DNA of 64,000 nucleotides from Paraburkholderia caffeinilytica (lineage in GTDB: Bacteria; Pseudomonadota; Gammaproteobacteria; Burkholderiales; Burkholderiaceae). Where the stretch lies: NCBI RefSeq assembly GCF_003368325.1, contig NZ_CP031466.1, forward strand, positions 2,852,001-2,916,000, given 5' to 3'. The notes below the pieces were generated by a model, which was not told the origin of the DNA, did not search any database, and saw only the letters and a program-made list of their open reading frames with translations. A program made the translations under genes and the position numbers. Each line of letters begins with the position of its first letter. Position 1 is the stretch's first letter. This document shows, piece by piece, positions 1 to 64,000 of this stretch.

Positions 1-1027
1 TGCCTTGCCATGCGTACGGGACCTGGAGCGCACTGCAGATACTCGCACCAAGGTCGAGTAGTTGCTGCCTGTCGGTGACGTCTCTTACAAGCAGACCGAA
101 TTCATCTCCACCGAGACGTGCAAGGCTCAGCGTTGGCGCCGAGAATTGCAGGAGTCGCCGGCCTACCTCTTCGAGTACGCGATCCCCCGCGCCATGACCG
201 TAGACATCGTTGACCTGCTTGAAGCCATCCAGATCGATGACCCCCACTGCAAAGCCTGCTTGCCCGTCTTTCGTTGACCGGAACAGCGCATCGAGATCGG
301 CAAGGAAGCGTCGGCGATTGGGCAAACCCGTCAGGCTGTCCAGATTGGCGAGCCGCAAATTTTCGTCGCTGAGGTGCTGCAGTTCGCTCTGCTTTGCCTC
401 AAGTGCACGTTGCGATTCGACAAGCCGCGCGAAGTCTCGATAATAAGTCAGAAGAATAATGATCATCGCAATCGAAACCAGTACGACATTAATCGCGATC
501 GCGATCAGTACGAGGTTATGCGTTAGCGAGAAGAAGACGGTAAACGGCACGATAACAATCGCGGTCAGCAGCAGTGCCGCCGTGCGCATGTGCATGAGGC
601 AAAAGATGCATCCGATGACCGTAATCGACATGTAGAACGCGACGTGAGCGCGTGCGTACGGATCACCGTAAGGAAACAGCAATAATCCCCAGCCGGTAAA
701 GATGATTCCCAGCAGCGCAATCAGCAGTACCGTGTTCTTCAGTCGCGCCGCCACTTGCGCGTCGCTCATCGAGGCAAGGTATTTTCTTCGTCCGAGCCAC
801 ACAAACAACCTGAGAATGCAGGCTGAACACATCGCAGCGGGCGCGTAGATTGCAAGCCATGCCGGCGCAGTCCCAACGTGGGTAAACGCCACGGCGAAAC
901 TATTGACAACCAGAATCAGGTACAGCAAAGGCAACTGTCTCGCAAACGCCTCGAACTGGGATCGCGACAGGCCCGATGCAGTTGAAGCGTACAGGGTGTG
1001 ACTGTCAAGAAAGATGCGGCGAATCAT
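1..1027 (-). CDS. Membrane-anchored diguanylate cyclase (GGDEF), 3' end outside window
   Basis: Reading the minus strand from an ATG at 1027 gives 342 residues without a stop up to the window edge, so the C-terminus is missing. Residues 33-195 hold about six hydrophobic helices. A short linker or coiled coil (about 200-225) leads into a GGDEF domain with the entry motif DSLTGLPNRRRF (about 231-242) and the active-site loop GGDEF at 306-310, so it should make c-di-GMP from two GTP at the inner membrane. The RxxD inhibitory site normally found five residues before GGDEF is absent (the sequence there is PTLS). A C-terminal EAL domain is possible beyond the edge but cannot be seen. This is the second GGDEF protein within 7 kb of yfiN. 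Confidence 0.9.
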   Translation of the reverse strand, partial: MIRRIFLDSHTLYASTASGLSRSQFEAFARQLPLLYLILVVNSFAVAFTHVGTAPAWLAIYAPAAMCSACILRLFVWLGRRKYLASMSDAQVAARLKNTVLLIALLGIIFTGWGLLLFPYGDPYARAHVAFYMSITVIGCIFCLMHMRTAALLLTAIVIVPFTVFFSLTHNLVLIAIAINVVLVSIAMIIILLTYYRDFARLVESQRALEAKQSELQHLSDENLRLANLDSLTGLPNRRRFLADLDALFRSTKDGQAGFAVGVIDLDGFKQVNDVYGHGAGDRVLEEVGRRLLQFSAPTLSLARLGGDEFGLLVRDVTDRQQLLDLGASICSALQVPYAWQG

Positions 1028-1644
1028 GTTTTATCCGATTCGATTTGGCGGTATCGCTGTCCTGGTTATCCGAGGTCTGGATTCTTCCCACTCTCAGCGA
1101 GACTTGGCCCTAATATATTCAACGCGGGTTATCTGCTTCCGCTGTTAAGCGAGCACAGCGAAACACCCGCTGGTTACGACCAGCCATAAGAACGATAACG
1201 GCAAAATGCGGGATAACTTGATATTGCACGGACCAAGGCGCCTTCTTCTCGCGGCAAGTTTCCGGGTTCGTCAAATGCAGCGTTTACCCGCGGATATTTT
1301 CGTCAACCTGATGCAGCTGCAGCGTTGCCGGTCATTCCGTCATTAGGACGCTATGGGAGTGGAAAGAATAGGAAAGTTTCGGCGGTTTCAAATACCAAGT
1401 GCCGAATCTTGCGATATCAACCGTTACGGTCAATCAGAATAAGCACAGCATCACAAACGAAACTACCCCGATGCCCCGCTCAACGCCTCCGTCACGAAAG
1501 TCCTGGAAACCAGCCAATCCCCGGTCGAATATTGCCAACACCGGCGTGGCACGTAGAATGTGCCTTGCCGCGTCCGTCGCGTAACCGCGATCCTCGCACG
1601 ACGCGCAACCGCGCCCCCATGGCGGCAATTGAGTCAATCATCTT
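1028..1644. other. Intergenic region, divergent promoters expected
   Basis: These 617 bases separate the minus-strand GGDEF gene from the plus-strand binding-protein gene, so both promoters should lie here. Short ORFs cover parts of it but none has a recognisable domain or a good ribosome site. No tRNA, strong hairpin terminator or repeat was seen. Confidence 0.5.
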
Positions 1645-2754
1645 ATGAATCGTAGGCAAGCGCTGCTCACCTGCGCGTACGCGGCCCTGACCGGCGTCTC
1701 CGGACGGGCTTTCGCCGAGAGGCGCGCGCCGCGCGTGGTGTTTCTTAATCCTGGCGAGGCGGTACAACGCGGTACGGGACAGCATTGGCAACTGGTCTCC
1801 CGATTCATGGCAATGGCGGCGCAGACCTTCAATATGCAACTGGAGGTGCTGTACGCGGAACGTGACCATCTGCTGATGCAGCGCCAGGCAGAGGAGGTTG
1901 CGCGACGCGCCGATGCGCCGGACTACGTAATCATCGTCAACGAAAAGATGGCCGCGCAGCAGATGCTCAAGACGCTGGCGCGCTCGCCGGCGAAAATCCT
2001 GCTCATCCACAACGACCTGACGCCCGACCAGCGTCGCGCGGTTGGCAATGAGCGGCAACGGATTTCGAACTGGATCGGCACGCTGACGGCAAACGCCCAG
2101 CGCGCCGGGTACCGGCTGATGCAATTTCTGTATCGACAACTGGGCCAGAACGGGGCGCAGGTCATCGGCATTACGGGAGACCCTAGCACGCCGGTCTCGC
2201 TGGAGCGAGCTGCGGGTGTTGACGACTTCCTGTTTCATGCTCCGAATGCGCGAACCTGCCAACTGGTCTTCAGCGACTGGAGCTATGCCGACAGCGATCA
2301 AAAGGCGCGCGTGCTGCTCGCCCGCTATCCGGATGCCAATGTGATCTGGGCCGCCAACGACGCGATGGCGCTCGGGGCACTGGACGCCGTCAAGGCGCGC
2401 AACGCGCGCGTTCTGGTGGGAGGCATGGGCGCGTTGCAGGAAGCCCTGGCCAGGGTGGTCGACGGCGGTCTGGCGGCCATGATGGCAGGCGACTATTTCA
2501 TCGGCGCCTGGGCGATGGTTCTGTTGCACGATCACAATCAGGGCAAAGACTTTGCCGCGAACGGAGGTCTGCGTCAAAAGCTCGACTTTCTGACGGTGAT
2601 CCACCGCGAAAACGCCGTCCGTTACGCTGACGTCGTGTTCCGGAGCGGAGCAATGCTCGACTTTGGTCTTTACTCGAAGGCCCGATCTGCGCGTCCGGGT
2701 CCCTACGACTTCAATCTTCAATATCTTCTGAACACGGCGTCCAGGGTTTCATGA
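1645..2754 (+). CDS. Periplasmic sugar-type binding protein, probable sensory partner of the next kinase
   Basis: 369 residues. An N-terminal export signal (about 1-24, starting MNRRQALL and ending near GRAFA) precedes a type I periplasmic-binding fold like ribose/galactose-binding proteins: first lobe from about residue 30 (RVVFLNP), hinge-region sequence ITGDPSTPVSLERAAG, and VIWAANDAMALGAL in the second half. No transporter permease or ATPase is adjacent. Instead its stop overlaps the start of a membrane histidine kinase by 4 bases (ATGA), which implies coupled translation. I infer that it presents a small ligand, perhaps a sugar or derivative, to the kinase rather than feeding an uptake system. 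The ligand cannot be told from sequence. Confidence 0.8.
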   Translation: MNRRQALLTCAYAALTGVSGRAFAERRAPRVVFLNPGEAVQRGTGQHWQLVSRFMAMAAQTFNMQLEVLYAERDHLLMQRQAEEVARRADAPDYVIIVNEKMAAQQMLKTLARSPAKILLIHNDLTPDQRRAVGNERQRISNWIGTLTANAQRAGYRLMQFLYRQLGQNGAQVIGITGDPSTPVSLERAAGVDDFLFHAPNARTCQLVFSDWSYADSDQKARVLLARYPDANVIWAANDAMALGALDAVKARNARVLVGGMGALQEALARVVDGGLAAMMAGDYFIGAWAMVLLHDHNQGKDFAANGGLRQKLDFLTVIHRENAVRYADVVFRSGAMLDFGLYSKARSARPGPYDFNLQYLLNTASRVS

Positions 2755-4571
2755 TGCGTATGTCCCCACGGCTTACGCTACGCTCGCCCAGTTTGCACAC
2801 CAAGCTGATGCTGGCGCTCGTGATACTGGTCGCGATCGTGGCCGGCACCTCGGCGTATGCGCTGGTCGCGCACGAACGGCAGCGCCGGCTCACTGAACTG
2901 GAGGAGCGCGCCACCCGGATCGCCGACCTGTTCAGCCGGTCACTCGCTCAACCTTTGTGGAACATCGATCTCGGCGCGATCAACGGTCAGCTCGCCGCGC
3001 TCGCGCCGAATCCCGAAGTGGCCCAATTCACCGTCACGGCAGTGGGCTACGGTACGGTATCCACCGCGGGGAAAACCGTCCAGCCGAGCCCGGGCGACAG
3101 CGTGGTGCGCGTCAGGGCAATTGAATACACGCCACCCGGCGATGCACCGAGGGAAAAGATCGGCGAGGTGCGCGTCGTCCTCACGAAGGCGGTCGCGGAA
3201 CAGGCGATCAGCGACGCCCGCCGGGCGATTCTCGCCATGATCGCGGCCGTCGTTGCCGTGCTCTACGCCGCGACTTTCCTGCTGCTCAAGCAAATGGTGC
3301 GCAGTCCGATCAACCGTCTTGAGGAGATGGTCGACCGGATCGCGAGCGGCGACCTTCATGCGCGCTGCACTGTCGAATCCGGCGATGAGCTGGGCCGGCT
3401 CGCCTTGCGCGTCAACGTGATGGCCGACCGTCTTCAGGAATCCACGGTGTGTCTGCGCAATAGCGAACGGAAATACCGAAGCATCGTTGAGAACGCCCTT
3501 GAAGGTATCTTCCTGCTCGATCAGAACGGGCAACTGGATGAAGCCAATCCGGCCATGGCGCAACTGCTCGGCTATTGCGACGTGCCCGACCTGATCGACG
3601 CCGCGGCGAGCGTCCCCCACAAACAACCGTTCTCGCCGGAGCAGATTGCAACCCTGCTTGAAATTCTGCGCATGCGGGGTGACATCGTGGGACTCGAGAT
3701 GGAGTTAAAGCGTCTCGACAGCACACCGATCTGGGTTCAACTCAATGCGCGCGGCGTGACAGGCGACGACGGCAGCCTGAGAGGAGTTGAAGGCTTGCTG
3801 ACCGACATGACGGCCCGCAAGCATGCGGTGGAAAGCCTGCGGCGCCATCGCGACCAGCTCGAACTGGAAGTCGGGGTGCGCAAACGGGCCGAGCTGGAGC
3901 TGCTGGCGTCGCGCGAACAGCTGCAACAGTTATCCGCCCATCTGGAAGCCATTCGCGAGGAGGAAAGGAAACACATCGCGATGGAAATTCACGATGAACT
4001 CGGCCAGTTGCTGACGGCATTGAAAATGGACTTGTCGTTGCTGAGGATGCAACTGCCGGTGGGTTCCGCCGCCATGCAAAAAGCCGAGCAGATGCGCAAT
4101 CTGGTTGAGCAAACCATCCAGATCGTGCGCAATGTGGCCAGCCATCTTCGGCCGGCCGCACTGAATTTCGGCCTCGCCTCCGCGCTGGAATGGCTCGCCG
4201 GAGATTTCACCGACCATACTCACATTCCCTGTCATTTCAATGTCACGGGTGCCGAACCGACCTTCTCGGATTTCCGCGCGACCGCGCTATTCCGTATCGC
4301 GCAGGAGTCGCTGACTAACGTGGCCCGTCATGCCGGTGCATCGCGTGTCGATGTGACGCTGGCGAACACCGAAGCGGGTGTCGAGTTGACGGTCTGCGAT
4401 AACGGCCGAGGCTTTGATATGGTTGCCGCACGGGCCGGATACTCATACGGCCTGCAGGGCATGGCCGAGCGCGCCAGGCTGATCGATGCGCAGCTGCTCA
4501 TCGAGAGCGCGCCCGATTCCGGCTCTGTCGTGCGTCTTTTTGTTCGGGACGACGCCGTTATTGTCACGTAG
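2751..4571 (+). CDS. Membrane sensor histidine kinase, NarX/UhpB/DesK type (HAMP-PAS-HisKA_3-HATPase)
   Basis: 606 residues. Transmembrane helices at about 18-42 and 163-183 bracket a periplasmic domain. HAMP (about 184-236) is followed by PAS (about 240-360), a dimerisation and phosphoacceptor helix with EEERKHIAMEIHDELGQLL (phosphoacceptor His414), and an ATPase domain with N-box ESLTNVARHA, G1 box DNGRGFD and G2 box YGLQGMAERA. The EIHDELGQ signature is typical of kinases paired with LuxR/NarL-type response regulators. No regulator gene follows: the next 324 bases are non-coding and the next operon is yfiRNB, so the partner must be elsewhere. The 4-base overlap with the binding protein suggests that protein is the extracytoplasmic input. 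Confidence 0.9.
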   Translation: MMRMSPRLTLRSPSLHTKLMLALVILVAIVAGTSAYALVAHERQRRLTELEERATRIADLFSRSLAQPLWNIDLGAINGQLAALAPNPEVAQFTVTAVGYGTVSTAGKTVQPSPGDSVVRVRAIEYTPPGDAPREKIGEVRVVLTKAVAEQAISDARRAILAMIAAVVAVLYAATFLLLKQMVRSPINRLEEMVDRIASGDLHARCTVESGDELGRLALRVNVMADRLQESTVCLRNSERKYRSIVENALEGIFLLDQNGQLDEANPAMAQLLGYCDVPDLIDAAASVPHKQPFSPEQIATLLEILRMRGDIVGLEMELKRLDSTPIWVQLNARGVTGDDGSLRGVEGLLTDMTARKHAVESLRRHRDQLELEVGVRKRAELELLASREQLQQLSAHLEAIREEERKHIAMEIHDELGQLLTALKMDLSLLRMQLPVGSAAMQKAEQMRNLVEQTIQIVRNVASHLRPAALNFGLASALEWLAGDFTDHTHIPCHFNVTGAEPTFSDFRATALFRIAQESLTNVARHAGASRVDVTLANTEAGVELTVCDNGRGFDMVAARAGYSYGLQGMAERARLIDAQLLIESAPDSGSVVRLFVRDDAVIVT

Positions 4572-4895
4572 TCCGGATAAACCGCCTGTAGCGTGAAATG
4601 CCACGAGCGGCCGGGCGTTACTCCGGCTGCTATGTGCGCGCCACTGTGTCGGGCGATTCATCCGACCATACGCTGGCGAGTGATGCGTACCTTCACACCT
4701 GCGGTGCAGGCACTCGTGGGTTAAATCATTGTGCCCGATTCACGCCAGCCTGGCATGGACGGGGACCGTCTCGTTCGTGACGCAGCGCAATTGCGGATTT
4801 TGTTAGACAGGAAGGCGGTCAATACTCTCCCCATGGTGTTCGCGGGTGTTTCCCACTGGTTGATCGCGCGACTTTATGCGTAATATGACCACTCC
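4572..4895. other. Intergenic region upstream of yfiR
   Basis: 324 bases between the kinase and the yfiR reading frame. The only ORF (about 60 codons) has no recognisable features. The yfiRNB promoter should be here. If yfiR starts further downstream (4977 or 5022) the leader is longer. No terminator with a T-tract was seen after the kinase. Confidence 0.4.
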
Positions 4896-5672
4896 GTGCG
4901 CGTGATACGGTGCAGGCCCGCGAATGGCGGGCGGCAGGAGGCAGCGCCGGGATCGACGCCAACGAGTGTTTTCATCATGCATGCGAAGGTGTGCACCGCG
5001 GCTGCCTGTCGTGCGGCGGCAATGACGCCAAGAGGCGCGGCGACGATCGCTGCGCGGACGACGTCTGGTCGGCATGGCTGGGCCGCCTCGCTTCGCCACG
5101 TCTTGCTCGCGGCGGTTTGCGCGCTGTGTACGGCATCGGCGACGCTCGCCGGGACACCCGCCAGTGCAGCCGGTCCAGCCAGCGACACGTCCGCCAACAC
5201 CACGAGCCACGCCGATCCCGCCATGTCGCCGCGCGACGCCGCCGTGCGTCAGGTCGTGCTAGGCATCATCAGTTTCACGCACTGGCCGACGACTCCCGCC
5301 CGCCTGCGACTGTGCGTGACGGGCCGGCCTAACTACGCGCACGGCCTGGTCGACACGCTGCAGGCCGGCTCGACGCCGCTCGATGTGCAGCGCATCGACC
5401 TGGATGATCCCGCCATCGCTACAGTCTGCGACGTCGTTTATTTCGGCGACCTGAGCGACGATGAGAGAAACCAGGTCAGGGCGGCCGTGGCCGGCCATGC
5501 GGTCCTGACCATCTCTGAACACAACCCGTCCTGCGTCACCGGCAGCATGTTCTGCCTCAATGTCGATGACGAACCCATCACGTTCGACATCAATCTCGAC
5601 GCCGTGGCGCGCAGCGGCGTACGGGTTCAACCGAATGTGCTCAAGCTCGCCCGGCGACCACTGACGCCATGA
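4896..5672 (+). CDS. yfiR: YfiR-family periplasmic repressor of the diguanylate cyclase YfiN
   Basis: The mature part (from about residue 110) matches the YfiR/DUF4154 family: VVLGIISFTHWP, then RLRLCVTGRP, CDVVYFGDLS and a C-terminal block with ITFDINLDA and VLKLARR. The four cysteines in the mature part are placed as in YfiR, where they form disulfides. In Pseudomonas YfiR sits in the periplasm and inhibits YfiN. The start is uncertain. The longest frame begins with GTG at 4896 and leaves an unusually long N-region before the hydrophobic signal segment (about 68-86); ATG at 4977 or 5022 are plausible alternatives and none has a strong ribosome site. The stop overlaps yfiN by 4 bases. Confidence 0.85.
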   Translation: MRVIRCRPANGGRQEAAPGSTPTSVFIMHAKVCTAAACRAAAMTPRGAATIAARTTSGRHGWAASLRHVLLAAVCALCTASATLAGTPASAAGPASDTSANTTSHADPAMSPRDAAVRQVVLGIISFTHWPTTPARLRLCVTGRPNYAHGLVDTLQAGSTPLDVQRIDLDDPAIATVCDVVYFGDLSDDERNQVRAAVAGHAVLTISEHNPSCVTGSMFCLNVDDEPITFDINLDAVARSGVRVQPNVLKLARRPLTP

Positions 5673-6937
5673 GACAGCCCGCTCCCCCCGCTTCCCCTCC
5701 GCGCGCGTCACGCCCAACGCTGCAAAGCGTGTTGCGCCGCGCGCACCTGCGTCTGGCGTTCGTTGCCGTCGCGATGGCCGCCGTGTCGTTGATCGTGGTC
5801 GCGGTGATCGCGCTACGCGCCTATGCCGGCAACAATCTGAACCTGCTGGCCCGCTCGCTCGGCTATACGGTCGAAGCGGCACTGGTGTTCGGCGACCGCA
5901 TCGCGGCGGCCGAGGCGATCGGGGAGATCGCCGGCAAAGAGGACGTGGCCGAGGTTATCGTCACCGATGGCAAGGGCCTGCCGTTCGCGGCGTGGCAGTT
6001 GCCCGCCGACAGTGCGATCGCCAGGCTCGAACGGCAGGTCGCCGGCATTGCGCTGCCGGGACCGGTGACCACGTTGGTGCTGCATGATGGCATCGTCGTC
6101 GGTCATGTCGAAGTGCACGGACAGGGGCGCCAGTTCTTCGGCTTTCTGCTCGGCGGCATCGGCGGCATCCTGGCCTGCCTCGCCATCAGCGTGTTCGGCG
6201 CCTATGTGAGTTCGCAGCGACTGCTGCACAACATCGTCGCGCCACTGCGCGCGCTGGCCGACGTCGCCCACGCGGTGCGGCGCGAGCGCGCGTTCGAGCA
6301 ACGGGTCGAGCCCGTCGCGATCGCGGAACTGAACCAGCTAGGCGACGACTTCAACGCCTTGCTCGATGAACTCGAAGAATGGCAAAACAACCTGCGCGAA
6401 GAAAACGCCTCGCTCGAACACCAGGCCAACCACGACGCCCTCACGGGCCTGCCCAACCGCGTGCAATTCGAGTGGTGCCTCGAGCGCGCCCTCTGCGGCG
6501 CTGCGGAGACGGGCCAGCGGGTCGCCGTGTTATATCTCGACTGCGACCATTTCAAGGAGGTCAACGACTGTCTCGGCCATGAAGCCGGCGACGCAGTGCT
6601 GATCGGCATCGCGGCGCGGGTGCGCATGCAGTTGCGCGAGGCCGATCTGGTCGCGCGCCTGGGCGGCGACGAATTCGTCGTGATGTTGACGCCAATGCGC
6701 GAAGCGGCCAGCGCCGGGCGAATCGCCGAAGGCCTGCTGGCCAGCATGGCGCCGACAATCGTCTTGCCCGATGGCCGCACGGTGGCCACCACGATGAGCA
6801 TCGGCGTGGCGCTGTATCCGGATCATGCGAGCGACGCAATCGGCTTGCTGCGCGCCGCCGATGCAGCGATGTACCGGGCCAAGCGCGCGCAGCCCGGCTC
6901 GTGGCAGTTTGCCGAAGGCGTCGCCGGACCGGCTTGA
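5669..6937 (+). CDS. yfiN: YfiN/TpbB-like inner-membrane diguanylate cyclase (CHASE8-HAMP-GGDEF)
   Basis: 422 residues. Helix 1 (about 30-52), a periplasmic CHASE8-like domain, helix 2 (about 155-180), HAMP (about 185-245), then GGDEF with DALTGLPNRVQFEW and active loop GGDEF at 332-336. The product-inhibition RxxD site is intact (READ, five residues before GGDEF). It makes c-di-GMP when released from YfiR. The start overlaps the yfiR stop (ATGA), and yfiB follows after 81 bases, so the gene order matches the Pseudomonas yfiRNB (tpbB) operon that controls exopolysaccharide, attachment and small-colony behaviour. Family and operon agree, so the assignment is strong. Confidence 0.92.
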   Translation: MRQPAPPASPPRASRPTLQSVLRRAHLRLAFVAVAMAAVSLIVVAVIALRAYAGNNLNLLARSLGYTVEAALVFGDRIAAAEAIGEIAGKEDVAEVIVTDGKGLPFAAWQLPADSAIARLERQVAGIALPGPVTTLVLHDGIVVGHVEVHGQGRQFFGFLLGGIGGILACLAISVFGAYVSSQRLLHNIVAPLRALADVAHAVRRERAFEQRVEPVAIAELNQLGDDFNALLDELEEWQNNLREENASLEHQANHDALTGLPNRVQFEWCLERALCGAAETGQRVAVLYLDCDHFKEVNDCLGHEAGDAVLIGIAARVRMQLREADLVARLGGDEFVVMLTPMREAASAGRIAEGLLASMAPTIVLPDGRTVATTMSIGVALYPDHASDAIGLLRAADAAMYRAKRAQPGSWQFAEGVAGPA

Positions 6938-7018
6938 CGCCATGCATGGCGTAGCACCCGGACCGTCGCGACGGTTCGAAACAACGCGCGCAAGGCGGGC
7001 GCACTCGAGGGAGATGCA

Positions 7019-7531
7019 ATGATGAGACACTCCTTTCCTGCAAGCATTTCGCTGATGTGCAGCGGGAGCACACTGCTCTTTTGCATGCTGCTCGGGGGCT
7101 GCCAGACGCCGCCGCTTTATCGCGGTCTGACCCAGACGCAGGTCGCGGCGCTCAGGTCGGAAGGATTCGACGAGACCCAGCAGGGCTTCGAGTTCGGCTC
7201 GAGCGGACCGATCCTGTTCGACTTCGACCGCTACGATCTCAAGCCGGACGTCCGCCGGATCCTCGAGCGCATCGGCCACACGCTAGCGTCGGTGGGGCTC
7301 ACCAGCGTGACCGTCTATGGCTACACCGATGCGGTGGGTACGGACGCCTACAACCTCCGGTTGTCCAGGCGCCGTGCCGAGACCGTGGCGACCGAACTGG
7401 TCGACACCGGCCTTCCTGCCGGCCGCGTCGGCATCGTCGGGAAAGGCAAACGCGACCCGGTGGGCGACAACCGCACAGCCGCCGGCCAGGCGCAGAACCG
7501 CCGCGCGGCGATCGTCGTCTCGCCGCGTTGA
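7019..7531 (+). CDS. yfiB: YfiB-like outer-membrane OmpA-domain lipoprotein
   Basis: 170 residues. A lipoprotein signal ends in LLGGC, giving lipidated Cys28. The OmpA C-terminal peptidoglycan-binding domain runs from about 60 to 168: ILFDFDRYDLKP, then VYGYTDAVGTDAYNLRLSRRRA and GKGKRDPVGDNRT. In the known system YfiB sequesters YfiR at the outer membrane and so frees YfiN. Ribosome site GAGGGAG lies before the ATG pair at 7019/7022. The TGA stop is immediately followed by a tandem octamer array. Confidence 0.88.
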   Translation: MMRHSFPASISLMCSGSTLLFCMLLGGCQTPPLYRGLTQTQVAALRSEGFDETQQGFEFGSSGPILFDFDRYDLKPDVRRILERIGHTLASVGLTSVTVYGYTDAVGTDAYNLRLSRRRAETVATELVDTGLPAGRVGIVGKGKRDPVGDNRTAAGQAQNRRAAIVVSPR

Positions 7532-7571
7532 AGCGGTGCAGCGGTGCAGCGGTGCAGCGGTGCAGCGGTGC
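7532..7571 (+). repeat. Five perfect tandem copies of AGCGGTGC
   Basis: Five uninterrupted 8-bp units fill 7532-7571, starting on the base after the yfiB stop codon. The unit length is not a multiple of three, so slippage inside a gene would shift the frame, but the array lies outside yfiB as it stands. It is in the 3' region between convergent yfiB and xylH. Confidence 0.95.
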
Positions 7572-7734
7572 GTCGGGTCGCCATTGCCGCCAGTTCGAAG
7601 GCAGGCGATTGCGCGCATCGTAAAGCGCGTCCGCTTGAAGGTGAGTGATTTGACCTTCTGCGGTGCCGGGAGCGCGCGAAATACGAGCTAACGATAAACG
7701 GCTGAATGACCGGCGCGCCCTGGCGGTAGACGCC

Positions 7735-8934
7735 TCACCGCCGGTTCGATCCCGACACGACATCGATCCACACAGCCAGCACGAGAATGCTGCCCTTCAC
7801 GATCATCTGCCAGTACGCGTCGACATCGAGCATCGACATGCCGTTGTCCAGACTCGCCATCACCAGTGCGCCGATCAGCGCACCGTAGACCGTTCCAGAG
7901 CCGCCGCGCATCGACGTCCCGCCGATAAAGCACGCCGCGATCGCGTCGAGTTCGCCCATCGATCCCGCCGACGGCGAACCGGCCGCGAGCCGCGCCGTAT
8001 TGACGATCCCAGCGAACGCGCACATCAGTCCCATCAGCGCGAAGATGGCCAGCTTCACGCGGTTGGTATTCACGCCGGAGAGCCGCGTCGCTTCCAGGTT
8101 CGAACCGACTGCATAGATGCGCCGCCCGAACACGGTCTGTGTCGCGATCCACGTGAAAATGCCCAGTAGCGCGAGCAGTAACAAAACCGGCACGGGAATG
8201 CCGCCATAACGGTCGAGCGTCGCGACAAACGCCGCCAGAATCACGCCCGCCCCGACCACTTTCGCGACGTCCTGCCAGATCGGCACCACCCGCAACTTAT
8301 AGCGCTCGCGATTGCTTCGTTGCCGCACCGTCAGAAAGGCCAGTACGACGAACAGCACGACGGCAAGCGTATCGCCGGCAAGGCGCGGCAGATACCCCTG
8401 GCCGACAAATACAAAACCGTCGGAGACCGGCGCGATCGTCGAACCGCCCGTGACACCGAGCAGAATGCCGCGATACGCGAGCATGCCGCCCAGGCCGACA
8501 ATGAACGAAGGCACACGCCGGTATGTCGACCACCATCCGTTGAACATGCCGACGAGCACGCCGAGCAGCATCACCACAGGCACCGTGACGCCGATCGGCC
8601 AATGCCGGTTCACATCGAGAATCGCCGCGACACCGCCGAGCAAACCCAGCAACGACCCCACCGACAGATCGATCTCGCCCGCGATGATCACGAACACCAT
8701 GCCGCACGCGAGCATGCCGGTTATCGACATCTGCCGCAGCAGATTCGACAGATTGCGCGGCGTCACGAACGCGCCGTGCGTCAGAAAGGAGAAGAAAATC
8801 CAGATCACGGCCACGGCGATCAGCAATGCGAGAATCTTGTAACGCGCGAACAGTTGCTGAATGCGCTGCGAGCCGCCGAATGCGCCTCGCGACGCAGCGC
8901 CGTCGGCGGGTTGGGAAGTGACGTCGGGAGTCAT
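7735..8934 (-). CDS. xylH: D-xylose ABC transporter permease XylH
   Basis: 399 residues, a BPD_transp_2 family permease with about ten or more hydrophobic helices and the family signature [13 protein letters not shown] (about residues 85-100). It forms the inner-membrane channel of the high-affinity xylose importer. Its ATG overlaps the xylG stop by 4 bases and it is the last gene of the minus-strand order xylA-xylF-xylG-xylH. The substrate is assigned from the neighbouring xylose isomerase and XylR; by itself this permease could serve another pentose. Confidence 0.9.
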
Positions 8935-10499
8935 GCGGCACTCGCTTCGGTTGGTGCGGTTGGGGTCAGGGATCGCTGCACAGGACGGATCGCGGCGCTG
9001 AGAATGTCCTCTTGCGTGAGGCTGTCGTTGACGAAATCGCCGCGTAATTCTCCTTCGCCGATCACCAGCACGCGATCGCTGATGCCTAGCACTTCAGGCA
9101 ATTCGGACGACACCATCACGATCGACATGCCGCGCTGCGCCAGTTGAAAAATCAGCTTGTAGATTTCGTACTTCGCACCGACGTCGACACCTCGCGTCGG
9201 TTCGTCGAGGATCAGCACTTTGGGGTCGGTCAGCAGCATGCGCGTCAGCACGGCCTTCTGCTGATTGCCGCCCGACAGACTCGCGATCGAGAGCATCGGA
9301 TGCGCCGCGCGCACCGAAAGCCGCTTCATCTCCGTGTGAATCGTGTCGAGTTCGGCGGCGGAATCAATCCGGCCGCCCTTCGCGAAGCGTTGCAACACAG
9401 CAAGCGTAATGTTGTGGCCGACGCTCAGACCCGGCACGATGCCGTGGCGTTTTCGATCTTCGGGCACCATGCCAATGCCGGCGCGAATCGCATCGACAGG
9501 GGCGTGGATTTTCAACAGCTTGCCGTCCATCACCACGCTCGCCTCGCTCACACCGGGATACGCACCGAAGATCGCCTGCATCAGCTCCGTGCGGCCCGCT
9601 CCGACCAGACCGGCAACGCCGAGAATCTCGCCACGCCGCAGCGAAAAAGACACATCACTCACGCGCTTGCGGCGCGGATTGGTAACGTCGAAACAGGTCA
9701 CGTGGCGCGCTTCGAAGATCACGTCGCCGATTGGATGCGGTTCACGCGGGAACAGGTTCTTGATTTCGCGACCCACCATCAGGGAGATGATGCGGTCGGT
9801 GGTCAGCGCTCGCATGGGTTCGGTCGCGACGTGGCGGCCGTCGCGAATCACGCTGATCGTGTCGCACACGGCCGCTACTTCATCGAGCTTGTGCGAGATG
9901 TAGACACAGGCCACGCCGCGCCGCTTCAGATCGCGCACGATATCCAGCAGGATGTGTATCTCCGTGGCAGTCAGCGACGAAGACGGCTCGTCGAGGATCA
10001 GCAGTTTCGCGCGCTTGTTCAACGCCTTCGCGATCTCGATCAACTGCTGGTGGCCGCCACCGTAATTCATCACTGGTTGCGCCGAGTTGATTCCGCTGAT
10101 GCCAAGCTCGCGCAGCAGTTCGTCGGCGCGCTGATACATCGCGGCGTAATTCATTCTGCCGCCGGGCAGCGTGATTTCGTTGCCGAGAAAGATGTTCTCC
10201 GCGACCGAGAGTTCCGGCACCAGCATCAACTCCTGGTGGATGATGATGATGCCCGCCCGTTCCGTGTCCCTTATGTTCGCGGCTTTCAGCGGCTCGCCTT
10301 CCCAGACGATTTCGCCCTCCCACGTGCCGTGGGGATAGACGCCGGACAGCACTTTCATCAGCGTCGATTTGCCCGCGCCGTTCTCGCCGCACAAGCCCAC
10401 GCACTCGCCGGGCGCCACCGTCAGGTCGATGCCGTCGAGCGCCTTCACGCCGGAAAACGCTTTGACGATGCCACGCATCGTCAATAATGGTTCACTCAT
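8931..10499 (-). CDS. xylG: D-xylose ABC transporter ATPase XylG (two ABC domains)
   Basis: 522 residues with two tandem ATPase halves, as in XylG/RbsA/MglA. The first half has Walker [10 protein letters not shown], signature [15 protein letters not shown] and Walker [13 protein letters not shown]. The second has the degenerate Walker [11 protein letters not shown] typical of this family, signature [15 protein letters not shown] and Walker [13 protein letters not shown]. It energises xylose uptake with XylF and XylH. The 3' end overlaps xylH by 4 bases; 88 bases separate it from xylF upstream. Confidence 0.93.
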
Positions 10500-10587
10500 T
10501 CGCTATGCCTCGCTACAGGGCGCGCGCTCGCGCCGATGTGCCTGACGCATGCAAGGCACATCGGCTTGAACTACGCACACGTTACGC

Positions 10588-11616
10588 TCATTGGCTCGCG
10601 AGCTGGGCCTGGGTGTAGAAGCCGTCCTTGACGACCACGTCAACATTGCTCCTGGTAAGCAACGTGGGTTGCAGAAGCACCGTGTCGACCTTCTTCTTGC
10701 CGTTGTCGTACTGTGCATTAAAGGCCGGCTTCTCGCCCTTCGCCAGCGCGACGGAGAGCTTCGCCGCTTCGCCTGCGATCAGCTTCAGCGGTTTATATAC
10801 GGTCATCGTCTGCGTGCCGGCGATCACGCGTTTCACCGCAGCCAGATCCGCGTCTTGTCCCGACACCGGCACCTTGCCCGCCATGTGCTGCGCCGCGAGC
10901 GCCTGAATCGCGCCGCCTGCGGTGCCGTCGTTCGAGGCAACGATTGCATCGATCTTGTTGTTGTTCGCCGTGAGCGCATCTTCGACAATGCGCAGCGCTG
11001 TCGACGCGCTCCACTCCGGCACCCATTGCTGACCGACCACCTTGATATCGCCCTTATCCATCGCGGGCTTCAACACTTTGAGCTGGCCTTCACGCAGCAT
11101 CTTTGCGTTGTTGTCGGTCGGCGCGCCGCCGAGCAGGAAGTAGTTGCCCTTCGGTTGCGCGTTGTAGACACCTTGCGCTTGCAGTTCGCCGACCTTCTCA
11201 TTGTCGAACGAGATATAGGCGTCCACGTCGGCGTCGAGAATCAGGCGGTCATACGAGACGACCTTGATGCCCGCTTTCTTCGCTTCGGCGACCACATTGC
11301 CAAGCGTCTTGGAATTGAACGGCACGATCACGATCACGTCGACGCCGCGCGAGATCAGGTTTTCAATCTGCGAAATCTGTCGCTCTTCGCTCGCATCGGC
11401 GGATTGCACCGACACTTTGGCGCCGAGTTTTTCTGCTGCGGCAACGAAATAATCACGATCGCGCGACCAGCGCTCGACACGCAGATCGTCGATGCAGAAG
11501 CCAATTTCCGGGTGATCCTTGCTTGCGTGCGCAAGCGGCGCGACAAGCGACAGGCTGGCGAGCATCGCTCCACACACGAGCGAACTCAGTACGGTACGAC
11601 GCGTTGCGAATTTCAT
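10588..11616 (-). CDS. xylF: D-xylose-binding periplasmic protein XylF
   Basis: 342 residues. A signal peptide (about 1-31, ending APLAHA) precedes a type I periplasmic sugar-binding fold: IGFCIDDLRVERW near the start, IVIVPFNSKTLGNVV, VVSYDRLILDADVDAYISFDN and IVASNDGTAGGAIQAL, all characteristic of XylF. The ribosome site AAGGAGTG precedes the ATG. It delivers xylose to XylGH. A 172-base gap to xylA upstream could hold a second promoter. Confidence 0.94.
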   Translation of the reverse strand: MKFATRRTVLSSLVCGAMLASLSLVAPLAHASKDHPEIGFCIDDLRVERWSRDRDYFVAAAEKLGAKVSVQSADASEERQISQIENLISRGVDVIVIVPFNSKTLGNVVAEAKKAGIKVVSYDRLILDADVDAYISFDNEKVGELQAQGVYNAQPKGNYFLLGGAPTDNNAKMLREGQLKVLKPAMDKGDIKVVGQQWVPEWSASTALRIVEDALTANNNKIDAIVASNDGTAGGAIQALAAQHMAGKVPVSGQDADLAAVKRVIAGTQTMTVYKPLKLIAGEAAKLSVALAKGEKPAFNAQYDNGKKKVDTVLLQPTLLTRSNVDVVVKDGFYTQAQLASQ

Positions 11617-11788
11617 GTCTCACTCCTTGTTCTGATAGCCGGAATACCGGATTGGACGGTCTGCGCTGCGAGCCGCAGAACCGGACAAGCGACAACCCAA
11701 AGCCTGGTTATTCGCGTGGTCAACGTGGCCGCGCGATTTTTATGGTTTGCTGCTCGCCTGTCGGCGGGTTTTACTTCATGGTGCTTTT

Positions 11789-13111
11789 TTAGCGTCGGCT
11801 GTAAATCGCCTGATTCACGACGTTTTCCAGTTGTTCCTGCCGGCCGCTTACGTGCTGTGGATTCAGGCCGCGCGTCAACGCATCCGCAGCCAGTGTCGAA
11901 AGCGAATAGTCACCCTTCAGGATCTTGCGGCCGAACTCCGACTCCCAGCCCGCGTAGCGCTGACGCTTGAACTGTTCGAGCCGGTCGTTTTCGATCAGCG
12001 TCGCGGCACGTTCGACGGCGAGCGCCAGGTTATCGATTGCACCGATGTGGCCGAAGAACAGATCTTCCGCATCGACACTCTGGCGCCGCACCTTTGCGTC
12101 GAAGTTCATACCGCCGGTGGTGAAGCCGCCATGCTTGAGAATCTCGTAGAAAGCGAGCGTCAATTCTTCGACGCTGTTCGGAAACTGGTCCGTATCCCAA
12201 CCGTTTTGCTGATCGCCGCGATTCGCGTCGACGCTGCCGAAAATACCCAGCGCGTAAGCCGTGGCGATCTCGTGATGGAACGAATGACCGGCAAGCGTCG
12301 CATGATTGGCTTCGATGTTCACGCGAATCTCTTTCTCCAGCCCGTATTGCAGCAGGAAGCCGTGCACGGTCGCCACGTCGTAGTCGTATTGATGCTTGGT
12401 CGGCTCCTGCGGCTTCGGCTCGATCAGCAATGCGCCTTTGAAGCCGATCTTGTGCTTGTGCTCGACCACCATGTGCAGGAAACGCGCAAGCTGATCCCGT
12501 TCGCGCACGAGATCGGTATTGAGCAGCGTGTCGTAGCCCTCGCGTCCGCCCCACAGCACATAATTTTCACCGCCGAGCCGTTGCGTCGCATCGAGCGCAT
12601 GACGAACCTGCGTCGCCGCAAACGCGAAGACCTCCGGATCGGGACTGGTCGCCGCGCCCGCTGCGTAACGCGGATGCGAGAACAGATTGGCCGTGCCCCA
12701 CAGCAGCTTGATGCCGGTATCCTGCTGCTTGCGCGCCAGATAGTCGGCGATACGCGTGAAGTTCTCGCTATAGGCTTTCAGGCTGTCGCCTTCCGGTGCG
12801 ACGTCGGTATCGTGAAACGTGTAATACGGCGTGCCGAGCTTCGAGAAGAACTCAAACGCGGAATCCGCCTTTTGATGCGCGCGTTCCATTGCGTCGCCGG
12901 CTTGCTGCCATGGACGCCGAAACGTCCCTTGCCCGAAGATATCGACGCCCGGCCAGACAAACGTATGCCAGTAGCACACCGCGATGCGAAGATGTTCTTC
13001 GAGTGTCTTGCCGAGCACCTGCTTACGCTTGTCGTAATGGCGATACGCAAGCGGGTTATCCGACTGCGGGCCTTCATAGCGGATCTCGGGAATGTGTTCG
13101 AAGTAGGACAT
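11789..13111 (-). CDS. xylA: Xylose isomerase
   Basis: 440 residues from the ATG at 13111, chosen because AGGAG lies just upstream and the N-terminus [10 protein letters not shown] matches the family. A longer frame from 13171 adds 20 unlikely residues. It converts D-xylose to D-xylulose in the cytoplasm. The catalytic motif [10 protein letters not shown] places the active His at 100 and the Asp at 103, equivalent to E. coli His101/Asp104. [16 protein letters not shown] and the metal-site region [18 protein letters not shown] are also present. It is the first gene of the xylAFGH order and diverges from xylR across 274 bases. No xylB (xylulokinase) is linked. Confidence 0.96.
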
Positions 13112-13385
13112 CAGCGTCTCCTGTTTTATGCTGCACTGCAACCCGTGCGACGTCGCCGCGCCGGTCGACAAGGTGACGCCATGCTGCCGCTTGCAAGATG
13201 CCTCGGCAATTGCGAAATTGCGCAGCGTGCGTGATGTTTCTTACCGCCCATGCGTTTGTTTCACACCGGCGCGCGCTGCGCGGCCTAGAATAACCAGACG
13301 CTTAAAAACGGTGCCGCGTTCGGCGCGCACTCAATAGGAGACGAAGGCGCTGCGAGTCCCGACGATCCGCCCGCCGCCCACTGCC

Positions 13386-14603
13386 ATGACCCGTCCGCAA
13401 ACACCCCAGACGACCCATCGGATCGCGCTGCTGTTCAACGCGAACAAGGTGTATGACCGCGAGATCATCACCGGCATCGGCAATTACCTGCTGTCGACGC
13501 GCGTGGCATGGGATCTCTTCCTCGAAGAAGATTTCCGCTGCCGGTTGACCGGTATCGAGCGTTTCGACGGCGACGGCATCATCGCGGATTTCGACGATCC
13601 CGCGGTGGGCGAAGCGCTGCGCGATTGTCCGTTGCCGGTGGTGGCGGTCGGTTCATCGTTCGAAGATCCGGCGCACTACCCCCCGGACTTACCCTATATC
13701 GCGACCGATAACGCCAAGCTCGTCTCGCTCGCCTACACACATCTGATCGGCGCGGGACTCGAGCATTTCGCTTTGTATAGCCTTCCGCAGGCGCAGGAGA
13801 ATCGCTGGGCGCAACAACGTGAATTGGCGTTTGCTCACCTGCGCAGCGCGGACGGCCACAGCGCCGAGCAGATCGGCAGCGAGATCTACCGCGGCCTGTC
13901 GACCAGCGCGCCGTCGTGGAATCAGGCCATCGAACAGCTCACCGCGTGGCTCGCCCAGTTGCCGAAGCCGGTCGGCATCATCGCCGTGACCGACGCCCGC
14001 GCGCGGCATCTGCTGCAGGCCTGTTTGATCGCGGGGATTCCCGTGCCTGAAGAAGTGGCGATCATCGGCATCGACAACGATCCGCTCACGCGCACGTTGA
14101 CCCGCATTCCGCTTTCTTCCGTGATTCAAGGCACCGAGGAAATGGGCCGCACCGCCGCTCACTTGCTGCATCAAATGCTGCACGGGGCGCGTTTTCCGGG
14201 GCGGCGCATTCTCGTGCCGCCGGTCGGCATCAACGTGCTCGAATCGACAAAACACCAGCCGCTCGCGAGTCCGTATGTGATGCGCGCGCGGCACTTCATT
14301 CGCCAATATGCGTGCCAGGGCATTCGCACCGAACAGGTTGCCGATTACGTGGGCGTGTCGCGTTCGTCGCTCGAAGAGTATTTCCGGCGCGAACGGCAGT
14401 GCACCGTGCATCAGGAAATCCTGCGCCACAAACTCGATGTCGCGAAAGCGCTGCTTGCCAGGCGCGATGCGTCGAGCGCCGAGGTGGCGATCCGTTGCGG
14501 CTTCACGTCGCTGCAATACATGTACGCGGTGTTTCGCCGCGAACTCGGCTGTACACCGCGCGAATACCAGGACCGTGCGAATTCGACGGCAGCGCCCGGC
14601 TGA
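13386..14603 (+). CDS. xylR: XylR, AraC-type activator with LacI-like xylose-binding domain
   Basis: 405 residues. The N-terminal two-thirds (about 12-280) is a LacI/periplasmic-binding-like sensor (IALLFNANKVYDREIITGI; EVAIIGIDNDPLT). The C-terminus (about 295-395) carries two AraC helix-turn-helix motifs (VADYVGVSRSSLEEYFRRE and AIRCGFTSLQYMYAVFRRELG). This architecture and length match E. coli XylR (392 residues), which binds xylose and activates the divergent xyl promoters. It is transcribed away from xylA, so operators should lie in 13112-13385; I could not identify them with confidence. Confidence 0.93.
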   Translation: MTRPQTPQTTHRIALLFNANKVYDREIITGIGNYLLSTRVAWDLFLEEDFRCRLTGIERFDGDGIIADFDDPAVGEALRDCPLPVVAVGSSFEDPAHYPPDLPYIATDNAKLVSLAYTHLIGAGLEHFALYSLPQAQENRWAQQRELAFAHLRSADGHSAEQIGSEIYRGLSTSAPSWNQAIEQLTAWLAQLPKPVGIIAVTDARARHLLQACLIAGIPVPEEVAIIGIDNDPLTRTLTRIPLSSVIQGTEEMGRTAAHLLHQMLHGARFPGRRILVPPVGINVLESTKHQPLASPYVMRARHFIRQYACQGIRTEQVADYVGVSRSSLEEYFRRERQCTVHQEILRHKLDVAKALLARRDASSAEVAIRCGFTSLQYMYAVFRRELGCTPREYQDRANSTAAPG

Positions 14604-14636
14604 GCCTGCCTTTCCTCTTCTATCTCCCCCGACGAC

Positions 14637-15722
14637 ATGATCAGCATCGCACCACTTTCTTCTGAGCCATGGGGCACGCTGCCCGGCGGCGATCCCGTGC
14701 GGCTCTTCACGCTGCGCAACGCGCACGGCATGAAAGTCGCCATCAGCGACCTGGGCGCGACGCTGATCTCGTGGCATGCGCCGGACCGCGCAGGCCGGCT
14801 CGGCGACATCCTGCTCGGCCACGACACGCCTGCCGAATATGTTGCGGCCACCACCTACATGGGCGGACTGATCGGCCGCTGGGCAAACCGCATTGCCGAT
14901 GCGCGTTTCTCGCTCGACGGCATCGAGTACACGCTCGATCGCAACGAAGGCGCGAATCTGCTGCATGGCGGCACACAGGGTTTTCATCGCACACTGTGGG
15001 ACGTGAGCGAAGACAACGGCGCACTGGTCATGCGTCTGGAATCGCCCGAAGGCGACGCCGGTTTTCCGGGCAACGTCACCGTGCAAGTGCGTTACACGCT
15101 CGACGACGACGGCGCGTTGACGATCGCCTATGAAGCGATCACGGACGCGGCGACGCCGCTCAATCTGACGAGCCATCCCTACTTCAACCTGACAGGTCGG
15201 CGGGATGCCGACATTCGCGGACATGTATTGTCGATCGATGCCGACCGGTTCTTCGAAGTCGACGCAGCGATGATTCCTTGCCAGCTTGCCGACGTGGCAG
15301 GCAATGCGTTCGACTTCCGGCAAAGCGCGCCGATCGGCGCACGACTCGATTGGCCGCATGCGCAACTCGCGAAAGCCGGTGGCTTCGACCACTGCTACGT
15401 GCTGCGTGACGCGCCTGAAGCCACGACGGCCGGCCGCGAGCCGCAGATACGCCCGGTTGCATGCGCCTATGACCCCGGCAGTGGGCGCGAATTGACCGTC
15501 TCGACCGATCAGCGCGGCTTACAGTTCTATACCGGCAATTTCCTGAATGGCAACACGGGACGCGGCGGTATCGCCTACCACCGGCACGCCGGTCTGTGTC
15601 TCGAAGCGGGCGGCTTTCCGAACGAAGTCAATATGGCTGAGCGGGAGCGCGTCATCGTGCGGCCAGGCAGCACATACCGGCAGGTGACGGCGTACCGCGT
15701 AGGTGTACGTTCCGGAGTCTGA
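14637..15722 (+). CDS. galM: Aldose 1-epimerase (mutarotase)
   Basis: 361 residues, GalM family: GATLISWHAPDRAGRLGDILLG near residues 39-60, GLIGRWANRIADARF, LTSHPYFNLTG with the catalytic His, and a C-terminal block with GLCLEAGGFPNEVN containing the catalytic Glu. It interconverts alpha and beta anomers of aldoses and here probably supplies the xylose anomer preferred by XylA. It lies 33 bases after xylR on the same strand and may share its transcript. Confidence 0.93.
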   Translation: MISIAPLSSEPWGTLPGGDPVRLFTLRNAHGMKVAISDLGATLISWHAPDRAGRLGDILLGHDTPAEYVAATTYMGGLIGRWANRIADARFSLDGIEYTLDRNEGANLLHGGTQGFHRTLWDVSEDNGALVMRLESPEGDAGFPGNVTVQVRYTLDDDGALTIAYEAITDAATPLNLTSHPYFNLTGRRDADIRGHVLSIDADRFFEVDAAMIPCQLADVAGNAFDFRQSAPIGARLDWPHAQLAKAGGFDHCYVLRDAPEATTAGREPQIRPVACAYDPGSGRELTVSTDQRGLQFYTGNFLNGNTGRGGIAYHRHAGLCLEAGGFPNEVNMAERERVIVRPGSTYRQVTAYRVGVRSGV

Positions 15723-15895
15723 AGCAATATTTCGTGTCTTACGACGAGCATTACATATCGCCGACTTATCGTTTGCCGCAAGACTGAATTACGGGTTTAG
15801 GGGTTTGCCCTGGATCACCCGCTTCCTAGAATTTATCCATAGGTCGCCGAACACATGTTGCGGTGCCGGATAGAACATTCTCGGAGGGAAGCATC

Positions 15896-16207
15896 ATGAA
15901 ATCGCTGATCAAAGCTGTTGCACTGGTCGTTGTTCTCGCAGCGCCGGTCGCTTCGTTCGCACAGTCCGAGCAACCGCTCACCCGCACTGAGGTCAAGCAG
16001 CAACTGCTCCAGATTGAGCAGGCCGGCTACAACCCCGCGAGAGCCACGGACTCCACCTACCCCGCTGACATCCAGGCGGCCGAAGCACGCGTAGCCGCAC
16101 AGCATGACGCCACCGGTTATGGTTCGTCGGCAAACGGCTCTTCGCAAACTGGCACACCCGCACCCGCGGCGCCGGTGGTTCAGCCCGAACCGATGGGCGG
16201 TCAGTAA
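15896..16207 (+). CDS. Small secreted DUF4148 protein
   Basis: 103 residues from the ATG at 15896, chosen for the strong GGAGGGAA ribosome site and the signal peptide (MKSLIKAV to ASFAQ, about 1-21). The mature part has the DUF4148 pattern LTRTEVKQQLLQIEQAGYNP and YPADIQAAEARVAAQ, followed by a Gly/Ser/Pro-rich tail. Such proteins are abundant in Burkholderiaceae, often in several copies, and their function is unknown. It stands alone with its own promoter region. Confidence 0.85.
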   Translation: MKSLIKAVALVVVLAAPVASFAQSEQPLTRTEVKQQLLQIEQAGYNPARATDSTYPADIQAAEARVAAQHDATGYGSSANGSSQTGTPAPAAPVVQPEPMGGQ

Positions 16208-16239
16208 AACTGACGACGTTGTCTGTCGCTGTGACGTTC

Positions 16240-16276
16240 CATGCGAGCCATGCGTGTTGAAGCATGGGCTCGCATG
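16240..16276 (+). terminator. Strong hairpin after the DUF4148 gene, no T-tract
   Basis: Arms CATGCGAGCCATGC (16240-16253) and GCATGGGCTCGCATG (16262-16276) pair with a single bulge around an 8-base loop, 32 bases after the DUF4148 stop. There is no T-run after it, so it may stabilise the 3' end or act as a weak or factor-dependent terminator. Confidence 0.45.
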
Positions 16277-16977
16277 AGTGCGTTCCACTGTGCATGACGA
16301 TGACAGCGCAGTGTCAGAAAACCATTTGACGAAAATAATGGCTCATATATCCTAGGGCGGCAGTCTGGTGGTTCTCGCCGTGCGGTCGATCCGCATCAGC
16401 GAAGACTTCTACTCAACGTCGCTTCGGGTTCCATCGTGAAAGTCCGTGGTCCATTGGTGAGATATCAGCCTGGTCGGGAAAGAACGTTCCTGTCCGGCTG
16501 TTCGATCGCTCATCAGGGGAGCAACTGCGCTTCGCCATCCCGCCCCCTGTCCATCGATACCGTGTTGTCGCGGCGCTCCGTCCGTCGGCACAACGTCATT
16601 GCCGCACCCGCCGCCATCGGGGTGCGTACCGACGAAATCGCGTCGCTTCTGCCTTAGCCCCCTTCTCTTTTCGCTTTTCGCGAGCACGTGTTGCAGGCGA
16701 TCGAGCCGCTTTGTTTAGCGGTCGAACGTCTGCAATGTGTTTGTCCCTCCGCGTTTTGCAAGTTGTCTTGCTAGCGTTGGGCGGCTTATAGCGCTCGCCT
16801 GTCCGCGTCCCATTTAGCTCTGCTGTGCGCTTGTGCGGCGGCGGGTGGCGTCACGTCCTGCAGCGTCCCTTTCCCTGCGCATTTATGCGCGACATAGGAA
16901 CGTACAGATCGTCACCCTCGTGCATCAGTGCCTGCGCAGCGGTGAAAACTGAAGATCGAAACCAAGGAGATAGTCGA
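16277..16977. other. Long intergenic region before the PotF-like gene
   Basis: About 700 bases with no convincing gene. Two short overlapping ORFs on opposite strands (about 16409-16687) lack recognisable domains or ribosome sites. The reading frame of the next gene stays open upstream to 16825, but the signal peptide and ribosome site place that gene's start at 16978, so this leader is non-coding. Confidence 0.5.
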
Positions 16978-18096
16978 ATGAAGATCCGTCATGCCAAGCT
17001 TCTCTCGCTCACCGGCACGATGCTGTGCTCGCTGACAGCTTTAACGCCAATGAACGCTGCGCGCGCAGCGGATACGACGATCAACGTCTACAACTGGTCG
17101 GACTACATCGCCAAAGACACGATTTCCGGCTTCGAAAAACAATCCGGCATCACGGTGAAATACGACAGCTACGATAGCGACGACACGTTGCAGGCAAAGC
17201 TGCTGGCAGGCAGTTCCGGGTATGACATCGTTGTGCCGACATCGAGCTACATGGCGCGCCAGATCGAAGCCGGCGTGTATCAGAAGATCGACAAATCGAA
17301 GATGCCGAATCTGGCAAACCTCGATCCGGGTTTGATGAAGCTGATTGCCGATGCGGACCCCGGCAATCAATATGGCGTGCCTTGGGCGTGGGGCACCGAC
17401 GGCGTGGGCTATAACGTTCAGGCCGTGAAGAAAGCACTTGGCGCCGATGCGCCTGTCGATAGCTGGTCGCTGCTGTTCGATCCTCAAAATCTTTCGAAGC
17501 TGAAAAGCTGCGGCGTGTCTTTCCTCGACGCGGCCGCAGATGTTTTCCCGGCTGTGCTTCAGTACATGCACAAGGACCCGAACAGCACCAATCCCGGCGA
17601 CTACCAGGCCGCGTATGAGGTGCTGAAGAAAGTGCGACCGTACATCACGCAGTTCAATTCGTCCGGCTACATCAACGATCTGGCGAACAACGATATCTGC
17701 GTGGCGTTAGGTTATTCGGGCGATGTGGGAATTGCACGGCGACGCGCGTCCGAAGCAAAGCGTTCGTATGAGGTGCGGTTCTCGAACATCAAGGACGCAG
17801 GCCTTCTTTGGATGGACGTGATGGTGATTCCGAAAGATGCCCCGCATCCGGAAGCGGCGATGAAGTGGATGAACTACATCGAGGATCCGAAAGTAAGCGC
17901 GGGGATTACGAACGAAGTTTTCTATCCGACTGCGAATCGGGCCGCGCGGCAGTTCGTGACGCCGGCGATTGAGCAGGATGTGAACGTGTATCCGCCAGAG
18001 GCCGTGCTGAACAAAATGACGTTGATGCGGCCACAGCCTGCGCCGATCATGCGACTTGAAAACCGGCTGTGGGCGCAGTTGAAGTCGGGGAGTTAA
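16978..18096 (+). CDS. Putrescine/spermidine-type periplasmic binding protein, orphan
   Basis: 372 residues from the ATG at 16978, with ribosome site AAGGAGA and a signal peptide ending ARAAD (about 1-33). The mature sequence fits the PotF/PotD group: INVYNWSDYI, SGITVKYDSYDSDDTLQAKLL, YDIVVPTSSYMARQI, VPWAWGTDGVGYN and NYIEDPKVSAGITN. It should bind a polyamine in the periplasm. No potGHI genes follow; a strong terminator stands 45 bases after the stop, so it is expressed alone and may use a distant transporter. It is distinct from the second, more diverged polyamine-type system at 33.9-38.3 kb. Confidence 0.88.
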   Translation: MKIRHAKLLSLTGTMLCSLTALTPMNAARAADTTINVYNWSDYIAKDTISGFEKQSGITVKYDSYDSDDTLQAKLLAGSSGYDIVVPTSSYMARQIEAGVYQKIDKSKMPNLANLDPGLMKLIADADPGNQYGVPWAWGTDGVGYNVQAVKKALGADAPVDSWSLLFDPQNLSKLKSCGVSFLDAAADVFPAVLQYMHKDPNSTNPGDYQAAYEVLKKVRPYITQFNSSGYINDLANNDICVALGYSGDVGIARRRASEAKRSYEVRFSNIKDAGLLWMDVMVIPKDAPHPEAAMKWMNYIEDPKVSAGITNEVFYPTANRAARQFVTPAIEQDVNVYPPEAVLNKMTLMRPQPAPIMRLENRLWAQLKSGS

Positions 18097-18141
18097 GGTC
18101 GGTTTTCTGATGTAGTCCGCTGTTAGTAAGTCTCCTTTTGC

Positions 18142-18182
18142 GCGTAGCGCATGCAGTGGGTGTGTGCGCTACGCCCTTTTTT
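18142..18182 (+). terminator. Rho-independent terminator of the PotF-like gene
   Basis: A perfect 10-bp stem, GCGTAGCGCA (18142-18151) with TGCGCTACGC (18165-18174), closes a 13-base loop and is followed by CCTTTTTT. It lies 45 bases after the PotF-like stop and just before the cupin gene. Confidence 0.9.
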
Positions 18183-18218
18183 CAAGCTTTGATTTTTAAC
18201 TCTGTTTGCATTCGAGCC

Positions 18219-18584
18219 ATGACCAGCATTCTGAATATCGTAGATTTCTCGCAGCCTGCCAAGGAAAGTGTCGAGTACATGCCGAAGGCGGAAGCGGTAC
18301 TTGCCGGCGATCCATCGCAGGTCGTTCACACGCATTTTTCCAGCCCGTGTGGGCAGCTCGCGGCTGGAGTTTGGGAGGGCGCTTGCGGGCAATGGACGGT
18401 GAACTTCACCGAGAGTGAGTATTGCGAAATTCTTGAGGGCGTGTCCGTGATTCGGGGTGCGGATGGAACCGGCAAGACTGTGCGGGCTGGGGATCGGTTT
18501 TTGATTCCTGCCGGGTTTAAGGGGACGTGGGAAGTGGCTGAGCCGTGTAAGAAGATTTTCGTTTCGATGGAGTTCAAGGGGTAG
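18219..18584 (+). CDS. Small cupin-domain protein
   Basis: 121 residues from the ATG at 18219. A single-domain cupin of the ureidoglycine aminohydrolase-like (DUF861) type: GVWEGACGQWTVNFTESEYCEILEG, then RAGDRFLIPAGFKGTWEV and KKIFVSMEF. The metal-binding histidines of classic cupins are mostly replaced (Glu/Cys at SEYCEILEG), as is common in this subgroup. Relatives often sit next to polyamine or amine catabolic genes, and here it follows the PotF-like protein, though a terminator separates them. The substrate is unknown. Confidence 0.75.
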   Translation: MTSILNIVDFSQPAKESVEYMPKAEAVLAGDPSQVVHTHFSSPCGQLAAGVWEGACGQWTVNFTESEYCEILEGVSVIRGADGTGKTVRAGDRFLIPAGFKGTWEVAEPCKKIFVSMEFKG

Positions 18585-18814
18585 GTTGCGGCGGTGGTGA
18601 TGTTGATCTGTATTAGCCTGGACTTGATCTGACAGGTAGTCGGCGAGCGAAGCAACAAAGTCGATTCAGTGGGGGATGAGTTTCTCCCTGGCGAGTTCAA
18701 GTGAATCGAGGAAGGCAGCACGCGACCCAACTCAGCCGATCATTGAATGCAAAGCTGAGTCTGCTTTGCACGCAAAAGCAGACGCTTATCAGACTTTGCA
18801 GCGTAGCGTTTCAG

Positions 18815-19558
18815 CTACCTGCGATAAGCGAGCATATCGTCGAGTATCGGGACAACGGCGAGAGTCAGAAGGACGATGGCAAGAGGAACGGTCGACACGA
18901 ACCCCAGGTGTCGAAAGCCCACCGCGCCAGCAAGCCCGCCCACCAGGAACGAGATCAGCAACGATCCGAGAAGTCCGAGTTTCTGCCGATCTCCGCGAAC
19001 CAGATTGCCAGCTGCGTCTCCGACATTCCAATAAAACAGCTTGCCGAGTTCGATGCCGATATCGGTCACGAGACCGGTGACATGTGTCGTCCGAATCTCC
19101 GCTTTTGAAATCTTTGTGATCATGGCGTTCTGCAATCCCATCACGTAACAAAGAAGGCAGACGGTAGCGGGCACGAACAGCACACGGTGTGTTTCCAGAT
19201 TCGAGCCGAGAAAACCGAAGAGGAGAAGCAGCGATGCCTCGAGCGTCAACGGTATCGCGTATTGGCTGTGCAACTGCTTGCGGCGTCCCCAGTTGATCAG
19301 GATCGCCGACGTGGCCGCTCCGACAAGGAACGAGAGTAAGGAACTCAATCCCGCCACGACCACATCGGTATCGCCAAGTGCGAGGTTATCGGCAAGTGAC
19401 GAGACAATCCCGGACATGTGTGACGTGTACTGTCCTACGGCAAGGAATCCACCCGCGTTGGCTGCCCCGGCAACGAATGCGAGCGACCGCCCCAGGCGGC
19501 GATTCGTGACGTCGGTACGCTCGGGTTTCGTGAAACCACGAAGATAATTGATGGGCAT
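18815..19558 (-). CDS. DUF1275 (YoaK-type) integral membrane protein
   Basis: 247 residues from the ATG at 19558; GAGGG nine bases upstream favours it over the in-frame GTG at 19567. Six hydrophobic helices with family landmarks AGAANAGGFLAVGQYTSHMSG near residues 30-50, a GLQNAM segment and IRTTHVTGLVTDIG. DUF1275 proteins are inner-membrane proteins of unknown function. It is not in an obvious operon. Confidence 0.85.
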   Translation of the reverse strand: MPINYLRGFTKPERTDVTNRRLGRSLAFVAGAANAGGFLAVGQYTSHMSGIVSSLADNLALGDTDVVVAGLSSLLSFLVGAATSAILINWGRRKQLHSQYAIPLTLEASLLLLFGFLGSNLETHRVLFVPATVCLLCYVMGLQNAMITKISKAEIRTTHVTGLVTDIGIELGKLFYWNVGDAAGNLVRGDRQKLGLLGSLLISFLVGGLAGAVGFRHLGFVSTVPLAIVLLTLAVVPILDDMLAYRR

Positions 19559-19732
19559 GATGATCACCCTCGGTATCGGCGATGTGACCCAGTAACGATG
19601 CGCAGAAGTTAGCCGATCCTAACATAACGAAGCTGACCGATCCCGATCCACGCAAGCCTGGGCCTCAACGCTGGCTTTATTCAACTGGCGGAGAGCCGAC
19701 AGGCGCATTGGGGGCGCATGCGTGACGCGTGA

Positions 19733-20164
19733 TCAGTGGTACGTCGTCATCGACGACTGCAGCTTCGTCAGCACGCCGTGCTTGAATCGGAACCAGCCTT
19801 GCGAGCCTTGCATCACGACCTCATCGCCTTGCCAGAACACGCGCTTGACCGTCATGCGCTCGCCACAGCGCTGCACAAGCGGAGGGCGGCGGCGAAAGTC
19901 GTACAGCACCGGGCCGGCATCGGTCTGAACAAGCATGCGGTCAACACGGTCATTTTCGTTGCTCACGTCATCGAAATGCGTGAGTGTGCGCGCATCAAAC
20001 CGGTCGAAGATTTCCTTGTCGAGCATCGCCGAAAAATCGTGGTCGACGCGCACGAATTGCAATGCGCCCGAGGGGGTGACGAGCGGGCCGGACGTGTTGC
20101 TCTGCGCATGAGCGCAAGTCCAGAAAGAGGTGGCTGCAAGCGCAGCGACGAACAGTCGTCTCAT
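19733..20164 (-). CDS. Uncharacterised secreted protein
   Basis: 143 residues. A clear signal peptide (MRRLFVAALAATSFWTCAHA, cleavage near 20) is followed by a mature domain of about 120 residues with VQRCGERMTVKRVFWQGDEVVMQGSQGWFRF at the C-terminal half. I do not recognise a named family. The exported nature and normal codon use suggest a real gene. It stands alone. Confidence 0.65.
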   Translation of the reverse strand: MRRLFVAALAATSFWTCAHAQSNTSGPLVTPSGALQFVRVDHDFSAMLDKEIFDRFDARTLTHFDDVSNENDRVDRMLVQTDAGPVLYDFRRRPPLVQRCGERMTVKRVFWQGDEVVMQGSQGWFRFKHGVLTKLQSSMTTYH

Positions 20165-20456
20165 GTTTCCTTTTAGATTCAGCTGCGTCTTCGACGACGG
20201 AGCACGATCCGCAATCGTTCCTGGTGAACATTGTCGTCAATTCTGGTCGATACATCGAAGCTCTGCAACTGGCTGCATTTTGCCTGTCGGCGGTTGGCGG
20301 CACGCGGCCCGTTGTGGCAACCCGGCAGACCGCGAGCGGTTATTCGCGTCATAGCAACGCTCGTCGGCTACTGCACGATCCTGCCGCGTGCCACGGGTTA
20401 CATGGTGTCACGTCGAGCATCGTTACTGCGCGCTGAACTCCACGAAGCGACCGCCG

Positions 20457-21422
20457 TTAGCGGAGCTCTGCGCGAAGCTCGCGCACTCCCCGGCCCAAGC
20501 GATCACGCAAGAGCGTTCCCAACGTCGCCCCGTCGACGTAACCGACCTCGACTGCGATGGCATCAAGGTCAAGGTCGCTGCCGTGGACAAGAGATCGCGC
20601 ACGTTCGACACGCAGGTCCTGGAAGTAGGAAAGGGGCGATTTCCCGAGCACGGCCTGGCAACGCCGCTGCAACGTCCGAGGGCTCGTAGCCAGCGCGCCG
20701 GCTGCAGCCTCTAGCGAGAAACCTTCCTTGAGATGGTCCCGCGCCCACCGCTCGAAGCGCTGAATGACAGGGTCTGCCTGCGCCAGATGGTTGGGGATGA
20801 TGTAGGGCGCTTGCGAAGAACGAAAGTCGGCGAGCAGATAGCGCGAAACGACGGCGGCCACCTCCGGGCTGGCCTTGCGCACTAGCCAGAGGGCGAGATC
20901 GAGATGGCCCATGGCGGCTCCGGCCGTAACGATTCTGCCCGACGGCACGAGCATCCGGGTCTCGTCGAGCCGAACATCCGGGTACCGCTGCCGAAATAGC
21001 GGAGCGAGCCACCAGGTGGTCGTGGCGTCTCCCTGATCCAGAAGCCCCGCTTCCGCGAGGAGGAATGTCCCGATGCAGGAAGCCGCAATATGCGCTCCGT
21101 CCGCGTGCCATTTCCGCAGCTGTTCCATCGCCTGACTCACATCCCGCCGTCCAAGTGCCGGCACTAACGTCTCCGGACTTCCGGTATTGAGCGCAGGAAC
21201 GATCACCCAGTCCGGCTTCGAATCCGGCGCTATCGCCTGTACGGGGATAGCAAGTCCTTGCCCGGACCTGACCTTCTTTCTCACGCCAACGATCGACACC
21301 TCGAAAGAGAGCGTTCCCCCCATCTGCGCAGCTGCAAATCTGTTTGCGAGCCCCAGCGCGTCAAGCAGCACGGTCAGCCCGGTATCGAAAACACCGTCGA
21401 GCGCGAGTATCAAAATTCTCAT
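20457..21422 (-). CDS. GlxA-type transcriptional regulator (DJ-1/PfpI domain plus AraC HTH)
   Basis: 321 residues. The N-terminal class I amidotransferase-like domain (about 1-190) has the characteristic nucleophile-elbow region AASCIGTFLLAEAGLLD; the C-terminal AraC DNA-binding domain (about 215-318) has LATSPRTLQRRCQAVLGKSPL and AIAVEVGYVDGATLGTLLRDRLG. Regulators of this type often control nearby divergent genes. Here the divergent partner is the small isomerase-like gene at 21612 and its broken neighbour. Confidence 0.9.
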   Translation of the reverse strand: MRILILALDGVFDTGLTVLLDALGLANRFAAAQMGGTLSFEVSIVGVRKKVRSGQGLAIPVQAIAPDSKPDWVIVPALNTGSPETLVPALGRRDVSQAMEQLRKWHADGAHIAASCIGTFLLAEAGLLDQGDATTTWWLAPLFRQRYPDVRLDETRMLVPSGRIVTAGAAMGHLDLALWLVRKASPEVAAVVSRYLLADFRSSQAPYIIPNHLAQADPVIQRFERWARDHLKEGFSLEAAAGALATSPRTLQRRCQAVLGKSPLSYFQDLRVERARSLVHGSDLDLDAIAVEVGYVDGATLGTLLRDRLGRGVRELRAELR

Positions 21423-21611
21423 GGCGTGAATGGCCCTAAAGTTGTCGTTTGCGACTGTACCGTTCCGATAGTCGAAAGACTACACTTTTTTCATCGGATC
21501 TGTGGCGCGAATGACAGTCAATTTGTCATTTGCGACAGCGCGATTTCTCTGGCGCAGAGCCGATGCTCAGACCCTTCATCCCGGAACACACATTGCACAA
21601 GGAGTGCACTC

Positions 21612-21905
21612 ATGAAAGTTTTAGCCGTTGCGTCTATCGTCAAGCCGCTCTCCGATGAGGAGAGGGCGCAGATCTTTCCGGTCGAGGTGCCGGCCACGCT
21701 CAAGCTCTATCTCGACGGCAAGATCGAGCAGTTCTGGTTCCGACAGGATAAGCCCGGCGTCATCTTCCTGATGGATGTCGGGTCGATCGGAGAAGCGAAG
21801 GCGGCGCTAGACGCCCTGCCGCTCACGTCCGGTGGCCACGCACAGTACGAGTTCATGCACGTCGGCCCGCTCGCGCCGCTGGGTCTTCTGCTTCAGGGCA
21901 AGTAA
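21612..21905 (+). CDS. Small dimeric alpha/beta-barrel protein, muconolactone isomerase-like
   Basis: 97 residues from the ATG at 21612 with GGAG ten bases upstream. The sequence MKVLAVASIVKPLSDEERAQ, then LYLDGKIEQFWFRQDKPGVIF and a C-terminal LAPLGLLLQ resembles the ferredoxin-like fold of muconolactone delta-isomerase-like and YCII-like proteins found beside NmrA-type NAD-binding proteins. It is divergent from the GlxA-type regulator and was probably first in an operon with the damaged gene that follows 18 bases later. The reaction is unknown. Confidence 0.7.
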   Translation: MKVLAVASIVKPLSDEERAQIFPVEVPATLKLYLDGKIEQFWFRQDKPGVIFLMDVGSIGEAKAALDALPLTSGGHAQYEFMHVGPLAPLGLLLQGK

Positions 21906-21923
21906 GTGCGGGAGGCGCCATCG

Positions 21924-22250
21924 ATGAACACCTCCATCCTCGTTGGTGGCGCCACTGGCAGTGTCGCGACCGAGCGCCTGTTGGAGAAAGGCGTCCCCGC
22001 CCGCGACCCGAAGATACTGCCGACGTTTGAAGATTCGTGGGTCGTCCCGCGGCAACTCGACATGACGAGCGATGCGTCGGTGAAGGCTACAGCGTGCAGT
22101 GGTTCGAGCGCACCACGCGTAGCACGCGACCCGGAACGGCCTCTCGATGGGCTCCAAAGCAATCACTGGTCCGTACACCGGCAACGACTCCCACTATGCG
22201 TCGGCCGTTTGGTTAGGCAAGTGCGAAAAGCCTATCGGAGTTCCGATTAA
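21924..22250 (+). pseudogene. Degraded NAD(P)-binding (NmrA-like) gene remnant
   Basis: The frame opens with MNTSILVGGATGSVATERL, the Rossmann start of an NmrA/NAD-dependent epimerase-like protein, and LLEKGVPAR, but then loses family resemblance within 40 residues and ends after about 108, far short of the usual 280-300. A different frame over 22137-22250 reads RNGLSMGSKAITGPYTGNDS and continues to a stop at the same place, suggesting several deletions or joined fragments. I regard it as a decayed partner of the small isomerase-like gene upstream. Confidence 0.6.
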
Positions 22251-22253
22251 AAG

Positions 22254-22760
22254 TTAGTCAGCCGATTTCTCGTACAGTGCCCAGACATAGCCGCCGGGTT
22301 CTGGCTCCTGGAACAGTCCCGCCCGGATAAAGCCAAGCGACTCGTAGTAAGCGCATAGCCTCGCGTTGTGGACGGCGCAGTCGAGTCGAACAAAACGCCG
22401 GTTCAAACCGCGCACCTTGCTAGCGCACCAATCAAGCATGAAGCCGCCGAGTCCACATCCGTTAAAGCCTTTTCGCACAGAAAGCCCATGCACATAGCCG
22501 GCGATCGGGTCTTGAGGTCCCCAGTGATTATCCTCGCCCAGGTCGAGCGAAAACGTTCCGACGGACATGCCATCCTGCTCGACGACGTAGACTTCTTTTT
22601 GCGAGACATTGTTCAATACCCATCTTGCAGAAAATCCGTCTCCCTCCTTGCCCCACGCATAGTCGTTGTGCGACACCTTCTTTGCGTGCGCATCGTTCCG
22701 GATCTGTGTAAGCACCGGAACGTCATCCGCGGTTGCTCGGCGGACGTTTTTTGAGGTCAT
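22254..22760 (-). CDS. GNAT-family N-acetyltransferase
   Basis: 168 residues, GNAT fold: RRATADDVPVLTQIRNDA at the start, an acetyl-CoA-loop region GYVHGLSVRKGFNGCGLGGFML (about 88-109, with the R/Q-x-x-G-x-G/A pattern relaxed to F-N-G-C-G-L-G) and VRLDCAVHNARLCAYYESLGFIRAG near the C-terminus. It transfers an acetyl group to an unknown amine. Ribosome site GGAG lies eight bases before the ATG. It is the first of a run of minus-strand accessory enzymes. Confidence 0.85.
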   Translation of the reverse strand: MTSKNVRRATADDVPVLTQIRNDAHAKKVSHNDYAWGKEGDGFSARWVLNNVSQKEVYVVEQDGMSVGTFSLDLGEDNHWGPQDPIAGYVHGLSVRKGFNGCGLGGFMLDWCASKVRGLNRRFVRLDCAVHNARLCAYYESLGFIRAGLFQEPEPGGYVWALYEKSAD

Positions 22761-22862
22761 CGCTTATTTCTCCGTTGAGCTGTCTTGATGGGGGAAGAGC
22801 GAAGATTAGCAACGCGCCCTTACGTTTCGCCAAACCACTCCGTGCCGGTGTCAGGTATCGAT

Positions 22863-24017
22863 TTAACCAGCGACGTCATAAATCTTCTCTTCTGTTTTCG
22901 TGGATCTTGCTCTACTAACACTCATCCAGATCATGCCGAGCAATACTATTGGCGTCCAATGCAACAGTGGGGGGTATACAACCGCAAACACAGCCTGAAC
23001 GGGGCTCAACCATATAAAAAACAACGCCGCACGCTCCAATTTACTTGAACCGTTAAGGCACATATCTTTAAACATAAAAGCAATTGGCAATGCGAGCCAG
23101 GCAATGTCATAGTAGACGATGTAGGGTTGTATTGCGATCACGCCGCAACTCGCCACCACGCATTTCAATTCATATCTAATTTCGGAGGACCGCCACATCG
23201 CAGAAACAACGATAACTATTGATGCCGCCAATATCCCCTGAATTGTGTAAGCCAGGGTGGCTGAGCCACCTAGCAATCGTACTAGCCCGTAGAATGTTGG
23301 CATACCATGCCAAATCGGTGGAAAGTTCTCGATCCACAGCACTCTAAATGCAATCGTTGTCTTAATAAACTCAGTAAAAGTATTAAAACCAAGAACGAAG
23401 GTGCTAACTGACCACAGTACAATAGTTCCTATGGCAGCGGAAAAGAATGCCTTCCACTGACGATCGCAAATAAGAACAATGGGAAACAGCACGCCAAACT
23501 GGGGCTTTACACTAACCAATGCTATGAATAGCCCTGCCACGATCGGCCGTGATGGCAACAACGCCAAGCCAAGAGCTGCACATGCCATCGTCAACAACGA
23601 ATTCTGTCCATACCAAATGGCAAGAGCCACCCCCGGAAATGCAAGGAAGGGGCTGATCGTCGTCCAACTCAATGGACGCAAAACCTGCCGCAACGAATAC
23701 ACATAAACAGCAACGCCAATACATGTAAACAATACCAGTGCGTGTTTAAATGTCAGCAAACCGAATGGGATTATGAACAACAGAAAAGGAGGCGGATATA
23801 ACCAGGGCCCACGCAATTCCATAAAGTCGGTTGATGGCTCTAACGCACGCGCCCTCAATAAGTTTAGATCCTGGTTGAAAACCGCATCGGGGCCATGTTG
23901 AAGTGCCGCAACCGCCCCCTTCCAGAAAACAACAAAATCAATACCGATCGTTATTTTCGACAGGATGGCAACGTTCAATACTATTATTGCTGTAGACCAA
24001 ACGAATATGTTCTTCAC
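22863..24017 (-). CDS. Polytopic membrane protein, GT87/DUF2029-like mannosyltransferase
   Basis: 384 residues with about ten hydrophobic helices. GIDFVVFWKGAVAAL near residue 25 carries the membrane-proximal acidic residue expected of lipid-phosphate-sugar dependent (GT-C) glycosyltransferases, and WLYPPPFLLFIIPFGLL matches the DUF2029/GT87 pattern. It probably transfers mannose or another sugar from a polyprenyl carrier on the periplasmic face. Base composition is visibly AT-richer than the neighbours and rare codons are frequent, suggesting recent transfer. No polysaccharide genes accompany it. Confidence 0.75.
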   Translation of the reverse strand: MKNIFVWSTAIIVLNVAILSKITIGIDFVVFWKGAVAALQHGPDAVFNQDLNLLRARALEPSTDFMELRGPWLYPPPFLLFIIPFGLLTFKHALVLFTCIGVAVYVYSLRQVLRPLSWTTISPFLAFPGVALAIWYGQNSLLTMACAALGLALLPSRPIVAGLFIALVSVKPQFGVLFPIVLICDRQWKAFFSAAIGTIVLWSVSTFVLGFNTFTEFIKTTIAFRVLWIENFPPIWHGMPTFYGLVRLLGGSATLAYTIQGILAASIVIVVSAMWRSSEIRYELKCVVASCGVIAIQPYIVYYDIAWLALPIAFMFKDMCLNGSSKLERAALFFIWLSPVQAVFAVVYPPLLHWTPIVLLGMIWMSVSRARSTKTEEKIYDVAG

Positions 24018-24187
24018 AGGAAGATCCCCCGTTCATCATTGATCAATCGATACCAATCAATCAATTTCGCCTACACGTCACTTGCTAATCTGGCGCCCTA
24101 TTGGCGTCACGCGCCGCCCAATCGGTTCATCAGGTCGGCTACGCCTTCAAGTATCGAGCGTGTTAGCCGAACGTCGCTTCCCGGCCA

Positions 24188-24216
24188 AACTGAGCCGAAC
24201 GACAGCCGGCTCAGTT
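24188..24216 (-). terminator. Hairpin after the reductase gene
   Basis: Arms AACTGAGCCG (24188-24197) and CGGCTCAGTT (24207-24216) are perfectly complementary around a 9-base loop, about 30 bases past the stop of the minus-strand reductase gene. On that strand only TTT follows, so it is at best a modest intrinsic terminator. Confidence 0.5.
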
Positions 24217-24245
24217 CGTTAAGTGTTATTCGACGCCGGCCCCGT

Positions 24246-24911
24246 TCACATGGCTGCAACTGTGCTGCGGCGCCGTAGAACAACATGCGTCGCCTTCTCC
24301 GACGCTACGAATTCAACGCATTCGTATCCCAGCGCCCGCAAATCAACCCCTTCGAACAGCGATTCTCCCCGGCCGAGCAGGACCGGCGAGATCGCCACGT
24401 GCAATTCATCAATAAGTCCCTCACGAAGATACTGCCGGATTGTGTCCGGCCCACCGCCGATTCGCACGTCCATTCCGGCAGCGGCCTCGCGTGCACGGTC
24501 GAGCGCCTCGCGAATGCCTCCTGTTATGAAGTGGAACGTCGTGCCGCCTTCCATCTCGATGGGGGGACGGGCATGATGGGTCAAGATGAAGACTGGAACG
24601 TGATACGGTGGGTTGTCTCCCCACCAGCCTTTCCAGTTGGTGTCCGGCCAGTCCCCACGAATGGGTCCGAACATGTTTCTCCCAAGAATCCATGCCCCAA
24701 CATTCTGAAAGCCACGGGCGGCGAAATCATCGTCAACCCCGGTCGTACCGCCGTCCTTGCCGAACAAGGCCCGCTGGAACGTGCGGGTTGGGACAAGCCA
24801 CTGGTGCAGTTCCGTCCCGCCAACGCCGAGCGGATTGTCGATGTCCTGATTCGGACCTGCTCCGTATCCGTCGAGCGAGATGGTGAAGCCGTTAACGCGA
24901 ACTCGTGTCAT
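24246..24911 (-). CDS. DHFR-fold reductase (RibD C-terminal family)
   Basis: 221 residues. A RibD_C/dihydrofolate reductase-like protein: VNGFTISLDGYGAGP at the start, GAWILGRNMFGPIRGDW, VFILTHHARPP, FHFITGGIREAL and the cofactor-binding DVRIGGGPDTIRQYL, ending in ISPVLLGRGESLFEG. It is expected to be a cytoplasmic NADPH-dependent reductase; the substrate is unknown and such proteins are not the essential folate enzyme. A 12-bp palindrome sits 14-25 bases upstream of its start. Confidence 0.88.
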   Translation of the reverse strand: MTRVRVNGFTISLDGYGAGPNQDIDNPLGVGGTELHQWLVPTRTFQRALFGKDGGTTGVDDDFAARGFQNVGAWILGRNMFGPIRGDWPDTNWKGWWGDNPPYHVPVFILTHHARPPIEMEGGTTFHFITGGIREALDRAREAAAGMDVRIGGGPDTIRQYLREGLIDELHVAISPVLLGRGESLFEGVDLRALGYECVEFVASEKATHVVLRRRSTVAAM

Positions 24912-24924
24912 CGTTTGCCTCCGT

Positions 24925-24936
24925 TTAGACGTCTAA
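24925..24936. promoter_or_regulatory. Perfect 12-bp palindrome upstream of the reductase gene
   Basis: TTAGACGTCTAA at 24925-24936 is self-complementary and lies just upstream of the reductase start, where a TetR- or similar repressor could block transcription. Palindromes of this length occur by chance a dozen or so times in 64 kb, so only the position makes it notable. Confidence 0.35.
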
Positions 24937-24977
24937 CGTAACGTAATGTGGACAGCAAATCTGCAGGGAAAAGCCAA

Positions 24978-25466
24978 CTAACAGCGGAGATCTCTGCCAA
25001 GATAAGCGGTGACCGCCCCAGTCAGCGCGATGCCGTGCAATTCCTCGGGCGATGCCAGATGCGCTGCGACAATCTCACGATTATCAAGCCGCAGCTCGGG
25101 TATGCAATCGAGGTGCAGTTCAAAGAAATGCACCCGGTCTCTTCGCCCGTCCCAAATGCCGCACGCGCTGCCCGCAGGAAGCAATGTGTGCGACGACAGA
25201 CCAATCTCCTCCTCCATTTCGCGCTGCGCCGCTGAGTCCGGCGTCTCACCGGGCCGGACACTGCCGCCGGGAAAATTCCATTCGGCCCGGTACGATGACT
25301 TCACAAGCAACAACGCCCGCCCGACGTAGATTGCTACTAGCGCGCCCTCATGGCGAGGCCGTCGAAGGTGCCACCAGGCGCGAGCGAAGCGGAACCCGAG
25401 GCGAAGCGCTATGCGCCAGACAGAGTCGATAAGCATAGCCGGTCGCACTCGCACAAAGCTCGGCAT
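24978..25466 (-). CDS. Nudix hydrolase
   Basis: 162 residues. The Nudix box is complete: G-x5-E-x7-REMEEEIGL within GGSVRPGETPDSAAQREMEE (about residues 73-92), so it should hydrolyse a nucleoside diphosphate linked to another group using divalent metal. Ribosome site AAAGGAGAG precedes the ATG. An N-terminal extension of about 40 residues with a basic hydrophobic stretch (IALRLGFRFARAWWHL) precedes the catalytic domain. Its substrate cannot be told from the sequence. It is in the same strand run as the reductase and HAD genes. Confidence 0.9.
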   Translation of the reverse strand: MPSFVRVRPAMLIDSVWRIALRLGFRFARAWWHLRRPRHEGALVAIYVGRALLLVKSSYRAEWNFPGGSVRPGETPDSAAQREMEEEIGLSSHTLLPAGSACGIWDGRRDRVHFFELHLDCIPELRLDNREIVAAHLASPEELHGIALTGAVTAYLGRDLRC

Positions 25467-25592
25467 GAGGCCTCTCCTTTCATGGTCAGAGGAACTTCCG
25501 GGTGGCCGCGTTAGTGCAGCTTAGGTCATTCAGCGTCCGCCGCACCACTTGCCGGGAAATCGTAGTTTAGCTAGCGGCTACTCTCGCCAGGG

Positions 25593-26288
25593 CTATGGGT
25601 TGTACCGTTCTAGTCGATCGCAGGCAGCGCTGAGATCGGGGAGCACTTCTGCACCGCTATTAGCCAGGAAAGCGGCAGAACGGGTCCCTGCTCCGATACC
25701 CAAGAAATCAATGTTGAGCGCTGTTGCAACCTCCAGGTCCCACCGACCGTCGCCCAACGACAAAATGCGAATCGGCTCGGAGACACGGTATACCTCTTTG
25801 GCGCGTTGGATCGCAGACGCCACTAGCTCCGTGCGATTCTCGTATTCTGACGATGTGATTAAGGTTTCTTCCGAATACGGAATGCCCACCGCTTCGAGCT
25901 TTGCTCGACTGACCCCTCGCACGCCGCCAGTGGCATACACGACGCCCCACTTTGATTGGACGGCGTATTCGGTCAATTTACGCGCCCCTCTTATTTCTCG
26001 CAGAGCGTTGGACCTTAACGAGCGAAGGAATCGCTCCGTTAGATCTGCCTCGAAGGCTGAAACCTGTTGCGGGGATTTTTTCGGCAGATCAGCGCGGGCG
26101 ACTGCCTCAGCCAAGATCCCCGTGTCGGTGTGCTGCTGATAACTATCCCAGTTCGTATCCAACTGGGGAATATCCAACATCCGCAGAGCCTGCACGAACG
26201 CTTCCTGATGCATTGCTACAGAATCAGTTAGCGTTCCATCAATGTCTAGTACGAGGATGCAAGTTTTCGTATTTTTTAACACGCCCAT
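25593..26288 (-). CDS. HAD-family phosphatase (phosphoglycolate phosphatase-like)
   Basis: 231 residues. HAD motif I is LDIDGTLTDS (about 14-23) with nucleophile and acid/base Asp; motif II is the ATGG segment in VVYATGGVRGVSR; motif III/IV is ILSLGDGRWDLEVA. An alpha-helical cap (about 24-95) lies between motifs I and II as in subfamily IA. It probably dephosphorylates a small metabolite. Ribosome site GGAG lies four bases before the ATG. Confidence 0.88.
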   Translation of the reverse strand: MGVLKNTKTCILVLDIDGTLTDSVAMHQEAFVQALRMLDIPQLDTNWDSYQQHTDTGILAEAVARADLPKKSPQQVSAFEADLTERFLRSLRSNALREIRGARKLTEYAVQSKWGVVYATGGVRGVSRAKLEAVGIPYSEETLITSSEYENRTELVASAIQRAKEVYRVSEPIRILSLGDGRWDLEVATALNIDFLGIGAGTRSAAFLANSGAEVLPDLSAACDRLERYNP

Positions 26289-26345
26289 TCACTCCGAAAA
26301 TATGAATGGCCTTCACGGCCCTTCACTGGCTTCCGCAGACGACTC

Positions 26346-26745
26346 TCATCGTTGTTTGTCAAGACTTTCCGCCTGTCGCCGAACCCTGGCAAGCATACGC
26401 TGCCGAATTAACCCACTGACAGGACGGATGATGTACCAATAGGAAGCAAATCGACGACGAACTGCAGCGGTTGGGCAAAACACCCGAGTCTCCGTGCTCA
26501 GTACAGATGCGCCCGATGCATTGGCATCCACGTTGAAACTCATGACGAGCTGCCAGACGTCCATTCTGACCGTCGCCTTGAAGGCTTCGGGAGACCCAAT
26601 GTCCAGCAAACCGCCAGAAAGCCCCGGTCAGTCCAAACGCTAGCCCGGAATCTCCCTCGCGACCGAGAAATGTGAAATCGTCGAGATCAAGCGGGCGTCT
26701 ACGCGACGTTGTCGATTTGATCATCCCGTCATAGTCCTCTGGCAT
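26346..26745 (-). pseudogene. Frameshifted remnant of a SRPBCC-like conserved protein
   Basis: Two minus-strand frames join into one recognisable protein. The upstream frame (from about 26745) has DDFTFLGREGDSGLAFGLTG and AFWRFAG; after about 26608 the sense continues in another frame with DIGSPEAFKATVRMDVWQLV, STETRVFCPTAAVRRRFASY and IIRPVSGLIRQRML. Intact relatives carry these blocks in one frame. A single-base change near 26608 breaks it, and the N-terminal half of the family is missing, so the gene appears both truncated and frameshifted. Confidence 0.65.
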
Positions 26746-26888
26746 GATGCATGGTGGCCCGTTCGGCGCGTACTGCGCCCAGGCCGGGCAAAAAAACCGC
26801 CTCCGCGAATTTTGCCCGGATAGCCTATGTGCAGGCCGCGCCGCGCGCTTGCATCGCAGATCCACTAGGACAACAAGGAACCGAGCAC

Positions 26889-27584
26889 ATGAGCTTCGTG
26901 CATTTTATTGGCGGGGAAAAAGGCGGGGTGGGAAAATCGCTCGTCGCCCGCGTTCTGGCGCAGTACTTCATCGACCGCAATTTGCCGTTTCTTGGCTTTG
27001 ACACTGACCGCTCGCACGGAGCGCTGCTGCGCTACTACGCCGATTTCGCCGCGCCAGCCACGCTCGACGACCACGACAGTCTCGACCCGGTTATCGAGCA
27101 TGCGCTCGAACAGCCCGAGCGCCGCATCCTGGTCGACCTCGCGGCGCAGACCCAGCAACCGGTCTCGAAGTGGTTCGACGACTCCGACGTGCTCGGTATT
27201 GCGCGGGAAAACGGCATTGCACTCACGTGGTGGCACGTCATGGACGCGGGCCGCGATTCAGTCGACCTGCTGCGACAATGGCTCGATCAGTTCGGTGGCA
27301 AGTTGCGCCTCGTGATCGTGCTGAACGAAATCCGGGGCGAGCGCTTCGAATTGCTGGAAACCTCAGGCCAACGTCAGCGCGCCGAAGCGCTTGGTGCGAA
27401 CGTTGTTTCGCTGCGCCATCTTCCCGACACGACGATGCAGAAAATCGACCAGAAGAATTCGAGCTTCTGGGCCGCGGCACATCACCCGGATCGCGCGAGC
27501 ACCGGTCTTGGCATGCTTGAGCGCCAACGGGTCAAGGTCTGGCTCAATCGCGTTTACGAGGAAATCGACAAGGTCGCGCCCTAA
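26889..27584 (+). CDS. ParA/MinD-like P-loop ATPase
   Basis: 231 residues from the ATG at 26889 (AAGGA upstream; a longer frame to 26751 runs through the adjacent pseudogene). The deviant Walker A GGEKGGVGKS (about 8-17) is the hallmark of ParA/MinD proteins, followed by FLGFDTDRSHGALLRYYADF and a switch region RRILVDLAAQTQQP. Later sequence VIVLNEIRGERFELLE fits the nucleotide-specificity segment. No ParB-like partner or centromere repeat is adjacent, so it is an orphan of unknown cargo. A 36-base piece of this gene (27307-27342) recurs at 38355-38390. Confidence 0.82.
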   Translation: MSFVHFIGGEKGGVGKSLVARVLAQYFIDRNLPFLGFDTDRSHGALLRYYADFAAPATLDDHDSLDPVIEHALEQPERRILVDLAAQTQQPVSKWFDDSDVLGIARENGIALTWWHVMDAGRDSVDLLRQWLDQFGGKLRLVIVLNEIRGERFELLETSGQRQRAEALGANVVSLRHLPDTTMQKIDQKNSSFWAAAHHPDRASTGLGMLERQRVKVWLNRVYEEIDKVAP

Positions 27585-27591
27585 CCGGCGA

Positions 27592-28755
27592 TCAGGTCGC
27601 GGCCGAAATGTAATCTCCCAGGCGAGCCAGCATCGCATCGCAATTGCGCAATTGCTCGACGGTGACGAACTCGTCCGGCTTATGCCCTTGGTCCATGCTG
27701 CCGGGTCCACAGACCACCGTTGGAATGCCCGCCCGATCGAAAAGCCCACCCTCGGTACCGAATGCGACCGTGCCGAACTCAATGGAGCCGCTAAGCAGCG
27801 CCAAAAGACGCGCCGCTTCGCTGTCGGGCGATGTGGCCAATCCCGGATAGGCGGAGAGCGGCTGAAGGCGGATGTCGGTGCCGGACTGCACTGCGCGCAT
27901 CTTCGGCAGCAGTTCAGCCTCGGCGTAGGTCAGTAACTCGTCGGCTACCTGGTTTGCGTCGAAGCCAGGCAGCGCGCGCACTTCGAAGTCGAATTCGCAT
28001 TCGGCCGGCACGATGTTGAGCGCACGGCCGCCTTTGATCACGCCCGTCTGCACGGTCGAGAACGGCGGATCGAATCGCTCGTCGTGATGCTCGGGCTGCG
28101 CCAACTCCTCGCCAATCTCTTCCAGACGGCCGATCATCCGCGCCGCATATTGAATGGCGTTGACGCCATACGGCGCATAGGCCGAATGGCAAGGCGCGCC
28201 TTTAACCTGACAGCGCATCGCCAGCTTGCCCTTGTGGCCCAGCACCGGCTTAAGCCCGGTCGGCTCGCCGATCAGGCACAGAGCCGGCTTGTGCTCACGC
28301 CGCTCCAGTTCCGCGAGCATCGGGCGCACGCCGAGGCATCCGACTTCCTCGTCGTACGAAAAAGCAAGGTGCACCGGCTGCTTCAGCTCGCGCTCGAGAA
28401 ACCCAGGCACCGCCGCCAGCGCCGAAGCGATGAAGCCCTTCATGTCGGCCGTGCCGCGGCCATACAGCCTCCCGTTGCGTTCGGTGAGACGGAACGGATC
28501 GACGGTCCACGCCTGGCCATCGACGGGCACCACGTCGGTGTGGCCGGACAGCACGATGCCGCCGCGCTCACGCGGACCGATGGTCGCAAACAGATTCGCC
28601 TTGGTGCGCTCGGTGTTGTAGAACAGCTCGCTCCCGACACCGAGTTCCTCCAGGTAAAGCCGAATGAATTCGATCATGTCCAGATTGGAGTCCCGGCTGA
28701 CCGTGGCGAAGCCGATCAGCCGTTCGAGCAGCGCACGGCTGGACCTGTCATTCAT
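27592..28755 (-). CDS. M20-family deacetylase, ArgE-like
   Basis: 387 residues, typical ArgE length. Metal-binding M20 motifs are present: SGHTDVVPVDG, YGRGTADMKGFIASAL and the DEEVGCLG segment with the catalytic Glu; a dimerisation domain (about 180-290) interrupts the catalytic domain. It hydrolyses an N-acyl amino acid such as N-acetylornithine. Its place in an operon with RidA, DUF1028 and a flavin monooxygenase suggests a catabolic N-acyl substrate rather than arginine synthesis. The start overlaps the DUF1028 stop by 8 bases. Confidence 0.88.
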   Translation of the reverse strand: MNDRSSRALLERLIGFATVSRDSNLDMIEFIRLYLEELGVGSELFYNTERTKANLFATIGPRERGGIVLSGHTDVVPVDGQAWTVDPFRLTERNGRLYGRGTADMKGFIASALAAVPGFLERELKQPVHLAFSYDEEVGCLGVRPMLAELERREHKPALCLIGEPTGLKPVLGHKGKLAMRCQVKGAPCHSAYAPYGVNAIQYAARMIGRLEEIGEELAQPEHHDERFDPPFSTVQTGVIKGGRALNIVPAECEFDFEVRALPGFDANQVADELLTYAEAELLPKMRAVQSGTDIRLQPLSAYPGLATSPDSEAARLLALLSGSIEFGTVAFGTEGGLFDRAGIPTVVCGPGSMDQGHKPDEFVTVEQLRNCDAMLARLGDYISAAT

Positions 28756-29425
28756 TGCCAGGCACGCCGTAGCTGGGCGCGGCGGTCGGATTCAACGCGC
28801 GGGTCAAGTAGTCCTGCATCTGCGGCCGATACGCCTGCCATAGACCGTCGAGCTGGCCGATGGGGTCGTCATCAATCCAATCGACCCGCAAATCGACGAT
28901 CGGCCAACTCACGTCGCCCACGATCTTGAGCGCCGCCGAATGCACGGGGCCCGCTTCACCACCGGCAGTTATCGCAGCATGCATGGCCGCGAGCAGACGA
29001 TCGGCAAGCGTGCCGGATGTCTGCTCGAACGCCGGGAGCATTGACTCGATCACTTCGACGCCGGCCAGCATGTTGCCTGCGGCAACGCACTGCTTGCCGG
29101 CGACAGCGTGATACGTGCCGAGCGCTTCCTTGCCGCTGAAGAACGCCGTGCGCCCCCGGGCATCGATCACCGTCACCTGGCGATACTCGCTCCACTCGCT
29201 CGCGCCGAGCACACGGTCCAATGCGGCAACGGGATCGAATTGCCCGCTCGCCAGAAGATCGAGAATCTGCGGGCCAAGCGCGGGCAGCGTGACGTTCTGC
29301 GTCGCCACCGCGCCCACGCCTGCGCGCAACCATGGGCATCGAGCGCCCACCGCGATGCTGGACGAACTGATCGCGATTCCAAGCTGCCCGGATTCAGGAC
29401 AACATCCGACAATAGAAAATGTCAT
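28748..29425 (-). CDS. DUF1028 (putative Ntn-hydrolase-like) protein
   Basis: 225 residues from the ATG at 29425, selected for AGGAGCGG just upstream; the longer frame adds 18 residues without a ribosome site. The family start MTFSIVGCCPESGQLGIAIS, then VGARCPWLRAGVGAVATQN, is characteristic. DUF1028 proteins are related to Ntn hydrolases and often co-occur with RidA and peptidase-like deacylases in amine or amide catabolic operons; their reaction is not established. It overlaps the M20 gene downstream and follows RidA after 10 bases, so the genes are co-transcribed. Confidence 0.88.
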   Translation of the reverse strand: MTFSIVGCCPESGQLGIAISSSSIAVGARCPWLRAGVGAVATQNVTLPALGPQILDLLASGQFDPVAALDRVLGASEWSEYRQVTVIDARGRTAFFSGKEALGTYHAVAGKQCVAAGNMLAGVEVIESMLPAFEQTSGTLADRLLAAMHAAITAGGEAGPVHSAALKIVGDVSWPIVDLRVDWIDDDPIGQLDGLWQAYRPQMQDYLTRALNPTAAPSYGVPGNE

Positions 29426-29435
29426 GTCCCGCTCC

Positions 29436-29873
29436 TTAGGCCAACGGCGGCGTCCATCCATCCGGAATGACCGCGACAACGTCGATTTCCATCAACCACT
29501 GCGGCTGACCCAACGCGACCACCACCAGGCCGGTCGAAATCGGAAACACGCCCTTCAACCACTTGCCGACTTCCTGATAGACCGGCTCGCGGTAGCGGAC
29601 GTCCGTCAGGAACGTCGTGGTCTTAACGATGTGAGACAGGTCGCTGCCCGCTTCTTCGAGCAACTGCTTGACGTTCTTCATCGCCTGCTCCGCCTGGGCG
29701 CTCGGATCGCCGATGCCGATCAGGCGGCCTTCGAAATCCGTGCCCACCTGGCCGCGTACATAGACCGTGTTGCCGGCCCGCACGGCCTGACAAAGATCGT
29801 TGTCGAGCGTCTGGTTCGGATACGTATCCTTCGTGTTGAACACGCGGATACGGGTATGCGTAGGTTGGCTCAT
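29436..29873 (-). CDS. RidA/YjgF-family imine deaminase
   Basis: 145 residues from the ATG at 29873, with AAGG nine bases upstream. Rid family: VYVRGQVGTDFEGRLIGIGD, AEQAMKNVKQLLEEAGSDLS, VKTTTFLTDVRYREPVYQEV and the C-terminal WLMEIDVVAVIP. The arginine that binds the substrate carboxylate in RidA (usually about position 105) is not obvious, so it may belong to another Rid subgroup. It probably hydrolyses a reactive enamine or imine made in this pathway. Confidence 0.9.
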   Translation of the reverse strand: MSQPTHTRIRVFNTKDTYPNQTLDNDLCQAVRAGNTVYVRGQVGTDFEGRLIGIGDPSAQAEQAMKNVKQLLEEAGSDLSHIVKTTTFLTDVRYREPVYQEVGKWLKGVFPISTGLVVVALGQPQWLMEIDVVAVIPDGWTPPLA

Positions 29874-29926
29874 CAATGCACCTTCATGTAGGAAGAAATG
29901 GATCGCGGATTAAAGAGGCATACGCG

Positions 29927-31285
29927 TCAATTCACGCCCATCTCGCTGACTTTGTGGATGCGTGAATCGGCGGAGGTGTTTTCAACGCTTTCAACGCGTT
30001 CCTCGCGGCAGCTCTGAGCCTGCTGTTGCGAGTCATCGTAATAAGCCAGATATTTACGCTGCGTGACGATGTGATCGGCAATGTGCTTCGCGTCGTGCCA
30101 CACGCCCCAGATGAATGCGGAGCCTCGGCGCGATAGCCAGGGCAGACCGAGAAAATAGATGCCGGGCTCCTTCGATACGCCGCGCTGATGTTTCGGCTTG
30201 CCCTTTTCGTCGAAGGCGTTGACGTTCAGCCAACTGAAATCGACTGCATATCCTGTCGCCCAGACAATCGATGTCACGCCGGCTTTCGCCAGATCGAGAT
30301 CGTGCAACGGGTGCGTCACGCATTCCGGATCCGCAGGAATGACGCGGGCTTCAGGCTCTTCGGGAAGATCGAGACCGTTACGCCCGGCGTACGCGTCGGC
30401 CGCGTCCAGCAGCGACAGATAGTTTTCGTCGCCGCGCGCGATGTTCTCCGCGAGATCGGCCTCGAAGGTGACCACGTCGTCATCGAACGATTTAGTGAGG
30501 CCCACGAGCGTGATGCCCTGATTCGCGAGACGGCGGAAGTCCACCGTATGGCCGCCACGCGAACCGCTCACCGCAATGGTGACGTGCTCCCTGCCGGGCT
30601 TCATGACCTCTGCATCCCATTCGCCGAGCACGCCGAGCCACCAGCAGAAGTCGCGACCGCGATAGGCGCGCGGCGGACGATCGTGCGCGCCGACCGACAG
30701 ATAGACGCGCTTGCCCGCACGTTGCAACTCGTCCGCGATTTGCACACCTGACGACCCAGCCCCCACCACCAACACGCCCCCTTCGGGCAATTGGCCTGGA
30801 TTGCGATAGTCGGCGGAATGAAGCTGCGTAAGACTCGAATCTTGCGGCGCGATTGGTGGAATGACGGGACGCTGGAAAGGTCCGGTCGCGACCACCACGC
30901 GATTGGCTTCGATCGTGCCCTCCGATGTTTCGACGGTGAAGCCCTGGCGCCCCGCATTGCGCACGACCTTCTTCACTTCCACGCCGGTGCGGATCGGCGC
31001 TTCAAACTTCTTCGCATAAGCGACGAAATAGTCCGCGACCTGCTCCTTCGACGCGAAGGCGTCGGGGTCAAAGTCGGCGAACTCGAGATTGGGGAAACGA
31101 TCGTGCCACGCGGGACCATTGGCAACCAGCGAATCCCAGCGTCCCGTGCGCCAGCGCTCGGCGATTCGAGCACGTTCCAGCACAAGATGCGGCACGCCAA
31201 GCTTGCTCAAATGTTCACTCATAGCGACGCCAGCCTGACCGGCGCCGACTACGAGCGTGTCGATTGACGTTGTTTCCACTGTCAT
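29927..31285 (-). CDS. Flavin-containing monooxygenase (CzcO/FMO-like)
   Basis: 452 residues. FAD Rossmann motif GAGQAG at 14-19, NADPH Rossmann motif GAGSSG at 175-180, an FMO-like linker LHSADYRNP before the second motif and VVVATGPFQRPVIP. The C-terminal region VTSIVWATGYAVDFSWL is the usual ATG-containing motif. It should insert oxygen into a nitrogen, sulfur or carbonyl compound. It leads the minus-strand operon with RidA, DUF1028 and the M20 deacylase and diverges from the LysR regulator. The last 40 residues are polar and probably disordered. Confidence 0.88.
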   Translation of the reverse strand: MTVETTSIDTLVVGAGQAGVAMSEHLSKLGVPHLVLERARIAERWRTGRWDSLVANGPAWHDRFPNLEFADFDPDAFASKEQVADYFVAYAKKFEAPIRTGVEVKKVVRNAGRQGFTVETSEGTIEANRVVVATGPFQRPVIPPIAPQDSSLTQLHSADYRNPGQLPEGGVLVVGAGSSGVQIADELQRAGKRVYLSVGAHDRPPRAYRGRDFCWWLGVLGEWDAEVMKPGREHVTIAVSGSRGGHTVDFRRLANQGITLVGLTKSFDDDVVTFEADLAENIARGDENYLSLLDAADAYAGRNGLDLPEEPEARVIPADPECVTHPLHDLDLAKAGVTSIVWATGYAVDFSWLNVNAFDEKGKPKHQRGVSKEPGIYFLGLPWLSRRGSAFIWGVWHDAKHIADHIVTQRKYLAYYDDSQQQAQSCREERVESVENTSADSRIHKVSEMGVN

Positions 31286-31549
31286 AGCTGCGTCCTTCTG
31301 AAAAGGCGGAATGTTTCGATTCGATCACGGTGTCACGGCCTTCGAGCACTCGCGATCGTGGCGAACCCGGTAGCGCTTTCCGGCAGCGCGCCGCCGCCTG
31401 GTCCGTTCGTCTTTCGTGAGAATCTACGCGTCCGTCCAGAATCCGAAAAATATATTTAAAAAATGCATGGCATCGGATTTACCTATGCAAGCCTTTTTGA
31501 TCGCTTCACAATGCCGCCCATTGAAGACCTTGAACACGGAGCGTTGTCG

Positions 31550-32476
31550 ATGGAGAGTCATCCGTTGCGCTACTCGTTGCGCCAGTTGCGCTATTTCGTG
31601 ATCACCGCGGAAGTCCTGTCCTTCACCGCGGCCGCGAAGCGTCTGCACATCTCGCAGCCGTCGATCTCGACGGCGCTCGCGGACCTTGAAGTGTCGTTCG
31701 GTGTGCAACTCTTCATACGGCATCACGCGAGCGGTCTCTCGCTCACGCAAGCCGGCCGGGATCTGCTCGGGCAAGCGCGCAATCTGTTGAAGATCGCGGA
31801 GGAATTGCAGACGACGGCGAAGGAAATGGACGGCGGCATGACGGGCGTCATCACGCTCGGCTGCCTCGTCTCGCTTGCGCCGCCGCTCATGCCGGGGCTG
31901 ATCAGCCGATTCACGGGCGAGCACGCGGGTATCTCGTTTCGCACTGTCGAGGCGCATCAGGATGGCCTTTTGCGCGGCCTGCACGACGGCTCGCTCGACA
32001 TTGCCCTCACCTACAGCCTCGATTTGACAGAGGAAATCGCCTTCACGCCGCTGCTCTCGCTGCCGCCGTATGCGATCCTGCCGCGCACGCATCGTCTGGC
32101 ACGCGCGCGCAAGGTATCGCTCGCAGACCTCTTGCCCGAGCCTTATGTGATGCTTGACCTGCCGCACAGCCGCGAGTATTTCGCCGCTCTCTTCGATGCG
32201 GTGGGCAGCCGTCCCGTGCCCGCGTTCCGCTCGTCGCAGCCGGAAGTCGTGCGCGGCATGGTGGCCAACGGTCTCGGCTATAGCCTCCTGAACTTTCCGC
32301 TCAAATCGAATCGCACCGTGGATGGCGAAGAGTTCGTCATTAAGCGTTTCAAAGACGACGTCAACGCCACGATGCTCGGCATCGCACAATCGCGCACGAT
32401 GAAGCCGCGCCAGGTCGTGCATCGCTTCGCATCGTTCTGCGAAACCTATATTCGGCGCCTGCATATCGACGCATGA
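31550..32476 (+). CDS. LysR-family regulator of the flanking catabolic operons
   Basis: 308 residues from the ATG at 31550, chosen because ACGGAG is nine bases upstream and MESHPLRYSLRQLRYFVI is a normal LysR N-terminus; the frame is open to 31463. The helix-turn-helix FTAAAKRLHISQPSISTALA (about 24-43) is followed by a periplasmic-binding-like effector domain (about 95-300). It lies between the FMO operon (minus strand) and the Rieske/ABC operon (plus strand) and probably controls both. Confidence 0.9.
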   Translation: MESHPLRYSLRQLRYFVITAEVLSFTAAAKRLHISQPSISTALADLEVSFGVQLFIRHHASGLSLTQAGRDLLGQARNLLKIAEELQTTAKEMDGGMTGVITLGCLVSLAPPLMPGLISRFTGEHAGISFRTVEAHQDGLLRGLHDGSLDIALTYSLDLTEEIAFTPLLSLPPYAILPRTHRLARARKVSLADLLPEPYVMLDLPHSREYFAALFDAVGSRPVPAFRSSQPEVVRGMVANGLGYSLLNFPLKSNRTVDGEEFVIKRFKDDVNATMLGIAQSRTMKPRQVVHRFASFCETYIRRLHIDA

Positions 32477-32522
32477 TCGGGACGGCGCGGTCGTCTGCTT
32501 CAAGCCTGCGTGCACTGCATAG

Positions 32523-32576
32523 GCAAAAGCTTTGCTTTGTATCTAAAAACAATATTTTGGCTTGCAAATTGGCTTG
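32523..32576 (+). promoter_or_regulatory. Repeat elements upstream of the Rieske operon
   Basis: An inverted repeat GCAAA-AGC-TTTGC (32523-32535) is followed by two direct copies of TTGGCTTG at 32557-32564 and 32569-32576, 12 bases apart, in an AT-rich stretch about 80-130 bases upstream of the oxygenase start. They could bind the LysR regulator or form part of the promoter. Function is inferred from position only. Confidence 0.35.
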
Positions 32577-32658
32577 ATAGATTGGTGTCCATGTTGAGCG
32601 CTACGTAGCAAAGCCTCGCGTCGCCGCGCTCTCACCGTGACGAATCAAGGGGGACACC

Positions 32659-33825
32659 ATGGCCAACCCGGCAAGGATGATCGCAGTGCAAGCGCTTGTC
32701 GACGAACTGCAGACGGGTTGCGAACGGTCATTCAGCGATGCGCATGCGATGCCGCCCGGTGTCTATACGTCGCCCGAATTCCTCACGCTGGAAGAGCGCG
32801 CTATCTTCGAGCGCGAATGGCAATGCGTCGGCCGCGCCAGCGCGCTCAAAGTGCCCGGCGATTACATGACTGCGCGACTTGGAGCGCAACCGATCGTCGT
32901 ATTGCGCGACGAACAGATGCAGGTCAAGGCGATGTCGAACGTGTGCCTGCATCGCATGTCGGTGCTGCTTGAAGGACGCGGCAACGTGCGCCGCATCGTC
33001 TGCCCCTATCACGCCTGGAACTATTCGCTGGACGGCGCACTGCGAGGCGCGCCGCTCATGGATCGGCAAGAGGGTTTCTGCAAGGAAAGCTACAAGCTGC
33101 CCGCCGTGCGCTGCGAAGAATGGCAAGGCTGGATCTACGTAACACTCGACGAAAACGCACCGCCCATTCACGCGCAGCTCGCCAAACTGAGCGAGCTCAT
33201 CGGTGCATACGGCATGTCGGACTACATCGAAACCTTCTATGAAGAGCACGTGTGGGACACGAACTGGAAGATCCTCGCGGAAAACTTCATGGAAAGCTAT
33301 CACCTGCCCATGCTGCATCGCGCGACGGTAGGACCGCATTCGCGGCTCGAGGAAATGGAATGCCCGCCGGGCTATCCCGCTTTTAACTACCACTGGATCA
33401 CGAAGGAAGCGTCCTTGCCCATCGGCAACGCGCATCCGGACAATACGCGCCTCACGGGACATTGGCGCAAGACCACGGCGCTGCTCGCGATCTACCCGAC
33501 GCATCTTGTCACGCTCACGCCGGGTTACTTCTGGTATCTCGTGCTGCAGCCTCAAGGCGTGGATCGCGTGCATATCCGCTTCGGCGGCGGGCTTGCACCG
33601 GAGTTCGTCGCCGATACCGAGGCCAACGCGCACATGACGACGTTGAAGAAACTGCTCGATGACGTGAACGCGGAAGACAAGCGCGGCGTGGAAGCCGTGT
33701 TTCGCGGCGTGCACGCGCCGCTCGCGAAGCCCGGTCACTTGAGTCATCTCGAACGCCCCAACTATGACTTCGCACGCTACATCGCCAGCAAAATCGCCGC
33801 GATGCAGCTCGAGAAAACGCATTGA
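32659..33825 (+). CDS. Rieske non-heme iron oxygenase, alpha subunit
   Basis: 388 residues. The Rieske [2Fe-2S] ligands are C96-x-H98 and C115-x2-H118. The mononuclear iron site is in AENFMESYHLPMLHR, with H215 and H220 after the bridging-type acidic residue E212. It resembles quaternary-amine oxygenases (carnitine CntA-like, glycine betaine, stachydrine) more than aromatic dioxygenases, but the substrate is not determinable. It heads an operon with a polyamine-type ABC importer starting 32 bases later, so it probably attacks the imported compound. No reductase subunit gene lies nearby. Confidence 0.88.
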   Translation: MANPARMIAVQALVDELQTGCERSFSDAHAMPPGVYTSPEFLTLEERAIFEREWQCVGRASALKVPGDYMTARLGAQPIVVLRDEQMQVKAMSNVCLHRMSVLLEGRGNVRRIVCPYHAWNYSLDGALRGAPLMDRQEGFCKESYKLPAVRCEEWQGWIYVTLDENAPPIHAQLAKLSELIGAYGMSDYIETFYEEHVWDTNWKILAENFMESYHLPMLHRATVGPHSRLEEMECPPGYPAFNYHWITKEASLPIGNAHPDNTRLTGHWRKTTALLAIYPTHLVTLTPGYFWYLVLQPQGVDRVHIRFGGGLAPEFVADTEANAHMTTLKKLLDDVNAEDKRGVEAVFRGVHAPLAKPGHLSHLERPNYDFARYIASKIAAMQLEKTH

Positions 33826-33857
33826 TCAAGACGCACCATCGACAGGACGCGATCACG

Positions 33858-35039
33858 ATGTCAAACCCTTCCTTCATTTCGTTCTCGGGCGTGAGCAAGT
33901 CGTATGACGGCGCGCAATACGTCGTCGATGACTTGAACCTCGACGTGCGCAAGGGAGAATTCCTGTCGCTGCTGGGTCCGTCCGGTTCGGGCAAGACGAC
34001 GACGCTCATGATGCTTGCGGGATTCGAATCGCCCACGCGCGGTGAGATACGCCTCGACGGGCGGCGGCTCGACGACAAGCCTCCGCATCAGCGCGACATC
34101 GGCATGGTGTTTCAGAACTACGCCCTTTTTCCGCATCTGACGATTGCGGAGAATGTCGCGTTTCCGCTCTCCGTGCGGCGCGTAAGCCGCGCTGAGCAGA
34201 AGACGCGCGTGAAGCGCGCGCTCGAGATGATCGAACTGCCGCATCTGGCGAACCGGCGTCCCGCGCAGCTCTCCGGCGGACAGCAGCAGCGCGTGGCGCT
34301 CGCGCGCGCGCTCGTGTTCGAGCCGAGCGTCGTGCTGATGGACGAGCCGCTCGGTGCGCTCGACAAGCGCCTGCGCGAAACCATGCAATACGAAATCATG
34401 CGCCTGCATCGCGAGCTGTCGCTCACGATCGTCTACGTAACGCACGATCAGGCCGAAGCGCTGACCATGTCGGATCGCGTCGCCGTGTTCTCCGATGGCC
34501 GCATCCAGCAAGCCGCCACACCCAGCGAACTCTACGAGAACGCACAGAACGCCTTCGTCGCAAACTTCGTCGGCGAAAACAACGGGCTGACCGGGCGCGT
34601 CGTCAATGCGAGCGAGGACTGGGCGACACTCGCACTCTCGGACGGCAGTGTCATTCGCGGCCGTAGCGAACCGGGCCTGCGCGCGGGCGACGAAGCGATG
34701 CTCGCGCTGCGCCCCGAACGCGCGCATATCCCAAGCGCAGAAGGCGTGCACGTCGACGAACACAGCAACGTGGTGCGCGCACGCGTCGAGGAGCTGGTGT
34801 ATTGCGGCGATCATCATCGCGTGCACCTCGCGCTTGGTTCACGCGATTCCTTCGTCGTGAAAGTGCCCAATACGCAGCGCCATGCGCTGCCTTCGCCCGG
34901 CAGCGCGATCGAGATCGCATGGCGCCACGACGACTGCAAGATTCTCGCGACGAGCGCGCCACGCAGCGCGCCCGTGATTCCCGCATCCACACCGCTCTCA
35001 CCTTCCATCATCACGACCGCACCAGCAGGAGCCAACTGA
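33858..35039 (+). CDS. ABC transporter ATPase, PotA/spermidine type
   Basis: 393 residues from the ATG at 33858 (the frame opens earlier at 33822 but overlaps the oxygenase stop). Walker A GPSGSGKTTTLMML, Q-loop FQNYALFPHL, signature LSGGQQQRVALARAL, Walker B VVLMDEPLGALD, and a C-terminal TOBE-like regulatory domain (about 285-365). It energises uptake by the binding protein and permeases that follow at once: one base separates its stop from the next start. Confidence 0.92.
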   Translation: MSNPSFISFSGVSKSYDGAQYVVDDLNLDVRKGEFLSLLGPSGSGKTTTLMMLAGFESPTRGEIRLDGRRLDDKPPHQRDIGMVFQNYALFPHLTIAENVAFPLSVRRVSRAEQKTRVKRALEMIELPHLANRRPAQLSGGQQQRVALARALVFEPSVVLMDEPLGALDKRLRETMQYEIMRLHRELSLTIVYVTHDQAEALTMSDRVAVFSDGRIQQAATPSELYENAQNAFVANFVGENNGLTGRVVNASEDWATLALSDGSVIRGRSEPGLRAGDEAMLALRPERAHIPSAEGVHVDEHSNVVRARVEELVYCGDHHRVHLALGSRDSFVVKVPNTQRHALPSPGSAIEIAWRHDDCKILATSAPRSAPVIPASTPLSPSIITTAPAGAN

Positions 35040-35040
35040 C

Positions 35041-36087
35041 ATGCGCACTCTCATCAAAGCACAAAGCGCCGCACTCGCCGCACTCGCATTCGTTACCGTG
35101 ACCACCCAGGCAGCGGAGACGCTCTCCGTCGTGACCTTCGGCGGTGCATATGAAGCAGCGGCCAAGAAAGCCTATTTCGAACCGTTCACGCAAGCCACCG
35201 GCATTGGTTTTTCGACCGAATCATATGATGGCGGCCTCGCAAAACTCTCCGCGATGGAGCAGGCGAAGAACACCACGTGGGACCTGATCGACCTCGAAAC
35301 GAACGATGCGATCACCGCTTGCGACGAAGGCCTGCTGCAGAAGTTCGACAAGAAGACGCTCGGCAAGACGAGCGACTTCATCCACGGCACGATCAGCGAT
35401 TGCGCGGTGGCGAGCATGGTCTGGTCCACGGTCTATGCGTACGACACGAGCAAGCTGAAGACCGCTCCGACCACCGTCAACGACTTTTTCGATCTGCAGA
35501 AATTCCCCGGTAAGCGCGGCCTGCGCAAATCGCCGAAGGTAACGATGGAATGGGCGTTGATTGCGGACGGCGTCGATCCGAAAGATGTCTACAAGGTGCT
35601 CGCTACGCCCGCCGGCGTGGATCGCGCGTTCAAGAAGCTCGACACGATCAAGCAGAACATCGTGTGGTGGGAGTCGGGTGCCCAGGCGCCGCAGTTGCTC
35701 GCAGACGGCGCGGTCGTGATGACGCAGGCCTACAACGGCCGCATTTCCGACGCCGCGAAGAAGGACAACAAGCCCTTCAAGACCGTCTGGGACGCGCAGG
35801 TTTACGACTTCGACTGGTGGGGCGTTCCGACGGGCGCGAAGCACGCCGACGCCGCCGCGAAATTCATCGTCTCCGCTTCGCAGCCGAAGGCGTATGCGGA
35901 TTTGTCGAAGTACATCGCCTATGCGCCGCCGCGCAAGGACGCCATCGCGCTGGTCGACAAGCAACGCCTCGCCGATCTGCCCACCGCACCCGAGAACTTC
36001 AAGCGCGCCTTGCAGATCAACGCGAACTTCTGGGCCGACAACGCGGACCAGATCAATAAACGCTTCCAGGTGTGGCTGACGCAGTAA
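35041..36087 (+). CDS. ABC transporter substrate-binding protein, polyamine/opine type
   Basis: 348 residues. Signal peptide (about 1-22, ending TTQAAE) then a type II periplasmic-binding fold: LSVVTFGGAYEAAAKKAYFE, LIDLETNDAITACDEGLLQ, FPGKRGLRKSPKVTMEWALI and YDFDWWGVPTGAKH. It is a PotD-like protein of the subgroup fed by PotB/PotC-type permeases; such systems take up polyamines, betaines or other small amines. The adjacent Rieske oxygenase favours a quaternary or methylated amine, which is inference. Confidence 0.88.
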   Translation: MRTLIKAQSAALAALAFVTVTTQAAETLSVVTFGGAYEAAAKKAYFEPFTQATGIGFSTESYDGGLAKLSAMEQAKNTTWDLIDLETNDAITACDEGLLQKFDKKTLGKTSDFIHGTISDCAVASMVWSTVYAYDTSKLKTAPTTVNDFFDLQKFPGKRGLRKSPKVTMEWALIADGVDPKDVYKVLATPAGVDRAFKKLDTIKQNIVWWESGAQAPQLLADGAVVMTQAYNGRISDAAKKDNKPFKTVWDAQVYDFDWWGVPTGAKHADAAAKFIVSASQPKAYADLSKYIAYAPPRKDAIALVDKQRLADLPTAPENFKRALQINANFWADNADQINKRFQVWLTQ

Positions 36088-36112
36088 CACCATCGTCCAA
36101 CGAGAGCCCAAC

Positions 36113-37378
36113 GTGACTACCCACATGCCCGCTTCGGCCCGAGCCACGGCCCCGGGCTCTCCGACGAGAGCCGACGGCCGCGCGTCGTTTCAAAAGGCGC
36201 GCCGCCGTGCGTCGGTGCAGGCGCTTTTGCTCGCACTGCCGCTGATCGTGTTTCTGCTTTCGACGTTTATCGCGCCGATCGCGCTCCTGCTCGCGCGCAG
36301 CGTGGAAAACCACGAAGTGCCGAACAGCATGCCCACGCTCACGCGCGCACTCGATGCATGGGATGGGCAGGGCGTGCCGGACGAGCGCATGTTCACCCTG
36401 CTCGCTGCGGGGCTCAAAGAGGCGCAGCAAAGCGGACAGCTCGGCACTGTCGCACGGCGGCTGAACTTCGATCAGGCCGAGTTCCGTAGCCTGTTGATGC
36501 GCACCGCGCACCAGTTGCCCGCCGATGCGCCGCCTGCGTGGAAACCGGCACTCGTCGAACTCGACGAACGCTGGAATTCGCCGGAGATCTGGCGCTTGCT
36601 GAAGCGCGCCGCCACGTCGCCGACGCCTGACTATCTGCTCGCAGCCGTCGATGCGCAAGTGACACCGCAAGGTTCAGTCGCGTTCGTGCCGGACAACGCT
36701 TCGATCTATCGGCAAGCGTTCGTGCGCACGATTTCAATCAGCGCGACGGTCACGCTGCTGTGCCTCATACTCGGCTATCCGGTCGCATGGCTGCTCGCGA
36801 ACCTGCCCGCAAAAAACAGCAACCGCCTGATGCTCTTTGTGATCGTACCGTTCTGGACCTCGGTGCTCGTGCGCACAACCGCGTGGTACGTTTTGCTGCA
36901 GCCGGGTGGCGTCATCAATAGCCTGCTGATGGGGATCGGTCTCACCACACATCCACTGCCGCTCATCTTCAACCGCGCGGGCGTGCTCATCGGCATGACA
37001 CATGTGCTCCTGCCGTACATGATTCTCGCGATCTACTCGGTGATGAAGAGCATATCGCCCGTGTACGTGCGGGCCGCGCAATCGCTCGGGGCGCACCCGT
37101 TCACCGCATTCGTGCGGATCTACATGCCGCAGACGCTGCCGGGCGTGGGGGCAGGCTGCCTCCTCGTGTTCGTGCTCGCGCTCGGCTACTACATCACGCC
37201 CGCGCTGCTTGGCGGCGCAGGCGACGAGATGATCAGTCAGCTCATCGCGATCCAGACCAACACGCAACTCAACTGGGGCCTCGCCGGTGCGCTCTCAGCC
37301 TATCTCGTGATCTTCACGGCGATCTTCTATTTCCTGTTCAACCGCATTGTCGGCATCGATCGCTTGCGCTTCGGTTGA
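36113..37378 (+). CDS. ABC transporter permease, PotB type
   Basis: 421 residues from a GTG at 36113 (GAGAG upstream; ATG at 36125 is an alternative). One N-terminal helix, a long periplasmic insert (about 70-180) and then five or six helices with the BPD_transp_1 coupling motif SLGAHPFTAFVRIYMPQTLPG. The insert makes it longer than typical PotB (about 285 residues) but is common in this subgroup. It pairs with the next permease. Confidence 0.9.
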   Translation: MTTHMPASARATAPGSPTRADGRASFQKARRRASVQALLLALPLIVFLLSTFIAPIALLLARSVENHEVPNSMPTLTRALDAWDGQGVPDERMFTLLAAGLKEAQQSGQLGTVARRLNFDQAEFRSLLMRTAHQLPADAPPAWKPALVELDERWNSPEIWRLLKRAATSPTPDYLLAAVDAQVTPQGSVAFVPDNASIYRQAFVRTISISATVTLLCLILGYPVAWLLANLPAKNSNRLMLFVIVPFWTSVLVRTTAWYVLLQPGGVINSLLMGIGLTTHPLPLIFNRAGVLIGMTHVLLPYMILAIYSVMKSISPVYVRAAQSLGAHPFTAFVRIYMPQTLPGVGAGCLLVFVLALGYYITPALLGGAGDEMISQLIAIQTNTQLNWGLAGALSAYLVIFTAIFYFLFNRIVGIDRLRFG

Positions 37379-37438
37379 GACCTGGTTGAGACTCGGTTGA
37401 GCCTCGGTTGAAATACGCGAACACGACGAAGGAACGAT

Positions 37439-38266
37439 ATGCAAGATCAACGCAACACGGTGCTGACGGAACGCGTCGCCGCGCGCTGGGTGCGGCTGCA
37501 TACAGCGCTTGTACTGTTCTTCCTGATTGCGCCGATTCTCGCGATCATCCCACTCTCGTTCAATTCGGGCTCGTACTTCTCCTACCCGTTACAGGGCTTT
37601 TCGCTGCGCTGGTATGAGCAGGCGCTCACGAGCGCGGGCTGGCAACGATCGCTCCTGAACAGCATCGGCATCGGCGCGGCGTCGACGTTGATCGCCACGT
37701 GTCTCGGCACGCTCGCCGCGCTAGGCATTTCGCGCGCGCAGTTTCCGTTGCGCTCGCTGATCATGCCGATCATCATTTCGCCGATGATCGTGCCAATTGT
37801 CGTCGTCGCGGCGGGCTTCTATCTGATCTTCGCGCCGCTCGGTCTTGTGAACTCGTATCCCGGCGTGGTGCTGGCGCATGCGGCGCTCGGCACGCCATTC
37901 GTCGTGATCACCGTGACCGCATCACTGCTTTCGTTCGATCAGAGTCTGCTGCGCGCCGCTTCCGGGCTCGGCGCGACGCCTTGGGTCACATTCAGGCGCG
38001 TGACCTTGCCGCTCATCACGCCGGCGGTCGCAACCGGCAGCGTCTTCGCTTTCGCGACCTCGTTCGACGAAGTCATCGTCATTCTGTTCATCGGTGGCCC
38101 GGATCAGACAACCGTGCCTCGGCAGATGTGGAGCGGTATTCGCGACTCGATCGACCCGTCAATCCTCGCCGTGGCGACAATGCTGATCGTGTTCGCAGTG
38201 CTGCTTTTCGCGAGCATTAACTGGCTGCGCGGCCGCACGGCCGCCGCCAGCAACGCTGTTATCTGA
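37439..38266 (+). CDS. ABC transporter permease, PotC type
   Basis: 275 residues, ATG at 37439 with AAGGA upstream. Six hydrophobic helices and the coupling motif ASGLGATPWVTFRRVTLPLI (about 175-194). It completes the importer ATPase - binding protein - permease - permease. The operon ends here; the following 200 bases hold a copied fragment of the ParA-like gene. Confidence 0.92.
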   Translation: MQDQRNTVLTERVAARWVRLHTALVLFFLIAPILAIIPLSFNSGSYFSYPLQGFSLRWYEQALTSAGWQRSLLNSIGIGAASTLIATCLGTLAALGISRAQFPLRSLIMPIIISPMIVPIVVVAAGFYLIFAPLGLVNSYPGVVLAHAALGTPFVVITVTASLLSFDQSLLRAASGLGATPWVTFRRVTLPLITPAVATGSVFAFATSFDEVIVILFIGGPDQTTVPRQMWSGIRDSIDPSILAVATMLIVFAVLLFASINWLRGRTAAASNAVI

Positions 38267-38354
38267 CCTTAGACGCGTTTCCTTGCTGGTGAGCGCAGCG
38301 ATTTCGGTATCGGTGGCACGTCGTAGCGAACTGTTTTTCCTGCAGAATTTTCTA

Positions 38355-38390
38355 GCCTCGTGATGGTGCTGAACGAAATCCGGAGCGAGC
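38355..38390 (+). repeat. 36-bp fragment of the ParA-like gene, direct repeat of 27307-27342
   Basis: 38355-38390 matches 27307-27342, inside the ParA-like ATPase gene, at 34 of 36 positions and in the same orientation; similarity stops abruptly on both sides. The pair encloses the whole M20/FMO/LysR/Rieske/ABC block of about 11 kb. It is not part of any gene here. Confidence 0.85.
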
Positions 38391-38472
38391 CCCACTTCCG
38401 CCCTTCAACCCGATAGGACTTCAACGGCAGCTTCCAAGGTGCAACGATCGCTTGCGCAGCCGGGTCGGATTT

Positions 38473-38694
38473 CTAATGACAACAACCACACCCACCTCGA
38501 TGCCTGAAGCCATAACCCCCTTCTTCCGTCTGCATGTTCCCGCCGCGCTGTGCCAGCAGCACCGTCGAACCGCTGACGATACGCGGCGACGGCAGGCTGC
38601 ACCCCGGGCACGGCGTTGGCTCATCACGCCGGGAAACCGGGCGAATGGCGTCGAACGTCCCGCATGCATCGCAGGCATATTCATAGATCGGCAT
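38473..38694 (-). CDS. FmdB-type small zinc-ribbon protein
   Basis: 73 residues. MPIYEYACDACGTFDAIRPV followed by TPCPGCSLPSPRIV gives the two CxxC pairs of the FmdB/CxxC_CxxC_SSSS zinc ribbon, and the tail is Gly/His/Cys-rich (HRGGCGCCH). Such proteins accompany amidohydrolase and formamidase operons and may act as regulators or metal-handling factors. It is the last gene of the six-gene minus-strand operon, 6 bases after the hydantoinase stop. Confidence 0.85.
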   Translation of the reverse strand: MPIYEYACDACGTFDAIRPVSRRDEPTPCPGCSLPSPRIVSGSTVLLAQRGGNMQTEEGGYGFRHRGGCGCCH

Positions 38695-38700
38695 GGCGTT

Positions 38701-40122
38701 CTACCAATGAGCGCCAAGTTCGCCGCGCGCGACAAACTGTCCCTGACCGGTCCGTCCGACCCAGTCGCCGTTGTCGATCAGCACTTCTCCCCTTAGCAGC
38801 ACTTTCCTCACCCGGCCCGTGACCTCGCGGCCCTCGAACAACGTGAAGTCGCAATCGCCGTGCTGCGTGTCCGCGCTGATCGTATGCGACTCGTTCGGAT
38901 CGAACAGGACGATATCGGCGTCGCTGCCAACCGCGATTGTCCCTTTCTTCGGGAACAGGCCGAAGAGCTTGGCCGGCGCAGTCGACATCAACTCGACGAA
39001 GCGATTGAGCGCTATGCGGCCGCTCCGTACACCGCCGTCATAGACGACCGTCATGCGCGTTTCGACGCCAGGCACGCCATTCGGGATCTTCGAAAAATCG
39101 TCGCGCCCAAGCGGCTTCTGGTTGACATTGCCGCGATGCCCCTCCTTCATGCAATACGGGCAGTGATCGGTCGATATCAGTTGCAGATCGTCGGTCTTGA
39201 GTGCGGTCCACAGCGCGTTCTGCGCCTCTTTCGAGCGCAGCGGCGGACTCATCACGTAACGCGCGAGCTCGAAGCTGTCGTCGGCATAGGCTGATTCGTC
39301 GAAGAACAAATAGTGCGGACAGGTCTCCGCAAACACCGGAATGCCCAGGTCGCGCGCTTCGATCACATGCTTCAACGCCTCCTTCGCCGAAAGGTGCACG
39401 AAATAAACCGGCGCTTCGGCGAGTTCGGCGAGCTTGATGCCGCGATGCGTCGCTTCGCCCTCCATGATCGCAGGCCGCGTCAGCGCGTGATAACGCGGCG
39501 CGGTATGGCCCTGCGCGAGCGCCTCGCGAATCAGCAGGTCGATGACCGTGCCGTTCTCGGCATGCAACGCGATCATGCCGCCGTGCTGACCGACCATCCG
39601 CATGGCCTGAAAAATGGCGGCGTCGTCCGACATAACCGTGCCGGGATAGGCCATGAACATCTTGAAACTTGATACACCTTCGTGACGAATCGCGTATTGC
39701 ATGTCGCCGAGCACGCGCTCGTCCACCTGCGTCACGATCACGTGAAAGCCGTAGTCGATGCTCGCGGCCGATGCCGCCTTCGATTGCGCTCGCGAGATCG
39801 CATCGAGCGGGCTCGTGCCGGCGGTTTGCAACGCGAAGTCGATAATGGTCGTGGTTCCGCCGAAGGCCGCCGAACGCGTGCCCGATGCAAAGTTGTCGGC
39901 CGTCACCGACGGCCCGAAGGTGTTCTCCATATGCGTATGGCAATCGACGCCTCCGGGAAACACCAGCAACCCTGCCGCGTCGATCACCCGTGCATCCGGT
40001 CCCCCGTCGAGATTCAGTCCGATGCTGACAATGCGCTCGCCTTCCACGAGGATGTCGGCGACGTAGTCGTCAACGGCCGTAATGATGCGGCCGCCTTTGA
40101 TGAGGGTTGGGGTCGAACTCAT
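38701..40122 (-). CDS. Dihydropyrimidinase/hydantoinase-family cyclic amidohydrolase
   Basis: 473 residues. Metal ligands H62 and H64 in GVDCHTHMENTFG, probable carboxylated Lys154 in SSFKMFMAYPG, then FVHLSAKEALKHVIEARDLG, VFAETCPHYLFFDESAYADD and STDHCPYCMKEGHRGN, all typical of D-hydantoinase/dihydropyrimidinase. It opens five- or six-membered cyclic diamides. The start overlaps the DHDPS-family gene by 4 bases, so it belongs to the same pathway, although no carbamoylase or pyrimidine genes are near. Confidence 0.93.
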   Translation of the reverse strand: MSSTPTLIKGGRIITAVDDYVADILVEGERIVSIGLNLDGGPDARVIDAAGLLVFPGGVDCHTHMENTFGPSVTADNFASGTRSAAFGGTTTIIDFALQTAGTSPLDAISRAQSKAASAASIDYGFHVIVTQVDERVLGDMQYAIRHEGVSSFKMFMAYPGTVMSDDAAIFQAMRMVGQHGGMIALHAENGTVIDLLIREALAQGHTAPRYHALTRPAIMEGEATHRGIKLAELAEAPVYFVHLSAKEALKHVIEARDLGIPVFAETCPHYLFFDESAYADDSFELARYVMSPPLRSKEAQNALWTALKTDDLQLISTDHCPYCMKEGHRGNVNQKPLGRDDFSKIPNGVPGVETRMTVVYDGGVRSGRIALNRFVELMSTAPAKLFGLFPKKGTIAVGSDADIVLFDPNESHTISADTQHGDCDFTLFEGREVTGRVRKVLLRGEVLIDNGDWVGRTGQGQFVARGELGAHW

Positions 40123-41069
40123 GAATCACTCCGTTGAGTGTCGGTTGCGAAGGCGAGCGCGTCTTCGAGACGCGCCATCTCTTCGTGTGAGAGCGGCGGG
40201 ATCGGCGGCCGCATCGTCGGATACGGAAACTGGCCCTGCAGGTGCAGGCAGGCTTTCAGGCGCGCATTGGCATAGGAGCCGGGCGCGGTTCCATAGATGA
40301 CCTTCGCAAGCGGATAGACGCGCTCGTGAAGCTGCTGCGCGCGGCCGAGATCGCCCTGTTCGACGGCGCGATACAGCGCCACGACCAGTTCCGGCACGAC
40401 GGCCGCAAGGCTGACGAGGCTACCTTCGGTGCCGATCGCAAAACAGGTGAACAGGTGTTCGTCGCCGGAAGCCATCACGGCCACGTGCGGCGCGATCGAT
40501 TTGACGAGCCGTCGGTTCGCTTCGTAGGCGGCAGTCTCCCAACTGCCTTCCTTGATGGCGACGACTTCGGGCAAGCCGACGAGCGCGGCAAGCATCTGCG
40601 GCGTGTAGGCCATGCCGCCCGTGGCGACGCCGGCCTGGTAAAGCATCATGGGCAAGCGGGCCTCGGCGTTGGCGATCCGGTGATGCGTCAGAACGGTGTC
40701 GAGATCGGTCGACAGCGCCCAGGAGAACGGCGGAAACAGCAGCATGGCATCGGCGCCGGCCTGTCTTGCATCGTTCGCTTGAGCCTGCGCCTCATAGCTG
40801 TCTTCGGCATTCACGCCGGCCACGATGATCGAGCGATCGCCGCACACGGCATGCGCGATTTCCACGACGCGCCGCTTGTCCGCCGCCGAGAGCGTGAAGT
40901 TCTCGCCGGCATGGCCGTTCACCAGAAGCCCGGCAATGCCGTCGACGCTCGCCACCGCTTCGATATGCCGTTCGAGCACCGCCTCGTCCATAAGACGCCC
41001 ATCCGCGTCGAGGGGGCATAGCGTAGCGGCGTAGACGCCGTTGAATGGGTCGGCATGCGTGGGGATCAT
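40119..41069 (-). CDS. DHDPS-family lyase or deaminase
   Basis: 316 residues from the ATG at 41069, whose ATGA overlaps the stop of the upstream oxidoreductase. The Schiff-base lysine is K173 in VVAIKEGSWE and the catalytic tyrosine is Y144 in MMLYQAG; VNGHAGENFTLSAADKRRVV replaces the usual GTTGE loop. It is not lysine-pathway DapA in context. Next to a three-subunit imino-acid type dehydrogenase, the closest known analogy is pyrroline-hydroxy-carboxylate deaminase of hydroxyproline breakdown. That is an inference, since the epimerase and semialdehyde dehydrogenase of that pathway are not here. Confidence 0.85.
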   Translation of the reverse strand: MIPTHADPFNGVYAATLCPLDADGRLMDEAVLERHIEAVASVDGIAGLLVNGHAGENFTLSAADKRRVVEIAHAVCGDRSIIVAGVNAEDSYEAQAQANDARQAGADAMLLFPPFSWALSTDLDTVLTHHRIANAEARLPMMLYQAGVATGGMAYTPQMLAALVGLPEVVAIKEGSWETAAYEANRRLVKSIAPHVAVMASGDEHLFTCFAIGTEGSLVSLAAVVPELVVALYRAVEQGDLGRAQQLHERVYPLAKVIYGTAPGSYANARLKACLHLQGQFPYPTMRPPIPPLSHEEMARLEDALAFATDTQRSDS

Positions 41070-42226
41070 TCTGTCTTTTCCCAATGAGGTTGGGCGGGCG
41101 CATCGTCATGAACGACGAGCCGCGCCGGATCGAACAAGGGCAACTCGGGTTCTTCGCCGAGCATGCGCTGGGCAAGCAACTTGCCCATGTAGGGACCGCT
41201 GGTGTAACCGGAGTGCACGCAACCGATCACCCACGCGTCGGGCAAACCGGGAAGCGCGCCGATCATCGGCATGGCGTCGGCGGTTTCGGATTCGAGGCCG
41301 AGCCAGATGCGCGCCACGCGCGCCTTGGCGAGCGCGGGGATCACATGCTGCGCGAGCCGGAGATTGCCGATCAGGTTGCCCGGCACCGTTTCCACGCCGC
41401 CCCGCTCACGATCGCCGATGCCTTGCCAGCCGCCGCCGATCAGGACACTGCCGTTGGCGAACTGCTTCATCGACAGCAGCCCGTTCGCGATGCTCAGCAC
41501 CGACTTCATCACGGGCGGCATGCGTTCGGTGACGATCAACTGATTGACGAGCGTCTTGACGGGAATGTGGATGCCGAGCATGGCGAGCATCGGCTCCAGC
41601 CACACGCCGCCCGCCATCACGAGACGCGTTGCGTCGATACGGATGGCGTCGTCCGGGCCGTACACCCGATACATCCCCGCGACGCGTTCGATGCGCGTGA
41701 CCGGCGTCTGCTCGAAAACGTGTACCCCTGCTTCGCGTAACGCCGCATGGAAAGCGCGACCCGTGAGATAGGCGCTGGCGAAGCCATCGGTTGCACAGTA
41801 CGCGGCTTGCAGCATCGCGGGATTCAGGCCCGGCTCGACGGCAAGCGCGGCATCCCGGTCGAGCAGATCGATTTGTGCGCCGTATTCGCGCCTCGCCGCC
41901 GCGCGTTGCTGCAGCAGTGCTTTTTCGGATTCCGTGAAGGCAAGCGAGAGGCCGGGCACCGACGTGGAGAGCACGCTTTGGCCTAGCCACGTGTCGGTGT
42001 TCATCCACATTGTCCACGCACGGATCGCATAGGGAACGAGCGCGGCGCGCGTCATATGCAGCGTCAGCGTGCCGGCGTTCACGCCCGACGCGCCACGGCA
42101 CAGCGCATCGCGTTCGATCACCGCCACGCGCATGCCGGCTCGCGCGAGAAAGAGAGCGGTGGTGCATCCCATCACGCCGCCGCCAAGCACGGCGGCATCG
42201 AATGCGGTCGTCGTCGGCTGGTTCAT
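41066..42226 (-). CDS. FAD-dependent oxidoreductase, DAO family (beta-type subunit)
   Basis: 386 residues. FAD-binding motif AVLGGGVMGCTTALFLARAG (about 13-32), a VMAGGVWLEPMLAMLGI mid-section and a C-terminal GALPGLPDAWVIGCVHSGYT typical of the D-amino acid oxidase/glycine oxidase fold. Together with the BFD-type flavoprotein and small ferredoxin-like protein upstream it forms the three-subunit dehydrogenase type known for opines (Oox/Nox), D-hydroxyproline and HCN synthase (HcnABC). It should carry the amino-acid oxidising site. Starts and stops overlap by 4 bases on both sides. Confidence 0.88.
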   Translation of the reverse strand: MNQPTTTAFDAAVLGGGVMGCTTALFLARAGMRVAVIERDALCRGASGVNAGTLTLHMTRAALVPYAIRAWTMWMNTDTWLGQSVLSTSVPGLSLAFTESEKALLQQRAAARREYGAQIDLLDRDAALAVEPGLNPAMLQAAYCATDGFASAYLTGRAFHAALREAGVHVFEQTPVTRIERVAGMYRVYGPDDAIRIDATRLVMAGGVWLEPMLAMLGIHIPVKTLVNQLIVTERMPPVMKSVLSIANGLLSMKQFANGSVLIGGGWQGIGDRERGGVETVPGNLIGNLRLAQHVIPALAKARVARIWLGLESETADAMPMIGALPGLPDAWVIGCVHSGYTSGPYMGKLLAQRMLGEEPELPLFDPARLVVHDDAPAQPHWEKTE

Positions 42227-43674
42227 AGCGGCGCGGCCTTCGGGATCGGAATGTCGTCGTAGCTGAACTCGCCCGTCAGCGCTTCAACCGTGACGGGCCG
42301 CAACGGCGTGCGGGCGGAAAAGCAGCCTGCGCGTTCGCGCGCGCCGCCGCACGCGCGTGCCGCAAGCAGTTCCGCCGTCACGTCCCCGCATGTGCGGCCC
42401 TGGCACGGTCCCATGCCGCAGCGGGTCCAGGCCTTGAGCTGGTTCACGTCGCGCGCGCCGGCGTCGCACGCGGCGTCGATCTCGGCGCGCGTCACGTCCT
42501 CACATCGGCAGACGATGGTTTGCTGCGCAATGCCGTCGACGTGGCCAGCCCGCAGCGCCATCAATTGCGCCATCGCGCGACCGAAGCGCGCCGCCTTGAG
42601 GTACGCCCGCCGCACGGACGACAGGCGTGACTGGAGCCCGGGGATGTCCCTGCCGCCAAGCTCGATGGCGCAGGCGAGTCCTGCGAGCGTGCCGTGGTGG
42701 CTCGCCGCCGCCGCGCCGACGATGCCCGCGCCGTCGCCCGCCACATAGAGCCGGGGACGCGAGGTGCGGCAGTTCTCGTCAGCGATGGCGATCCAGCCGC
42801 CCGCCTGCCGCGAGTAACGGTGTTCCGCGCGCAGGAGACGCGTGATTTCGGTTGACGGGGTCAGGCCATGACCGACTGCTATGCAGTCGGCGACCACGCT
42901 GCGGCGCTCTCCCGGGACGGGCCGGCCTGCCGCGTCACATGGCGCCAGCGTCGCGCGCAGCCGATCGCCGGCCGGCTCGACTTTGACTATCGTGTGCCGC
43001 GAATGAATCGGCACGCCGGCGCGGCGAATCTCGCGCCACCAGTGGAATCCCTCGCGCATCAGATCGGGGCGCGACACCATGGCGGGCAACGCGCGGGCCC
43101 AATCGCGACGGCTCGCGATATCCGCGATTGCTTCGACCTTGCCGCCGCCGTCCAGCGTCTTCGCCGCAACGGCCGCAAGCAACGGCCCGCACCCCGCGAC
43201 GAGCGTCGAACGGCCCGGCAGGATGCCTTGCGATTTGATGAGGATCGTGGCGGCGGCCAGCCCGATGACGCCGGGCGTGGTCCACCCGTCGAAGGGTACG
43301 ACACGTTCCGTGGTTCCTGCTGCAACGATCAGCGCGTGCCCGGTGCAATGCACGGGGCCGGCCGGACCCACGGCATCGACGCGATAGTCGCCGGTGACGG
43401 CCCACACCACGTGATCGAAGTAGGTGGAGACTTTGCTTCCGGCGAGTTCGCGCCGCAGAGCGTCGCCCGCTTGCTGGTCCGCGCTCGACGGAACAGCGGC
43501 GCTGACCGGCGCGCGATAGACCTGCCCGCCGGCCACCGGGTTCTCGTCGAACAGCGCGACCTTGAGACCTGCCGCCGACGCGGCCAGCGCCGCGTTCACA
43601 CCGGCCGGCCCAGCGCCGAGCACGAGGACATCGAAGTCAGATATCAAGGCCGATCTCCGGTACCTTGCCGACAT
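42223..43674 (-). CDS. FAD/NAD(P)-binding oxidoreductase with BFD-like [2Fe-2S] domain (alpha-type subunit)
   Basis: 483 residues if it starts at the ATG at 43674 (GGAAGGA upstream); a TTG at 43647 behind CGGAG would give 474 and is also plausible. FAD motif VLGAGPAGVNAALAASAAGL, a second nucleotide-binding region GRSTLVAGCGPLLAAVAA and a C-terminal cysteine cluster VCRCEDVTRAEID plus CGMGPCQGRTCG. This is the HcnB/OoxA-like electron-transfer subunit. The start overlaps the 2Fe-2S gene and the end overlaps the DAO gene, so the trio is translationally coupled. Confidence 0.88.
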   Translation of the reverse strand: MSARYRRSALISDFDVLVLGAGPAGVNAALAASAAGLKVALFDENPVAGGQVYRAPVSAAVPSSADQQAGDALRRELAGSKVSTYFDHVVWAVTGDYRVDAVGPAGPVHCTGHALIVAAGTTERVVPFDGWTTPGVIGLAAATILIKSQGILPGRSTLVAGCGPLLAAVAAKTLDGGGKVEAIADIASRRDWARALPAMVSRPDLMREGFHWWREIRRAGVPIHSRHTIVKVEPAGDRLRATLAPCDAAGRPVPGERRSVVADCIAVGHGLTPSTEITRLLRAEHRYSRQAGGWIAIADENCRTSRPRLYVAGDGAGIVGAAAASHHGTLAGLACAIELGGRDIPGLQSRLSSVRRAYLKAARFGRAMAQLMALRAGHVDGIAQQTIVCRCEDVTRAEIDAACDAGARDVNQLKAWTRCGMGPCQGRTCGDVTAELLAARACGGARERAGCFSARTPLRPVTVEALTGEFSYDDIPIPKAAPL

Positions 43675-43963
43675 GCATTCCTTCCGTGACCGTCGTCCGG
43701 CATGCCAGCACGCGGCAACCCTCGACAATGACGAGACACTCCTGACAAGACCCCATCAAACAGAACATGCCGCGCGGCGCGCCGTTGCGCGGACTCGTCC
43801 GCAAGGTCTTCGTGCCTGAGGCGAACAGCGCAGCCGCCACGCTTTCGCCTTGACGCGCCCACGCCGGCCGGCCGTCGAAAAGAAACCTCACCGTCGCCGC
43901 GCCGCCTGCCTGCTCGATGCGCATGGTCTTCTCATCCAGCATGGGATATGGCTCCCTTGACAA
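43637..43963 (-). CDS. Small [2Fe-2S] protein (HcnA-like gamma-type subunit)
   Basis: 108 residues (start at 43963, or an internal ATG). Its cysteine pattern C-x4-C-x2-C within GMFCLMGSCQECLVIVEG, plus the later Cys in VLACRTTV, is that of the plant-type ferredoxin domain of HcnA and opine-oxidase small subunits. It passes electrons from the flavin subunits. It is the first gene of the six-gene operon; an operator-like repeat lies 26-45 bases upstream. Confidence 0.88.
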   Translation of the reverse strand: MSREPYPMLDEKTMRIEQAGGAATVRFLFDGRPAWARQGESVAAALFASGTKTLRTSPRNGAPRGMFCLMGSCQECLVIVEGCRVLACRTTVTEGMHVGKVPEIGLDI

Positions 43964-43988
43964 CTAATTTCGTCGATGTTTTTATCTT

Positions 43989-44008
43989 ATCGTATACGTT
44001 TCGTATAC
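43989..44008 (+). promoter_or_regulatory. Probable GntR operator in the divergent catabolic/transport promoter
   Basis: ATCGTATACGTTTCGTATAC at 43989-44008 holds two GTATAC cores 11 bases apart, one helical turn. The site upstream of the GntR gene, read on the minus strand (47867-47848), matches it at 15 of 20 positions, including both cores' main bases. It lies between the dehydrogenase operon (minus) and the amino-acid ABC operon (plus), so one protein could control both. Confidence 0.65.
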
Positions 44009-44102
44009 ACAAAATGGCCAAAATAAAGAGGGTCCGGGAAGTGCCCGAACCACGCGCCAGAACGGTCAGCATTCATCCCCGAACCTATTACGGAGTTGCC
44101 GC

Positions 44103-44933
44103 ATGAAATCCTCGATGCTCCTCACCCGCATGCTCGCTTTGGGCGTTGCCGCCTGCGCGTTGCTCGGCTCGTTCGACACCAGCGCCCGCACGCTCGACGA
44201 AATCATCGCGTCGAAGAAGATCGTGTTCGGCATCAATCCGAATCTGCCGCCGCTCGGCATTTACGACGCAAAGAACAACATCGACGGTTTCGACGTCAGT
44301 ATTGCTAAGAAGATTGCCGACTCGCTCGGCGTGAAGCTCGAAATCGTTCCGGTTGGCTCGAACGATCGCGTGCCGTTTCTGATGACCGACAAGATCGACG
44401 CCGTGATGGGCGGCATGACGCGTAACGCCGACCGCCTGAAGGTGATCGACTTCACCGATCCGGTCAACACCGAAGTGCTAGGTGTCCTGACGACACAGGC
44501 GACGTCTTATTCAGACTGGACCCAGTTGAACGATCCGGCGGTGCGTCTCGTTCAGGTACGCGGCACGACACCTATCCAGCTGATCCATGACAAACTGCCC
44601 AAGGCGCAACTCCTGATTCTCGACAACTATCCGGATGCGGTTCGCGCAATCGCCCAGGGCCGTGCCGACGCATTGATCGACGTGCTCGATTTCATGCTGA
44701 GCTACACGAAGAACTACCCGACGAAATGGCGCGTGGTGGACGCACCGATCGAAGTGGACTACGACTGCATCGGCGTGCAAAAGGGCAATATGGCACTGAC
44801 GCAGCGTCTGAACAAGGAAATCGGCACGTTGCATAAGACCGGCTATGTCGCTGCAAGCTGGAAGAAGTGGTTCGGCAGCGCCATGCTGCACGACCCGACC
44901 GCCTCACCCACGCCTGTCGCAACCGCGCAGTAA
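44103..44933 (+). CDS. Polar amino-acid ABC transporter substrate-binding protein
   Basis: 276 residues. Signal peptide (about 1-28), then a family 3 solute-binding protein: KKIVFGINPNLPPLGIYDAK, NIDGFDVSIAKKIADSLGVK, NDRVPFLMTDKIDAVMGGMT and RLKVIDFTDPVN. The usual arginine/aspartate ligand positions for alpha-amino acids look conserved in GGMTRNADRLKVI and VLDFMLSY. It captures an amino or imino acid for the two permeases that follow. It is the first gene of the plus-strand transport operon opposite the dehydrogenase operon. Confidence 0.9.
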   Translation: MKSSMLLTRMLALGVAACALLGSFDTSARTLDEIIASKKIVFGINPNLPPLGIYDAKNNIDGFDVSIAKKIADSLGVKLEIVPVGSNDRVPFLMTDKIDAVMGGMTRNADRLKVIDFTDPVNTEVLGVLTTQATSYSDWTQLNDPAVRLVQVRGTTPIQLIHDKLPKAQLLILDNYPDAVRAIAQGRADALIDVLDFMLSYTKNYPTKWRVVDAPIEVDYDCIGVQKGNMALTQRLNKEIGTLHKTGYVAASWKKWFGSAMLHDPTASPTPVATAQ

Positions 44934-45002
44934 GGGAAGCTGACAGCAGCGCTCGTCGCAGTAACGGACGAGCGCTGCGCATCCGGCAGGAGCCACTATT
45001 CG

Positions 45003-45671
45003 ATGCCCCTACATTTCGAGCCCATCATCCAACAGTGGCCTTATCTGCTTGCCGGCGCATGGCTCAGCCTGCAGATCGCCGTGCTCGCGTTTGGGTTCGG
45101 CATGGTCATCGGCCTCGTCTGCGCCTCGGTGTTGCGCTATGGGCCGGTGCTTCTGCGCAAGGCGGTGATGGCCTATGTGATATTCGCGACCAACACGCCG
45201 CAACTTGTGCAGATCTTTTTCCTGTTCTTCGCACTGCCCGAGATCGGCGTGACCTTGTCGCCGTTCACGGCGGTGTTGATCGGGGCGACGTTCAATGCGG
45301 GCGCTTATCTGTGCGAGATCCAGCGCGCGGGTTTCAATTCGGTGCGGTTGATGGAGATCGAAGCCGCCGAAGTGCTCGGCTTCTCCACGCCGCAGATCGT
45401 GCGGCACGTGATTCTTCCGCACGTGCTGAAGGTGATGTTCCCACCGTTGTCGAACCAGTTCATCGTCATGACGCTCGGCACCTCGATGGCATCGGTCTTC
45501 GGCGTCGAGGAACTGACGGGGCGCACGTATAACCTCAGTTCGCAAACCTACCTTTCGGTCGAGGCGTTCAGCGTGGCCGCCGTTCTGTATGTCGCCGTCA
45601 CACTGATCGCGACGTTCGCGCTGGCGATGATCGGGCGCCATGTCTGCCGCGCCAAAATCAAGGTGTTCTGA
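45003..45671 (+). CDS. Polar amino-acid ABC transporter permease (HisM/GlnP type)
   Basis: 222 residues with five hydrophobic helices. The family signature FNAGAYLCEIQRAGFNSV and coupling helix EVLGFSTPQIVRHVILPHVL are present. It pairs with the next permease; its TGA shares an A with the next ATG (overlap of one base). Confidence 0.92.
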   Translation: MPLHFEPIIQQWPYLLAGAWLSLQIAVLAFGFGMVIGLVCASVLRYGPVLLRKAVMAYVIFATNTPQLVQIFFLFFALPEIGVTLSPFTAVLIGATFNAGAYLCEIQRAGFNSVRLMEIEAAEVLGFSTPQIVRHVILPHVLKVMFPPLSNQFIVMTLGTSMASVFGVEELTGRTYNLSSQTYLSVEAFSVAAVLYVAVTLIATFALAMIGRHVCRAKIKVF

Positions 45672-46360
45672 TGTTCGCTTCCTCACAGGCCGAAATCGCA
45701 CAACTGTTTTCTTTCTACAACCTGCTGTTGCTGGTGGAAGGGTTCGCTGCAACCTTCGTGCTCTCGGTGGCCGGCTGCTTGACGGGCTTTCTGGCGGGCT
45801 TCGTCATCGCGATTGTCCGCGTCACGCATTCCCGCACGATGGCGCCTCTGCGCGCCCTCGCCTTCGTCTATTGCTTCCTGTTTCGCCGTATCCCGTTTCT
45901 GGTCACGCTGATGCTCGTGTTCTTCGCGAGCCAAACGTCGAAAGCGAATCTCCCGACGTTTGCCGTCGCGTCGCTGAGCGTATGCCTGATCGCCTCCGCC
46001 TACCTGGGCGAGATCATTCGAAGCGGACTCGAATCGGTCCATAAGAACCAATGGGAAGCCGCGCAAACGCTGAATTTCTCGTACTTCGAATCGCTGCGCT
46101 TCGTCATCGTGCCGCAAGCGTGGCGCGTGATCGTGCCGCCCACGTTCGGGTTCTTCGTCATGTTCATCAAGGACACGGCGCTCGCCTCGCAGATCGGCGT
46201 GATGGAACTGACGTCCGCCGGCAAGGTGCTGGCCAACAAGGGCTTTTCCTCGTGGCTCGTGTACGGAACGGTGCTGGTGCTTTATTTTGTGATGTCGTAC
46301 CCGTTGTCGCGCTTGGGTAAGCGCCTGGAGAAGAAACTTGCCGCAACTCGAAATCGTTGA
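45671..46360 (+). CDS. Polar amino-acid ABC transporter permease, second subunit
   Basis: 229 residues, five helices, HisMQ signature IASAYLGEIIRSGLESV followed by QTLNFSYFESLRFVIVPQAW. It forms the heteromeric channel with the previous permease. The 3' end overlaps the ATPase gene by 23 bases. Confidence 0.92.
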   Translation: MFASSQAEIAQLFSFYNLLLLVEGFAATFVLSVAGCLTGFLAGFVIAIVRVTHSRTMAPLRALAFVYCFLFRRIPFLVTLMLVFFASQTSKANLPTFAVASLSVCLIASAYLGEIIRSGLESVHKNQWEAAQTLNFSYFESLRFVIVPQAWRVIVPPTFGFFVMFIKDTALASQIGVMELTSAGKVLANKGFSSWLVYGTVLVLYFVMSYPLSRLGKRLEKKLAATRNR

Positions 46361-47075
46361 TCTGAAGGCGTCGTACGGGCCGCACACGGTTCTCGAACGC
46401 ATCAACCTGTCGGTCGAGAAAGGTGAAATCGTCAGTCTGATCGGACCGTCCGGATCGGGCAAGAGCACGTTGCTGCGCGTTCTTTTGGGACTGTTGCCGC
46501 CGGAGCACGGCAGCGTGCGGCTGAACGGCAATCCCGTGAACTATGCGGACAAGGCGGCCGTGCGGTCGTTGCGCTCGGAAATCGCGATCGTCTTTCAACA
46601 ATACAACCTGTTCCAGAACATGAATGTGCTGGACAACGTGATGATCACGCCTACCCGGATCAAGGGGTGGCCGCGCAAGCAGGTGGAAGAAGATGCCATC
46701 CGGCTACTCACGCGCGTGGGCCTGGAACACAGGCTGAAAGCGTATCCGGACGAGCTGTCGGGTGGTCAGCAGCAACGTGTTGCCATCGCCCGCGCGCTGG
46801 CGTTGAAGCCGAATGTGCTCTTTCTTGATGAAGTCACGGCGGCGCTCGACCCAGAACTCGTCACCGAGGTGCTCGATACGATTCGCGCCCTGGCGCTGGA
46901 GGGCATCACCATGTTCATCGTGTCGCACGAGATGAGCTTCGTGCGCGAGGTATCGTCGAAAGTCGTGTTCATGGCTGGCGGCCATGTGATCGAGACCGGT
47001 ACGCCGCAGCAAGTCTTCGATGCCCCGCAGGAAACCCGCACGCGCGAATTCGTCGGCAAGATCCTGCGTCACTGA
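46338..47075 (+). CDS. Polar amino-acid ABC transporter ATPase (GlnQ/HisP type)
   Basis: 245 residues starting at a TTG at 46338, behind GGAGAAGAAA and inside the upstream permease gene. Walker A GPSGSGKSTLLRVLLG, Q-loop FQQYNLFQNMN, signature ELSGGQQQRVAIARAL, Walker B VLFLDEVTAALD and switch His in FIVSHEMSF. It energises the two permeases. The TTG start and the overlap suggest coupled translation. Confidence 0.93.
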   Translation: MPQLEIVDLKASYGPHTVLERINLSVEKGEIVSLIGPSGSGKSTLLRVLLGLLPPEHGSVRLNGNPVNYADKAAVRSLRSEIAIVFQQYNLFQNMNVLDNVMITPTRIKGWPRKQVEEDAIRLLTRVGLEHRLKAYPDELSGGQQQRVAIARALALKPNVLFLDEVTAALDPELVTEVLDTIRALALEGITMFIVSHEMSFVREVSSKVVFMAGGHVIETGTPQQVFDAPQETRTREFVGKILRH

Positions 47076-47167
47076 TGAAGTCCGATGGAGTCGGTCGGGC
47101 CGCGGGTTGCTAGCGGGCCGTGTGGTGTTCCGCGAGACTGACCCGGCGCGACGAATCTGGATCCGGC

Positions 47168-47821
47168 TTAGAGTCCGCCTCCAGTCAGGCGATTAAGCAC
47201 GAAACGGCGCAGGTTCTGCAGGTGCGTGCGAACGGCCGCGCGTGCGGCATCTGCGTCGTCGGCAGCGTACGCTTCGAGGATCGCAAGGTGCTCGGCGCGG
47301 TCCTCCTCGATTCGATTGAAAGGCGTTGTGAGTTCAAACAGCCGGCTGTTCGTGCGCACAACTTCGATCATCCGCGCGAGCACGTCGTTGCCGCTCGCAT
47401 GCGCCATCATCGTGTGGACCTGGTCGTCGATCTGCCAGTGTTCCTGCTCCTGCTGCCCACTGCGCAAAGCCTTGATCTTCTTTATCAGTTGCTGGATCTG
47501 CTTCTTGTCGATCTTGCCGATGGCAAGGCCGACTGCCTCCGCCTCGAGCAGCTCGCGCACCTTCATGGCCTGCAAATATTCCTGAGCGCTGACGAAGCGC
47601 ACCGAGTATGAGCGGGCCCCGGCGCGCGTCAACAGCCCCTCGCCTTCGAGCCGCAGCAATGCTTCGCGCATGGGCGTGCGGGAAATGTTGAGTTCCTCGG
47701 CCAGTCGCCCTTCGACGACAGGGCCGCCGCTGCGCAATGCCTTGTCGAGGATCATCCGCCGAAGGGTCTGATAAGCCAGTTCGCCCAGTTTTTCCGGGGT
47801 TGTCAGGGAAGATGCTGTCAC
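47168..47821 (-). CDS. GntR-family regulator, FCD subfamily
   Basis: 217 residues from a GTG at 47821. The N-terminal winged helix has LAEELNISRTPMREALLRLE (about 38-57) and the C-terminal FCD domain (about 85-205) has the metal-binding histidine pattern including VHTMMAHASGND and VRTHLQNLRRF. FadR-like FCD regulators bind organic acids or amino-acid derivatives. It converges on the ABC operon and has an operator-like site 27-46 bases upstream of its own start, almost the same as that at 43989. It is the probable regulator of the whole 38.4-47.1 kb unit. Confidence 0.92.
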   Translation of the reverse strand: MTASSLTTPEKLGELAYQTLRRMILDKALRSGGPVVEGRLAEELNISRTPMREALLRLEGEGLLTRAGARSYSVRFVSAQEYLQAMKVRELLEAEAVGLAIGKIDKKQIQQLIKKIKALRSGQQEQEHWQIDDQVHTMMAHASGNDVLARMIEVVRTNSRLFELTTPFNRIEEDRAEHLAILEAYAADDADAARAAVRTHLQNLRRFVLNRLTGGGL

Positions 47822-47847
47822 GTCGTCTCACTCGCTACAGATGCACG

Positions 47848-47867
47848 GTATACGCATTGTATGCGAT
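47848..47867 (-). promoter_or_regulatory. Probable autoregulatory operator of the GntR gene
   Basis: Read on the minus strand, 47867-47848 is ATCGCATACAATGCGTATAC, very close to the site at 43989-44008 and with the same 11-base spacing of the two GTATAC-like cores. It sits 27-46 bases upstream of the GntR start, where bound repressor would block its own promoter. The rest of the 318-base gap to the autotransporter gene holds no other recognisable element. Confidence 0.6.
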
Positions 47868-48139
47868 CGGACCGTCATCTTTGCTTCGCGACGCTAATTC
47901 ATGGGGTGCATATAGTCGGCATTGTAAGAGCGGCCGGGCCAAGCCCGATGTAGCACGTTTGCGCTACAGATACATTTTGGGAAATTTGGCCTGCGCCAAT
48001 ACAATCGGCCCAACTATGAAAAAGTGATACACGGGGGAAGTTGCACCACGCGCATTGCGCGGCCGGAAAGCGGCCGCGCAATCGGCCCGTGCATGGCCTC
48101 CGATAGCGATAAAAACTGAACATCATCGGGGAAAAGACC

Positions 48140-50644
48140 ATGCGCAAATCGGGACCTCAACCGCAGCCGGCGGCAAGGCGACTGACGGCGATCAGCCTCG
48201 CGGTGACGGCGGCGCTCGCCGCGATGACACCGCCCGCCGCCAAGTCCCAGACGGTCATCTCCGGCACCGTGACCAGCATGCAGACGTGGACCAGCGGCAA
48301 TTTCACGGTCGAGAGCGGGGCGGCGATCGTATCATCGAGTGGTGCGGTGGTCACCAACAACGGGGCGTCGCTCGGTACGCTGACCAATAACGGCACGCTC
48401 AGCGGCAACGACACCTTGAGCAATTACGGCGGGACCATCGCCGCGCTGATCAACAACGGCACCATCAGCGCCAGCAGCGGCACCTACAGCGTCTTTAACC
48501 TCGGCACGATCGGCACGCTCACGAACAACGGCACGATCAGCGGTGGTTCATTCAACCTCTTGAACCTGGGCACAATCGGCACGCTCACGAACAACGGCAC
48601 GATCAGCAGCCGCATAGGCATACTCAACGAAGGCACGATCGGGACATTGAGCAACAACGGCACGATCAGCGGCACGATCGGCCACGGTACCTCCATCGGC
48701 CTCTACAACTCCGGCATGATCGGCACGCTCACGAACATCGGCACGCTCACGAACAGCGGCACGATCACGGGTCGCGACTACGCGATCTACAACGAGTCGG
48801 GCGCCACGATCGGCACGATCACCAACTCGGGTGTGATCGCGGGCAATATCGTGAACTTCGCCAGCAATGCACTGACGATCAGCGGCGGCACGGGCACCAC
48901 CTTCGGCACGCTGACCGGCTATAACGGCGCGGTGGGCACGATCACCAGCACCTCGGCGAATCTCAACTTTGCCTCGGGCAACCTGCTGCTGAACGACACC
49001 ATCATTGTCGGCTCGAACACGGTCAACAACATCGGCGCGACGCTCGAAGTTGACAACCTCACGACGATCGCCGGCAACTACTCGCAAGGCCAGGCGGCCA
49101 CGCTGCTGATCGGCGTCGCCAACGGCGCGACCTCCGCCGGCAGCCTGACCGATACGGGCTACGGACGCCTCGTGGTGTCGGGCGATGCGACGATCGCGGC
49201 GGGTTCGTCGGTGCAGCTCAAGAGCACGACGGGCGGCTACGGCTTTGCGGCCGGCCAGCGTTTCGTGGTGGTGGACGCGGCCGGCGTCGGCACCTATAAC
49301 GCGAGCTCGCTGAAGTATTCGATTGCGGGCTATACATCCACGCTGACCGGCACCACGGTCAGCACTACCGGTCACACGGACCTCGTGGTGACGGTGGACA
49401 ACGCCACGATCATCCCCCCGGCATCCAGCACCACCAGCTCGTCGACCTCCGGCACCAGCAGTTCGTCCGGCACACAGTCCACCTCGACCACCTCATCCTC
49501 GTCGCCCACCTCGTTCGCCTCGCTCGCGACGCAGCCCAATGCAGCGAAGGCGCTGGGCGGCCTGCTCGGCTACACCGGCGTGGACAATGCCGGCCTGCTG
49601 AACCTGTACGACGCGACGCTGGCGTCGCTGGCCGACGGCTCCACCAGCACGGCCAACCAGATCGGCAAGCAGCTCGCGCCGATCCAGACTCAGTATGCCG
49701 GCTCGGCCTCGACACTCGAAGCTCTCGGCGTGGTGGGCGCGCACGTGGACGCGCTGCGCCTCGCCCGTGCCGACGGCGCCACGGGCGTGGCCACCGGCGA
49801 CAGCGCGCCGCGCTGGACCGCCTGGGGCCAGGTGTTCGGCGGCCACGCGAGCCAGGGCGAAGGCGACGGCGTGGACGGCTACAGCGCGAACTACGGCGGG
49901 CTGCTGATCGGTGCGGACCGCGCGTTCGGCGAGCACTGGCAGGCGGGCGGCGCGTTCCAGTATTCGCACACCGCGATCGACGCCACCGCGGGCGACAGCG
50001 CAGGTGTGAACGCGTATGGCCTGATCGGCTACGCGAGCTACGAGGGCTCGCCGTGGTACGTGAACCTCTCGGGTGCCGCGACGCTGCAGCACTACGACAC
50101 GACGCGCGTGGTGAGCATGACGGGCTACAGCGGCGCGGCCTATGGCAACTTCAGCGGCCAGCAGTACGTGGCGCACGCCGAAGCGGGCTGGCCGCTGGCG
50201 GTGGCCGGCACCACGCTGACGCCGCTGGCGAGCCTGACGTACAGCCATCTGAACCAGGCGGGCTACACGGAGAGCGGCGGCAACGGCGCGGCGCTCACCG
50301 TGGGCGGCACACACGTGAACTCGGTGAGAAGCGCACTGGGTGCGAAGCTCGACAAGGCATTCGGGACCGCGTATGGGGAACTGGTGCCGGAGCTGCGCGT
50401 GCAGTGGATCCACGAGTACGACCGGGCACGGCAGACAACCGGCGCGAGCTTCGCGGCCGATGCGACGGGTGAGACGGCGTTCACGACGGTGGGCGCGACC
50501 CCGGTGTCGAATCTGGCGAGCGTGTCGCTGGGGGTGACGCTGGTGCGGGCGAGCAACCTGAGCATCTCGGCGCGCTACGAGCTGCAGGCGGGCTCGGGCT
50601 TTATGTCGAACACCGGCATCCTGCGCCTGCAGCAGCGCTTCTGA
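48140..50644 (+). CDS. Type Va autotransporter with repetitive passenger
   Basis: 834 residues. Extended signal peptide (about 1-36), then a low-complexity passenger built of repeats around GTLTNNGTISG (about 70-235), consistent with a beta-helical stalk. A Ser/Thr-rich linker (about 423-455) precedes a 12-strand beta-barrel domain (about 550-834) that begins RWTAWGQVFGG and ends in the outer-membrane signature LRLQQRF with terminal Phe. It inserts in the outer membrane and displays or releases the passenger, probably for adhesion. Ribosome site GGGGAAAAG precedes the ATG. It is monocistronic. Confidence 0.9.
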   Translation: MRKSGPQPQPAARRLTAISLAVTAALAAMTPPAAKSQTVISGTVTSMQTWTSGNFTVESGAAIVSSSGAVVTNNGASLGTLTNNGTLSGNDTLSNYGGTIAALINNGTISASSGTYSVFNLGTIGTLTNNGTISGGSFNLLNLGTIGTLTNNGTISSRIGILNEGTIGTLSNNGTISGTIGHGTSIGLYNSGMIGTLTNIGTLTNSGTITGRDYAIYNESGATIGTITNSGVIAGNIVNFASNALTISGGTGTTFGTLTGYNGAVGTITSTSANLNFASGNLLLNDTIIVGSNTVNNIGATLEVDNLTTIAGNYSQGQAATLLIGVANGATSAGSLTDTGYGRLVVSGDATIAAGSSVQLKSTTGGYGFAAGQRFVVVDAAGVGTYNASSLKYSIAGYTSTLTGTTVSTTGHTDLVVTVDNATIIPPASSTTSSSTSGTSSSSGTQSTSTTSSSSPTSFASLATQPNAAKALGGLLGYTGVDNAGLLNLYDATLASLADGSTSTANQIGKQLAPIQTQYAGSASTLEALGVVGAHVDALRLARADGATGVATGDSAPRWTAWGQVFGGHASQGEGDGVDGYSANYGGLLIGADRAFGEHWQAGGAFQYSHTAIDATAGDSAGVNAYGLIGYASYEGSPWYVNLSGAATLQHYDTTRVVSMTGYSGAAYGNFSGQQYVAHAEAGWPLAVAGTTLTPLASLTYSHLNQAGYTESGGNGAALTVGGTHVNSVRSALGAKLDKAFGTAYGELVPELRVQWIHEYDRARQTTGASFAADATGETAFTTVGATPVSNLASVSLGVTLVRASNLSISARYELQAGSGFMSNTGILRLQQRF

Positions 50645-50708
50645 GCATCGGCGCTTCGATTCGACTACGCGCAATCCGGCGCCGGCCGACGCTTAAGCGA
50701 AAATAATT

Positions 50709-50744
50709 TGTAAAGTACGCTACACAGATGTAGTTTACTTTACA
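50709..50744. promoter_or_regulatory. 36-bp palindrome covering the chrB promoter and touching its start codon
   Basis: Outer arms TGTAAAGTA (50709-50717) and TACTTTACA (50736-50744) and inner arms CTACA (50720-50724) and TGTAG (50729-50733) are all perfectly complementary around a CAGA centre. The last base is the A of the chrB ATG. TTGTAA (50708) and TAGTTT (50731), 17 bases apart, could be -35 and -10 boxes inside it; no ribosome site is present. Confidence 0.75.
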
Positions 50745-51724
50745 TGATCACCCTAACCACTTGGGCCGTGCTGGTCCTGACCTTTCCCACCGAGAACGCT
50801 ACCGCGCGGATGCGGGCATGGCGGGCGCTGAAAGCGAAAGGGTGCGCCGTCCTGCGTGACGGCATCTACCTGCTGCCGCACACTGCGGAGCGCGAAGACA
50901 TGCTGCGCGAACTCGCAGGCAGCATTGACGAGGCCGGCGGCACCGCACATCTGCTGCGGGCGCAAAGTCTGGACGCGTCGCAGGAAGCGGACTTCCGCGC
51001 GCTGTTCGATCGGAACGACGATTACGCGACCTTTGTCGCGTCACTAGTCGTTGCCCGGAAAACACTGAGAGGCCAGTCGCCCGCCGAGGTCACCCGCCTG
51101 TTACGTCGCGTGCGCAAGGACTATGAGGCGATCCGGACGATCGACTATTTCCCGGGAGCAGAATCGACCGACGCCGAAGTCGCCTGGGAAGACTTTCTGG
51201 CGCTCGCGGATACGGTCCTGTCGCCGGGTGAGCCGCATGCGGCCGAGCGCGCCATCCGGCCGTTACAGCGCGACGAGTACCAGGCACGCACGTGGGCAAC
51301 CCGGCAACGGCTATGGGTCGATCGCGTTGCGAGCGCATGGCTGATCCGCCGTTTCATCGACCCGAAGGCACGCTTCCTCTGGCTGGTTTCGCCGGAGGCC
51401 TGCCCGCCGGACGCACTCGGTTTCGACTTCGACGGCGCCGCCTTTACGCATATCGGCGAGCGCGTGACCTTTGAGGTGCTGGTTGTGAGCTTCGGCCTCG
51501 ACGACGACGCGGCGCTTCTTCGGCTCGGTGAAATGGTGCACACGCTTGACGTCGGCGGCGCTCCGGTGCCGGAAGCGATCGGCTTCGAAGCGGTGATGGC
51601 CGGCGCACGGCAGCGCGCGTTGGACGACGATCAACTGCTCGATGAAATGGGGCGCGTGCTGGATTCGATCTACGCGCACTTTGCGGCGAGCACAAAAAAC
51701 AGCAATGCAGGGAGCCGGTCATGA
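50744..51724 (+). CDS. chrB: ChrB, chromate-resistance regulatory protein
   Basis: 326 residues. The ChrB N-terminal domain (WAVLVLTFPTENATARMRAW, then GCAVLRDGIYLLP) and C-terminal domain (ATRQRLWVDRVASAWLIRRF and DPKARFLWL) are both present. ChrB acts in chromate-responsive control of chrA and raises resistance. The gene overlaps chrA by 4 bases. The ATG directly abuts a 36-bp palindrome with no Shine-Dalgarno, so it may be translated from a leaderless message and repressed at its own start. Confidence 0.93.
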   Translation: MITLTTWAVLVLTFPTENATARMRAWRALKAKGCAVLRDGIYLLPHTAEREDMLRELAGSIDEAGGTAHLLRAQSLDASQEADFRALFDRNDDYATFVASLVVARKTLRGQSPAEVTRLLRRVRKDYEAIRTIDYFPGAESTDAEVAWEDFLALADTVLSPGEPHAAERAIRPLQRDEYQARTWATRQRLWVDRVASAWLIRRFIDPKARFLWLVSPEACPPDALGFDFDGAAFTHIGERVTFEVLVVSFGLDDDAALLRLGEMVHTLDVGGAPVPEAIGFEAVMAGARQRALDDDQLLDEMGRVLDSIYAHFAASTKNSNAGSRS

Positions 51725-52893
51725 ACACCACGACGGCGGCCGCACCGGGCTATACGCTCGGCCAGTTGATGCTTTACATGCTGCGTCTCGGCACATTCGG
51801 CTTCGGCGGCCCCGTGGCCTTGGTGGGCTACATGCATCGCGACCTCGTTGAGCGCCGGTGCTGGATCAACGAGCAGGACTACAAGGAGGGGTTGGCGCTG
51901 GCGCAAATGATGCCAGGTCCTCTTGCCGCACAACTCGGCATTTACCTCGGCTATGTCCATTACCGCGTCGTCGGGGCGACGGTGGCCGGTATCGCTTTCG
52001 TCCTGCCTTCGTTCCTGATGGTGGTGGCGCTCGGCTGGGCTTACGCCCAGTATGGCGGCCTCTCCTGGATGCAGGCGGTTTTCTACGGCGTGGGTGCCGC
52101 GGTGGTCGGCATCATCGCGATGAGCGCGTACAAGCTGACCAGGAAAACCGTCGGCCAAGACAGACTTCTGTGGGCGATATTCCTGACGCTCGCGGTCGTC
52201 ACGGTGGTCACCCAATCCGAAATCGCGTGGCTGTTTATCGCGGGTGGCCTACTCAACTGGTTCTGGCGCGCTCCGCCGAAATGGCTCGGCAAGGGCGGCT
52301 TGCATGCGCTTGCCGTGACACAGGCGCCGGCAGCGAGCGGCTTCCTGAGTGGTCTTGATTTGCCACTGCTTGGCCAAGTCGGCCTTTTCTTTGCCAAGGC
52401 CGGCGCGTTCGTGTTCGGCTCGGGACTCGCGATCGTGCCGTTTCTCTACGGCGGCGTCGTGACCGAACATCACTGGCTCAACGACAAACAGTTCGTCGAT
52501 GCGGTGGCCGTCGCGATGATCACGCCGGGTCCGGTCGTGATCACGGTCGGTTTCATCGGATATCTCGTCGCGGGATTTTCAGGGGCCTGCGTTGCCGCGC
52601 TCGGCACTTTCCTGCCCTGCTATCTGTTCACGGTGCTGCCCGCGCCGTACTTCAAGAAATACGGCAAGCTGCCCGCCGTCAAGGCGTTCGTCGACGGCAT
52701 CACGGCCGCTGCCGTGGGCGCGATCACAGGCTCAGTCATTGTCATCGCGCGGCGCTCCATCGTGGACTGGCCGACTGTCGTGCTTGCTCTTGTAACGGTC
52801 GTGTTGCTCTGGCGATTCAAGAAGCTGCAGGAGCCGGTGATTGTTGTGGCGGCTGCCCTGTTTGGTCTTGCTGTCTATCCGCTCATCCATTAG
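51721..52893 (+). CDS. chrA: ChrA chromate efflux transporter
   Basis: 390 residues, long-chain ChrA with two homologous CHR halves: LGTFGFGGPVALVGYMHRDL and AQMMPGPLAAQLGIYLG in the first; FFAKAGAFVFGSGLAIVPFL and AVAMITPGPVVITVGFIGYL in the second. It exports chromate across the inner membrane; some homologues also move sulfate. About ten to eleven helices are visible. It is co-translated with chrB. Confidence 0.95.
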   Translation: MNTTTAAAPGYTLGQLMLYMLRLGTFGFGGPVALVGYMHRDLVERRCWINEQDYKEGLALAQMMPGPLAAQLGIYLGYVHYRVVGATVAGIAFVLPSFLMVVALGWAYAQYGGLSWMQAVFYGVGAAVVGIIAMSAYKLTRKTVGQDRLLWAIFLTLAVVTVVTQSEIAWLFIAGGLLNWFWRAPPKWLGKGGLHALAVTQAPAASGFLSGLDLPLLGQVGLFFAKAGAFVFGSGLAIVPFLYGGVVTEHHWLNDKQFVDAVAVAMITPGPVVITVGFIGYLVAGFSGACVAALGTFLPCYLFTVLPAPYFKKYGKLPAVKAFVDGITAAAVGAITGSVIVIARRSIVDWPTVVLALVTVVLLWRFKKLQEPVIVVAAALFGLAVYPLIH

Positions 52894-53169
52894 CGCGCCA
52901 TCTGAAAGCACGCGCGTGCGCGCAATCCGCGAGTAACGGAATCATGGCGACACGTCGTACCTTTCCGCAGGACACCGCGGCGATCGGCGCGGGAATCCGT
53001 GCGCACCCTTGCGAGCGGACAGCAGCGACCGACACGAAAATAGTCCTCGGACACGGAATAAGCCTGCGGCACTGGTCGTTTTATTTCTGTAGTGAACGGG
53101 TCGCCTGAAGGATCAACGCTCGACACGTGTTCGCGCTTGACACCCGTGGTATTCGCAGAGGAAAACGTC

Positions 53170-53586
53170 ATGTTCTCAAGCCCACGCACCGTAGTCTTCC
53201 TTGGTGTGGCCGCACTCGGCCTGGTTTGCAGCCCCGGTTACGCGGAGCAGACGATAAAAGCCACGATGCTCACGAACGCGATCCAGCTCGATGCCAGCGA
53301 CGTTAAGGCAGGCAAAGTCACGTTCGAGGTAAGCAACGCGCCGAACACCGGTATGACGCATGAATTCGTCGTTCTCAAAACAGACCTGGCCGCCGATAAG
53401 CTGCCTGTTAAAAATGGACAGGTGTCGGAGAGTCAGTTCAAAAAAATGGGAGAGGTGGAGGACATCGACCCCGGCAAGAGCAAGCGTTTGACGCTCATGT
53501 TGGCACCCGGCCGCTACGCAGTCATCTGCAACAGGCCAGGCCACTACTCGATGGGCCTTCATACGTCTTTGCTCGTCACGCCCTGA
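53170..53586 (+). CDS. Periplasmic cupredoxin-like copper protein
   Basis: 138 residues from the ATG at 53170 (AGAGGAAA upstream; an earlier in-frame start adds 26 unlikely residues). Signal peptide ends near GYA (about 25). The type-1 copper ligands can be placed: His64 in GMTHEFVVL, Cys120 and His125 in VICNRPGHYSMGLH, with Met128 or His131 as candidate axial ligand. It should bind copper and carry electrons or scavenge metal. It lies in a metal-related stretch after chrBA. Confidence 0.87.
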   Translation: MFSSPRTVVFLGVAALGLVCSPGYAEQTIKATMLTNAIQLDASDVKAGKVTFEVSNAPNTGMTHEFVVLKTDLAADKLPVKNGQVSESQFKKMGEVEDIDPGKSKRLTLMLAPGRYAVICNRPGHYSMGLHTSLLVTP

Positions 53587-53768
53587 CCGGCTTGGCTTAG
53601 GTCATGCGTTCTTTGACGCACACGTTGCCCTGATCCAGAGGGGCCTGGAGACCGCGTTTTTTTTCACGCGCGGCAACCCATTCCCCTGCTCGCTCCCTGG
53701 ACATTCGTGCCTCGCCGTGGTCTAAATCTTTAGCGGAGCCGTTCCGTCACATTAGATGAGGTCTTACC

Positions 53769-54218
53769 GTGCAGCACATGATTTTGCCCCCTTTGACAGG
53801 GGTGATTGCAGCCGCGTTGCTGGGTGGCTGTGCCGCGTCGCCTTACGACACATCGATGAATTCCTGTGATCAGGATTACATGATGACCAATCCTGCGGGC
53901 GCTGAATATTACTGCGGTCCCGCCTACGGGTACCCCCTGTACGAAGGAGGCTTTCTCGGCTTTGTCGATATCGACCACTTTCACCATCACCACCGTGATC
54001 ATGACCATGACCATGACCATGACTTCGATTTTCATCGCGGCCATGACCGTGATCATGACTTTCATCACGGCGGCGCCATGGCTAGCCACGGGCACGGTGA
54101 AGGGCACGGTGAAGCGCACGCCGAAAGCCACGGCGGCGGACACGATTCAAGTGGTTTCGGCAGCGAATTTCAGCCGTCGGGAGCGAGCGGATCGCATGGG
54201 AGTGGTGCGCGTAAGTAA
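53769..54218 (+). CDS. Histidine-rich outer-membrane lipoprotein
   Basis: 149 residues. A lipobox LLGGC gives lipidated Cys21. The mature protein has a Cys/Tyr-rich part (SCDQDYMMTNPAGAEYYCGP), then a strikingly His/Asp-rich tract at about 73-110 (runs of HHHH and repeated DHDHDH) and a Gly/His/Ser tail (GHGEGHGEAH). It likely binds Zn, Ni, Co or Cu at the cell surface. No named family recognised. Alternating His-Asp codons make the DNA repetitive, so other frames look coding but are shadows. Confidence 0.8.
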   Translation: MQHMILPPLTGVIAAALLGGCAASPYDTSMNSCDQDYMMTNPAGAEYYCGPAYGYPLYEGGFLGFVDIDHFHHHHRDHDHDHDHDFDFHRGHDRDHDFHHGGAMASHGHGEGHGEAHAESHGGGHDSSGFGSEFQPSGASGSHGSGARK

Positions 54219-54536
54219 CAAGTCACCGGAATCACGCAACGGACCGCACCGCCACAATCCTTCGCTCGAACGACGAGTCCGGATACTGCCGAACGGAGCA
54301 TATGCTGGCGCAAGTCAGCGGGGCAAGCGTGACGAAAATCTTCAGACCTTTCACGACAAACTTCTCAGTGGACGTGTTTGCCGTCAACGTCAAGCAGACG
54401 TCTTTACCGGCTAACAGCGACCCACTGCCCTACGGCCCCTCGACGGCTTGCGTAATGCGTTCCTGAGCGTTCCTGAGCGGTCGCGTTGGACGATCCCCTA
54501 TGCGCGTCGCGAGAGGCGCGCATAGGAAAAGTTGGG
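54219..54536. other. Intergenic region with a perfect hairpin at 54497-54526
   Basis: 318 bases between two convergent genes. CCTATGCGCG (54497-54506) pairs perfectly with CGCGCATAGG (54517-54526) around a 10-base loop, 10 bases past the stop of the minus-strand gene. It has no T-run on either side but is well placed as a 3'-end structure for both genes. Nothing else was seen. Confidence 0.55.
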
Positions 54537-55133
54537 CTAGTGCCGATGGAATCCGCCGGCCCCATTCATGCCGCCGGATCCATGCATGCCACCGAATCCA
54601 TGCATTCCGCCGGACCCGCGTACGCCGCCGAATCCGTGCATTCCGCCGGCCCCATGCACACCGTCGAATCCCCTCATACCACCAACGCGCATACCACCGG
54701 CAGGGAACGGGCCGCGATGAAAGCCCGCTCCAACGACCGTGAAACGATCGTGACCCAGTTGATGAAAGTGGTCGAAGTGGTGAAAGTGATGGAAATGGTC
54801 GACGAAGATGAAGCTCACGCCACCGCCGATGAATAGCGGCGGCCCCCACCACCAGGGGTCGGGATAGGGATAGGCGGTGACGGGGTACCAAAGCGCGCTG
54901 CCATCCGGGCTTTGGACAATCTGCCAGGTCCCATCACTTTGCAGGCACGCACGTCCGACGACCTGCTGCATCGTCCCGTCGATTTCCGCCTGCGCGGCAA
55001 CCGCGCGGCAATTCGTGCTGTCGGCCGGCACCGGTTGCTCGTCATACGTTTGCGCGAGTGCAGGCGCAGCGAAGCCGAGACAGACGAGCAATGTCCCGCA
55101 ACGAAGCAGTTTGTCCATGATGGTTGGCCACAT
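54537..55133 (-). CDS. Secreted Gly/Met/His-rich protein
   Basis: 198 residues from the ATG at 55133 (GGGG upstream; ATG at 55118 is the alternative). Signal peptide ends near ALAQ. A short domain with two cysteines (NCRAVAAQAEIDGTMQQVVG; RACLQSDGTWQIV) resembles the N-terminal module of small surface-antigen-like proteins. It is followed by a Trp/Pro/Tyr segment, a His/Phe-rich helix (HFHHFHHFDHFHQLGH) and imperfect GGMHGFGG repeats to the end. A metal-binding surface or matrix role is plausible given the neighbours. No named family is recognised. Confidence 0.75.
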   Translation of the reverse strand: MWPTIMDKLLRCGTLLVCLGFAAPALAQTYDEQPVPADSTNCRAVAAQAEIDGTMQQVVGRACLQSDGTWQIVQSPDGSALWYPVTAYPYPDPWWWGPPLFIGGGVSFIFVDHFHHFHHFDHFHQLGHDRFTVVGAGFHRGPFPAGGMRVGGMRGFDGVHGAGGMHGFGGVRGSGGMHGFGGMHGSGGMNGAGGFHRH

Positions 55134-55464
55134 GAATCCCCGACGTTTTTGACGTCGTGTCGTCGGCGTCACCCAGCACATCGGTGTGCTTGCGCAAATT
55201 CACGCCGCGGGCCTGGCTGCGATAGGGGCTTGCCGCCCGGGACGTGGTTGCCCAACGAGTAAACGATGGAGTACGCCAGCTTATTCCAGCGATACCTGTT
55301 CTCAGGCGTTTTTGAATTCCGTGGTGTTCTATTTCATGTCAATCGTCGGTGCTGTTTAGCGTGGCGCATGCAGCGGGGGGCATCGGTGGAAAAGAGCCGC
55401 GAGCTATCAACCGCGCCCCCCATAAACGTGGATGGGTGTCCAACGTTTCCAGGGGGCGGTTTGT
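55134..55464. other. Intergenic region
   Basis: 331 bases between two minus-strand genes, including the promoter of the Gly/Met/His-rich gene. A short plus-strand frame (55266-55511) has no recognisable features. No repeat or clear terminator was seen. Confidence 0.4.
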
Positions 55465-55827
55465 CTATTGCGACGCTTCTTCGAGCAGGCGCGCCGCACG
55501 GCTCGCCGTGATGCGGCTTTGAGCCACGCCCTTTGCGTCAAGTGCGATCACCGGGAACAGTTCACGGTCAACGGCCAGTTGCTGCTGATATTGCTCCGCG
55601 GTGTGCACAAGCAATTCAAGCAACGTTCGATGGTTCCTACGTTCCTCCATCGTGATGGCAGGATTCCTACATATTGTGGCCGCAAAAGTGACAAGCGTTT
55701 CCAGTTGGCTTGTGTGACGGTTGCAAAGATCGAAGGCCTGCAATGCAAGTTTCTCGTACTGGAGCGCGTCGACGGGTGGGCGTGAATCGGGTTGAGATTG
55801 TTTTGTTTTTGTGGATTTGTTGCTCAT
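55465..55827 (-). CDS. Small hypothetical helical protein
   Basis: 120 residues from the ATG at 55827 with GGGAGGTC upstream. A polar, Lys/Gln/Ser-rich start (MSNKSTKTKQSQPDSRPP) is followed by an alpha-helical domain with YEKLALQAFDLCNRHTSQLE, ERRNHRTLLELLVHTAEQYQ and RITASRAARLLEEASQ at the end. I do not recognise a family. The good ribosome site and normal composition support a real gene. It lies next to a phage-like RNA element. Confidence 0.65.
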   Translation of the reverse strand: MSNKSTKTKQSQPDSRPPVDALQYEKLALQAFDLCNRHTSQLETLVTFAATICRNPAITMEERRNHRTLLELLVHTAEQYQQQLAVDRELFPVIALDAKGVAQSRITASRAARLLEEASQ

Positions 55828-55898
55828 GGTGCGACCTCCCTGGTACTTCCTGGATCGCCCGACACTCGCTGGAAAGGGGTGAGCGGGCACGTAGAAGG

Positions 55899-56060
55899 GT
55901 TAGCAGACCGGAACTAAACTAAACCGGCGAGCCTTGCGGCTCCCCCACCACAGCCCGCCCATTGGAATATAGACGTGCGGAGGTAGACGCACGACCCGCC
56001 TCCGCGGGTGTGCGAGTTTAGTTACCAGGCTGCTAAACCTGGCCGCCGGGTGTTTCCCGA
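55899..56060 (-). ncRNA. Structured RNA candidate resembling phage C4 antisense RNA
   Basis: On the minus strand the order is: hairpin CCAGG/CCTGG (plus positions 56025-56042); strand AACTAAACT (56023-56015); hairpin CCCGC/GCGGG (56008-55995); hairpin of CGTGCG/CGCACG (55993-55974); hairpin GAGCC-GCAA-GGCTC with a GNRA-type tetraloop (55942-55929); then AGTTTAGTT (55920-55912), which pairs perfectly over 9 bp with the first strand and closes a multibranch loop. The end reads CCGGTCTGCTAACCC. This two-level layout and the sequence flavour recall the C4 RNAs of phages and prophages. An overlapping minus-strand frame (55900-56370) is probably not translated as such. Confidence 0.55.
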
Positions 56061-56550
56061 TGGCTTGATGATTATAAATCAGGGTGGGTGGGGTGCGGGC
56101 AACCAAGCGGGATAAATGGGCAAGATTGGCCGATCGGATAAGGCTTCGATGGCAGCGCTGCGGCGATCTGATCTCGCCTAACCGCTTGGTAGCCGAAGCG
56201 TGACGCAACGGCTGATTGTCGAGGCGGATGCAAGCAGTTGTTCCGACGCTCAATGAATGGCTTGCTTCCGGGCAACGCCCGGGACCGTAGTCAACCCTGA
56301 AGAGCCATTCGCCGTCCGGCTGACGGCCGTCTGTTCGAGAGGACTCAGCGGACACTACTTTGGTCGCCACCGACTGAGCACGCTGCTTGCAGTGTCAGAC
56401 GACCGGTTCGACTGATCGCAGCCAACTCAGCACGAACATGCTTATGACGCGAATGCAGACACGGGCGAGTTGGTCGCCGAGAGAACGTGTGACGCCATTT
56501 GATTCTGGCTCCGCAATGAGCTTTCGGGGTGGAGGATAACTGGTACGCAC
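56061..56550. other. Non-coding stretch between the RNA candidate and the three-gene operon
   Basis: About 490 bases without a convincing gene. A minus-strand frame continues from the RNA element up to 56370 but lacks a ribosome site and family resemblance. No integrase, tRNA end or att-like repeat was found, although the flanking content looks phage-related. Confidence 0.4.
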
Positions 56551-57220
56551 CTAGATCTGGCTACGCATGCGCGTCGGGGCTGCTGTCGGATGACTTGCGA
56601 CGATCCGTATCCAGTCGGATAAATTCCCTGCCTTTCCCGGTGACCCAAAGGTGCAGTCGATGTACAGCGAGTCGTATTTCTGAAAGGCGTACATAAAGGA
56701 ACGGTGGTCGTGGAAATCGCGATCTAGGGTCCAGTACGGCTCCGCTTTTTCCAAACAGATCAAATAGATTTTCTATCGCTGCGGCTTGAATGTTCTTTTT
56801 GTTTATCGTTGCATGCGCAATTTCATTGGAAAATCCAATGTGGGCATGTGCGAAATCGATTTTCCCTCGCTGAACAATTGGTGCGTCTTTTATTGAAAAC
56901 TGATTTATACCATCACCAGAAGTAATATTCCGAAGGGCATTCGCATTAAAGCTTTGAACCCCAACAGCAGTCCGCCCCGATTTTCCCAGCAGTATTTCAA
57001 ATACGAAAAAATCAAGGCGGCGGGGCGACGAATAGCATTGTCGCGATACCGATTGTTCGCACGCAATCAGGTGTTTTTTCTGAAACCCCTTGACGCTGTA
57101 CCCGCCGTTTTCCCAATTCATCGGCTCAACCACGGCAAGCAGGATTTCCTCCCCTCCCCTCACTTCCCCTAGTGATACCATTGAATAATCGGGTTTTTGA
57201 TTTTTATCTGCGTCTGCCAT
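56551..57220 (-). pseudogene. Third gene of the TIGR04255 operon, split by a one-base frameshift
   Basis: From the ATG at 57220 one frame runs to 56561 with MADADKNQKPDYSMVSLGEV, FEILLGKSGRTAVGVQSFNA and AIENLFDLFGK, then turns into low-quality sequence. The neighbouring frame from about 56750 gives a much better end: KAEPYWTLDRDFHDHRSFMY, AFQKYDSLYIDCTFGSPGKA and GNLSDWIRIVASHP, ending at 56551. Removing one base in GGAAAAA (about 56750) restores 222 residues. So the gene is recently inactivated, recoded, or carries a sequence error. The function is unknown and the composition is AT-rich. It lies 11 bases after the second gene. Confidence 0.65.
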
Positions 57221-57231
57221 CGTTTAACGAC

Positions 57232-57819
57232 TCACGCAATAAAGTAATCTTTCAGATCCTTTGGAATCCCACCTCCCGCGACAGCTACATTTTGTCCTGG
57301 CACGAAGGACCCGTTCTGAAAATACGTATACCCGTAATCGTTGTCACCCTCAAACATTGCGGCTGCTTTCTTTGTGCCTTCTCGCCATTCAAGCGTTACC
57401 ATCCCATCAAGCGCTATACTTGGCTGCGGCAATGGAATCTCGAGGGGGAGCTCGCTGATAAATACAAGCGCCTCCGGCACAGCAGAAAACAACTGTTTTT
57501 CGGCTTCCTCATCCTCCAGTCCTTCCAAGTTTAGGAAACGGATAATGGACCGTTCAAGCAGGAGTTTTTCTCGAGCCCTATCGGCAGGTCGCGTTTCAAT
57601 GACAATTTCTGCGACGTCAGCGGCTCCAGCCGCACTAGGCTTCACAACGGAAAAAATCGAGCCGTGTAAAACGGTACCAAAGGACCAAGTAAAATCAAAT
57701 GGTACTTGTTGACCGATCTGAACAGGAAATTCCAATTGTTCTGCTTTGCCCAATTCCGGCGAAAGAGTCGTAATAACGCTGGTCAGCGGGAAAGAACCCT
57801 GATAAGCGATTGCCGTCAT
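57232..57819 (-). CDS. Uncharacterised protein, second gene of the TIGR04255 operon
   Basis: 195 residues. No named family is recognised. An N-terminal part with ELGKAEQLEFPVQIGQQVPF is followed by an acidic stretch (LEGLEDEEAEKQLF) and a C-terminal block PQPSIALDGMVTLEWREGTK then AAAMFEGDNDYGYTYFQNGS, a pattern I associate with companions of TIGR04255-type proteins. No signal peptide or membrane helix, so probably cytoplasmic. The ATG overlaps the stop of the TIGR04255 gene by 4 bases, indicating stoichiometric co-expression. AT-richer than the chromosome around it. Confidence 0.75.
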   Translation of the reverse strand: MTAIAYQGSFPLTSVITTLSPELGKAEQLEFPVQIGQQVPFDFTWSFGTVLHGSIFSVVKPSAAGAADVAEIVIETRPADRAREKLLLERSIIRFLNLEGLEDEEAEKQLFSAVPEALVFISELPLEIPLPQPSIALDGMVTLEWREGTKKAAAMFEGDNDYGYTYFQNGSFVPGQNVAVAGGGIPKDLKDYFIA

Positions 57820-58610
57820 TTTTTCTCCTCGGGTTGCATTAAATTGATCAGCTCAGTTTTGACAAGCGAAAGAAAGGTCTTGCGTGCCAAAGCATGTGCA
57901 TTTTCGAACCATTGCATTACGAGGCCGTGCTCTGTTGCGCCGCTTTTTTCAATAGACAGTTGGAGCACGCAACCGGGCGCCTGATTGATCTGTGCTTCTG
58001 CCACTTGGACTACGACATGCGAGTCCCGGGGTTCCACCACGGGTATCCGCGTTTGGGAATTAGTGGCGATAACATCTGCGGCGGTTCCGATGCTTTCAAT
58101 AAAACGATCGGGTAGGACGGATCTTAATCCCAAATACTTCGACGTAAATTGCGCATACGTTTGGAAGTCGTGCTTGTCAGTAAACGCATTGATATATTTA
58201 AGCTGAAGCGATTTAAGCCGAAGAAATCGGTTTGGTGTAGGAAATGACTCCAAGAGCGCACTGACAGCCGAGGCCACTGAGGGCTGAAAGTCAGGCCAAC
58301 CGGTGTAGGGTTGACCGGCCATGTTCACGGTGAGTAGACCAGGCCCGAGCTGCACCTTCGGCCAAGTATCGGCGGTTGGCGCGAACCTGACGACAGGTTG
58401 CCAAGCCAAAAATTGACGTGGCACTTGTGGTGGTGCGAGTTCTTGGGATTGCGGAAATCCTGCCGCGATCAATCGTGGCGTAAGGTCGGCGCGTACCACA
58501 TCGAAGAAAGGATCAATTCCGCCAACAGCCGGCATCGCGACCGCAGTCAGTTCCCAGTGGAGTTCGCATATCACCTCCACAAGGGAGGGATTCTTATAGA
58601 TGGTTCCCAT
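57816..58610 (-). CDS. TIGR04255-family protein
   Basis: 264 residues. The family start KNPSLVEVICELHWEL, the central WPKVQLGPGLLTVNMAG then YTGWPDFQPSVASAVSALLE, LRLKSLQLKYINAF and the C-terminal WFENAHALARKTFLSLVKTE match TIGR04255, a sporadically distributed cytoplasmic family of unknown function seen in variable genome regions. It is the first gene of a three-gene operon. The start has no clear Shine-Dalgarno; an inverted repeat lies 15-26 bases upstream. Confidence 0.85.
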   Translation of the reverse strand: MGTIYKNPSLVEVICELHWELTAVAMPAVGGIDPFFDVVRADLTPRLIAAGFPQSQELAPPQVPRQFLAWQPVVRFAPTADTWPKVQLGPGLLTVNMAGQPYTGWPDFQPSVASAVSALLESFPTPNRFLRLKSLQLKYINAFTDKHDFQTYAQFTSKYLGLRSVLPDRFIESIGTAADVIATNSQTRIPVVEPRDSHVVVQVAEAQINQAPGCVLQLSIEKSGATEHGLVMQWFENAHALARKTFLSLVKTELINLMQPEEKK

Positions 58611-58624
58611 TAGGGTTCGCTTAG

Positions 58625-58636
58625 CGTACCTGTACG
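58625..58636. promoter_or_regulatory. Inverted repeat upstream of the TIGR04255 operon
   Basis: CGTAC-CT-GTACG at 58625-58636 lies 15-26 bases before the TIGR04255 start, a place for a repressor or an early-transcript structure. It is short and could be chance. Confidence 0.3.
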
Positions 58637-59299
58637 TTGTTTACGCGAGGATATCAGGAAAGCTCATAGGGTAGTCGCGTTCGGTGGACGCACACTGCCG
58701 CTTGTCTCGCCCTGCTCCGCAGAGGTCGGCCGCGTCGATTTGATTGGATTGCGGTTCAAAGTGAATGAAGATCGGGAGCAGACGAACCGGCGAGCAATGG
58801 CGGCTGACGTAGCTAAAGTACTCCGGCGGCCGGTCGGCATGATCTCACTCGACCTTGGGCAGTCTTGGATTTGCGACCGACTGCTCTACGCGCTAGTCCG
58901 TGAACCGCCGGTAATTGCGGCGAAGCTGACATCCCACTGTCTGAGGTACGCCAGCGGCCAAGAACAGTTCATGGCCGATTTCCGCCACGTAGGCAGCTTC
59001 CGCACCACCCAAACCCCGAAACAAATCCCACCCCAAAATCACCTCTCGCCATGAACCACGACCGCCTCCCCCTACCTCAAACGTAGGCTTTTCCAGGCAA
59101 ACCCCTATCAAGTACCGCTTCACCTTGCCGTTAACAAAAGTGAATGGGCGTCACGCGGTCGCGGCACCACCTCGCAGCACGGTCAGCACACCGCGAACGC
59201 ACCACCAAAGGGAGACCCCCACAACACCCCGAGACAACGGCCGCCACGAACCCACTGGCCTCCGCTTACCATCCCGGGAAAAGGCGGACATAAAAAACA
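58637..59299. other. Intergenic region between the TIGR04255 operon and tpsB
   Basis: About 660 bases. Two opposed ORFs (58740-59054 plus; 58893-59123 minus) overlap each other and show no recognisable domain; I treat both as non-coding. The promoters for the divergent tpsB gene and the TIGR04255 operon must lie here. No repeat or att-like sequence was noticed. Confidence 0.45.
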
Positions 59300-60931
59300 A
59301 TGAAGCGACGTCTAATCCAATGCCTGTCGGGGCTGGCATTGATCGCAGCAGCCACCAATACCTTCGCGGACGACGGCTTCACCATCACGCGCTTCGAGGT
59401 TGAAGGAAACAGCCTGCTGCCCGCCGACGAAGTCCAACGCCTGCTACAACCCATGAGCGGCCCGCACCGCGTCTACGGCGACATCCAGCACGCGCTCGAA
59501 GCGCTCGAAAACGCCTACCGCAAAGCAGGCTACACCGCCGTCGAGGTCAACGTACCCGAACAGGAACTCACCAGCGGCGTCGTCAAAATCCAGGTGACCG
59601 AAAATCGGATCGGCAACATCACCGTCACCGGCAACCAGCACTTCAGCGAAAAGAACGTCCTCGCCGGGCTGCCGCCACTTCAGCGCGGCCAGTCGCCGAA
59701 CCTGCGCAAAATCTCCGAGGCGGTGCAACTCAGCAACGACAACCCGGCCAAGCAGGTCAACGTAACACTAAGCAGCAGCGACGAACCCGGCACCGTCAAC
59801 GCCGAAGTCAAAGTGGTCGACGACAATCCGCTGCACATCTCCGCGACGGTCGACAACACCGGCGCGACCTCCACCGGCCGCTGGCGCACCGGCGTCGCCA
59901 TTCAGGACGCCAACCTGTTCAATCTAGATCAGGTCGGCACGCTGGCGTACACGACCTCCCCCGACAGCCCGAGCGGCGTGCGGGTTAACGTCTACTCCGT
60001 CGGCTATCGGATTCCGCTGTACAGCCTCGGCGACAGCCTTGAATTCCTCTACGGCAAGTCCGACATCAACACGCCAAGCTCATCGCCAACGCTCGGTGGC
60101 CTGCTCGGCTTCACCGGCAAGGGCGACATCTACGCTTTCCGCTGGAATCACCTCTTCGCCCGCCGCGGCGAGACCACCAGCAAGCTGATAGTCGGCTTCG
60201 ACTACAAGAAAATCGATTCGACCTGCAACGTCAACGGCGTCACGTTCAGCACCGCAGGACCGACGCCGCCCGTCGCGTCCTGCGTGCCCTACACCACGAT
60301 GCCGCTCAGCCTGACGTATAGCAGCCAGACTGTCGGCGTGGGACAAAGCATCGACTACGACATCGGCATCTCGCGCAACATACCGACCGGCACGCAATAC
60401 ACCAACACCGACGGCCGCACCGATCGATATTCGTACCTGACGCCCGGCAGCCGCGACACCGTCGACGGCTTCACGATCCTGCACGGCGACGCGTCGATCC
60501 TCCGAAGCTTCGCCAACGACTGGCAATGGCGTGTCGCCAGCACGGCGCAAGTCACGAGGAACCCGTTGGTGTCGTCGGAACAGTTCGGTTTAGTGGGCAT
60601 CTACGCCGTGCGCGGCTTCACCGAGCGCGCGGTGGTTGCCGATAGCGGCGTGTTCGTCAACGCCGAGATCTACACGCCTCAACTCGTCAGCAAGGGCAAC
60701 CTGCGCCTGCTGGCTTTCTTCGACTTCGGGTATGGCCACAACAGCAATGTCGGCAGCAGCGGCATTCCGGCAAACCTGAACGTATCGAGCATGGGTGTCG
60801 GCGCTCGTTACGCCTTCGGCCGTAACGTCAGCATCAGGTTGGACGTCGCGCGAGTCGGCGCGGCCGGCAATTCACTCACCGAGAAGCGCGGCGACTTCCA
60901 CGCCGATGTCAGCGCAAGCCTGGGCTTTTGA
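59300..60931 (+). CDS. TpsB outer-membrane transporter (FhaC/ShlB/HecB family)
   Basis: 543 residues. Signal peptide (about 1-23, ending TNTFA), two POTRA domains (about 28-100 with ITRFEVEGNSLLPADEVQRL; about 101-175 with IGNITVTGNQHFSEKNVLAG), then a 16-strand beta-barrel from about 185 to the end. The conserved lid-loop motif is present as YAVRGFTERAV. The C-terminus is SASLGF with the terminal Phe of outer-membrane proteins. It exports its TpsA partner, which starts two bases after its stop, so the two are co-transcribed. Confidence 0.94.
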   Translation: MKRRLIQCLSGLALIAAATNTFADDGFTITRFEVEGNSLLPADEVQRLLQPMSGPHRVYGDIQHALEALENAYRKAGYTAVEVNVPEQELTSGVVKIQVTENRIGNITVTGNQHFSEKNVLAGLPPLQRGQSPNLRKISEAVQLSNDNPAKQVNVTLSSSDEPGTVNAEVKVVDDNPLHISATVDNTGATSTGRWRTGVAIQDANLFNLDQVGTLAYTTSPDSPSGVRVNVYSVGYRIPLYSLGDSLEFLYGKSDINTPSSSPTLGGLLGFTGKGDIYAFRWNHLFARRGETTSKLIVGFDYKKIDSTCNVNGVTFSTAGPTPPVASCVPYTTMPLSLTYSSQTVGVGQSIDYDIGISRNIPTGTQYTNTDGRTDRYSYLTPGSRDTVDGFTILHGDASILRSFANDWQWRVASTAQVTRNPLVSSEQFGLVGIYAVRGFTERAVVADSGVFVNAEIYTPQLVSKGNLRLLAFFDFGYGHNSNVGSSGIPANLNVSSMGVGARYAFGRNVSIRLDVARVGAAGNSLTEKRGDFHADVSASLGF

Positions 60932-60932
60932 T

Positions 60933-63900
60933 ATGACCACTCGAAATCCATTGAATATGCCGGCCGCCGTCTCGCCGTTGCGCATGTCGGCGATGGCGGT
61001 TGCGGCCATTCTCATGACGTGGAATATGCCGTCCATGGCGGCACCGCCCGCGGCCAACACACTGCCGACTGGCGGCACGGTGACGTACGGCGCCGCCGCG
61101 ATCACGCAAAGTGGCAATACGCTCAACATCAACCAACGCAGCGGTTCGGCGATTGCGAGCTTTGGTACGTTCAGCATCGGCGCCAACGCGGTAGTCAACA
61201 TCAACCAGCCGGGGGCGGCATCGTCGTTCCTGGCGAGAGTGACCGGGTCGGATCCTTCCCAGATCTACGGTCTGCTCAAGTCCAACGGCACGGTCGCGCT
61301 GATCAATCAGAACGGCATCCTGGTCGGGCCGTCCGGCGTGGTCGACGTGTCGCGGTTCATCGCCAGCACGCTCAACATCAGCGACAGCGATTTTCTGGCA
61401 GGACGGCTAACGTTCAATAGCGGCGACGTCGCGGGCCGTGTCGAGAATCAAGGCGTCATCAAGACGGCGAGCGGCGGCAGCGTCTACCTGATCGGCGCCG
61501 ACGTGAAGAACAGCGGCGTGATCACCAGCCCGAACGGCGAAGTGCTGCTGGCAGCCGGACAAACCGTGCAACTCGTCGACACCGGCACACCGGGTGTGAC
61601 GGTCAACGTGACCGGCACCAGCGGCAACGTGACCAACCTCGGCAACATCGCAGCGGAAGCGGGCAGCATCGGCGCCGCTGCGGGCCTGATCAACAACAGT
61701 GGCGCCATCAACGCCAGCAGCGTGGTGAATCAAGGCGGGCGGATCTTCCTGCGCGCCTCGCAAAACCTGACTACGACGGCAAGCTCGAACATTGCCGCGA
61801 ACGGCACGGCCCAGGGCGGCAACGTCACGTTGTATTCGGACAAGGTTGCGTACCTGGACGGCACTATCTCGGCGGCTGGTCTTGCGGGACCGGGCGGTTA
61901 TGTCGAGACATCGGGCAAGCAGTCGCTGGATGTGGTGAAGCTGCCGACCGTCGGCACGGGCGGCAAGTGGTTCATCGATCCGTATTCCCTCGAAGTGGTG
62001 TCGGGAAGTTCCAGCAACACCACCACCGCGGACAACGTGATCACCTCCACGGGTTCGGGCTCCACCATCAGTGCCGGCACGGTGTCGACCATGCTCAACA
62101 GCGGCACCAGTGTCGTTCTTGCGACAGGCGCCGATGGCGGGACCACCGGCGGCGACATCACCGTGAGCGCCGCCATCAACAAGACCAGCGGTGCGGCGGC
62201 ATCGCTGACCCTGAACGCCGACGGCAACATCAACATCAACGCCGATGTCACCAGCACCTCGAACACGCTCGCGCTGAACCTCAACACCAACGTCAATGGC
62301 ATCGAAAGCGGCACGCACGCAGTGACCGTCAGCAACGCCACCGTCGGTCTCAATGGCGGCGCGTTGACTGTCAGCGACGGCCTCAGCGCGTCCGGCAACG
62401 GCACGATGGTGCTGGCGAACGGCGGCTCGCTCGACCTCAGTCACGGCGGCAGCCTGTCCGCCGGCAACCTGACGCTCCTTGCCGGCGGGACGCTGAACGC
62501 CAATGCTTCCGCCAATCTCAATCTCGGCGGCGCATTGACCAACGGCGGTACGTTGTCGTTGACCGATTCCAGCCTGACCGCCGGTTCGCTCCTCAATACC
62601 GGAACGGCCACGTTTGCCAACGCGACGGGATCGGTCAGCATCGTCAGCAACCAGGGCACGCTGTCGATGACATCGGGCAGCTCCATTACCGGCGAAACAC
62701 TCACTAACACCGGCAACCTCGCGTTGGACAGCGCCACGCTGAGTTTCGGCACGTTTACCAACGACACCGGAGGAAATCTGTCCGGTAACGGCACGATTTC
62801 GGTGACGTCCGGCTCGGGCGCCCTGCTCAACAACGGCACGATCTCCCCTGGCGGCAACGGCACGATAGGCTCACTGTCGATCAACGGCGGCTATAGTCAG
62901 AGCGCCACCGGCACGCTGCTGATCGACATCGCCAGTGCCAGCAGCTACGACACGCTGATCTATTCCGCGTCGTCTCTCACGCTGGGTGGCACGCTGCAAA
63001 CGAATTTGCTGGGTGGCTATGTCCCGACGTTGGGGACAACCTTTGCCGCACTTTCAGGCCCTGTCAGTAGCACCGCACCGGGTGTATTCCGTCATGTCCT
63101 CGGTAACGTGATCGACAGCAGCAGCGGCCTGCAGATGATCAAGCCGGTTTACAACAGCTCGGGGGCGGGCTTGTCGCTTGCCATGGCGGGATCGGAGACC
63201 CTCACCTATTCGGGCACCGACGAGAGTCTGTGGGGCAACACCTATTTCTGGTCGACCCATTACTTCCCGACGGCTATCGACAACGTCGTCGTGGCCGCAG
63301 GCGGACGCTTGTCGCATGGCTACTACGACGGGGTCGATACGGTCAACAGCATCACGTTCAACACGGGTTCCAATCTGTACCTGTCGGGCGGCACGCTCAA
63401 TGTGGCCAATATCAACGGCAGTGGCAGCGTCGCTGTCGGTGGTGGCGTGCTGGGGTATACCGGCGTCGCCAACCTGGCTTCGCTGTCGTTGACCGACGGG
63501 GGAAGCATTGTCGGCACCGGCAGCGGTTCCCAACTCAACATCAGCAGCAGCTTTTCGCAAAACGGCGGCACGATCTCGACCAGCGGCGATATGTCCGTGA
63601 CGCAAAGCACCGGCGACCTGGTGGTAGGCGACATCACCGCGCGCAACCTGACGCTGACGGCGGCAAGCGGAGCGATATCCCAACAGTTCTCGCCACTGCA
63701 CGTCACGCAACAGTTGAGCACGTCGTCAGCCAACGGCACGACGTTGACCCTGGCGGGCAATCAGATCGCGGGAATTTCCGCCAGCAATGCCACGACCGGC
63801 GACATCGCGATCGTCAATCATCTCGACACTGCCGACACGAGCGCGGTGAACGTCGGCCGCATCAACAACGCTGGGGGCAACGTCAGCGTAAGCAACACGG

Positions 63901-64000
63901 GAGCGATGGTCGTCGGCGCGAGCGGTGTCAATGCGTCGGGTGGCATCGATCTGTCGGTCGCCAACACCGGGGCTTCGACGGACAATCTCACCCTCAACGG
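60933..64000 (+). CDS. TpsA filamentous-haemagglutinin-like exoprotein, 3' end outside window
   Basis: The plus frame from the ATG at 60933 stays open for 1022 codons to the window edge. A signal peptide (about 1-37, ending PSMAA) is followed by the TPS secretion domain (about 45-290) with NQNGI at 125-129 and the second conserved motif as SPNGE at 200-204. After FIDPYSLEVV (about 350) come long stretches of degenerate beta-helix repeats with many NGGT, LNNGTI and SGTG units. The protein is secreted by the TpsB gene just upstream and probably acts in adhesion or contact with other cells. A C-terminal toxin or adhesin tip, if any, is beyond the window. Confidence 0.92.
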   Translation, partial: MTTRNPLNMPAAVSPLRMSAMAVAAILMTWNMPSMAAPPAANTLPTGGTVTYGAAAITQSGNTLNINQRSGSAIASFGTFSIGANAVVNINQPGAASSFLARVTGSDPSQIYGLLKSNGTVALINQNGILVGPSGVVDVSRFIASTLNISDSDFLAGRLTFNSGDVAGRVENQGVIKTASGGSVYLIGADVKNSGVITSPNGEVLLAAGQTVQLVDTGTPGVTVNVTGTSGNVTNLGNIAAEAGSIGAAAGLINNSGAINASSVVNQGGRIFLRASQNLTTTASSNIAANGTAQGGNVTLYSDKVAYLDGTISAAGLAGPGGYVETSGKQSLDVVKLPTVGTGGKWFIDPYSLEVVSGSSSNTTTADNVITSTGSGSTISAGTVSTMLNSGTSVVLATGADGGTTGGDITVSAAINKTSGAAASLTLNADGNININADVTSTSNTLALNLNTNVNGIESGTHAVTVSNATVGLNGGALTVSDGLSASGNGTMVLANGGSLDLSHGGSLSAGNLTLLAGGTLNANASANLNLGGALTNGGTLSLTDSSLTAGSLLNTGTATFANATGSVSIVSNQGTLSMTSGSSITGETLTNTGNLALDSATLSFGTFTNDTGGNLSGNGTISVTSGSGALLNNGTISPGGNGTIGSLSINGGYSQSATGTLLIDIASASSYDTLIYSASSLTLGGTLQTNLLGGYVPTLGTTFAALSGPVSSTAPGVFRHVLGNVIDSSSGLQMIKPVYNSSGAGLSLAMAGSETLTYSGTDESLWGNTYFWSTHYFPTAIDNVVVAAGGRLSHGYYDGVDTVNSITFNTGSNLYLSGGTLNVANINGSGSVAVGGGVLGYTGVANLASLSLTDGGSIVGTGSGSQLNISSSFSQNGGTISTSGDMSVTQSTGDLVVGDITARNLTLTAASGAISQQFSPLHVTQQLSTSSANGTTLTLAGNQIAGISASNATTGDIAIVNHLDTADTSAVNVGRINNAGGNVSVSNTGAMVVGASGVNASGGIDLSVANTGASTDNLTLN

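Follow-up and report, generated by a model that had tools for sequence, protein, structure and literature searches.

A compact block of three genes in the genome of Paraburkholderia caffeinilytica, headed by a member of the protein family TIGR04255, is read here with moderate confidence as a three-component toxin-antitoxin (TA) module, in which the third gene (C) would encode a candidate toxin, the second (B) its antitoxin and the first (A) a constant third component. The block lies within a stretch of 64,000 nucleotides (contig NZ_CP031466.1, positions 2,852,001 to 2,916,000), the whole of which is called the window below. Computation establishes the order of the three genes, the joint variation of the second and third genes, the presence of known toxins in sister modules and the occurrence of antitoxin tails in two classes of these modules. 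A system of the TA type is the best reading because the third gene of some TIGR04255-headed modules is a known toxin. The module would then belong to a widespread and hardly noticed kind, in which antidote and poison are matched and change from one version to the next, while the protein that accompanies them stays constant.

The trio and its surroundings

Coordinates are those of the window:
57816..58610, minus strand: gene A, 264 aa, TIGR04255 family by NCBIfam match; proposed third component common to the modules, which would guard or sense the antitoxin
57232..57819, minus strand: gene B, 195 aa; putative antitoxin, its C-terminal half a member of the 'WDG / DGxIxxEW' family by profile-profile comparison
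56561..57220, minus strand: gene C, 219 aa, unbroken; putative toxin of the 'HAHI' family by full-length homologues and profile-profile comparison
56542..58988, no strand assigned: block common with P. tuberum, 88% DNA identity by blastn, no match outside

These coordinates bear out the earlier description of three packed minus-strand genes: all three are co-oriented, A and B overlap by 4 bases and a gap of 11 bases separates B from C. The trio is also AT-richer than its flanks, as had been noticed, with 49.9% GC against 59–62% in the flanking stretches, and a GC content as low as this is found in 0.2% of 1,239 segments of 2,050 bases in the 64-kb window. On one flank lie a C4 antisense RNA, a chromate transporter and a cupredoxin, and on the opposite flank an ShlB/FhaC-type transporter. 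Neither a metabolic partner nor an obvious defence island was found among these neighbours; the former was as expected, and no linkage to a housekeeping pathway came to light.

The phage-like RNA that had been suspected beside the trio proved to be the C4 antisense RNA, at 55875-55966 on the minus strand (62.4 bits against a gathering score of 45), where it overlaps the start of a 141-aa open reading frame without a family (55465-55890, minus strand). Some 600–680 bases around the RNA and this reading frame belong to a repeated element, since at least four further copies stand elsewhere in the same genome at 78–81% identity (five candidates scored). Beside this element there is an isrK-like match at 55989-56064, which at 28.5 bits falls under its cut-off of 50. 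The ShlB/FhaC-type outer-membrane transporter, which carries a POTRA domain (59300-60931, plus strand), is followed downstream by a long repetitive sequence, and we take the two to be probably a two-partner secretion pair.

Membership of A in TIGR04255, claimed from the outset, is secure: the protein scores 87.3 bits with the NCBIfam profile against a cut-off of 30, residues 5-258 aligning with positions 2-251 of 252, and profile-profile comparison with 22 other members of the family gives an E-value of 7e-18. Its AlphaFold2 model has a pLDDT of 79 and a pTM of 0.81. B and C had been described as lacking a named family, and this also held, there being no Pfam or PADLOC match at E <= 1, no NCBIfam model near its cut-off and chance-level rows only in PHROGs; in sequence, C resembles no known toxin in Pfam, NCBIfam or PADLOC, and no solved fold matched its model (pLDDT 71).

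The earlier note gave C a length of 222 residues and took the operon to be damaged and in need of repair, and on both points it has to be corrected. C has 219 aa and is unbroken, because a homologue of 219 aa in P. tuberum aligns with it over the full length at 88% and the substitution rates between the two show selection on that frame (dN 0.062, dS 0.447); among the 12 matches of a protein search with C, the full-length ones measure 208–219 aa and stop in that frame too. Corresponding values for the window and P. tuberum are dN 0.032 and dS 0.284 for A, and dN 0.070 and dS 0.377 for B, so that dN is well under dS throughout and all three genes are maintained as proteins under purifying selection.

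The earlier picture of a compact, sporadic and mobile-looking operon headed by TIGR04255 was upheld. In blastn the 88% match between the window and P. tuberum (whose single locus is represented by both L002 and L004) is confined, in the stretches compared, to 56542-58988 and ends sharply on both sides, and by this alignment the block is the unit that moves; the 378 bases upstream of A that fall within it presumably hold the promoter. A close relative of C stands at four distinct fetched loci (the window, L051 of P. tuberum, L045 and L046), and A and B precede it in the same order at all four, which answers the earlier question of whether the three recur as a fixed trio, these loci having been fetched mostly through gene A. 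Searches that started from C reached 2 of 299 genomes of the host's family and one viral contig, with A and B beside C each time, and a search from B recovered the same 2 of 299 genomes. The P. tuberum copy sits on a prophage-like contig, classed as viral in IMG/VR, and has tail proteins, two repressors of Arc-like type and an Ant-type antirepressor (185 bits) for neighbours.

TIGR04255 as a family is sporadic as well, being present in 21 of the 144 genomes sampled in the genus, 30 of 321 in a sample of the class and 28 of 349 in a sample of the phylum, counts that each include the window's own genome; among control genomes it was found in 0 of 14 for each of the three samples. Searches of 72,556 plasmid and 50,697 phage records, which reach close kin only, returned no match to A of the window or to the HAHI-type C of a sister module. 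The name 'TIGR04255' was absent from the literature searched, the coverage of which excludes preprints.

Sister modules and their variable genes

We parsed 84 TIGR04255 loci, calling genes by a simple rule of distance on the same strand. A second co-directed gene (B) follows at 81 of the 84 and a third (C) at 77, so that TIGR04255 as a rule opens a run of three genes on one strand, in which the second and third vary in step. Third genes were clustered in sets of about 80 proteins, clusters being joined when their profiles matched at E < 0.001, and two names were coined for the resulting classes: CDL for a 'SxxCDL' type of motif, and HAHI, the class of the window, for a loosely kept 'HAHI' type of motif. 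The 77 third genes comprise 30 CDL, 29 HAHI, 3 Zeta, 3 L113-type, 2 L042-type, 2 HEPN, 2 PIN, 1 HNH-like, 1 YhaV, 1 PemK/MazF and 3 unusable calls, the last being L043 (a broken locus), L117 (a disrupted HAHI gene) and L125 (a long-ORF artefact). Read separately, L106 is a HAHI trio, and L109, from outside the 84 loci, is a HEPN trio by eye.

Known toxins thus hold the third slot in a minority of modules, and in most it is filled by one of two unnamed families (30 and 29 of 77). Third genes above the Pfam cut-off score 33.2 bits with Zeta_toxin, 29.8 with HEPN, 35.8 and 37.1 with PIN, 156.2 with Toxin_YhaV and 67.9 with PemK_toxin. The HNH-like gene, at 17.4 bits with Pfam HNH, is under the cut-off of 21.4; no significant Pfam family was found for L113, L042, L031 (CDL) or L048 (HAHI), and none matched L130, which clusters with the HEPN protein of L049.

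Several of these loci deserve a word of their own. CDL, the commonest third gene (30 of 77; L031, 7969-8802 on the minus strand, L032, L033, L110 and others), is a candidate second toxin family, and its representative has no significant match in Pfam, NCBIfam or PADLOC. The unnamed family of L113 (3797-4447, minus strand), L146 and L147, to which Pfam offers nothing, has a conserved pattern of Cys and His and, judged by eye, is possibly a cysteine peptidase. Two modules have decayed: in the region 9728-10294 of L043 the TIGR04255 gene lies in pieces beside a large recombinase-like ORF, and L117 (6396-6719) carries a disrupted HAHI gene.

The window trio is assigned to the HAHI class by profile-profile comparisons in which its own group was excluded from the other side. 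Residues 84-166 of B match 25 B proteins of other TIGR04255 modules with a probability of 96.2 (E 2.7e-9), and C matches 24 C proteins of such modules with a probability of 93.7 (E 1.9e-7). On these comparisons the trio is a distant member of the class; a HAHI profile built without the window's group (A4) did not find C in its own genome. Across the survey, HAHI genes are preceded by one B family in 29 of 29 cases.

The B proteins of two sister modules point to their function. At L123, where the third gene is YhaV, residues 85-129 of B align with positions 46-90 of 99 of PrlF in Pfam and NCBIfam alike, at scores far under the curated cut-offs (17.2 against 32 bits and 17.7 against 125), and the same end of B matches a Rhizobium PrlF, taken from a locus with its YhaV, at 34% over 44 residues (E 3e-5). 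At L129, where the third gene is PIN, the tail of B aligns, at E 8e-8 and 2e-7, with a small protein from two cyanobacterial plasmids, where it is encoded directly ahead of a related PIN gene. In both modules the remainder of B is unlike these antitoxin-like proteins, and we read each B as a fusion of a different N-terminal part with the tail by which a known antitoxin binds its toxin. It is because of these tails, matching PrlF in a YhaV module and the pre-PIN protein in a PIN module, that B is taken for a putative antitoxin. The first 45 residues of B are less charged than the rest in 62 of 76 B proteins; a hydrophobic client segment is not commoner in B than in shuffled sequences (4 of 80 at p <= 0.05). 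The B family that precedes 19 CDL genes and all 3 Zeta genes gives weak helix-turn-helix matches, under cut-off.

How long these associations have lasted can be gauged from a tree of 81 TIGR04255 proteins, of which 77 were labelled by effector class, the labels of L117, L119 (HAHI) and L141 (CDL) being set by hand. At least 14 changes of class are needed on this tree, where the least possible is 9 and shuffled labels average 36.0, and 0 of 200 shuffles were as low. CDL by itself accounts for 10 changes and HAHI for 7, with 6 and 5 of them, respectively, required by well supported branches; the window falls in a supported set of 8 made up of 7 HAHI modules and the YhaV module. Changes that are few and yet repeated mean that effector pairs have long been stable with TIGR04255 and have nevertheless been swapped several times.

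One relative (L177) has two genes:
1739-2884, minus strand: protein of 381 aa, unnamed N-terminal domain followed by the B domain
1335-1751, minus strand: HAHI-type C of 138 aa

The end of the 381-aa protein matches the B domain (88.9, E 2.4e-6) and the following gene matches HAHI C (95.1, E 3.3e-8), while L177 contains no TIGR04255 (0.3). The HAHI B-C pair can therefore exist without TIGR04255.

Prophages and defence islands had both been put forward as places to look for such trios. A prophage-like contig does hold one copy, as described above; for a defence setting no enrichment was seen, as 77 PADLOC families were matched by the 140 ORFs closest to the TIGR04255 gene at 80 loci and 96 by 140 control ORFs taken from arbitrary places (families being counted, not proteins). 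Single strong PADLOC matches do occur beside TIGR04255 loci, for example to viperin and to a type I specificity subunit.

A possible mechanism and its alternatives

Taken together, B is probably the antitoxin, C the toxin and TIGR04255 a third component shared among modules. B would be bipartite: its C-terminal part would bind the toxin and be specific to the class, and its N-terminal part, some 40–90 residues long and unlike the DNA-binding part usual in such antitoxins, may be what A holds. For as long as A holds or protects B, C would remain silent; were a phage product or another stress to remove A, B would be lost, C would act and growth would stop. The part proposed for A is compared, by analogy, with that of the SecB-like chaperone in CmdTAC and HigBAC. 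The module may help bacteria to stop viruses. The toxicity of C, the role of A as guardian or sensor and the function in phage defence, the last of which the earlier note had also suggested, are what we infer.

A different division of labour would make TIGR04255 itself the neutralising antitoxin, an adaptable fold like Panacea, and reduce B to an accessory or a regulator. That A is the sole constant gene and the first in order, and that effector classes have changed repeatedly on its tree, would suit such a role, for which the single Panacea domain that serves dozens of toxins is a precedent (PMC8832971); yet in the YhaV and PIN modules the antitoxin-like tails are in B and not in A, the B family changes with C, and the B domain and HAHI C occur at L177 without TIGR04255. 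We consider this arrangement quite improbable. The module might also be a selfish addiction module that retains prophages or islands and senses no phage, A merely adding to the stability of the antitoxin. The company of the P. tuberum copy (antirepressor, Arc-like repressors and tail proteins) fits this account, as do the movement of the block as a unit and the want of enrichment in defence islands, but plasmid and phage records, searched to the depth of close kin, lack both A of the window and the sister HAHI C, and TA modules can serve both roles; on the whole we think it unlikely.

There is, lastly, the possible resemblance of a structural model of TIGR04255 to guanidino-kinase domains, with their guanidino kinase / glutamine synthetase fold, from which the family could be enzyme-like, the trio a regulatory or enzymatic operon unconnected with toxins, and the toxin genes adjacent to other members chance neighbours. 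We hold this to be very improbable.

If the trio is indeed a TA module, TIGR04255 could tentatively be regarded as marking a large undescribed class of three-component TA systems in Pseudomonadota, which would combine a guardian or sensor other than SecB with interchangeable antitoxin-toxin pairs, include two new toxin families (HAHI and CDL) and take a phage protein as its trigger. A family known at NCBI by a number would then be the shared part of a TA class found in about one genome in 10–15 of the samples taken, and the chaperone-guarded TAC design would have arisen with a protein other than SecB. Two unnamed toxin families would be offered for biochemistry, and the sensing of phage by such switches would be simple to test, since modules with different toxins allow their constant part to be compared.

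Comparison with known systems

Among the closest known systems is PDC-M32, a candidate phage-defence pair in PADLOC that has been reported from a Sinorhizobium prophage (PMC12429752). The end of PDC-M32A (positions 261-342 of 375) is matched at 27 bits by B of the sister module L048, whose C gives a very weak match to PDC-M32B (12.4 bits), and L177 resembles the pair in its two-gene layout, 381 aa ending in the B domain and then a C of 138 aa. The window differs in that its proteins have no PADLOC match at E <= 1, B stands as a gene of its own and TIGR04255 accompanies it. Toxins of the type II pairs PrlF-YhaV, PIN, PemK/MazF, Zeta and HEPN are all found in sister TIGR04255 modules, and the antitoxin tails of the YhaV and PIN pairs recur in B proteins there; unlike those pairs, the window has a C that by sequence is in none of their families, and a further gene precedes the pair. 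The combination of one conserved protein part with many toxin domains recalls Panacea, as the accounts in PMC8832971 and PMC10440598 present it, although Panacea is itself the neutralising antitoxin, whereas TIGR04255 is separate and the antitoxin tails are in B.

A close parallel in design is with toxin-antitoxin-chaperone (TAC) systems, such as CmdTAC, which has a SecB-like chaperone as its third component (PMC11618068), and MqsRAC and HigBAC (PMC9519451, PMC11980606), in which connection the addiction of antitoxins to chaperones has been described (PMC6377645). Like these, TIGR04255 modules have a toxin, an antitoxin and a constant third protein, their toxins vary, and the putative antitoxin appears to bear a part missing from canonical antitoxins. 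In contrast to TAC systems the third protein is TIGR04255, which comes first in the operon and has no detectable relation to SecB by sequence (probability 0.1 and E 0.42 in a profile-profile comparison with 8 SecB proteins from the genus), though the two may share a fold, and the added part of B, judged in L123 and L129, is N-terminal, whereas the chaperone-addiction part of TAC antitoxins is C-terminal. Since TIGR04255 is without sequence relation to SecB, the modules that it heads would be an undescribed functional analogue of TAC systems.
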